Shown here piece by piece: positions 1 to 33,377 of a DNA stretch of 33,377 nucleotides (position 1 is the first letter of the stretch; each line of letters starts with the position of its first letter). Location: positions 1 through 33,377 of the IMG/VR virus record IMGVR_UViG_3300020172_002341; one strand, given 5' to 3'. The position numbers were made by a program, and so were the translations under genes. The notes beneath the pieces are model-generated. The model was given only the letters and a program-made list of their open reading frames with translations, did no database searches and was not told the origin of the DNA. Source of the stretch: a virus.

Positions 1-1
1 A

Positions 2-928
2 CAAGGTTTAGCCGATGTTTTCTATTTAATGGATTACATCTTCACTTCAGAAGAGGCAAAAAAATTAAACAAAGATATCTTTGAAACAATTTATTTCGCA
101 TCGGTTTATGAAAGTAACCAATTGTGTAAAGAAGGGAAATACCAACCGTATTCGTTCTTTGAAGGTTCACCTATGTCAAAAGGGATTTTCCAATATGATA
201 TGTGGGGATTAAATGAGGATAATCTATCCGGTATGTGGGATTGGAAAGAACTAAAAGAAAGTGTACAAAGATATGGTATTTGTAATTCATTGTTCACCGC
301 ACAAATGCCTGTGGCTTCTTCAGCTAAGATTACTGGTTCATTTGAAATGACCGAACCAGCTCACTCGGCTTTATTTAACAGACGAGTTGTTGGAGGTGAG
401 ATTATGATTGTAAACAAATACCTCATCAATGACTTTGAAAAGATTGGTATTTGGTGTGAAGACTTGAAAAATGAAATTATCATTAACGAAGGCTCAATTC
501 AAAATATTAACTTCAATAATTATTTAGACCCTGAGGATAAAAATTATTTGAAAAAAGTTAAAAGAATCGAACACCTTATTCCTAAGTACAAAACAATTTG
601 GGAGATTTCACAAAAACAACTTATTGACATGGCGGCGGAAAGAGCACCATTCATTGACCAATCACAATCAATGAATATCTATATGTCTAACCCAACGTTA
701 TCTAAAATTACCTCATCACATTTTCACGGATGGGAGAGTGGATTGAAGACATTATGTTATTACGTTAGGACAAAGGCGATTTCAACAGGGGCAAAACACT
801 TGGCGTTAGATATGTCAAAAAAACAAAAACCGGTTAATATCGAGGTACCAAAAGTGGAATATTCAAACATGAATTTACCACCAAAACCTGAAAATTCAGA
901 TTTCGATTGTTTTGGTTGTTCTTCATAG
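2..928 (+). CDS. nrdA: Ribonucleoside-diphosphate reductase large subunit, 3' part only (class I NrdA)
   Basis: Reduces ribonucleotides to deoxyribonucleotides for phage DNA synthesis. The reading frame is open to the left window edge, so the gene starts upstream; the ATG at 29 is internal. The residues just before it read GLADVFYLMDYIF, a conserved NrdA stretch. Other hallmarks in order are MPVASSAKITGSFEMTEP, the RRVVGGE segment, WEISQKQLIDMAAERAPFID, QSQSMNIYM, the HFHGWESGLKT segment followed by the YY pair of the radical-transfer path, and a C-terminal CFGC that supplies the shuttle cysteines. The MAAER/FIDQSQS wording resembles the eukaryote-type branch of class Ia enzymes (human RRM1 has almost the same motif) more than E. 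coli NrdA. The catalytic cysteine region lies upstream of the window. An intrinsic terminator follows at once. The family assignment is very secure. Confidence 0.95.
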   Translation, partial: QGLADVFYLMDYIFTSEEAKKLNKDIFETIYFASVYESNQLCKEGKYQPYSFFEGSPMSKGIFQYDMWGLNEDNLSGMWDWKELKESVQRYGICNSLFTAQMPVASSAKITGSFEMTEPAHSALFNRRVVGGEIMIVNKYLINDFEKIGIWCEDLKNEIIINEGSIQNINFNNYLDPEDKNYLKKVKRIEHLIPKYKTIWEISQKQLIDMAAERAPFIDQSQSMNIYMSNPTLSKITSSHFHGWESGLKTLCYYVRTKAISTGAKHLALDMSKKQKPVNIEVPKVEYSNMNLPPKPENSDFDCFGCSS

Positions 929-935
929 AATTTAT

Positions 936-960
936 AAAGTCCGAGAAATCGGACTTTTTT
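936..960 (+). terminator. Intrinsic terminator after nrdA
   Basis: The arms AAAGTCCGA and TCGGACTTT form a perfect 9-bp stem around a GAAA tetraloop, followed by a T run. It starts eight bases after the nrdA stop codon and separates nucleotide metabolism from the tail gene module. Confidence 0.92.
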
Positions 961-990
961 GTTTTATTTATTTAAAAATATCAAGCATTA

Positions 991-997
991 TATTTAT
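991..997 (+). promoter_or_regulatory. Candidate late promoter element (TATTTAT) before the gp25-like gene
   Basis: TATTTAT lies 5 bases before the start codon of the first tail gene, just after a terminator, so a new promoter is expected here. The same word recurs before other gene groups (near 3359, 12121, 22310, 26934, 29790). The DNA is AT-rich, so single copies are weak evidence. Confidence 0.3.
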
Positions 998-1002
998 GTA
1001 AT

Positions 1003-1467
1003 ATGGCAAATGGCATCACATACGGTATTAATTTCCCCTTTTTACAAAGTCCAAAAGGTAATTACTTAAAATTAACCGAAACCACGGATGAAGAAATAAG
1101 AACTGATTTAATTCACTTACTTCTTACTAGACGTGGTAGTAGGTATTTTTTACCTGATTTTGGTACACGTTTATATGAATATATTTTTGAACCACTTGAT
1201 GGTGCAACATTTGAAGAAATACGAGCTGAGATAGAAGAACAAGTCTCAACCTACATACCAAATCTAACTATTAATAGTATCACCGTCGAACCATATACTG
1301 AGTCTGGTGATGTTGCAGGACAGTTAGATTATGAGTTATTAGGTCAGGCTAGTATTTATCGTATACCGGGGGCTAACACTGCGGAATATACGGCAAAAAT
1401 AAAAATTGATTATACTAACGATTCAAGAGCTTTCGGTAGTAGACAATTTGTGATAATTAACATTTAA
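1003..1467 (+). CDS. Baseplate wedge protein, gp25-like (GPW/gp25 family)
   Basis: Structural wedge protein of the contractile tail baseplate. In T4, gp25 joins gp6, gp7 and gp53 in the wedge core and helps trigger sheath assembly. The 154-residue product has the family signature: an acidic region (TETTDEEIRTDLIHLLLT), then RRGSRYFLPDFGTRLYEYIFEP, then a helix (EEIRAEIEEQVSTYIPNLTI) and a final beta strand pair. It is slightly longer than T4 gp25 (132 residues), with an extra loop around residues 103-128. It is the first gene after the nrdA terminator, and the gp6-like gene follows after a single base, which is a common pairing in phage baseplate clusters. The start is the only ATG before the conserved core. 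Confidence 0.92.
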   Translation: MANGITYGINFPFLQSPKGNYLKLTETTDEEIRTDLIHLLLTRRGSRYFLPDFGTRLYEYIFEPLDGATFEEIRAEIEEQVSTYIPNLTINSITVEPYTESGDVAGQLDYELLGQASIYRIPGANTAEYTAKIKIDYTNDSRAFGSRQFVIINI

Positions 1468-1468
1468 G

Positions 1469-3307
1469 ATGGCAAATAACAAAATTAATTATACTGACAG
1501 AGATTTTGAGGCGATAAGACAAGGTTTAATAAACTACACTAAACAGTATTATCCAGAACTTGTTCAGAATTTTAACGACGCTTCTGTTTTTTCAGTTTTA
1601 ATGGATTTAAATGCTGCCGTTGCGGACAACCTACACTTTCACATTGATAGAAGTATACAAGAAACGGTATTACAGTATGCTCAACAAAAATCATCTATTT
1701 TTAATATCGCAAGAACATATGGTTTAAAAATACCTGGTTATAGACCATCAGTGGCTGTTGTGGATATATCTATAACAGTACCACCTTTTGGGGATGCAGA
1801 AGACTTTAGATATTTGGGAGTATTAAGAGCAGGTTCGCAATTTAATGGAGGTGGTAATACTTTTGAAACCGTTTATGATATTGATTTTTCTACACAGTAT
1901 AACCAAGAAGGTGAAGTTAATAGAACTAAAATACCAACTTTTGATGCAAACAATAAAATTATTAATTACATAATCACCAAGAGAGAGGTTGTGGTTAATG
2001 GGACAACAAAAGTTTTTAAAAGGGTAATAAATCCTTCGGATGTTGTGCCATTTTTTAATTTCTTTTTACCTGAAAGGAATGTTTTGGGAGTAAGTGCGAT
2101 TATACAAAAAGACGGTACGAGTTATCCGAATGTCCCTAATTATACTGAATTTGTTACATCAACAAACAAGTGGTATGAAGTCGATGCTTTAGCTGAGGAC
2201 ACAGTCTTTATTGAAGACCCAACAAAACCAACAGATAATGCTGGTGTAAAAGTTGGAAAATACATTAAAACGGACACAAGATTTGTTACTGAATATACTC
2301 CTGAAGGATTTATGAAAGTACAATTCGGTGCCGGAACAACAACACCTAACGACCAATTAACAAATTTCGCTAAAAATGGTATTAAATTGGATTTGGCGAA
2401 CTATCAAAACAATATTGGGTTAGGACTTACAGTACGACCAAACACCACTCTATTTGTTCAATATAGAACAGGTGGGGGATTAGCATCTAACGTCGGGGTT
2501 GGAGTTATCAATCAAGTTGGAACTATCGATTTTGCAGTTAATGGTCCGTCAGATAGTATTAATTCAAACGTAGTAAACTCATTAACCGTTAATAACGTTA
2601 CTGCAGCAATTGGAGGGGCAAACCCACCATCAACTGAAGAAGTTAGAAATATGGTATCATTTAACTTTGCTGCTCAAAAAAGAGCGGTTACGGTAAATGA
2701 TTACAAATCGTTGATTGACACTATGCCTGGAAGATTTGGAGCACCAGCAAAAGTGGCTATTACTGAAAATAATAATAAAATCACAATTCAAATCCTTTCA
2801 TACGACCAAAACGGAAAATTAACACAAACAGTGTCAAACAACTTAAAATCTAATTTGGCTACTTACTTATCTAAGTATCGAATGATTAATGACTACATAT
2901 CGATTGATGTTGCTAGAGTTATTGATTTATCCTTTGATGTTTATGTGGTATTAGAATCAAACGTTAATAGAGGTCAGGTAATAACTGAAATCATTAACCA
3001 AGTCTCAAATTATATGGCACCCGAAAATAGAGATTTAGGGCAAAATGTTAACGTATCTGATGTAAGAAGATTAATACAAAATACTTCAGGAGTTTTAACA
3101 TTAACAGATTTACAAGTGTTCAATAAAGTAGGGGGACAATACTCAACATCTGAGACATCTCAAAGATATGTGGACCCAAAAACTAGACAAATTCAGTTGA
3201 TTGATGATACAATTTATGCTGAACCAACACAAGTTTATCAGGTGAGATTTAATAATAAAGATATTAAAGTCTTTGTTAAAAATTTAGCAACTGTAGATTT
3301 CTCATAA
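1469..3307 (+). CDS. Baseplate wedge protein, gp6-like (baseplate J family)
   Basis: Main ring-forming protein of the baseplate wedge. The 612 residues are close to T4 gp6 (660). The N-terminus has the typical start (INYTDRDFEAIRQGLINYTKQYYPE), then NDASVFSVLMDLNAAVADNL and a helical HFHIDRSIQET region as in gp6/J proteins. The centre (residues about 330-400) is Gly/Asn-rich beta structure. The C-terminal part has the conserved AAQKRAVTVNDYKSLIDTMPG segment followed by small alpha/beta domains, as in baseplate J proteins. It sits one base after the gp25-like gene, so the two are certainly co-transcribed. About 70 bases follow before the next gene. The subunit role is inferred from family and context; the family call itself is strong. 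Confidence 0.9.
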   Translation: MANNKINYTDRDFEAIRQGLINYTKQYYPELVQNFNDASVFSVLMDLNAAVADNLHFHIDRSIQETVLQYAQQKSSIFNIARTYGLKIPGYRPSVAVVDISITVPPFGDAEDFRYLGVLRAGSQFNGGGNTFETVYDIDFSTQYNQEGEVNRTKIPTFDANNKIINYIITKREVVVNGTTKVFKRVINPSDVVPFFNFFLPERNVLGVSAIIQKDGTSYPNVPNYTEFVTSTNKWYEVDALAEDTVFIEDPTKPTDNAGVKVGKYIKTDTRFVTEYTPEGFMKVQFGAGTTTPNDQLTNFAKNGIKLDLANYQNNIGLGLTVRPNTTLFVQYRTGGGLASNVGVGVINQVGTIDFAVNGPSDSINSNVVNSLTVNNVTAAIGGANPPSTEEVRNMVSFNFAAQKRAVTVNDYKSLIDTMPGRFGAPAKVAITENNNKITIQILSYDQNGKLTQTVSNNLKSNLATYLSKYRMINDYISIDVARVIDLSFDVYVVLESNVNRGQVITEIINQVSNYMAPENRDLGQNVNVSDVRRLIQNTSGVLTLTDLQVFNKVGGQYSTSETSQRYVDPKTRQIQLIDDTIYAEPTQVYQVRFNNKDIKVFVKNLATVDFS

Positions 3308-3358
3308 GATTATTTATTTCCTATGCGTCTTACCTACTTTTAAAATGGGTAAAATAAC

Positions 3359-3365
3359 TATTTAT
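3359..3365 (+). promoter_or_regulatory. Candidate late promoter element (TATTTAT) in the 3308-3378 gap
   Basis: The 71-base gap between the gp6-like gene and the 1667-residue gene holds TATTTAT twice (3311-3317 and 3359-3365) with a weak inverted repeat (TTACC near 3330, GGTAA near 3348) between them. The second copy is 13 bases before the ATG. The hairpin is too short to call a terminator. Confidence 0.3.
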
Positions 3366-3378
3366 TTTTAAAAGACTA

Positions 3379-6300
3379 ATGACCAAAAGTTATAGGATAA
3401 GAACAGCACCAGGAACTGACAAAAATATAAGAGTCAACATCAATCAAGATTTTGACTTTTTAGAGATACTTTCTTTGAAATTAAGACAAGAAGATGTATA
3501 TACAAGATTTTGTGCCGACTACGGTGTTGTAGCAGGTAGGGTAATTGTAAACGGAGGATACGGAGTACCAAACGCAAATGTATCAATTTTTGTTCCATTA
3601 GATGCGATAGATGAAAACGACCCAGTAATTTCCACATTATACCCTTATACTTCTGTGGATACTAAAAATGAAGATGGTTACCGTTACAACCTTTTACCAT
3701 ACAGACAAGAATATTCAGGACACAAACCAACAGGAACATTTCCTGATAGAGAAGATATTCTAACAAGAACTGAGGTATTAGAGGTTTACGAAAAATATTA
3801 TAAGTTCACTGTAAAAACAAATGAAAGTGGTGACTTTATGATAATAGGTGCTCCGCTTGGAATCCAAACATTAGTTTTAGATTTAGACCTTTCAAATATT
3901 GGTTGCTTTTCTTTAAGACCTGCAGACTTAGTTAGGGCTGGATTAGCAAACGCCGAACAATTCGACGGAGACCAATTCAAATCATCTACAGACTTAGGTT
4001 CCTTACCACAAATAGTTAACATCAAACAAGACGTTGAGGTCACTTCGTTTTGGGGTGAAAATGAAATATGTAACATTGGAATTACAAGGGCAGATTTTGA
4101 CCTTCGTGATTTTGGAATTGATATTAAACCTCATGCGGTTTTTATGGGTTCCATTTTTTCTACGGCTGACGAAGACTTTTTAAAGACTAATTGTAAACCA
4201 AAAAAAGATTCAGGTAATCTTTGTGATTTGGTCACAGCATCAGGAACTATTTTGGCGATTAGACAAACCATCAATTATGATGATAACGGGAGACCAATAT
4301 TAGAACAACATTCATTACCTGAAGGAGGAAAAGTAATAGATGATGATGGAACGTGGTTAGTTGAAGTACCAATGAATTTAGATTATGTAACAACAAATGA
4401 ATTCGGGGAACAAATCTTATCGAACGACCCAGCCATCGGGATACCAACTAAAGCTAAATATCGTTTTAGAATTAAGTATCAAAATGAAGACGGACTTAAT
4501 AATGATATACTCAGAGCCGATTACTTAGTACCTAATGTTAAAGAATGGGGATGGACAGGAACTAACCCACCGGCGGGTTCATCGGAACAACTTAAATCTT
4601 ATGCGTTTAGTTTAGATTGGGAAGATTATGGAGACACCACAACTTCAATAGGTCAACAAATGATACAAGAGGCCATTGATTGTGAAGATAGATTCTATGA
4701 GTTCAATTATAATAAAGTTTATACTATTGCCCATTTTTTAGATAGATGGAAGTGGGGTTATAATAGAAGTAGACATTTAGGTATAAAAGAAATTACAGAT
4801 AGAAGATGTACCACAACCACAAACAGGTTCCCTGTAAATGACGGCGTGAAGAACTTTGACTTCATATTTTTCTTATTCAATTTATTTGTAACTATTTTTA
4901 CACCTGTATTTGTTGCACTTATTCCTGTTTTACACGTTTTAGCATTGGTTTGGCCTATTTTAAAATGGGTTATTGCTATTGTATTCCCGCTTTTTCTTTT
5001 ACAAACTGCGATTTATATGGGTTTAGCCGCTATTGCTGCATTCCCTGCGGTGGGTTTAATAGTATTATATGGTGCACTTGCAATAATATTTGCAGGGGCC
5101 GCGACATTATTTGCGATAAAAGTTGCGCCGATGTTGGTTAAGTTTAAATTTAAAGGGATAACATTACCTATGATGTCTTATCCCGATTGCGAGGCTTGTC
5201 CTTGTGATATTGATGATTTACAGACCGACGATATACAAGGTGGTATATTTGGAGGTGGAGGAAATCAATCGGCGAAGATTGGTAAATATACCGTTAATAC
5301 AAGAACAAGTGGCTCAATACTTGTAGATGTAAATTCAAATAATCTTTTCATTAATGCTCCGAATACAAATTTATGTAATTTTGACTCTAACGGGGACCAA
5401 ATATTACAATCAGGATACCCTACATATTTTTGTACAATAGACCCTGAGAGTTACTCAGGTTCTGAAAACAAAAGAAACACAAAGTATCAGGCAGACAGTT
5501 TTGGTATTAGATATGGAATAGCAGGTTATCCGACAGCACCTGAAATTGGTATGCCTGTTGTAACAAAATTCTCAGAAGATAAACATTACCCAAACAGAGA
5601 TGTTACTTTATCACACTCTTTAAACTTGGCTAACTTAAGAATTAGGTATTTTGATACGACCGCACCAAATATTATTAAAACAACGATAAACACTAACAAC
5701 CCACCCATTTATGATAATGTAATGATGTTAGTAGTTGACCAAAACACTGTAGCTCAACTACAAACCGGAAGTTTAGTTACGTTTACTAATCCTGATAATA
5801 TTACCGACATTAACTTAACTGGTGCTTCAATAACTAATCAGTTTGGTACAAATTCAATTACAGGTAGTACCCAAACATCTACGACGGTTCCAATAACGTA
5901 TATTAATCAAAATGGTAACCCACAGACAACTCAAGTACAAATTACCGGTAATACAGGTGGTAAAGAATATTTGTTTAAAACAGGATTGGAATACTTCCAA
6001 GTTATTACAGGTATGACACTCAACCAACTTGATTTAACCACCAATGGAATTAAATTAAACAATCAACCAAACCCAAATTCACAACTTGATACGACAAATA
6101 TTATTAGGAAGTATATTCTTAATAAGTTACAAAGAATAACATATAAAGATAACTCGGGTTCTGGAGATAACGGTCAATTTAGAAATGAAGTAATCAACCC
6201 ATTAACTATAATGGGTAATACTTGGAAAAACTTAGAAATAGTATTTTTAGTGAGAGGTGTTGACCCTTACACGGATACACAAAATATTGAGTATGACTTA

Positions 6301-8382
6301 TCTAAGTTATTTGGTTATAACTTCGGACAAGGACCTGTGGTATCGGGTCAATTCTATATGAACATACCAATCCAACCTAACTCAGGTTCAGGTACGTGGT
6401 GGTACGATAGTAAAACTCCTGAATCCCATAGTGTTTCATATGCAACATCCAAACTATATCATACACCATTTAATTTTAATACTGGTACACAATTTAGTTC
6501 CGTAACATCAAACACCATTAGATATTATTCATCATTAGATAAATCAACTAACACCATAACCGCAAATGGTGGATTATCTTTATCAACATACACTAATAGT
6601 GGTTTAGGTATTAGTGATAATGGAAACTCACAACAACAAATTAGATTTTATGATGCGACGTACCAAGGAAGAGTTGAGGGTGGTGCTTTAATGGCGTCAA
6701 GCAATAGTGTTAATAATAATACGATAAATGCGCTTAGTAGTTACAATGGTAGATTATATAGTCCTGTTTACGGAACAATTTCATATACTATACCATCAGG
6801 TACTAACCCTAAATTAGTACTTAGGTCCGATAGATTACCAACATCAGATACTCAACAAACATTCGGAACACGTTCTATGTTATTACACCAAAATGACAAA
6901 TTTGCGATGTACGTAAATAATAATAGTGGACCATCAACCGTGTTTTCAACAACCGCAACCGATACCACTAATAATGCTCAAGACTTAAACCCTGACGGAC
7001 CACCAACTACAGCTAGTAGTGTGTTATCTACTTTTGATTGTGCAGGTATGGTACCATTAGATTGTTACCAAGTTGACCCAACAACCAACAGCTTTAGTGT
7101 TTTATCACCTTGTTCTCAAAATCAAAATCCCGTTAGAATCAAGTCTGGATGTTATCAGTTTATACAAAAACCTTATGTTGCGAATATTGTTAAAGATTTA
7201 GAAAATTTCTCAGAATGGAAGGCTAGATTTAGAATGATGTTCGGTGCGTGTAGAGGAATATTCTCACACGTATTCCAAAATAATTGGGTGAATGGGACAT
7301 TATATATGTTTTCATTCAAAAAACAAACAATAGTTTCAATATTAGGTCAACCGAAACAATACAAGTATTGTGGAACATATGAAAGTAATGTTAGACCGGG
7401 ACAAGGACCAATATTCTATACTTCAGGTTCTACAAATTCATTCTTCTATCGCTCAACACCTTATAATGGGGCAAACTTTGTGGGTCAAATACCCCAACAA
7501 GGAACTTACAGTAACCCAACTCCGGTTCCTGTTGATTTTGGAGGTGCTAATGATAGAAACATTATGTTCCCAACGACAATAATGGATTTAGGTCCAAGAG
7601 ATGAATTTACAAATGAAATATGTAATAACCCACAATTCCAAGGTTATTTAATTGATAGCGTTAAATCCACATCCTTTAATGATACTTCTGATTTATTACA
7701 ATTATTTATAATTTCACGATTGATTAATACGAACTTTTTAGGGTCTTTATTAGGTCTTGGCGATGCATCTATTAATAAATTATTCTCTAGAAGTGAAGAT
7801 AGATTAGATGGTGATTTAACACAACTATTTAGTATTAATTCAGAGTATGGAGTTGCTGGGTTTAGTGAAGATGAGTATGATGGTGTTAACGATATCTATA
7901 TTGCAACATCAGGTCCTGCAACACTTGGAGTATTCTTTACATCTAATACTGAAAATAGAATAGTTTTAACTCCCGGTATTACAACATTTACACCCCAATT
8001 AACTAATTTCTTTGGATATCCAAAAACACAAGAAGTACCATTCTACCAGTGGACGTTAAACCAACAACAAGTACCAACTATATTTGGTTCAGATATAAAT
8101 GATTGGAACACTAACTTAATAGGTGGTGGTTTTTATAAACAAAAGTATCAAACGTTAAGTTTCACTCAAGCTCCATTCTCACAATACTTTAATAACTTAT
8201 CGACAGGTCAAAAAGGGTTTATCTATAATTCAAATGCAAGTGGTAACGATACTACATTTCCTGCGGGACAATCAAATAGTTTCTTAGTAGGTGCACCTTA
8301 TCATTTTTATTTCGGACTAAACAAAGGTAAAAGCGCCATCAACAGGTACATAACAAAATATATTTTCAATCAAGATGTCTAA
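3379..8382 (+). CDS. Very large baseplate-region virion protein with transthyretin-like N-domain and internal membrane-like segment
   Basis: The 1667-residue product is not recognised as a named T4 protein. Residues about 50-165 look like a carboxypeptidase-regulatory/transthyretin-like fold: VAGRVIVNGGYGVPNANVSIF near the start of the domain and NESGDFMIIGAPLG near its end. Residues about 492-592 are almost wholly hydrophobic, with four or more possible membrane helices, unlike any neighbour. A compact cysteine group follows (C604, C607, C609, in CEACPCD). The rest, about 620-1667, is Asn/Thr/Ser-rich beta-type sequence typical of tail proteins. It lies between the gp6-like gene and other virion genes, so a baseplate or tail-tip role is likely. 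The hydrophobic block could be buried in the particle or enter the host membrane during infection; this is inference. Its last 8 bases overlap the next gene. No signal peptide is seen. Confidence 0.8.
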   Translation: MTKSYRIRTAPGTDKNIRVNINQDFDFLEILSLKLRQEDVYTRFCADYGVVAGRVIVNGGYGVPNANVSIFVPLDAIDENDPVISTLYPYTSVDTKNEDGYRYNLLPYRQEYSGHKPTGTFPDREDILTRTEVLEVYEKYYKFTVKTNESGDFMIIGAPLGIQTLVLDLDLSNIGCFSLRPADLVRAGLANAEQFDGDQFKSSTDLGSLPQIVNIKQDVEVTSFWGENEICNIGITRADFDLRDFGIDIKPHAVFMGSIFSTADEDFLKTNCKPKKDSGNLCDLVTASGTILAIRQTINYDDNGRPILEQHSLPEGGKVIDDDGTWLVEVPMNLDYVTTNEFGEQILSNDPAIGIPTKAKYRFRIKYQNEDGLNNDILRADYLVPNVKEWGWTGTNPPAGSSEQLKSYAFSLDWEDYGDTTTSIGQQMIQEAIDCEDRFYEFNYNKVYTIAHFLDRWKWGYNRSRHLGIKEITDRRCTTTTNRFPVNDGVKNFDFIFFLFNLFVTIFTPVFVALIPVLHVLALVWPILKWVIAIVFPLFLLQTAIYMGLAAIAAFPAVGLIVLYGALAIIFAGAATLFAIKVAPMLVKFKFKGITLPMMSYPDCEACPCDIDDLQTDDIQGGIFGGGGNQSAKIGKYTVNTRTSGSILVDVNSNNLFINAPNTNLCNFDSNGDQILQSGYPTYFCTIDPESYSGSENKRNTKYQADSFGIRYGIAGYPTAPEIGMPVVTKFSEDKHYPNRDVTLSHSLNLANLRIRYFDTTAPNIIKTTINTNNPPIYDNVMMLVVDQNTVAQLQTGSLVTFTNPDNITDINLTGASITNQFGTNSITGSTQTSTTVPITYINQNGNPQTTQVQITGNTGGKEYLFKTGLEYFQVITGMTLNQLDLTTNGIKLNNQPNPNSQLDTTNIIRKYILNKLQRITYKDNSGSGDNGQFRNEVINPLTIMGNTWKNLEIVFLVRGVDPYTDTQNIEYDLSKLFGYNFGQGPVVSGQFYMNIPIQPNSGSGTWWYDSKTPESHSVSYATSKLYHTPFNFNTGTQFSSVTSNTIRYYSSLDKSTNTITANGGLSLSTYTNSGLGISDNGNSQQQIRFYDATYQGRVEGGALMASSNSVNNNTINALSSYNGRLYSPVYGTISYTIPSGTNPKLVLRSDRLPTSDTQQTFGTRSMLLHQNDKFAMYVNNNSGPSTVFSTTATDTTNNAQDLNPDGPPTTASSVLSTFDCAGMVPLDCYQVDPTTNSFSVLSPCSQNQNPVRIKSGCYQFIQKPYVANIVKDLENFSEWKARFRMMFGACRGIFSHVFQNNWVNGTLYMFSFKKQTIVSILGQPKQYKYCGTYESNVRPGQGPIFYTSGSTNSFFYRSTPYNGANFVGQIPQQGTYSNPTPVPVDFGGANDRNIMFPTTIMDLGPRDEFTNEICNNPQFQGYLIDSVKSTSFNDTSDLLQLFIISRLINTNFLGSLLGLGDASINKLFSRSEDRLDGDLTQLFSINSEYGVAGFSEDEYDGVNDIYIATSGPATLGVFFTSNTENRIVLTPGITTFTPQLTNFFGYPKTQEVPFYQWTLNQQQVPTIFGSDINDWNTNLIGGGFYKQKYQTLSFTQAPFSQYFNNLSTGQKGFIYNSNASGNDTTFPAGQSNSFLVGAPYHFYFGLNKGKSAINRYITKYIFNQDV

Positions 8383-10126
8383 TGAAAATGAAATATTAAT
8401 TGTTTTAGGTTCAAAACAATTTGCTGGTAATACAGACAAAGATATTTGGATACAACCACCACTGATTGGGGATATGAGAACTATGGTTGAAGGTGATAGG
8501 TCTTTGACTATTAATTTGGCCGAACAATTCGACACGGAAAGACAAGAAAGTGATATCTTTAGAATATCAGGTAAAATAACAAACGTATTTAATAATACAA
8601 TTTCAGGGGCTTGTAGTTATACGCCATTTAAAAATATATTGTATTACACTAATGCCGTTACTAACGCGACTTCAAACCTTTTACCGGGTTCTAATGTTGA
8701 TTGGGAGGGATACCCACAATTTGATGAATTTACCTTTATTAGACATTCCGCAATCACAGGACATAGAAATTTTATTACAAAGAGTGCAAGTTCATATAAT
8801 TGGATGTTGAACTTAACTTATCCATATAGTAGTGATACCACACAAGCAATGGCTTACACGAATGAAAATTTTGGAGTCACTGTGAACTTTACCGCTTCAG
8901 ATGGAATTCCATTTGTAATGGATACGGGACAGTTAGATGGTAAAAAATTGGTTTATTTTTATTGTGGTACAAAACACAATTTAAATGTTGGTGAATGGGT
9001 GGAATTAGATATACCGTTGGTTCCAGGGGGACTTAACGGGAAAAAATTATATCAAGTTTATTCATTAGGTGATGGTTCATACCGTTCAGAAGAAAAGGTA
9101 TTTACGATATTTGATTTAAAATTCCCTACAAACCAAACAACGACAGGATTTTATGGGACTTTCAAAAGGGTTACTAATATTGTGAATAGTGCAGAAACAA
9201 AATCAATTTATTATGTAAGACTTCATAAAGTAATTGCTGAACATAAAGATTTTATAATTAATCAGGCTGGGTTCGAAAACAACCCGTTCAGTACTAAAAC
9301 GAAATTAGAATATTCGGCACTTACACCAAATAACACCCAAAGAATTTCAGTTAAAGAGGGTTCAAAAACATTTAGTTTTACACTTAACAAAGACGTTACT
9401 ATTAACTCACTTAAAGATAACAACGGAAAACCGGTAACTCAGTTATTTTTAACAACAACACAAAGAGGTTATATGGGTTGGTTTAACCCACCTGCAATCA
9501 ATGCAACTAATAACCAAACTGCTATAGATATAGGTTGGGGATTTAACTTTTTAGAAAATACAGTTGATACTTGGTGGGACCATTACAGTACCGTTAACAA
9601 AGATAATATACCATTAAATTCATACGAACAACCACAGGGTAGTGGTCAGTACTTTTATTATAACGATTTTTTGGCTAACGGTAACATCCTCAAAGGGGAT
9701 TTCTGTGAATATAACTTTATAGAACAACAAGAGTACGTACTATCACCGATTTATCATAAGTATTCATTTAATAACACATACTTTTTAGATAACTCACCGG
9801 TAAATTACCCTAGTGGGTATGCTTACGAGCCACATATACCAATAACTATTAGAGTTTTTAGTGATTACGTAGAATTTGGTTCTGCGACGAATACAGATAA
9901 TATACCAACTTACGCGTGGTTTTCAGAGTTTGAACAATCATTTTTTTGGAGAGATATCTATTCGTATGGGTTCATTGATTCAGAAGGTTTAGGTGTTGAT
10001 TATCCATTTGTTAATGGTGCTCATTATCCATTTAAACCTGTTTTGTTTTTACAAAAACCAATACAAAGAACTCAAGAAATTGTAACAACAATTATAAACG
10101 ACCCATTAGTAGACGATTGTGAATAA
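8375..10126 (+). CDS. Predicted virion structural protein, function unknown
   Basis: The 583-residue product has no motif I can name. It is rich in aromatic residues and Asn, with many short beta-like segments, as is common in baseplate and fibre-base proteins. It starts with MSNENEILIVLGSKQFAG, and an aromatic stretch (VDTWWDHYSTVNKDN) is near residue 400. It overlaps the end of the 1667-residue gene by 8 bases and the start of the next gene by 8 bases, so translation of the three is probably coupled. The position after gp25- and gp6-like genes fits a wedge-periphery protein such as the gp8 level of T4, but no sequence similarity supports that name. No membrane segment or signal peptide is visible. 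Confidence 0.75.
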   Translation: MSNENEILIVLGSKQFAGNTDKDIWIQPPLIGDMRTMVEGDRSLTINLAEQFDTERQESDIFRISGKITNVFNNTISGACSYTPFKNILYYTNAVTNATSNLLPGSNVDWEGYPQFDEFTFIRHSAITGHRNFITKSASSYNWMLNLTYPYSSDTTQAMAYTNENFGVTVNFTASDGIPFVMDTGQLDGKKLVYFYCGTKHNLNVGEWVELDIPLVPGGLNGKKLYQVYSLGDGSYRSEEKVFTIFDLKFPTNQTTTGFYGTFKRVTNIVNSAETKSIYYVRLHKVIAEHKDFIINQAGFENNPFSTKTKLEYSALTPNNTQRISVKEGSKTFSFTLNKDVTINSLKDNNGKPVTQLFLTTTQRGYMGWFNPPAINATNNQTAIDIGWGFNFLENTVDTWWDHYSTVNKDNIPLNSYEQPQGSGQYFYYNDFLANGNILKGDFCEYNFIEQQEYVLSPIYHKYSFNNTYFLDNSPVNYPSGYAYEPHIPITIRVFSDYVEFGSATNTDNIPTYAWFSEFEQSFFWRDIYSYGFIDSEGLGVDYPFVNGAHYPFKPVLFLQKPIQRTQEIVTTIINDPLVDDCE

Positions 10127-10964
10127 TAACTATTATAGATTTACTCTTAACCCTAATGATACTGAAATCAATATCCCTATTGAAATCACTTTCGATATGG
10201 AGGGTAGAGAACAAGCTGTCGAAGAATTTGAAAACTCGGCGGTACAACAAATTATAAACGGGATTGAGGACTTCGAGGTTGGTAGATTTGCACATGCTCC
10301 GTGGGACACCGACCCCGATAAGACTGATATAAATTACGTATTTAATTTCTTCAACCCAAACTTACCTACTGATTTTATAACAAACCCACCATCATCAACA
10401 GATTGGTTAGATGATTATGAGTATGCAACATTCACAAACTCTGAGATATATTATTTTTCAAACTCTTTCAAAGGTTCATTCTTCAAATTAGATTTCTACG
10501 ATAGTAAAACAAATGAAAGCCAAAAAATTCTATTTAGTGTAATACTACCAACACAGCAAGGACAAAAAGAGACAGGAACAATTGGACCACCATTGAATCC
10601 AACTACGGTAATGGTTAAAAAACCAAAATACATTTTAGATTATACGGGACAAGACAAGGAAGGGTTTTTCTTTTATTGGTTAAAAAATGAGTCCTATATT
10701 GCTCAAACAGAATTCTATATGTCTTGTAAATTCTTCAATGCTAAAAAGGGTCAATTTGTAAGAATGATTAATGAACCCCAATCTAATTTTGTGGGGCCAA
10801 ACCAATTTAATTTTGATAAAGAAACCTATTTTTATTATAAAGTAACCTTTGATTACAATAGTTATGAATATAAGATTTATAGAGAAACCCCAGGTCTTGT
10901 AAGAGTTGGTGTCGGACAAACAGCAAATGAAGCTATAACTTGGTATGAATATATTAACCCATAA
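10119..10964 (+). CDS. Predicted virion structural protein, function unknown (GTG start)
   Basis: The 281-residue product is not recognised. The start is GTG at 10119, overlapping the previous stop region by 8 bases; no ATG lies near this position in frame, and the sequence from GTG onward is continuous protein-like (NNNYYRFTLNPNDTEINIPI). The sequence is acidic and aromatic. A proline- and glycine-rich loop (GTIGPPLNPTT) near residues 155-165 divides it into two likely beta-rich halves. The stop overlaps the next start as TAATG, so it is translationally coupled to the PKD-domain gene. It is part of the same baseplate-region operon, so a structural role is inferred from position only. Confidence 0.7.
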   Translation: MNNNYYRFTLNPNDTEINIPIEITFDMEGREQAVEEFENSAVQQIINGIEDFEVGRFAHAPWDTDPDKTDINYVFNFFNPNLPTDFITNPPSSTDWLDDYEYATFTNSEIYYFSNSFKGSFFKLDFYDSKTNESQKILFSVILPTQQGQKETGTIGPPLNPTTVMVKKPKYILDYTGQDKEGFFFYWLKNESYIAQTEFYMSCKFFNAKKGQFVRMINEPQSNFVGPNQFNFDKETYFYYKVTFDYNSYEYKIYRETPGLVRVGVGQTANEAITWYEYINP

Positions 10965-12106
10965 TGGAATCAGAAAAATTTAGTATAAAAATATCACCAG
11001 AAGTTTTAGCAACCGATTTATTTGCTTCGGTTTATACTGCGTCAACGATATATGACTTACCACAAAATGGTGTTCCAACATCATCAACTCCCTTCACTGC
11101 TATAACACAAGACTATGTTGTATACTCGGGAATGTCGGATATTTTAAGTGGAGGTACAAATGGTACGTCTTTATTAACAGGTTTAACTATACCTGTATTT
11201 TTTACTCAAACATATAATGATATTGGTTATTATTCTGAGTTTGACGGGTTAATGTATCAAAAAGATATTATTACTAATTTTTTATATAGTGGTGATGACA
11301 CGACAAACCTTTTTTCTGTTAGTTTATATAACACATCTGGTGATTTTACAGAAAGTTATTTAGATTTTACAACATTCACAGTGGATTGGGGTGACGGTAC
11401 TACACCGCAACTTCTAAGTTCAACACAACAAAATCACGTATACTTAAACTCTGGTGATTATGTTATAACTTTATCGGGAGCAAATCCTTGGGGGGTAACA
11501 ACAGTATCAAAACCTATTACATTACCATTAGTTGGTGCGTTTGTACCAAATCCAAATGGAACCATAGTTTTTACACCACAAGGAGGTAATTGGGGAAATA
11601 CTCCAATATCTTCGGATTACATATTTCCTCTCGACAGTATTAATAATGCAACTTATCAGGCATCGTCTAACTGGACTACAGTACCATTTACGGTATCAGG
11701 GTATACAAAATCTAAAATACAGGATTTAAGAAGATATGGACCAAATCCATATACTGTCGGTTATGTCTTTACAAAAAACAATCAAGTTTACGGACAAATA
11801 GATTTAATACAAAATGGAATCACAGGGTATACCATTGAAAATATCTCATACTTTGATTTACCAAACGGTAAAACTTTCTATGTTATGAATAGTAGTGGAC
11901 TAACTGTAAATGATTTAGACGTTTCAGTGATTACAAAAAACGAACAATTGTTAGATTTTGTTATGGCCCCACAAATACAATCAGACATATATGTTGAACG
12001 AGGTAAATATAGTGCCTTTGAAGCGTTAGAAAGATTGGGTGAGGTTGATAATATTGGGGACTTAGAACAGTATGGTTATGGTTTCTTTAAAATTAACAAC
12101 GCATAA
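10964..12106 (+). CDS. Virion protein with a PKD-like Ig domain
   Basis: The 380-residue product contains a clear PKD-type beta-sandwich: VDWGDGT at residues 140-146, then an HVYLNSGDYVITLSG segment, the usual W-G-D-G-T ... H-x-Y ... G-x-Y-x-V pattern. PKD domains are common surface-exposed binding or spacer modules in Bacteroidota proteins and in phage tails. Residues about 1-110 and 190-380 are of unknown fold. The last 40 residues (DIYVERGKYSAFEALERLGEV onward) look like a helical tail that could dock to a partner. The gene starts inside the previous stop (TAATG), and a 31-base gap with a TATTTATA element follows. The fold call is good; the role in the tail is inferred. Confidence 0.78.
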   Translation: MESEKFSIKISPEVLATDLFASVYTASTIYDLPQNGVPTSSTPFTAITQDYVVYSGMSDILSGGTNGTSLLTGLTIPVFFTQTYNDIGYYSEFDGLMYQKDIITNFLYSGDDTTNLFSVSLYNTSGDFTESYLDFTTFTVDWGDGTTPQLLSSTQQNHVYLNSGDYVITLSGANPWGVTTVSKPITLPLVGAFVPNPNGTIVFTPQGGNWGNTPISSDYIFPLDSINNATYQASSNWTTVPFTVSGYTKSKIQDLRRYGPNPYTVGYVFTKNNQVYGQIDLIQNGITGYTIENISYFDLPNGKTFYVMNSSGLTVNDLDVSVITKNEQLLDFVMAPQIQSDIYVERGKYSAFEALERLGEVDNIGDLEQYGYGFFKINNA

Positions 12107-12120
12107 AAATACTGATAAAC

Positions 12121-12128
12121 TATTTATA
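12121..12128 (+). promoter_or_regulatory. Candidate late promoter element (TATTTATA)
   Basis: TATTTATAAAATA occupies most of the 31-base gap before the ATG at 12138. It is almost identical to the element before 26946 (TATTTATAAAATA again, slightly closer to the ATG). The TATAAAAT part also resembles the T4 late -10 box TATAAATA. Confidence 0.4.
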
Positions 12129-12137
12129 AAATAAAAA

Positions 12138-13046
12138 ATGGCATTAGGAACATACGGTATAGTAAGACCCTCAGATGTATCACCCGCCGACGTTGATATT
12201 ATTTTACATTATACACCAAGTAGAGATGTAACAGATAATTTTTTACTTAAAAAATTAAACTCACAAAGTATATTAACACCATACTTTCATAGTTCAGAAA
12301 CGGGTGGAAATACAGATATTGAAGTTTTAGGTGGTTTATATAACTTAAAATTACCTGCAAGTGAATTCAATAAAAAGGGTATATACACTTTATATATTAA
12401 ACCTGCAGAAATAAGAACTACCATAACAGATTGTGGTGTTTTATCCGCATTACCTAATGTGAAGGGTATTATAATAGACATTAATCAGGTACCTGCTCAG
12501 TTCAGAAACAAGTTTACAAACCAAGGGTTAGTTGGTTTTAGAGTTGAATATTTAAATCAAGACGGAAGTAAGATACCAAATTTTTATAGAATAGTTACTT
12601 CATCATTCTTTTGTGAACCTGTAGTAACAGAACAAGTTAATTCATCACAGAAAACGATTAGGTATCGTTATGTTGATGGAGGTAGTGATTTAGTATTTTG
12701 TACTTTATCACCATCATCTTCACCAACTAACAAACCAACCGCAACACCTTTTATTGGTCAACCAAATCAAAATATTATTGTTTCTAACACTTTCTTTAAT
12801 CCAATCACCATTGATATACAAATGGCGGACTACGATTTAGATACGATGGCAATTGCGTTGTATGGTAACCAAACTAAAAGTATTGAAGACGGAATATACA
12901 CACTTTACGATAGTAATAACAACATTTACAAACAATACAACTTGTTTGAGGTTAGAGATAACTTTAATGAATTATTATATGAGGTCAGACAAGATAGAGG
13001 TGGTAACATAGATTTCAGTAAAAACTTTACAAATATTATTACTTAA
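12138..13046 (+). CDS. Predicted baseplate/tail structural protein, function unknown
   Basis: The 302-residue product is not recognised. It starts MALGTYGIVRPSDVSPADVDI, and the C-terminal third (residues about 225-302) has ITIDIQMADYDLDTMAIAL, then a short beta hairpin and LFEVRDNFNELLYEVRQD. A Ser/Pro/Thr-rich loop (SPSSSPTNKPTATP) lies near residues 190-205. A TATTTATA element precedes it, and its stop overlaps the next start (TAATG), so it is coupled to the 1120-residue gene. Close pairing with that large tail protein suggests that they interact, but the sequence alone gives no function. Confidence 0.7.
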   Translation: MALGTYGIVRPSDVSPADVDIILHYTPSRDVTDNFLLKKLNSQSILTPYFHSSETGGNTDIEVLGGLYNLKLPASEFNKKGIYTLYIKPAEIRTTITDCGVLSALPNVKGIIIDINQVPAQFRNKFTNQGLVGFRVEYLNQDGSKIPNFYRIVTSSFFCEPVVTEQVNSSQKTIRYRYVDGGSDLVFCTLSPSSSPTNKPTATPFIGQPNQNIIVSNTFFNPITIDIQMADYDLDTMAIALYGNQTKSIEDGIYTLYDSNNNIYKQYNLFEVRDNFNELLYEVRQDRGGNIDFSKNFTNIIT

Positions 13047-16000
13047 TGGCAAATAAAATATTCTTCCCACCTATTGGAACTAATACTTTCGCAGATAATA
13101 TTGTCGGAGTTCAAATAACTGATGGCGGAGGTTTAACGCAAGGTAATTTTCAGTTTACATCCGCAATTTACGAAAAATCTAACAGAAAGTTCGATACTGG
13201 TGTGTTTTCGGAAGGTTATACTTTAGAGAACCTGAAGATTAATAATATCGAAGAAGCCAAAAGAATTATTGAAAAAAACTTTAAAGTTTACCCAAATTAC
13301 GATTTATCAGAAGTAACAAGTTTTTCATTATATGGTTCATTGGCAAAAAGACTATCGTCATCCGCAATTAAGATAATTAACAATTTTCCAGCAGCAATTG
13401 AAGTATTGGCGTTACATCAATCAGGACTTCTTACCGGTCAAACTGCATACAATATAACTTACGACGCGGTTGAGGATGAGACCACATTCGATATGGATAG
13501 TGTTCTATTCAGAAACCCGTTTGAGGTTGACTTTTCGGTTAATGCTAGAAGAAATATCGAAGTAAAACCATTCCCAATTCACCCGATTAGGGCCTTGACG
13601 TCTGAGTTTGAAAATTACGCTTTATATTTTGAAACATTAAATAATGAGTACCCGCTTACGGATTTTGTACCAACACAAAGTTTATCTGGTGGTACTGTAA
13701 CATTAACAGTACAAGGTAATCCGTTTAGTGGTGTAAGTGCAACTACGGCATCATTAATAATAAAACCAAATAACTCAAAGACTCAAGAAATATTTAACGA
13801 TGCCTTTGATGAGGTTGAGAAGTTTCTTTTAAATCAAAATAGTGCTCCTAAATACACTGCAAAGTTTTCATATCCTGATTATGATGATAGTGGAAAATAC
13901 ACTCTTTATAATAGAAAGGTAACTTGGACTCTTAATAAATTTTGGAACTTAGACATTACAAGTTCATTATTCAACAAATATTTGGATGACCTTCAGTTAA
14001 TTGCTGAAAAATTAGACGAGTATAAAACTAACTTAATTAGTAGATTTTTAATTACGGGAGCTTTCAAGGAATTCGACACTACGGACCAAAAAATTGAAAA
14101 GGTCTTACAAATTTATGGTAGAAGTTTTGATGAGGTTAAAAAGTTTATTGATAGCTTAGCTTATATTAATTCAGTTACTTATCAAGTTGGAAATGACATA
14201 CCATCACAACTTTTATCTAATTTGGCTCAAACATTGGGAATCAACCCTAATATTTCACCGATTACTAATGAAGGGTTTTTAACTTCAGTATTTAACCCGA
14301 CACCTCAGCAGATATATGAAGGTCAAAAAAACACACCAACACCAACAGAATTAAATTATCAATATTATCGAAATTTAATATTGAACGCGGCGTACATGTT
14401 TAAAACGAAGGGAACAAGACAATCCTTAGAATATGTAATGAGATTTATTGGTGCTCCTGATGCCCTTGTAGAATTTAACGAGATAGTTTATGTTGCTGAC
14501 ACCAAGATTAATGTCGATAAGTTTAATCAACAATATGCGCAAATTTCAGGAGGGACTAAGTTTGAGAGTATCCCTAGTTTAGATAATGCGAACATCTTTA
14601 GTGTCCAAGGGGTAACATATACGGGATACACAAGTAGTGGTCTTATAAAGTTAGTGAACACTACTTTGGGTGATTATGGTATAGATTCCGATGGATACCC
14701 ACAAAGTCCACAACAAACAGGGGATAACTTCTTTCAAAAAGGTGCAGGTTGGTTTGAAAAAAGCCCGAAACACCGTTCGGTTGAAACTGTAGACTCTAAA
14801 AACTCACAATTTACGGGTTCAAACCCTTATTTAGTGACTGAAATTGCACCATTTAATTTCGGACAAGAATATTTGGATTCTTTACGAAAGTTTCCAGATA
14901 TGGGGGTTGGTTATACATTAAGAAGAGTATCGGACAACCAAAAATCTTGGCCTGTAAATCAAGTAGGGTCAAGAAAAAATAATTCAAATTTTAATGGTGT
15001 TGATTATAATGTATCAGACGATAAGTTAGTTATTAACTCAAAAAATATTGAGTTGTATATGAATATGGGACAAGGTATAACTTACGACGTATGGGATATG
15101 TCAGTTAAGTATAATTACCCTATACCTAATTCAGGATTAACGGCTCCTTATCCATATCCTGGAAATATTGATTGGACAGTAATTAACCCTAAACCAAAAG
15201 AAAAAACATTCTTTGAATTTGCTCAGACTTTCTACAATAATTTTATTAACGTTAGAAACAGACAGACAATATTTGACGGAAAGACAGGTGGATACCCTAC
15301 TTTACAATCAATTTATTGGAAGTACTTACAATCACAACAAACGGTAGGAATACCTTCCAATAATTACACATATCAGAAGATGATTGATTTCACATTAGGT
15401 GTTGGTGATTATTGGCAAAGACTTTTAGAACAGGTTGTACCAGGTACCACTTTGTGGTTAACAGGTCAAAAAATGGAAAACTCAATCTTCCACAGACAAA
15501 AATATGTTTGGAGAAGACAAAGAGGATGTCAAATTATACCTGTGGAATGTATCCCCTGTAAATATACGGGGCAACCTTTCGCTTATGATTGTATAGACCA
15601 AACTCTTAAGTGTGAATTAGTTTTAGACGGGGCAAATGTATTACAATCGCTACTTGCATCATTACTTAGTGGAAGTGGATATACTCAAAACCAATGTGAT
15701 TTAAATAGTATTGTTTCTAGTTGGTATGTTGATTGTCGTTTAGATAATCAAATTTTAATACAATCACAATTTTATACAGGGTATGGGTTAAATGATTACC
15801 CAACACAAACCCAACTATTAAATGCGTTAGATACTGAATTAGATGGACTATACCAGCACGGTTTGAATTATTACTTTGCAGGTAACCAATTGATTGTTAG
15901 TAATTCTACTTGTTATGATGATTTTACAAATAGTACATTATCATTAAACATTGGTTTAGATATCGATATTAATTGTACACCGTCGTCTGCAACTCCTACG

Positions 16001-16408
16001 CCAACACCTACACCGACTCCAACTCCTACACCAACCGCAACACCATCATATGTGAATTCGACTTTCTATTTCGGTTCACCAGTGACAACAACACCAAACA
16101 ATGTTAGTTTTGTGTTTAGAATAAATGGTGGTTCTTGGGTATATGTTAATAACCAAACGGTGGGTAACAAACCGTCAGCAACACAACTTTATAATTCATA
16201 TATGAATTCATTTATTGTTGGTGATACTTTGGAATTTGGTATTTTAAATGGTTCGGGTAATAATATTACATTCGGACTTGGAAACAACTCAGGTACGTAT
16301 ACCGGTTATTGTGGATTAATTTCTTACTACACTTATACTATTCCTAGTACAAACTTTGATTTGTACATAAACATACAAGACACTGGTAGTGGATATGTAA
16401 TTTGTTAA
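13046..16408 (+). CDS. Large baseplate/tail protein with tail-protein-I-like core, Thr-Pro linker and extra C-terminal domain
   Basis: The 1120-residue product is a probable baseplate wedge protein, possibly equivalent in position to T4 gp7 (1032 residues). The best clue is residues about 437-480, YYRNLILNAAYMFKTKGTRQ followed by SLEYVMRFIGAP, a pattern shared with phage tail protein I-like and wedge proteins. Residues 1-430 are mixed helical and beta. Residues about 856-976 form a Cys-containing domain that is clearly related to the C-terminus of the following SprB-repeat protein (shared pattern: LDGL or LDGI, then a strand ending in SNSTC or TSNC, then a final strand). A Thr-Pro linker (about 983-1000) connects to a final beta domain of about 120 residues. 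So a conserved baseplate body seems to carry a fused, exchangeable surface module. The gp7 equivalence is uncertain. Confidence 0.78.
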   Translation: MANKIFFPPIGTNTFADNIVGVQITDGGGLTQGNFQFTSAIYEKSNRKFDTGVFSEGYTLENLKINNIEEAKRIIEKNFKVYPNYDLSEVTSFSLYGSLAKRLSSSAIKIINNFPAAIEVLALHQSGLLTGQTAYNITYDAVEDETTFDMDSVLFRNPFEVDFSVNARRNIEVKPFPIHPIRALTSEFENYALYFETLNNEYPLTDFVPTQSLSGGTVTLTVQGNPFSGVSATTASLIIKPNNSKTQEIFNDAFDEVEKFLLNQNSAPKYTAKFSYPDYDDSGKYTLYNRKVTWTLNKFWNLDITSSLFNKYLDDLQLIAEKLDEYKTNLISRFLITGAFKEFDTTDQKIEKVLQIYGRSFDEVKKFIDSLAYINSVTYQVGNDIPSQLLSNLAQTLGINPNISPITNEGFLTSVFNPTPQQIYEGQKNTPTPTELNYQYYRNLILNAAYMFKTKGTRQSLEYVMRFIGAPDALVEFNEIVYVADTKINVDKFNQQYAQISGGTKFESIPSLDNANIFSVQGVTYTGYTSSGLIKLVNTTLGDYGIDSDGYPQSPQQTGDNFFQKGAGWFEKSPKHRSVETVDSKNSQFTGSNPYLVTEIAPFNFGQEYLDSLRKFPDMGVGYTLRRVSDNQKSWPVNQVGSRKNNSNFNGVDYNVSDDKLVINSKNIELYMNMGQGITYDVWDMSVKYNYPIPNSGLTAPYPYPGNIDWTVINPKPKEKTFFEFAQTFYNNFINVRNRQTIFDGKTGGYPTLQSIYWKYLQSQQTVGIPSNNYTYQKMIDFTLGVGDYWQRLLEQVVPGTTLWLTGQKMENSIFHRQKYVWRRQRGCQIIPVECIPCKYTGQPFAYDCIDQTLKCELVLDGANVLQSLLASLLSGSGYTQNQCDLNSIVSSWYVDCRLDNQILIQSQFYTGYGLNDYPTQTQLLNALDTELDGLYQHGLNYYFAGNQLIVSNSTCYDDFTNSTLSLNIGLDIDINCTPSSATPTPTPTPTPTPTPTATPSYVNSTFYFGSPVTTTPNNVSFVFRINGGSWVYVNNQTVGNKPSATQLYNSYMNSFIVGDTLEFGILNGSGNNITFGLGNNSGTYTGYCGLISYYTYTIPSTNFDLYINIQDTGSGYVIC
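15992..16045 (+). repeat. Thr-Pro codon repeat (linker DNA)
   Basis: Tandem six-base units (ACN CCN) encode alternating Thr and Pro in the 1120-residue protein. The same kind of tract occurs in the genes at 19738 and 22336. Confidence 0.85.
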
Positions 16409-16425
16409 AATTGATTTTATAAAAA

Positions 16426-18720
16426 ATGGCTTGTGTTTCGGGATTAACTAATGGTGTTTATAATTATGTGGATTGTTGCGGTGTAACAAGATATGGTGCG
16501 TCGCTTGGGGAAAGTATATGTTTAGATGAGAATTTCACAGGGACGTCTTATGGTGTTTTAATCGCAACAGGACAAACTTGTACTATAAATTGTATACAAG
16601 GGCCTCTTGATTATAGTTTTACAGTTTCTGGTGCCTGCTCAACAGCGACGGGCTCAGTTATCATTTCACCAACAGGGGGTGTTCCACCCTATACTATTGA
16701 TAATATAATACCTGGCTCCATAAGTGCTCAAACTAGTTTTAATCCGATTAGTTTCACCGGCTTAACAGGTGGTACTTATGTGTTTAGATTAAATGATACT
16801 TTAGGTAATCAAAACAATGAATTATTTATAAATGTTGCAATAACACCCTGTTTTCAAGGAAAGGTAATAATTGCAAGTGGTACTACCTGTGGAGATACAA
16901 ATGGTTTTCTACAGGTAAGTGCATCAACTACGGGTTCACCGTATACTATTCTATTTTATAAAGATGGTGTGTTACAAAGTGTGGACACCACAAACTCACT
17001 ACCATTCGATTATAATGGTTTAGATAGTGGTATATATTACGCAACTATAGTGGATATTGGTGGTACTACAGCAAATACTGAAAATGCGGTTATAAGTGCT
17101 AGTACATCTTTAGATTTTGGATTTTGGAAAGTTAATACGTCAAATTGTGTAACAAATTGGGGTAAATTGGCGGTTACGGGGGTAACAGGTGTTGGTCCAT
17201 TTACTTACTTATGGAGTAATGGGGAAACTACACAAATCATTACGGGATTAACCCAAGGGATTTATTCGTGTACGGTAACTGACTCTATAGGGTGTGAGAC
17301 TATTAAATCAGAGACTATTGGTGTTGCAGACCCATTAGGTTTATCCTTTTTAACTGCAACACAACCAAATTGTTTTTCATCTGATGGTGAATTAACATTC
17401 ACGATTAGTGGTGGTTCACAACCTTTATATTTTTCGGGGTCATCTAGTCAAGTTGGATATACATTATCAGATACATTCACACTTACAGGTTTAACGTCAG
17501 GTTACTATAGTGTGTTAGTAAGAGATGCGAATTTCTGTGAAATAGTTGTGGGAGGGTACTTATTACCAGCAAACGGATTTAGTGTTGTTGGAACTACAGT
17601 CACTAACTCGTCTTGTAATATAACAAATGGGTCAATAGGTGTCACTCTTGCAGGTGCCAATGGTTTCTACACCTATTCACTTTCTGGATTAAGTACCAAT
17701 ACTGTTCAAACAAACATATCACAGAACCAAACTTACACGTTTTCTAATTTAACAAACGATACGTACTTACTAACGGTAAGTGGAAGTGGGACACAATGCG
17801 TATATACTGAGACAATTACGATAGATTCTACTGAAAAGTTCTCAATTACAACCTCAACTACGGGCTCAACCTGTGGACAGACAAATGGGGTTGTTGATGT
17901 AACACTATCAACGGGTTATACACTACCTTTAAATTACGTGTTAAGTAACGGTAATACGATATTAAATACAACACTTACCTCAACAACTTATAATAATTTA
18001 AGTATTGGTTCTTACACTTTAACCGTAACAGATAATGATGGATGTTCAGTATCAACTGGATTTACAATTAATAGTGGAGGTAGTTTAATTACTGGTTTAA
18101 GTACGGTAAATTGTACCAACGGTAATAATGGTAGTGCTTCGGTTATTATATATGATGGTGAGCCGCCATTCACTTATTTGTGGTCAAATGGTTCTACAGG
18201 GACTACTATTAGTAATCTATCTTCAGGTCTTTATGATGTAACAATAACAGATGCGTCAGGATGTACCGATACGCAGTATTTTACACTGAACTGCATTGGA
18301 AACCTTGTATCAAACTACCAAACCTTCAACTTATGTAACAATACATTTACAACAACAACTGGAAATCAAAGAGGTATGTTGGAAATGTTAAATGAAGGAT
18401 TTATTGATATTACTTCAGGGTACACTAATTGTACATTAAATTCTGCAGAGCTAACTTGTGAAATAATCGTTAATGGAAGTGCCTTTACTGAAACATTTTA
18501 CACGGCAACAACATTGAATGATGTACCACAAGACACTTTATGGCAATCAACAATCGAATCAATCCTTGACGGTATCAGTGACATTCAGTCTTACCAAATA
18601 GATTTATTAAATAACACTTTAACAATAACCTCAAATTGTAATGGTGATTCTGACCCATTATCGGATGCCGATTTTAGTTTGAATTTGACTATTGTTTATG
18701 ATGTAGTCTGCGGAGTGTAA
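16426..18720 (+). CDS. SprB-repeat adhesin, probable tail fibre
   Basis: The 764-residue product holds about seven consecutive units of the SprB-repeat type, each about 70-80 residues. The units near residues 228-300 and 554-623 are canonical: a FTYLWSNG motif (W263 and W586), then ISNLSSGLYDVTITDASGC and its equivalent ITGLTQGIYSCTVTDSIGC. SprB is the mobile gliding adhesin of Flavobacterium; this repeat family is widespread in Bacteroidota surface proteins. The N-terminus (residues 1-55) is Cys-rich. The C-terminal 85 residues are related to residues 856-976 of the preceding baseplate protein. There is no signal peptide or type IX secretion C-terminal domain, as expected for a virion protein made in the cytoplasm. 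A fibre role in host contact is inferred from context. Its stop overlaps the next start (TAATG). Confidence 0.85.
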   Translation: MACVSGLTNGVYNYVDCCGVTRYGASLGESICLDENFTGTSYGVLIATGQTCTINCIQGPLDYSFTVSGACSTATGSVIISPTGGVPPYTIDNIIPGSISAQTSFNPISFTGLTGGTYVFRLNDTLGNQNNELFINVAITPCFQGKVIIASGTTCGDTNGFLQVSASTTGSPYTILFYKDGVLQSVDTTNSLPFDYNGLDSGIYYATIVDIGGTTANTENAVISASTSLDFGFWKVNTSNCVTNWGKLAVTGVTGVGPFTYLWSNGETTQIITGLTQGIYSCTVTDSIGCETIKSETIGVADPLGLSFLTATQPNCFSSDGELTFTISGGSQPLYFSGSSSQVGYTLSDTFTLTGLTSGYYSVLVRDANFCEIVVGGYLLPANGFSVVGTTVTNSSCNITNGSIGVTLAGANGFYTYSLSGLSTNTVQTNISQNQTYTFSNLTNDTYLLTVSGSGTQCVYTETITIDSTEKFSITTSTTGSTCGQTNGVVDVTLSTGYTLPLNYVLSNGNTILNTTLTSTTYNNLSIGSYTLTVTDNDGCSVSTGFTINSGGSLITGLSTVNCTNGNNGSASVIIYDGEPPFTYLWSNGSTGTTISNLSSGLYDVTITDASGCTDTQYFTLNCIGNLVSNYQTFNLCNNTFTTTTGNQRGMLEMLNEGFIDITSGYTNCTLNSAELTCEIIVNGSAFTETFYTATTLNDVPQDTLWQSTIESILDGISDIQSYQIDLLNNTLTITSNCNGDSDPLSDADFSLNLTIVYDVVCGV

Positions 18721-18998
18721 TGCCTTATCAAGTAATCATAACAGGAGAAACAGGAGGAACACCACCATATAGTTTATATGTGTGCGATGAATATGGTAAT
18801 AATTGCCAACTATTAGGTGTTTCTGGAGGTACATTTACATTATCACCTTTACTACAAACCGCAAATACCGTAATGGTAAAAATCGTAGACTCAACAGGAT
18901 GTGAGTATTTTGAAATAGTAAGTTGCCCAAGCGCATATTTATTACAAGAGAACGGGTTTTATATTTTACAAGAGAACGGGTTCAAAATATTTTTATAA
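18720..18998 (+). CDS. Small Cys-containing tail-associated protein, single SprB-like unit
   Basis: The 92-residue product begins in the previous stop (TAATG). Residues about 4-68 follow the pattern ITGETGGTPPYSLYVCD, C, VKIVDSTGCEYFEIVSC. This matches the first 70 residues of the protein at 19738 and the protein at 23936, so the window holds three members of one small family. The GGTPPY start and VDSTGC end look like one shortened SprB unit. The tail is a tandem peptide repeat (LLQENGFYILQENGFKI) caused by a 17-base direct repeat. The function is unknown. The coupling to fibre genes suggests a fibre tip, connector or chaperone. Confidence 0.75.
   Translation: MPYQVIITGETGGTPPYSLYVCDEYGNNCQLLGVSGGTFTLSPLLQTANTVMVKIVDSTGCEYFEIVSCPSAYLLQENGFYILQENGFKIFL
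18942..18982 (+). repeat. 17-base direct repeat, period 24, inside the 18720 gene
   Basis: TTACAAGAGAACGGGTT occurs at 18942-18958 and again at 18966-18982, giving two exact copies in frame (eight codons apart). It encodes LQENGF twice. Confidence 0.9.
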
Positions 18999-19000
18999 TT

Positions 19001-19738
19001 ATGGATTTAAGAATTTCACAATTACCATTTGTCACTTCAGGTTCACCAAACGCAATAATGGCGATTGTTGACTATACAAGTGCGGTTACAGGAACCACAA
19101 GTGCAATATATTTTTCATCAATAACTAATAGTATAAGTGGAGGTACAGGCACAAACGGAACGTCAGGAACTAATGGGACTAACGGCACTTCAGGTACAAA
19201 CGGAACGTCAGGAACTAATGGGACTAACGGCACTTCAGGTACAAACGGAACGTCAGGAACTAATGGGACTAGTGGAACGAGTGGTGGTGGATTTTGGGGT
19301 TCATTTGTTTCGTTAGTTAGTCAATATGTTGGAAGTACAACTACGGCATATTCTATGAGTGCGGCAACTCAAACTTCCGGAAACGGTGTTATTGTTTCTG
19401 CCAACACAAGATTTATTGTTGCAAGTGCTGGAACATATAATCTTCAGTTTTCATGTCAAATTGAATCAACGGGAGGTGGAAGTACTCAAACTATGGATAT
19501 TTGGTTAGCAATTAACGGTAATAACGTAAGTAACTCAAATACTCAAGTTGTTGGGAATTCAAATAACGGTAGGGCTGTCGCGGCATGGAATTTTGTTGAA
19601 CCAATGAATGCTGGTGATTATTTTGAATTGAAATTTAGAGTAAGTGATACTAGATTGGGATTTGCCTACGATGTTGCAGCAATAAACCCAACAAGACCCG
19701 CAATACCATCGGTAATTGTGACAGTAACCCAAGTATAA
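19001..19738 (+). CDS. Collagen-like tail fibre protein with C1q-like head
   Basis: The 245-residue product has an N-terminal anchor (residues 1-48, MDLRISQLPFVTSGSPNAIM onward, a start seen in phage fibre proteins), a run of Gly-Thr-Asn and Gly-Thr-Ser triplets (about 49-95), and a C-terminal beta-sandwich (about 98-245). The head has the C1q/TNF-like pattern: NTRFIVASAGTYNLQFSCQI, MDIWLAINGNNV, AAWNFVEPMNAGDYFELKF. Such fibres trimerise through the Gly-X-Y stem. I place the start at ATG 19001; the frame is open further upstream to 18923, but that extension overlaps the previous gene and is not fibre-like. Its stop overlaps the next start as TAATG. A receptor-binding role is inferred. Confidence 0.85.
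   Translation: MDLRISQLPFVTSGSPNAIMAIVDYTSAVTGTTSAIYFSSITNSISGGTGTNGTSGTNGTNGTSGTNGTSGTNGTNGTSGTNGTSGTNGTSGTSGGGFWGSFVSLVSQYVGSTTTAYSMSAATQTSGNGVIVSANTRFIVASAGTYNLQFSCQIESTGGGSTQTMDIWLAINGNNVSNSNTQVVGNSNNGRAVAAWNFVEPMNAGDYFELKFRVSDTRLGFAYDVAAINPTRPAIPSVIVTVTQV
19148..19271 (+). repeat. 45-base tandem repeat encoding the Gly-X-Y stem
   Basis: A 45-base unit (five Gly-X-Y triplets) is present in nearly three perfect copies, starting at 19157, 19202 and 19247, with the third copy cut short. Copies are identical at nucleotide level, including synonymous positions, so the expansion is recent. The stem length can probably change by slippage or recombination. Confidence 0.92.
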
Positions 19739-20256
19739 TGTTAATTGAAATAACAGGAGTAACAAGTGGTAATAGTCCTTATGATATATATTTATGTACG
19801 TGGGACCTAAGCTCTTGTTTTTTTATTTCCGGCTCGACCACAATACCACCAACCGTTACAATAAACACTGATAATTATTTCCCAAACAACGAACTACTAC
19901 AAATAAAAATAGTAGATTCAAGTGGGTGTATTTTTACGGACCCCCAACCCTGCATCCCAACCCCTACACCAACACCAACCCCAAGTCCAACTCCAACCCC
20001 AAGTCCGACACCTACAGTAACACCGACTCCAACACCCACACCAACGCCAACGCCAGCATGTACTGAGTATTCAATATACAATGGTACCGACGCTATTATA
20101 CAAGTTATATTCACTCCGTGTTGTGGTGAAATACAAGTATCACCATATGGTTTATCAAAAGGCGCAACATTAAGAATATGTTCGTCAACATATCCTTCAA
20201 CAATTACATCACCCTCGATTACTATAACAACCGTAGGTTCTTGTCCATCTTGTTAA
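19738..20256 (+). CDS. Thr-Pro-linker protein with small SprB-like N-domain and Cys-containing C-domain
   Basis: The 172-residue product starts in the previous stop (TAATG). Residues 1-72 (ITGVTSGNSPYDIYLC ... IKIVDSSGCIF) belong to the same small family as the proteins at 18720 and 23936. Residues 74-106 are an almost pure Thr-Pro/Ser-Pro linker. Residues 107-172 form a compact domain with five cysteines (a CC pair in FTPCCGEIQVSP and a CPSC end). It therefore looks like a base domain, a stiff stalk and a tip domain. The linker is a possible O-glycosylation site, and two glycosyltransferase genes follow 48 bases downstream. The function is otherwise unknown. Confidence 0.75.
   Translation: MLIEITGVTSGNSPYDIYLCTWDLSSCFFISGSTTIPPTVTINTDNYFPNNELLQIKIVDSSGCIFTDPQPCIPTPTPTPTPSPTPTPSPTPTVTPTPTPTPTPTPACTEYSIYNGTDAIIQVIFTPCCGEIQVSPYGLSKGATLRICSSTYPSTITSPSITITTVGSCPSC
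19957..20058 (+). repeat. Thr-Pro/Ser-Pro codon repeat
   Basis: Imperfect six-base units encode about 16 Thr-Pro or Ser-Pro pairs. The opposite strand reads as Gly-Val repeats, which is only a shadow. Confidence 0.88.
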
Positions 20257-20304
20257 TTTTATTATTGTTTTTTTACTATTAAGAACTATCATAGAAAAAA
20301 AACT

Positions 20305-21501
20305 ATGAAAATATTCGTTCAAATAGCGTCTTATCGAGACCCCGAACTTCTACCAACCATTAGAGATTGTATTGATAAGGCAAAGTATCCTGAAAATTTA
20401 ACTTTTGGTATTTGTTGGCAACGTGATGAAAATGAATCTATGGGTGAGTTTGAAAACGACCCAAGATTTAGAGTTTTAGATTACCATTGGTCAAAGAGTA
20501 AAGGTCTATGTTGGGCTCGTTCTGAGATTCAAAAACTGTGGGAAGGTGAAGAATATACCTTACAACTTGATTCACACCACAGATTCTTACAGGATTGGGA
20601 TGTTGAATTGATTGAAATGATGAAACTTACAGGTTCAAAAAAACCAATCATCACATCATATGCAGGAATGTATAGACCGAGTGATAATCAATTATTGAAT
20701 GTTGAACCATATAAAATGGTTGCGTCAAACTTCACACCAGGTGGAACCATTCTTTTTAGACCACACACTATTGAAAATTGGGAAACATTAGAAAAACCAA
20801 TACCTGCTAGATTTGTTAGTGGACACTTCTTTTTTACAATCGGAAAACATTGTGAAGAATATAAGTACGACCCAAACATTTATTTTGCGGGAGATGAAAT
20901 TAGTTTATCAATCAGGTCATTTACATTAGGTTATGATTTATTTCACCCACATAAAACTGTGGTGTGGCATGAATACACAAGAGAAGGTAGAACAAAACAT
21001 TGGACGGACTTTAACACAGAAAATCTAACAACGGGTATTGTTGAAAAACCGTGGTGGGAAATGGACAATGATTCAAAAAGAAGATTGAGACATATGTTAC
21101 AAGAAGAAGATAATAACATCGACTTAGGTATCTATGGTCTTGGAAATGTGAGAACACATAACGATTACGAACTTTATTCTGGAATTAACTTCAAAGAAAG
21201 AATGTTACACCCAAATACCATCAAAGGTGTGAATCCACCGATTAATGATGAAACAGAATGGTATTTGAAAGAAAAAGAAACTTTCAATTTAGAATTAGAA
21301 ATACCATATATTGAAAATTTTAAATTCATCTATATTGGAGTAGAAGATAAAAATGGTGAAGTGATGTACAGACAAGATTTAACAACTTACCAAGAAAAAT
21401 TAAATATAAAAATCGAATCATTCGAGAAACCACATAAGTGGGTTTATTGGGTGAACGACATAAACGGAGAATGGATAAATAGAAACGATTACTTACTATG
21501 A
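20305..21501 (+). CDS. Glycosyltransferase, GlcNAc-transferase family (Skp1-type)
   Basis: The 398-residue product starts MKIFVQIASYRDPELLPTIR, a hallmark of the GlcNAc-transferase family that includes the enzyme modifying hydroxyproline of Skp1. A D-x-H metal-binding motif is present in LDSHHRF (D89, H91), followed by WDVELIEMM, SYAGMYRP and a FVSGHFFFTIG segment, and YFAGDEISLSIRSFTLGYD, which matches the acceptor-side acidic motif of the family. The catalytic part ends near residue 240. Residues about 325-398 look like a small extra beta domain. It probably uses a UDP-sugar in the host cytoplasm. The target is not shown by the sequence; the neighbouring Thr/Pro-rich virion proteins are the natural candidates. 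It overlaps the next glycosyltransferase by four bases (ATGA). Confidence 0.88.
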   Translation: MKIFVQIASYRDPELLPTIRDCIDKAKYPENLTFGICWQRDENESMGEFENDPRFRVLDYHWSKSKGLCWARSEIQKLWEGEEYTLQLDSHHRFLQDWDVELIEMMKLTGSKKPIITSYAGMYRPSDNQLLNVEPYKMVASNFTPGGTILFRPHTIENWETLEKPIPARFVSGHFFFTIGKHCEEYKYDPNIYFAGDEISLSIRSFTLGYDLFHPHKTVVWHEYTREGRTKHWTDFNTENLTTGIVEKPWWEMDNDSKRRLRHMLQEEDNNIDLGIYGLGNVRTHNDYELYSGINFKERMLHPNTIKGVNPPINDETEWYLKEKETFNLELEIPYIENFKFIYIGVEDKNGEVMYRQDLTTYQEKLNIKIESFEKPHKWVYWVNDINGEWINRNDYLL

Positions 21502-22295
21502 ATATAGGAGCATTTTATCAATCAGGGTACAAATTGGTTGCATGTTATAAAGCATTAGAACAATTAAGAAAAATATACCCAAGTATACCTGTGGCTCTTT
21601 ATGAGGATGGTTCAGATGTGTTAAAACCAGTTGCAGATAAATTTAATTGTGTTTATAAAAGAACAGATGTATTAGGTCAAAATTTAAAACATTCAGGTAG
21701 ACCTGTTCTTGGTTTGGAAAGTAACTTAGCGTGGTTACGAAGAATATACGATGCTTGTACTACAACACTCAAAGATGTGGAGTGGGTTATACATTATGAA
21801 GATGACGTATGGTGTAAAAATGAGATTACATTACCACCGAAACACGACATTGCGGGAGCCAATGGTCCGGCATATACAAATGAATTATATCAGTACTTAA
21901 AAGATAAATTTGGTGTTACTGACGAATCAAGAAATCATTGGTCAAGACAAGGTTCCTTACAAAGTTATGGTGGATGTGGTGGAACAATATTTAATCGTGA
22001 AAAATTTATTGATGCTTATAATAAGTTAGATGAAATAGATTGGGAAAAAATTCGTGAAATGGATACAAGACCGATTGAATGGTCAGATGCGAGTTTGTCT
22101 TTTGTTTTCCAACATGCCGGATACACTAGTGGTATTTGGGAAGATTGGGCACAATATGATAGTAAAAATCAAGGAAATTGGTGGGATAAGTCAGGATGGA
22201 GCGTTTCAATGGAAGAGCAACCTAACGTGGCTTTTATTCATTTATACAAACATTTTTACAATTATGAACCTGAAGACATAGATTTAGATTTATAA
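21498..22295 (+). CDS. Second glycosyltransferase (GT-A type)
   Basis: The 265-residue product starts in the stop of the previous gene (ATGA), so the two are made together. It has a nucleotide-sugar fold: MNIGAFYQSGYKLVACYKAL at the start, then VALYEDGSD, and the key acidic motif HYEDDVW (E101, D102, D103), which would bind the metal and sugar nucleotide. A glycine-rich acceptor loop (SYGGCGGTIFNREKF) and a late acidic motif (EWSDASLSFVFQHAG) complete a GT-A pattern. There is no membrane segment, so it acts in the cytoplasm. It could extend the sugar placed by its neighbour. The donor and acceptor cannot be read from the sequence. It is followed by a 40-base gap with a TATTTATA element. Confidence 0.8.
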   Translation: MNIGAFYQSGYKLVACYKALEQLRKIYPSIPVALYEDGSDVLKPVADKFNCVYKRTDVLGQNLKHSGRPVLGLESNLAWLRRIYDACTTTLKDVEWVIHYEDDVWCKNEITLPPKHDIAGANGPAYTNELYQYLKDKFGVTDESRNHWSRQGSLQSYGGCGGTIFNREKFIDAYNKLDEIDWEKIREMDTRPIEWSDASLSFVFQHAGYTSGIWEDWAQYDSKNQGNWWDKSGWSVSMEEQPNVAFIHLYKHFYNYEPEDIDLDL

Positions 22296-22309
22296 AATAA
22301 ACTTTTGAT

Positions 22310-22317
22310 TATTTATA
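22310..22317 (+). promoter_or_regulatory. Candidate late promoter element (TATTTATA)
   Basis: TATTTATA lies in the 40-base gap between the glycosyltransferase pair and the next fibre gene, 18 bases before its ATG. It fits the recurrent word seen before other tail gene groups. Confidence 0.38.
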
Positions 22318-22335
22318 TAATAAAGTAAAAACTTC

Positions 22336-23934
22336 ATGGGAGTTGTATTAAGTAGTTGTTGTTATAATATAGTTTATAGTGCCGTAACCGGATGGTCTGG
22401 ATTTACGACACCAGGATTAGTATTTAATATCACAGGTGACAGTAATTTACCTAACGGTTGTTATACAATAATGACTGGAACAACCGGAACTACAGTATCG
22501 TTTAATGGTTACGCCCAAGGGGTTGTAGGTTGTAACGACCCGTCGTGTTATGATTGTTGTTCAGATACGTTATGTATTGATATAAACAATACGACCTATA
22601 GTGGTTACAGTGGAAATTATCAAATTACAGGTGGATATAATTCATATCCATATTGGTCAGGGGGTAGTGGTAATAATGGGTTAATATACTACAATGGAAC
22701 ATTTTGGTGCTTGTCATCATCTTTAGGTGGTAGTTGTTTGTTTTTTGGTTCAAACCCAACAACATCTTTATGTCCTGATTTAGATGGAACTATAATGTAT
22801 ACCGGCTCTTGTGCCACACCAACACCACCGATTGACCCTTGTTCTTCTTTGGATTTTGATGTGTTATTGGAGTGTGAAATTACGACACCAACACCGACTC
22901 CGACACCCACACCAACTCCGACACCCACACCAACACCCACACCGACTGCAAACATATGTAGTGGGTTTACTGCAAATATTACGGTAGTGGATATTACACC
23001 AACTCCTACACCAACTCCTACACCAACTCCTACACCAACTCCAACGGTTACACCATCTGCAGATACGGTTACATTTGTGGTTGATAATGGGTTCTTTGAG
23101 TGTGCTACCGTTAAAGAATTGGTTGATTGTAATACAGGTGAAAAATATTACATTAGCGGACCGTTGTTAATTTCAGGTACAAGTGCTACTACTGTAACAA
23201 CCACAGGTACTACAGTTTACGGTATTATCAATGGAAATACTATTTGTGCAACATATACACAAAATATTAATGGAAGTGCAAATGCTTATGTACAGTATAT
23301 TATAACGGCATATACAGGAAATTGTTCCGTGTCTTGTGTTACACCAACACCTACACCAACAGCAACTCCAACTCCAACACCAACCCCAACACCTACACCA
23401 ACACCAACACCGACATATGCATTTGGTACCTCGTTTGTGTTCACTTCGTGTACTTCTAATAGTATGATTACTCAAACGGCATACCCACCAAACAATGTAA
23501 CAATCGGACAAGTTCTTAAAACAACAAGTGGTGATTGTTATACGTATGTTGGAAATTATATAAATTACGTTGCACCATCAGGATATGTGGTTGCAAACAT
23601 AAACGAGTTTACGGCAACTACTGCTACAACTTACACCGATTGTGTTGATTGTTTAACTGTGATACCTACATCTTCATCTTTTAAATCTTGGGACGGTAAA
23701 GGAGGATTCTCCTTAAATTGTCCTGTTTGTCAAATTACTGACTTTGGAAAATCGTTGAGGTTCTATACTTCTAATTTAATTACCACATTAACAACAGGAG
23801 TTTATGTATTCTCCGATAGTGGATTAACTAAACCAATAGTTGAGGACTATATACAGTATGGAATTTATATCTATAGTGTAGGTAGAGACGGTATGTTAAC
23901 TCAATATTGCACAGTAAACGGAAATTGTAAGTAA
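22336..23934 (+). CDS. Cys-rich adhesin/fibre protein with three Thr-Pro linkers
   Basis: The 532-residue product is built from small Cys-containing domains joined by three Thr-Pro linkers, at residues about 183-206, 221-240 and 336-360. The N-domain (1-180) contains SCC near the start, a [10 protein letters not shown] cluster and a YYNGTFW motif that resembles a segment of the protein at 25320. The middle domain (about 241-335) has [16 protein letters not shown] and ends in GNCSVSC. The next (about 361-442) has GDCYTYVG and CVDCL, also similar to part of the 25320 protein. The last 90 residues include [18 protein letters not shown]. This beads-on-stiff-rods design suits a long surface fibre. 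The linkers may be O-glycosylated by the enzymes encoded just upstream. The function is inferred; no homologue is named. Confidence 0.78.
22882..22949 (+). repeat. Thr-Pro codon repeat 1 of the 22336 gene
   Basis: Six-base ACN-CCN units run in tandem. The longer period ACACCCACACCAAC shows recent duplication within the tract. Confidence 0.85.
22996..23055 (+). repeat. Thr-Pro codon repeat 2 of the 22336 gene
   Basis: A 12-base unit (ACACCAACTCCT) is repeated exactly four times (22996-23043), indicating recent expansion, and then degenerates. Confidence 0.88.
23341..23415 (+). repeat. Thr-Pro codon repeat 3 of the 22336 gene
   Basis: A third tract of ACN-CCN units, with one Ala interruption. 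It is less regular than tract 2. Confidence 0.85.
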
Positions 23935-23935
23935 G

Positions 23936-24223
23936 ATGTCAGTATTAGTAACTATAAATTCAATAACATCAGGAACCGCACCATACGATATATGGGTGTG
24001 CGATGATTGCAGTACAGGAGCTATTTGTCAATATATTGCAACTATATCAACAGTACCTTATAGTTTTACATTACCTGCAATTTTTGAAACATACCCAACA
24101 TACGTAATTAAAATAATAGATGATAATGGGTGTGTATATTGTAACGAACAGTGTTACTATAAACAATTCCAAGATGGAGACTGCTTTGAATTTATGGATA
24201 ATACACCATATGACTTTCAATAA
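23936..24223 (+). CDS. Small Cys-rich tail-associated protein, third member of the 18720/19738 family
   Basis: The 95-residue product starts one base after the previous stop. It shows the family pattern INSITSGTAPYDIWVCDDC, then FTLPAIFETYPTYVIKIIDD and NGCVYCNEQC. Compared with its relatives at 18720 and 19738 it has more cysteines (CDDC, C, CVYCNEQC) and an acidic tail (FQDGDCFEFMDNTPYD). Each family member directly follows or opens a fibre gene, which suggests a repeated accessory role such as a joint or a fibre-specific chaperone. No enzymatic motif is visible. Confidence 0.72.
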   Translation: MSVLVTINSITSGTAPYDIWVCDDCSTGAICQYIATISTVPYSFTLPAIFETYPTYVIKIIDDNGCVYCNEQCYYKQFQDGDCFEFMDNTPYDFQ

Positions 24224-24245
24224 ACATTGATATATATAAAATAAA

Positions 24246-25313
24246 ATGGCAACTTTAACAACAAGGACATTAGCAACAGGAGCGAGTTTAAATAACCTTA
24301 TACACATTGTAATAACTGGAGACACGTCACAAAGTCCGAGTGGGTCTTCCTATAAATCGACTTTAAGTCAACTACAACCACTATTTTTATTTACTGGTGG
24401 TAGCGGTAATTGTATTACTAATTTATATGTTGATAATATCCGAGCATGTACTAATGAGATAACAATATTCAATAGAGTTCAATCGGTAGGTTCAGATGCT
24501 CAAAATACATTGAGTTTTGCTTGGGGATTAACTAATGTCGCTTCTGCTAATTATTCATTCGCATTTGGTACAGGTACAACTGCTTCGGGAGTAGTATCAC
24601 ATGCCGAGGGTATTGATACTTTAGCTATTGGTAATTACTCACATGCTGAAGGAAATGTGACAAGAGCAGGGGGAGAAGCCGCCCATAGTGAAGGCTTTTC
24701 AACAAATGCGTCGGGTAATTACTCACACGCCGAAGGAAGTGGTAGTGCGGCATTTGGAGTTTTTTCACACGCACAAAATAAATCAACTATGTCAAGAGGT
24801 ACAAGTTCACATGCTGGAGGAAATCAATCGATAACAGATGGACCAAATTCATTCGCACACGGATTTATAGATTATGCCGGTGGTGAAAGTACAGTTGTTA
24901 TCGGTGGACAATACAATAGTGTGTTAAGTGGTTCAACAAATAATAGTGGAATTTTTGGTGGAGAACGTAATGTTATATCGGGAGCAACATCATATAGTGA
25001 CCCGGCATATAATAGTGTGATTATAGGTGGTTCAGGAAATACTATTACGTATCAAAATTCTTCAATAATTGCAAGTGAAAATTCTAAATTGACTGCTGAC
25101 CACTCTGTCATATTAGGGGGATACGACATAACTGGAACGACGTCAGAAACAGCATTTGTTCCGAATTTTGTTTTATATCCGACATACACATATACACCAA
25201 CAGGTACTACAGATTTACCAGGGATTCCAACTGGTACGGTTACTTGGGATGATAATTATCTCTACTATAAGGGTACAACTGGGTGGAGAAGAATAAGCGG
25301 GGCTACTTGGTAA
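24246..25313 (+). CDS. Tail fibre with YadA-head-like beta-roll repeats
   Basis: The 355-residue product has nine 14-residue repeats at about residues 90-215. The best copies read SHAEGIDTLAIGNY and SHAEGNVTRAGGEA, and others begin AHSEG, SHAQN, SHAGG or SFAHG. This S-x-A-x-G ... A-x-G-x-x pattern is the left-handed beta-roll of YadA-type trimeric adhesin heads, also found in phage fibres. Residues about 215-300 have a further regular series (VVIGGQYNSV, GIFGGERNVI, VIIGGSGNTI, VILGGYDI), probably a continuing beta-roll. The C-terminus (WDDNYLYYKGTTGWRRISG) is a typical phage fibre ending. The protein should be trimeric. A receptor-binding role follows from family and position. Confidence 0.85.
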   Translation: MATLTTRTLATGASLNNLIHIVITGDTSQSPSGSSYKSTLSQLQPLFLFTGGSGNCITNLYVDNIRACTNEITIFNRVQSVGSDAQNTLSFAWGLTNVASANYSFAFGTGTTASGVVSHAEGIDTLAIGNYSHAEGNVTRAGGEAAHSEGFSTNASGNYSHAEGSGSAAFGVFSHAQNKSTMSRGTSSHAGGNQSITDGPNSFAHGFIDYAGGESTVVIGGQYNSVLSGSTNNSGIFGGERNVISGATSYSDPAYNSVIIGGSGNTITYQNSSIIASENSKLTADHSVILGGYDITGTTSETAFVPNFVLYPTYTYTPTGTTDLPGIPTGTVTWDDNYLYYKGTTGWRRISGATW

Positions 25314-25319
25314 TATTAT

Positions 25320-26912
25320 ATGGGACTTTTAAGCGGTAATAGTTGTAATATAATAACGTTGTTCCCACTAGGGTTACAATGTAGTTCAATTAATGCGTCA
25401 ACCCCGCAAGCGACAAATGGTGTGGTAACTCTTTACATAACAGGAGGGACTCCACCTTATAATGTTACTTGGAATACAGGGTCAAATGGAACATTACTCA
25501 CAAATTTAAGTCCTGGTGATTATACTGCAACTGTAGTTGATTATTATGGTGATTTTACAGGGACAACAACTTGTACTGTTGAATTTGATAGTTTTTACTT
25601 AGAAGAGTTTGAAGATTGTTCAAATAACGGAACATATGTCTATTACTTAGCAAATTTAGTTAACCCCCAATTTAGTGCAGGTACAATATATGAACTAACA
25701 ACACAAGTGGGTTGTTGGACTAATAGTGGAACTACATTATTTACGGGTCAAACTTATATCAATAACTTTGCTGATATTTTATCGGGACCTTACACAGGAT
25801 GTACTGAATGTCTTCCGGCACCTGCACCAACACCGTCATACCCATCACAACTTTGTTTCCAAGAAACACAAGGTAATAGTATTACTCAAACTAATTTTTC
25901 ATCAGGTTCTACAATAAATGGATTCCCTTCTTGGACGAGTATTACTCCGTCGTATTTAATGTATTATAACACCGGCACCACAAGATGGGAAGTTAGTGGA
26001 TACACAAATGGGTCAGTATATAGAATTTCACCAACAACACCACCAACAGGTAGTTGGGTGATAACAGGACCTAACGCATTTAATACAACAATTAATGTTA
26101 TTACAGGTGTTTGTGGTAATCCACCACTTACTTTAACTGTAAATGCTAATAGTCCATTATGTTCTACTCAGGCTAATGGGTCGGTTTCTATTGTTGGTAA
26201 TGGTGGAGTTCCGTCATATACTTACTCATTAAATGGAGTGACTTATCAAAACTCTAATACGTTCTTAAATCTTAATTCAGGTTCTTACACAGCATACATT
26301 AAAGATTCTTTAGGTACAATATCAACACAATCATTTACACTAACATCACAACAAAATTTCCAAAACTATAATGTTAATTTGGTGTTAACACAAGGTAATA
26401 CGGTATCTGTCGGAAATTCATTTACTAAAACATCAACTTGGTCGGTAAGTGTTTCTCCAACCCCATTACCTGTGGGAGTTACTGTGAATATGAATCTATT
26501 ATTTAACATTGGTTGGACGGGATACACATCATCACCAACTATCGGACCTACAATAACAAATTCAATAACAACTAATAGTAATCCAAATACTACGGTTACC
26601 TTACTATCTTCCGGTAATACAACTGGCACGACAACGTTAAGACCTAATTGTGAAGATTCATTAATTAATACTAGTGCTAGAACAACAACATATTCAGTAC
26701 AACTATCTTCGAATGGATTTGCATCAGGAACAGTTGTTCAGTATATAAACACTCCTTGTAGCACTATGAACGGATGTCCAAACAGCGGAATTTTGAAAGA
26801 CACTATATCGATACAAAATATAACAATATCACCAAACCAATGTAGAAGTATAAGTACTAATGTGGCTTCACAAGTAACAACATTGGCGAAAACTGGAATT
26901 ATTTGTGAATAA
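25320..26912 (+). CDS. Adhesin/fibre protein with two SprB-type repeats
   Basis: The 530-residue product has SprB-like units at residues about 19-78 (ITGGTPPYNVTWNTGSNGT then LSPGDYTATVVD) and about 270-335 (GNGGVPSYTYSLNGVTYQN then LNSGSYTAYIKDSLG). Between them are two modules shared with the 22336 protein: about 121-165, ending in GCTECL, and about 190-250, with YLMYYNTGTTRWEVSGY. The last 190 residues are Thr/Ser/Asn-rich with several cysteines and no recognised domain. It is the last gene of the adhesin block, six bases after the YadA-like fibre. Function by analogy: host-surface contact. Sharing of modules with a neighbour points to recombination among the fibre genes. Confidence 0.8.
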   Translation: MGLLSGNSCNIITLFPLGLQCSSINASTPQATNGVVTLYITGGTPPYNVTWNTGSNGTLLTNLSPGDYTATVVDYYGDFTGTTTCTVEFDSFYLEEFEDCSNNGTYVYYLANLVNPQFSAGTIYELTTQVGCWTNSGTTLFTGQTYINNFADILSGPYTGCTECLPAPAPTPSYPSQLCFQETQGNSITQTNFSSGSTINGFPSWTSITPSYLMYYNTGTTRWEVSGYTNGSVYRISPTTPPTGSWVITGPNAFNTTINVITGVCGNPPLTLTVNANSPLCSTQANGSVSIVGNGGVPSYTYSLNGVTYQNSNTFLNLNSGSYTAYIKDSLGTISTQSFTLTSQQNFQNYNVNLVLTQGNTVSVGNSFTKTSTWSVSVSPTPLPVGVTVNMNLLFNIGWTGYTSSPTIGPTITNSITTNSNPNTTVTLLSSGNTTGTTTLRPNCEDSLINTSARTTTYSVQLSSNGFASGTVVQYINTPCSTMNGCPNSGILKDTISIQNITISPNQCRSISTNVASQVTTLAKTGIICE

Positions 26913-26933
26913 TAATAAAAAATGAAAAAAAGA

Positions 26934-26941
26934 TATTTATA
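26934..26941 (+). promoter_or_regulatory. Candidate late promoter element (TATTTATA)
   Basis: GATATTTATAAAAT lies directly before the ATG at 26946 in a 33-base gap that is otherwise poly-A rich. It shares TATTTATAAAATA with the element at 12121. Confidence 0.4.
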
Positions 26942-26945
26942 AAAT

Positions 26946-29153
26946 ATGTCTTATATAATTAAAAATACTGCGGCGTTAATCAATACATTGGTTACTGATG
27001 CTGGAAGAAAAAAAATATCACAAGGTAAATTTGATATATCTTACTTTCAGATTGGTGATAGTGAGGTTTGTTATAATTGTGTAAACAATTTAGACCCTGT
27101 TAATTTAAATGTATTAATGCCACAATATAATACGCAAAATTTGGCACCGGTACCACAGAAAAATAGAATGGAAATCAAATACCCAATCTATTTAGATTCA
27201 ACATCAGGTAGTACTTTCGGTATACCGTTCGACGCGTCTTATATTGATAGTGTTTATAATTCAGCGGCACCAAGAGGGTTCTTTAACCCATCTACAGGTT
27301 CACCAACTAACTACAGTGCGTACACAACATCAGCATACACTATAAATCCTAATTTCGTTACACCAAACACAGGAATTACCTCAGGTACTGTTCTGACAAT
27401 ATCAGCAACCTCAATTAACCCTAGTGTCTCTGGTACAGTAACTCCTGGCATGTTTATGACGTTATTTACTAACGGTCAAATATCGCCCGTCCAAAATTCA
27501 GGACCTTTATTTACATATTTAGTTGTTGGTGTAACTGGTAATACAGCAACAGGTGGTACCATAACAATACAAGTAGATAGACAACTACCAAATTTAGGTA
27601 CTATGGGTATAACAGGTTTTTCACAAACACTATTCTATCCAAGTGGTATGACAGTTTTATATGATACTGAAACACCTGAACCGTATTGGGAAAATAATGT
27701 TATTAACTTTGAAACTAATTGTGATGTATCACAAAGAGATGTATTAGTGTGGAATATGAATATTCCTTGGACTGAGTCACCAGCCGGATTGTTTAGTAAT
27801 GCTTACGAAGACTACAATTACTTTAAATCTACAGGCTATACGGGTTCTAAAGAGTATTTTGGTTATAACTCAAACACGGGACAAGAAGATACTGACAGTA
27901 CATATTATTATAATTCATTTGCTGAAAAAATTAATTTATCGCCGTCAGACCAAAAATCAATTGCTATTGTACATTATACAAACCAGGCTATTGATAATTT
28001 CTATGGTGAAAAATTCGCACAAGAAGAATACGATGCTAACAATCCTGGAGGGACTGGACAAGCAAGGAATTTGAAAATAAGTATTCCGTGGTTAATGTGG
28101 CACAAAAACTCAGGTGCGACTATTGGTGAAGAATTTTATACAGACCCATCAGGGTTTACGAGTTTGAATTTGTTTGAACCACATTACATTGAGTCGAAAA
28201 AAGACCCTAATTTTAATGAACCTGGTTTAAGATACTATCATTTGTGGGATACTCACCCAAATACTAACGGATACCCTAACAGAGTTGGTAAAGTGTTCCC
28301 TGATTATAAAATGATTATTTTTGATGACGATGAAATTGTTGCATCACTCAATTATAAATCAAATAGGAGTTGGACATTACCGGCACCAAAACTCGGACTA
28401 GTTACACCAAATACATTTAGTGGTGTATTAGGTGGTACTGCCGGATTACTAACTGGTAATACCGAAGTTTTACACTTAACTTATATCTTTACAAACACAG
28501 CATTTACTCAATCATTGCATTGCAATTATTATTCAACAATTACAGGAAATGACCAAAGTTTATTACCGGGAGCTTCTGACATCTTGATTCGTTTTGGTAA
28601 CGAGTTCCCATTCTTAAAAAATACGCACACATCGCCAAGCGGATTTACGGCAACAGGATTAAAGTTAATTGCACAAAAAGTACCAACTGGTACGACTAGA
28701 CCATCCGCAACTGCGTGGAAAGAAATTAATGTAACATCACAATTAAGTGCAACAACGATAGGTGGTTATATTAATAGTAGTGGTATAACAAATACAACTA
28801 TTCAGTTAACTAAAAGTATGTATGACACGGCGGGTACTTATAATTTAAGTAATTACTTAAATTTAGTACCACTTGGGTCAACAGGACTTACATTAAACTT
28901 TGGTGGAGAATACTTTTTCTTTGGAAACATTCAAACGGATATCCAAGCAACAATTTATGTGATGAACTTCTTATGTAACTTAGGACAAACACAATTCTTT
29001 GATTCATCTAATCCGACTTGGACTGGTGACAATCCTTACGTAACCGAAGTTGGACTTTACAATGTAGATAAAGAACTTATGGTTATATCGAAGATACAAT
29101 CACCTGAAAAACGTCAGGGTATACAACAGTATCCGATTAAGTTAGATTTTTAA
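26946..29153 (+). CDS. Large virion structural protein, function unknown
   Basis: The 735-residue product starts MSYIIKNTAALINTLVTDAG and continues with RKKISQGKFDISYFQIGDSE. I recognise this kind of N-terminus (a TDAGR motif followed by an FQIGDSE-type strand) from large virion proteins of T4-like phages, but I cannot assign a T4 gene name. Residues about 120-240 are a Thr/Gly-rich beta insert. Residues about 265-480 are more globular and aromatic, with PWLMWHKNSGATIG and RYYHLWDTHPNTNG. The C-terminus (NPYVTEVGLYNVDKELMVISKI) resembles the TEVGLY-type ending common in tail fibre-base and baseplate proteins. It has its own TATTTATA element and closes the structural block, six bases before the resolvase gene. 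Confidence 0.75.
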   Translation: MSYIIKNTAALINTLVTDAGRKKISQGKFDISYFQIGDSEVCYNCVNNLDPVNLNVLMPQYNTQNLAPVPQKNRMEIKYPIYLDSTSGSTFGIPFDASYIDSVYNSAAPRGFFNPSTGSPTNYSAYTTSAYTINPNFVTPNTGITSGTVLTISATSINPSVSGTVTPGMFMTLFTNGQISPVQNSGPLFTYLVVGVTGNTATGGTITIQVDRQLPNLGTMGITGFSQTLFYPSGMTVLYDTETPEPYWENNVINFETNCDVSQRDVLVWNMNIPWTESPAGLFSNAYEDYNYFKSTGYTGSKEYFGYNSNTGQEDTDSTYYYNSFAEKINLSPSDQKSIAIVHYTNQAIDNFYGEKFAQEEYDANNPGGTGQARNLKISIPWLMWHKNSGATIGEEFYTDPSGFTSLNLFEPHYIESKKDPNFNEPGLRYYHLWDTHPNTNGYPNRVGKVFPDYKMIIFDDDEIVASLNYKSNRSWTLPAPKLGLVTPNTFSGVLGGTAGLLTGNTEVLHLTYIFTNTAFTQSLHCNYYSTITGNDQSLLPGASDILIRFGNEFPFLKNTHTSPSGFTATGLKLIAQKVPTGTTRPSATAWKEINVTSQLSATTIGGYINSSGITNTTIQLTKSMYDTAGTYNLSNYLNLVPLGSTGLTLNFGGEYFFFGNIQTDIQATIYVMNFLCNLGQTQFFDSSNPTWTGDNPYVTEVGLYNVDKELMVISKIQSPEKRQGIQQYPIKLDF

Positions 29154-29159
29154 TCTTTT

Positions 29160-29765
29160 ATGAGCGAAAAACATGATTTAAAGAACTCACCAAAAGTTCT
29201 CGGATTGGACATTTCTACCAAAACTATTGGGTGGAGTTTGTTTGATATTCAAACACAAGAATTGTTAGAATTAACACATTTCTCACCTATTATTAAACCT
29301 AAACCTGAAGACAAAATTGAAGAATTAATTTTGAAAGTTAAAGGTTTTGAAGAAATGTTAAACAATTATAAAAACTTAGGAATAACTAAGGTCATAATTG
29401 AAGAACCATTATTGAACTCAAACAACATATGGACGGTAGGAACATTACTGAGATATAATTCAATGATTACAAAATCCATCTACGATATCTTGGGAGTTGT
29501 ACCAAACTTCATATCAACTTATAACTCAAGAAAATATGCTTGGCCTGATTTAATTCAAAAAAACGATAAGGACAAATATGTTTTATTTGGTGGTTTACCA
29601 AAAGACATAGATAAAAAAGAACTCATTTGGAAAAACGTATCAAAGAAAGAACCACAAATTACTTGGCATTATACAAAGAACAATACGTTGAAAAAAGAAT
29701 GTTTTGATATGGCGGATTCTTACACTTGTGTTCTTGGTTATATGAAAGAACAAAAAATTTGGTAA
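29160..29765 (+). CDS. RuvC-like Holliday junction resolvase (RNase H fold)
   Basis: The 201-residue product probably resolves branched DNA during recombination-dependent replication or before packaging. It has the four acidic residues of a RuvC-type active site in the right order: D17 in VLGLDISTKTIGW, E81 or E82 in VIIEEPLL, and D183 and D186 in CFDMADSYTCVLGY. The D-x-x-D ending is typical of RuvC. The length is similar to cellular RuvC (about 170 residues) with extra residues near 125-170. T4 itself uses an unrelated resolvase (gp49), so this is an alternative solution. It is six bases after a structural gene with no terminator between, so it is likely expressed late, which fits a role in packaging. 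RuvC-like nucleases may prefer other branched substrates. Confidence 0.85.
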   Translation: MSEKHDLKNSPKVLGLDISTKTIGWSLFDIQTQELLELTHFSPIIKPKPEDKIEELILKVKGFEEMLNNYKNLGITKVIIEEPLLNSNNIWTVGTLLRYNSMITKSIYDILGVVPNFISTYNSRKYAWPDLIQKNDKDKYVLFGGLPKDIDKKELIWKNVSKKEPQITWHYTKNNTLKKECFDMADSYTCVLGYMKEQKIW

Positions 29766-29789
29766 TCCTTTTTTTTTACTTTAATGATA

Positions 29790-29797
29790 TATTTATA
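29790..29797 (+). promoter_or_regulatory. Candidate promoter element (TATTTATA)
   Basis: TATTTATA within a 48-base gap, 16 bases before the ATG at 29814 and after a T run at 29769-29777. It is the same word as before the tail gene groups. Confidence 0.35.
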
Positions 29798-29813
29798 TAT
29801 TAAATCTATAACT

Positions 29814-30290
29814 ATGAAAAATATTATATCTGAAATTTCACAACAAGAAAAAAATAGAATTCTTGAAATGCATAAAAAAGCAACCTCTAACCAATACTTA
29901 ATGGAAGAGGAGGAGACACCGGCACCTGATGTTAAAGGTGGTCCTTTAACTGGACCTTTAGTTGTACAACTAGGTGAAAAAACTGTAAATTGGGGGGACA
30001 CTGTCGAATTTACATTCTCTAATGTGAAAAATTCAGGAAACGGACCTATCACTATTAACAAAATTATGCCATCTAGTGATTCGGCGACTGTTGATACAAA
30101 ATTACCGTTTACACTTAAGCCAGGAGAAACTTTTTCTTTTACAGTAAAGGTTAAAATGACTGAAGGGGGTACTTCAACAAGACCTGACCAAAACGGGGTA
30201 ATTAATTACGACCAATCTGTATATGTTTTTACAGATGGAAAAAAAGAAAGATATCAATTTTATTGTAGGGCTACTTTAATTGTTAGTTAA
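29814..30290 (+). CDS. Small Ig-like (DUF1573/ASH-like) protein, possible virion decoration
   Basis: The 158-residue product begins MKNIISEISQQEKNRILEMH, a helical N-terminus, followed by a Glu/Pro linker (MEEEETPAP), and residues about 45-158 form an Ig-like beta-sandwich. The pattern FTFSNVKNSGNGPITINKI ... LPFTLKPGETFSFTVKVKM is that of DUF1573/ASH-type domains (N-x-G-x-x-P-(I/L)-x-I ... L-x-P-G-E). I choose ATG 29814 because the upstream in-frame ATG at 29784 lies inside the putative TATTTATA promoter and adds only a non-conserved MIYLYIKSIT. There is no signal peptide. It stands alone between a promoter-like element and an intrinsic terminator, which fits a protein needed in a different amount from its neighbours, such as a capsid decoration protein; this is inference. 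Confidence 0.75.
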   Translation: MKNIISEISQQEKNRILEMHKKATSNQYLMEEEETPAPDVKGGPLTGPLVVQLGEKTVNWGDTVEFTFSNVKNSGNGPITINKIMPSSDSATVDTKLPFTLKPGETFSFTVKVKMTEGGTSTRPDQNGVINYDQSVYVFTDGKKERYQFYCRATLIVS

Positions 30291-30308
30291 AACAAATTAA
30301 AAGATATG

Positions 30309-30335
30309 AACCCACCACAAAAAGGTGGGTTTTTT
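30309..30335 (+). terminator. Intrinsic terminator after the Ig-like protein gene
   Basis: AACCCACC and GGTGGGTT form a perfect 8-bp stem around a seven-base ACAAAAA loop, with a run of six T at its end. It closes the structural and late side of the window before the primase operon. Confidence 0.93.
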
Positions 30336-30364
30336 GTTTATCGTGTTATTAACCGATATATTTG
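30333..30364 (+). promoter_or_regulatory. Bacteroidota-type promoter before the primase operon
   Basis: TTTG (30333-30336) and TATATTTG (30357-30364) are separated by 20 bases. This matches the known Bacteroidota consensus TTTG, 19-21 bases, TAnnTTTG exactly. A second TAnnTTTG (TACATTTG, 30391-30398) follows with a longer spacing from the next TTTG (30361-30364). So host RNA polymerase could read this operon early in infection. Confidence 0.65.
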
Positions 30365-30386
30365 TTTATCGTTTTATTAACCGATA
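30333..30386 (+). repeat. Tandem 26-base direct repeat (period 28), operator or origin candidate
   Basis: The copies at 30333-30358 and 30361-30386 differ at one base (G or T at the thirteenth base). Each contains the inverted pair TATCG ... CGATA around a 10-base core. The repeats overlap the -33 and -7 boxes of the promoter, so a dimeric regulator binding here would control primase expression. Iterons of a replication origin are the alternative. Confidence 0.75.
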
Positions 30387-30430
30387 ATATTACATTTGAC
30401 AAAACCATCCCATACACTTATCTTTTAGGG

Positions 30431-31348
30431 GTGGAAGCAGAAGAACTAATCATAGACCTTATTGGTAACATTTTTGGAGAACCAAAGATGATAAATGAAA
30501 TCAGAGGACAAATCTCGGTAGATTGTCCTGTGTGCTCTTACACTATTAAAGGTCTTGATAAATTAGATGGGAAGGGTAATCTTGAAATTAACTACCAACA
30601 ACACGTTTATAAATGTTGGGCTTGTGCTGAGACACACGGAACTCACGGACACTTAGGAAAACTTATTGATAAACACGGGTCAAAAAAAGATAAGAAAATC
30701 TATAAGTTAATCAGACCTGATGAGTTTGAAAAGAAAGAAAAAGTTTATAAAAAACTCGAACTCCCAAAAGAATATAAAAAGTTTGATGAAGTACACCCAC
30801 TTCATATCCCAAGAAAAGAGGCGTTAAACTACCTTAAAAAAAGAGGTATTACTGAAGAGATTATCGAGAAATATCAAATCGGTATGTGTTTAGAGGGTGA
30901 ATACTCAGGTAGAATCATCGTACCATCTTTTGATAAAAAAGGAGAGTTGAACTTTTTTGTATCAAGGTCTTGGAACCCACGAAGTAAATTAAAATACAAA
31001 AACCCCGAAGCGTCCAAAGACTTCTTAATTTTCAACGAGAGTTTAATTGATTGGAAAAAAGACATATACCTTGTTGAAGGTGTTTTTGATAGTTTCTTTT
31101 TGGATAATTCAATATGTCTTTTAGGTAAATTTTTAACGGACAACTTATGGGAGAAATTATATTCAAAAGCAAAGAAGAATATAATTGTTTGTTTGGATGG
31201 TGATGCATACACTGACGCAAAGAACTTATATGATAAATTAAATGGTGGTGCACTTTACAATAGAGTAAAGTTGGTGAAACTACCAAAAGATAAAGATGTA
31301 TGTGACCTTAAAGGTGACATTGAAAAATATTACGTAGAATTCAAATGA
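30431..31348 (+). CDS. DNA primase, DnaG type (zinc-binding and Toprim domains)
   Basis: Makes RNA primers for phage DNA replication. Numbering from GTG 30431, the zinc module is C32-x2-C35 ... C62-x2-C65 (CPVCSY and CWACAETHG). The Toprim domain has E216 (LVEGVFDSF) and D256-x-D258 (CLDGDAYTDA), in the order and at about the spacing of DnaG-type enzymes. The product, about 305 residues, is short for a bacterial DnaG and near T4 gp61 (342), so a separate helicase gene is expected elsewhere. The frame is open from 30362, but that part overlaps the promoter repeats, so I prefer GTG 30431; ATG 30488 is an alternative. Its stop overlaps the next start (ATGA), so primase and nuclease are co-translated. 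Confidence 0.88.
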   Translation: MEAEELIIDLIGNIFGEPKMINEIRGQISVDCPVCSYTIKGLDKLDGKGNLEINYQQHVYKCWACAETHGTHGHLGKLIDKHGSKKDKKIYKLIRPDEFEKKEKVYKKLELPKEYKKFDEVHPLHIPRKEALNYLKKRGITEEIIEKYQIGMCLEGEYSGRIIVPSFDKKGELNFFVSRSWNPRSKLKYKNPEASKDFLIFNESLIDWKKDIYLVEGVFDSFFLDNSICLLGKFLTDNLWEKLYSKAKKNIIVCLDGDAYTDAKNLYDKLNGGALYNRVKLVKLPKDKDVCDLKGDIEKYYVEFK

Positions 31349-32214
31349 TAGATTTAAGAGAAGTAGCAAAAGAAATAAGAGATATTATATCACAAAAACA
31401 ACAAGAATTTCAATTAACATTCGAAGAAGATAAACATAGATACACAATGTTGGATGTTAATGGTGAAGTAAGAGACGACTTCCCATCTGTATCTAAAGTT
31501 ATGAAGTTGTTTTATGATGAGTTCCCAACTGAGGAAGCGGCGAAAAGGAAGGCAAAAGGTGACCCATATTTAATGCACACTTATTTAGAAGAGTGGAAAC
31601 AAAGTGGTCTAATATCGACAAATATGGGTAGTAGAGTTCACTATGAACTTGAATTAGAAACCGTTAACCGATTTAAGTTAGATAAAGAAGTTCGACAACC
31701 ACTTTTTGAATGTGATTTGGGACTTATTATGAAAGGTGATAGAATGATTAAGGGTGGTAAGAAGTTTTTATCACTTATGGAAGAAAGAGGTGCTGTGTTA
31801 CTAGATACTGAGATTGTCTTAGGTCATCCTGAACTTGGATACACAGGACAACCCGATAAGGTATGGTTAATGTTTAATAAATTAAAAACGGGATTTGGGC
31901 TTGTTATTACCGATTGGAAGACAAATAAGGAAAAAAATATGGAGGTTAATGACTACACCAAACCTATGAAAAAACCTTTTGAAAACCTTCCTAACAACGC
32001 TCTCGGTCACTATAACACCCAATTACCTTTTTATGGTAAACTGCTCTTAAAAATGTTGGAAGGTACAAAATATGAGAACACACCATTACTCGGTGGAGTA
32101 ATTGTTCACTTAACAGAAGATACTGAGTTCAAAGAGTATCGCATACCAAGAGATGTGGTTGATACAATATTAAAAATGGATATGAGTCAGTATTTGACTA
32201 ATTTAAATAAATAA
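31345..32214 (+). CDS. PD-(D/E)XK nuclease (RecB/Cas4-like exonuclease)
   Basis: The 289-residue product has the motifs of the RecB-type branch of the superfamily: an upstream acidic region (TEIVLGHPELG, E157), GQPD (D171), ITDWKT (D190 and K192), and a downstream YNTQLPFYGKLL with Q226 as the conserved QxxxY-type motif. A lead helix and a segment HRYTMLDVNGEVRDDFPSVSKV (residues about 31-52) are typical of phage and prophage nucleases of this group. No Cas4-like cysteine cluster is visible. It starts in the primase stop (ATGA), so a role in replication-linked recombination or DNA end processing is likely; degradation of host DNA is another option. The 3' end contains one copy of a direct repeat that recurs after the next gene. 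Confidence 0.85.
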   Translation: MIDLREVAKEIRDIISQKQQEFQLTFEEDKHRYTMLDVNGEVRDDFPSVSKVMKLFYDEFPTEEAAKRKAKGDPYLMHTYLEEWKQSGLISTNMGSRVHYELELETVNRFKLDKEVRQPLFECDLGLIMKGDRMIKGGKKFLSLMEERGAVLLDTEIVLGHPELGYTGQPDKVWLMFNKLKTGFGLVITDWKTNKEKNMEVNDYTKPMKKPFENLPNNALGHYNTQLPFYGKLLLKMLEGTKYENTPLLGGVIVHLTEDTEFKEYRIPRDVVDTILKMDMSQYLTNLNK

Positions 32215-32217
32215 ATT
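32192..32217 (+). repeat. Direct repeat copy 1 flanking the methyltransferase gene
   Basis: This stretch covers the last codons of the nuclease gene (LTNLNK and stop). It matches 32886-32911 at 25 of 26 positions. Being AT-rich and low-complexity lowers its weight, but the ATTTGACTAA part is not simple sequence. Confidence 0.8.
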
Positions 32218-32227
32218 TAAACTAATT

Positions 32228-32881
32228 ATGGAAAAATTTTATAATATCGAAGAACAAAAATATTGGAATAATGTTGATATATGGACCGAAGGTGGGCATG
32301 AGTGGTCAAAATTGTTTGGGAGTACTGAAAATTTGTGGAACAAACATCTTTTTGACGATTTAAAAGAATTTAGAGGTAAAAAAATTTTAGAAATAGCACC
32401 AGGACACGGAAGAATTACTCAGTTTTTAACAATATTGGCGGAAGAAATAAGCGTCATAGACTTAAACCCAACATGTATTGAAAAGACAAAAGAAAAATTA
32501 GAACACCACGTATCTAATTATTTTGTTTGTGACGGTAAATCTCTAACACCAATTAAAAACGATTCTCAAGATTTGGTGTTTTCATACGACTCTTTTGTTC
32601 ATATGCATAAAAACGTAATAGATGATTATTTGTCTGAAATTAATAGAGTTTTAAAATTAGGTGGTAAAGGTTTTATACACCATTCATATCTGTTAGGTGG
32701 TGAGGATAAGTCCTTTGATAATCAAGGTGGTAGGTCAAATATGGATGGAGAAACATTTAAAGAGATGGTCGAAAAATATAATATGAATGTTATATCCCAA
32801 AAATTTATAAAAATTAATGATGGTAATGAATTTTGGAATGGTTATGATATCATTACTATTTTTGAAAAAAAACAAAATTAA
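32228..32881 (+). CDS. SAM-dependent methyltransferase (class I), target unknown
   Basis: The 217-residue product has the Rossmann-type motifs: motif I is ILEIAPGHGRITQF (E55 ... G59-H-G61), the acidic end of strand 2 is VIDLNPT (D about 77), motif III/IV is LVFSYDSFVHM and then INRVLKLGGKGFIHHSY, typical of small-molecule/Methyltransf_11-type enzymes. The DNA-methylase signatures (D/N)PPY and Pro-Cys are absent, so DNA is not a likely target; sugars or small metabolites, or a protein, are more likely. It is flanked by near-identical direct repeats, unlike any other gene here, and so may be a recent insertion between the nuclease gene and the downstream genes. Confidence 0.82.
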   Translation: MEKFYNIEEQKYWNNVDIWTEGGHEWSKLFGSTENLWNKHLFDDLKEFRGKKILEIAPGHGRITQFLTILAEEISVIDLNPTCIEKTKEKLEHHVSNYFVCDGKSLTPIKNDSQDLVFSYDSFVHMHKNVIDDYLSEINRVLKLGGKGFIHHSYLLGGEDKSFDNQGGRSNMDGETFKEMVEKYNMNVISQKFIKINDGNEFWNGYDIITIFEKKQN

Positions 32882-32885
32882 CAAG

Positions 32886-32911
32886 ATTTGACTAAATTAA
32901 ATAAATAAATT
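32886..32911 (+). repeat. Direct repeat copy 2 flanking the methyltransferase gene
   Basis: Near-identical copy of 32192-32217, in the 40-base gap after the methyltransferase stop. It would read DLTKLNK and stop if translated in the corresponding frame, almost the same as the YLTNLNK ending of the nuclease, so it may be a remnant of a nuclease-gene 3' end. Confidence 0.8.
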
Positions 32912-32921
32912 ATATTATAAT

Positions 32922-33014
32922 ATGGAAACAATAATCACACCTATTTGGTATACAACAACTAGTTGGGACCAAGAATTACCATTTAAAATAAAAATAAATT
33001 ACATCATAAAATGA
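32922..33014 (+). CDS. Possible 30-residue small protein
   Basis: This short frame begins with ATG 32922 after an AT-rich leader and ends with a stop that overlaps the next start (ATGA), the same coupling seen at several real gene pairs here. It encodes METIITPIWYTTTSWDQELP and a Lys/Ile-rich end. I recognise no family. The support is context (spacing, coupling) only; it might also be a translated leader for the zinc-ribbon gene. Confidence 0.45.
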   Translation: METIITPIWYTTTSWDQELPFKIKINYIIK

Positions 33015-33229
33015 GCGACGAAATTATACAACCAAGGATTAATCTAAAAGAACAACCAACAATCGTATGTGGTGATTGTGGAAGTATGTTCTTTAAAGAG
33101 GTAAGTATGTTAAAAAAAGTATCTAAAATTTTAACAGGTGCCTCCGAAGATACAATCGTACCATTCCCAACTTACATTTGTAATAAATGTGGACACGTGA
33201 ATGAAGAATTCCAATTATTCGATAACTAA
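33011..33229 (+). CDS. Small zinc-ribbon protein
   Basis: The 72-residue product has two cysteine pairs, C20-x2-C23 (VCGDCGS) and C57-x2-C60 (ICNKCGH), a typical zinc ribbon that could bind DNA, RNA or a protein partner. The region between has a basic helix (VSMLKKVSKIL) and a hydrophobic strand. The start overlaps the previous short frame (ATGA) and the stop overlaps the next start (TAATG). The location in an early-type operon beside primase fits a regulator or an accessory replication or transcription factor, but the sequence does not decide. Confidence 0.75.
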   Translation: MSDEIIQPRINLKEQPTIVCGDCGSMFFKEVSMLKKVSKILTGASEDTIVPFPTYICNKCGHVNEEFQLFDN

Positions 33230-33375
33230 TGGAAATAGGTAAGATGACTATAACTGAAGCATATCCATACTTGAAAAGTGTGGCACTTGCTTATGGATTA
33301 AAATTAAACAGAGCTAAAGATTTTAAATTCGCAAGAATTATATTAGCAAACCTTTATAGTAGAGAATTAGTATGA
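33229..33375 (+). CDS. 48-residue small protein, unknown
   Basis: It starts in the stop of the zinc-ribbon gene (TAATG) and ends in ATGA, which would open another gene. The product (MEIGKMTITEAYPYLKSVAL, then helical residues with AKDFKFARIILANLY) is basic, mostly helical and not recognised. The double coupling supports a real gene. Confidence 0.6.
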   Translation: MEIGKMTITEAYPYLKSVALAYGLKLNRAKDFKFARIILANLYSRELV

Positions 33376-33377
33376 CA
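33372..33377 (+). CDS. Possible start of the next gene (cut by the window edge)
   Basis: ATGACA at the edge overlaps the previous stop as ATGA, the usual coupling in this operon. Only two codons are visible, so nothing can be said of the product. Confidence 0.3.

Follow-up and report, generated by a model that had tools for sequence, protein, structure and literature searches.

In giant viruses (collagen and fibres) and in Bacillus (BclA), a low-complexity fibre is glycosylated by own or host enzymes. Glycosylation of the virion has so far been shown in few phages. Among these are the mycobacteriophages Che8 and Corndog, in which phage-encoded glycosyltransferases modify structural proteins (Freeman et al. 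2023, as cited in PMC12619734 and PMC11256854). Mucin-type initiation by the GT60 family is described in T. cruzi, whose GT60 enzymes put α-GlcNAc on the Thr residues of mucins (PMC9472816, PMC3769586), and T. cruzi gp72 contains a 30-residue run near-identical to the phage Thr-Pro runs, for which O-glycosylation is predicted (PMC3630849). GT60 and GT27 enzymes have in common a DxH motif in place of DxD (PMC7185993).

The window analysed here is the whole stretch of 33,377 nucleotides at positions 1-33,377 of IMGVR_UViG_3300020172_002341, from an uncultured freshwater phage, and all the features described below lie on its plus strand. Its genes for two glycosyltransferases, GT1 (20305-21501, 398 residues) and GT2 (21498-22295, 265 residues), overlap by ATGA, which points to translational coupling, and they occupy an enzyme slot (20257-22335) between two genes for Thr-Pro proteins. 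The upstream gene (19738-20256) encodes a 172-residue protein, likely an adhesin or decoration protein and a putative acceptor, with two runs (19960-20016 and 20020-20058) only one residue apart, effectively one linker (19960-20058). The downstream gene (22336-23934) encodes a 532-residue protein, the putative main acceptor, with three linkers, (TP)10T at 22885-22947, (TP)8T at 22996-23046 and (TP)8T at 23365-23415. One more linker, (TP)7T at 15992-16036, lies near the C-terminal domain of a 1120-residue structural protein (13046-16408), giving six runs around the pair. Both the coupled pair and the linkers of these three proteins had been proposed from the sequence, and they were confirmed at these positions. 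The 10 consecutive TP units of the 532-residue protein compare with a maximum of 3 in 2000 shuffles, and the runs use synonymously mixed Thr and Pro codons, which implied that it is the peptide that is maintained rather than a DNA microsatellite. The flanking Thr-Pro proteins are predicted to be on the virion, since they are encoded downstream of baseplate-wedge genes and show collagen-like, SprB-repeat and YadA-head-like stretches in Pfam. Directly upstream of the 19738 gene is a gene absent from the original prediction (19001-19738, start set at the first ATG, 3′ of the listed TTG), which encodes a collagen-like (GTN/GTS)n, tail-fibre-like protein (PF01391, E 1.4e-5 in Pfam; phrog_5073 tail fiber, E 7.5e-7 in PHROG).

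GT1 had PF11397 "GlcNAc" as its sole Pfam match (E 2.9e-65, 221.5 bits against a curated cut-off of 21) and also matched the glycosyltransferase family phrog_24687 (E 1e-103), and its DSH motif (D89, S90, H91) did not vary across 32 relatives from phages and bacteria. By profile and DxH motif, GT1 is assigned to GT60. A sequence search of the PDB gave no useful match with GT1. The AF2 model (pLDDT 93.6) comprises a GT-A domain (residues ~1-324) and a C-terminal β-sandwich (~325-397), and its closest solved folds were polypeptide GalNAc-transferases (ppGalNAc-transferases; Z 19-23 over 258-282 residues, 14-17% identity), to which all 50 among the Foldseek matches listed and the best 29 VIA rows belonged. 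As modelled, the fold of GT1 is thus nearest to polypeptide O-glycosyltransferases.

GT2 had no sequence match in Pfam, PHROG or the PDB, the GT31-like extenders C1GalT1 and Fringe included, and an AF2 model with a GT-A fold (pLDDT 82.5, pTM 0.86); its EDDVW motif was invariant. Foldseek gave 262 PDB matches at E<=1e-3, and all 50 among the matches listed were glycosyltransferases. Chondroitin synthase scored best in VIA (Z 14.7), followed by C1GalT1 (12.6) and Fringe (12.4), of which the latter two extend protein-linked sugars; GT31-type folds scored Z 12-15, and GT6, LgtC and GT2 folds scored nearly as high. On its model, GT2 is a GT-A glycosyltransferase outside known families, with a fold near extenders of protein-linked sugars. 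A GT60-GT2-UDP-galactopyranose-mutase operon in one phage (L013) suggested that GT2 might be a galactofuranosyltransferase, but this found no wider support, the mutase being present in only 1 of 22 records. No membrane segment was present in GT1 or GT2, and the modelled folds do not fix the nucleotide sugar or acceptor of either enzyme.

From these features, we propose that GT1 and GT2 form a cytoplasmic cassette for O-glycosylation of the virion, with the Thr-Pro runs of the phage's own tail and adhesin proteins as acceptors, to which we assign a probability of about 0.62. Such a coat of sugars on the Thr-Pro stalks of the phage's particles is probable, since GT1 resembles the initiators of mucin coats in animals and parasites and its slot lies between repeat-linked tail genes. 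The proposal is grounded directly in the gene content, the folds, the motif, the conservation of the slot with turnover of its enzymes, and the co-location across phages and bacteria. A dense Thr/Ser-Pro acceptor candidate is found beside the initiator, as the runs flank the pair and recur beside GT60 elsewhere, and, judged by gene content, putative extending glycosyltransferases (GT2, YibB or others) also lie beside GT60.

Of 51 backbone clusters, 28 had GT60, and in 4 others that slot was occupied by GT29 or GT34. Thr-Pro runs were present in 31 of these 32 slot-bearing clusters and in the window, that is in 32 of 33 lineages, with one exception (L122) that had the slot enzymes and no runs. 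The gene for the 532-residue protein is conserved directly 3′ of the slot. The slot was filled by an enzyme in all 33 lineages, while the backbone tree implied at least 15 changes in the type of its contents, among GT60 alone, GT60 with the GT2 of the window, GT60 with YibB, sialyltransferase-like GT29, and GT34. Even sister phages differed in the slot (L084/L091, L104/L109), and a YibB-type gene or several genes stood in place of GT2 in relatives. The GT1-GT2 pair is one state of an exchangeable cassette and not a fixed feature. Among the 19 relatives without a slot enzyme, 6 kept short runs of 5-7. Since enzyme presence changed only twice on the lineage tree, the comparison of enzyme presence with run length comprised 2 independent pairs and had no power within the lineage. 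Linkers without enzymes, or enzymes without linkers, were not the rule in the lineage of the window, and both exceptions occurred outside it.

Outside this lineage, GT60 adjoined Thr-Pro proteins in unrelated phages (L029, L034, L046, L053, L183, G015, G023, G043). GT60 was found in 7 of 50 viral records with TP runs and in 0 of 40 random records (p=0.016); in 3 of the 7 it lay 12-70 kb away from the run, and 43 of the 50 had no GT60. Some GT60 phages (L013, L022, L038, L050, L057) had no (TP)4 anywhere in 43-97 kb of sequence, and these included ones with the GT1-GT2 pair of the window. YibB (PF09612) was rejected as a general mark of TP-run phages, being present in 1 of 50. Only 3 of 50,697 records of isolated phages had a relative of GT1 (Xanthomonas XacN1, Stenotrophomonas CM1 and RAS14). 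In XacN1 this relative is accompanied by a carbamoyltransferase, and a single short TP run lies some 9 kb away, which is neither strong support for nor strong refutation of the Thr-Pro reading.

It is rather unlikely that the cassette glycosylates virion proteins mainly at sites other than the Thr-Pro runs, such as on the (GTN/GTS)n collagen-like fibre, on the Thr-rich proteins with SprB repeats or on some other structural protein. The (GTN/GTS)n protein, one gene upstream of the neighbour of GT1, would be a Thr-rich alternative acceptor, collagen-like stretches occurred near GT1 in about 12 loci, a 764-residue SprB-repeat protein contained 16% Thr, and some GT60 phages had no TP runs. However, most slot-bearing loci had no collagen-like stretches, whereas almost none were without Thr-Pro runs, and the recurrent neighbour of GT60 beyond the lineage, bacteria included, was a Thr-Pro protein.

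In bacteria of several phyla, GT60 was also located next to Thr-Pro proteins. Thr-Pro genes were found within 3 genes of GT60 in 12 of 423 cases and in 0 of 222 further out (p=0.011), the p values of this rank test being approximate owing to the simple ORF caller and related loci. The pairing of GT60 with YibB recurred (L385, L389) next to a Thr-Pro protein whose signal is twin-arginine-like. Among the bacterial cassettes, one Tat-like Thr-Pro protein was a fusion with a radical-SAM domain, and PqqD, a peptide-binding domain, was present in one partner. In a 4.5 Mb Bacteroidota genome (G130), from a scan of genomes chosen for a Thr-Pro neighbour already seen, all five (TP)3 matches lay in a single gene flanked by its two clear GT60 genes. 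Strong GT60 matches were rare in the class to which Jiulongibacter belongs, the centre genome being the only one of 295 to have any. These bacterial neighbours bear on the proposal that the targets are polysaccharides of the host surface (LPS or capsule), altered during infection so as to bring about superinfection exclusion or seroconversion, a role known for glycosyltransferases in temperate phages. YibB-type and GT25/GT11 families, which some cassettes carry, are also present in envelope glycan loci, and bacterial GT60 occurs in many contexts. Nevertheless, this role is unlikely, as the cassette has no flippase or membrane anchor and keeps a fixed place between tail genes, GT1 comes closest to protein O-glycosyltransferases, and in bacterial cassettes these enzymes lie next to Tat-like Thr-Pro proteins, radical-SAM fusion and PqqD partner included.

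The original prediction had placed GT1 in the family of the Skp1 hydroxyproline GlcNAc-transferase. Membership of GT60/PF11397 stood, while the hydroxyproline analogy concerns the weaker GT60 branch here. A Skp1-like route would require hydroxylation of the prolines, which make up half of each run, and transfer of GlcNAc to hydroxyproline by GT1; 2OG-oxygenases were found in four relatives (G114, G116, G117, G119). We consider this route very unlikely, because neither the window nor 11 of 12 large GT60 phage records contained PF13640 (prolyl 4-hydroxylase), although a host hydroxylase could serve, and 3 of the 4 oxygenase-bearing records had no GT60 in the region. Given this absence and the action of T. 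cruzi GT60 on Thr, Thr-directed mucin-type initiation fits better and Thr is the likelier acceptor. Hypermodification of phage DNA, the target of many phage glycosyltransferases and the light in which core glycosyltransferases of moraphages (aquatic jumbo phages of Bacteroidota) have been discussed (PMC12619734), is highly improbable for a pair that lies in the tail module and is unlike DNA glucosyltransferases and TET-associated enzymes, to which the absence of TET/JBP hydroxylase from 14 large relatives adds a weak point, as control genomes also gave nothing.

For glycosylation of the phage's own stalks, GT1, as a ppGalNAc-transferase-like GT60, would take a nucleotide sugar, probably UDP-GlcNAc, and start the glycan on Thr of the runs in tail and adhesin proteins before assembly, and GT2 would then add the next sugar. 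Where relatives replace the second step (by a YibB-type gene or by several genes) or exchange the complete set (GT29, GT34), the surface glycan would differ between phages but the mucin-like stalk would be retained. The coat may shield from proteases, stiffen the stalk, or mask it from receptors, defence or grazers. The self-glycosylation originally predicted for the pair thus gained support from a slot always filled with changing enzymes while the runs persist, from GT60 and Thr-Pro neighbours in unrelated phages and bacteria, and from the fold of GT1; glycosylation is putative, and two points differ from that prediction, Thr being the likelier acceptor and the pair one state of an exchangeable cassette. 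Tentatively, GT60 together with a Thr-Pro-run protein could represent an undescribed cytoplasmic, mucin-type system of prokaryotic O-glycosylation, whose bacterial targets are Tat-exported Thr-Pro proteins and which phages captured for adhesin stalks, exchanging extenders and partners (YibB, GT29, GT34, UDP-galactopyranose mutase) as a hypervariable surface-glycan cassette. If the phage reading is true, virion glycosylation would be widespread and variable, as the lineage is common in fresh water and would combine a mucin-like stalk, an initiator similar to those of animals and parasites, and swapped extenders, and the Thr-Pro linkers of many phage proteins would have an explanation. A bacterial system open to testing is also suggested by culturable species that carry GT60 next to Tat-like Thr-Pro proteins, and soluble enzymes from bacteria could serve to make mucin-type glycopeptides.

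Compared with known systems, GT1 shares its Pfam family and DxH motif with the GT60 initiators T. cruzi TcOGNT, Dictyostelium Gnt2 and Skp1 Gnt1, of which TcOGNT and Gnt2 are UDP-GlcNAc:polypeptide α-GlcNAc-transferases, and the acceptors of the mucin-type systems (T. cruzi mucins, gp72) contain Thr-rich, Thr/Pro-rich runs like those of the phage. Unlike these eukaryotic enzymes, phage GT1 is predicted to be soluble and cytosolic with a β-sandwich C-terminus, its putative acceptor is a virion protein, and the extension enzymes are different and exchangeable. GT27 enzymes (GalNAc-T2 and others) have the closest solved fold and also the DxH motif, but GT1 shows 14-17% identity with them and, judged by its sole Pfam match in the whole protein (PF11397), probably has no ricin-type lectin domain and does not belong to GT27. 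Giant viruses and BclA have collagen repeats and other enzyme families, whereas the window has Thr-Pro runs. The mycobacteriophages, as described in the citing papers, likewise have phage-encoded glycosyltransferases, which act there on structural proteins, with glycans on the C-termini of capsid and tail-tube subunits that shield from antibodies, whereas the system of the window would use Thr-Pro adhesin stalks as acceptors, with a GT60 initiator and a cassette located among adhesin genes.

The window, an IMG/VR virus record of 33,377 bases, encodes a ribonucleotide reductase fragment, baseplate-wedge proteins, a series of large tail or adhesin-like proteins, and replication genes. The coupled glycosyltransferase pair and the Thr-Pro runs, on which the original prediction of a cassette O-glycosylating the phage's own adhesin stalks was built, were all found in it. 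Thr-Pro runs lay at 15992-16036, 19960-20058, 22885-22947, 22996-23046 and 23365-23415. They are neither chance nor a DNA microsatellite, since they were written in mixed synonymous codons and 2000 shufflings gave a maximum of 3 TP, never reproducing runs of the length in the window. SprB-repeat proteins (PF13573), a repeat known in Flavobacterium gliding adhesins, were encoded at 16426-18720 (16% Thr) and 25320-26912. A collagen-like (GTN/GTS)n fibre protein was encoded at 19001-19738, ATG 19001 being its likelier start because the listed TTG 18923 overlaps the preceding gene.

The first enzyme, GT1 (20305-21501), matched PF11397 of family GT60 with an E of 2.9e-65. Its model, built with 32 phage and bacterial relatives, had a pLDDT of 93.6. 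All 50 Foldseek matches listed were polypeptide GalNAc-transferases (best E 2.7e-12), as were rows 1-29 of the VIA ranking (Z 19.3-22.8 over 258-282 residues); other GT-A enzymes came a step lower, from Z 17.7 downward, with the one exception of a Leptospira enzyme at 19.1. D89-S90-H91 was invariant in the alignment with the 32 relatives, and the DxH motif is common to GT60 and GT27, which group as polypeptide Ser/Thr O-glycosyltransferases (PMC7185993). Residues 325-397 formed a C-terminal β-sandwich in the model, which may serve to bind carbohydrate or peptide, at the position that the lectin domain takes in GT27.

The second enzyme, GT2 (21498-22295), was joined to GT1 by an ATGA overlap and matched no family in Pfam or PHROG. 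It carried an invariant EDDVW motif, and its predicted fold was GT-A (pLDDT 82.5), with GT6 enzymes among the Foldseek neighbours and with chondroitin synthase (Z 14.7), C1GalT1 (12.6), Fringe (12.4) and galactofuranosyltransferase (11.7) in VIA. Many of these structural neighbours extend protein-linked sugars, but they leave the donor and the linkage unfixed. In the locus L013:9977-13103, GT60, GT2 and UDP-galactopyranose mutase formed one operon, a hint of a galactofuranose donor; the mutase was present in no other of 22 records. Neither GT1 nor GT2 contained a membrane segment or signal, which is consistent with enzymes that work in the cytoplasm, the site of tail-protein synthesis.

In related phages, the slot held by the pair (20257-22335 in the window) was located before the 532-aa Thr-Pro protein. 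GT1 as query gave 58 loci, and enzyme-blind sampling anchored on the neighbouring 735-aa protein took 80 of 316 loci, forming 51 clusters at 95% identity. Window-type GT60 filled the slot by itself or together with GT2. A diverged GT60 (40-49% identical) was there by itself, joined by YibB (PF09612), or joined by YibB together with a DUF3431 protein and two unknown ORFs. In L122 the slot had sulfotransferase-like, GT25 and YibB genes beside a fragment of GT60. GT60 was absent where the slot carried GT34 (L095) or a minus-strand gene of the GT29 sialyltransferase family, which is mostly eukaryotic (L082:5200-5787, L083:5222-5824, L088:5227-5817). The backbone tree called for 15 or more changes of slot type among 33 slot-bearing lineages, and the close sisters L084/L091 and L104/L109 had different types; shuffled labels gave a mean of 20.4 changes and never 15 or fewer, so slot type was partly inherited. 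Runs of at least 5 were kept in 32 of the 33 lineages, and the keeping of some slot enzyme through repeated replacement is independent evidence. Nineteen more distant clusters had no enzyme in the slot; 13 of them lacked runs and 6 had runs of 5-7 only. This contrast is not independent evidence, as the tree showed just two changes in enzyme presence. Pfam assigned one GT2-family member among 48 of the unassigned ORFs in these clusters. 2OG-oxygenase-like members also occurred among the unassigned ORFs of slot-less relatives, and an FkbM methyltransferase lay upstream of the 735-aa anchor in two (L144:2601-3449, L146:2774-3613).

The association was also seen in unrelated phages, where GT60 lay beside or near Thr-Pro proteins in L017, L029, L034, L046, L053 and L183, and farther from them in L024, L031 and L048/L049. 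GT60 was present in 7 of 50 viral records picked by Thr-Pro DNA runs versus 0 of 40 random records (p=0.016), within 2.5 kb of the run in 4 of the 7; in G043 the order was run, GT60, YibB. No (TP)4 occurred in 28 random records. However, GT60 was missing from 43 of the 50 run-bearing records, and several GT60 records had no runs.

Scanning of GTDB contigs gave 211 relatives in many phyla. Among the best 80 of these 211 loci, T/P-rich ORFs were found in 22, occupying 12/423 positions within three genes of GT60 and 0/222 beyond (p=0.011). In five GT60 neighbours (L367, L380, L385, L386, L389), a Tat-like (twin-arginine) signal, read by eye, was followed by a Thr-Pro run; proteins exported by Tat are finished while still in the cytoplasm, an arrangement that suits a cytosolic enzyme. 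L385 combined its Thr-Pro protein with GT60, a YibB-GT2 fusion and a sulfotransferase, and L389 contained two GT60, a carbamoyltransferase and an FkbM-YibB fusion. In L367:2459-9039, a GT60-radical-SAM fusion adjoined a PqqD-FucT-GT2 fusion and the Tat-like Thr-Pro protein; PqqD domains bind peptide substrates, which indicates protein targets, and from its gene content the locus looks like a peptide-modifying cluster. In two genomes selected after the GT60/Thr-Pro adjacency was known, all (TP)3 matches sat in one gene beside GT60 (5/5 of 4.5 Mb in Jiulongibacter, G130; 7/7 of 5.3 Mb in G129), and in G130 a GT60 gene lay on either side of that gene, these two being the only clear ones in the genome. 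In Jiulongibacter sediminis (L389:3942-7227; G130:C26), the sole (TP)3-repeat gene lay between two GT60, followed by the carbamoyltransferase and the FkbM-YibB fusion. L373, filed as planctomycete, is probably a crAss-like phage contig (PF25729), with Thr-Pro proteins close by on either side of GT60. In Sphingomonas (L372:2388-5996, L381:2387-6004), a 1200-aa protein that combines an Rv2525c glycoside-hydrolase domain with Thr-Pro runs directly adjoined GT60; baseplate-J-like by eye, it is possibly part of a contractile injection system.

Among the rival readings (ALTERNATIVES), the main one takes a different virion protein, for example the collagen-like fibre, as the acceptor. Modification of phage DNA is weakly opposed by the lack of TET/JBP in 14 records. 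A hydroxyproline route, with the sugar placed on hydroxylated Pro, is opposed by the lack of PF13640 in 11 of 12 GT60 records. Modification of the host surface is at odds with both the lack of a flippase or anchor and the fixed position within the tail module.

Among open-licence papers, none was found that connected GT60 and Thr-Pro runs with phages or bacteria. In mycobacteriophages, phage enzymes are known to glycosylate the virion (cited in PMC12619734 and PMC11256854). Mucin-type initiation by GT60 is already known from protists, the T. cruzi enzymes initiating mucin glycans as GlcNAc-α-Thr (PMC9472816, PMC3769586), and the Thr/Pro domain of T. cruzi gp72 resembles the phage linkers almost letter for letter (PMC3630849).
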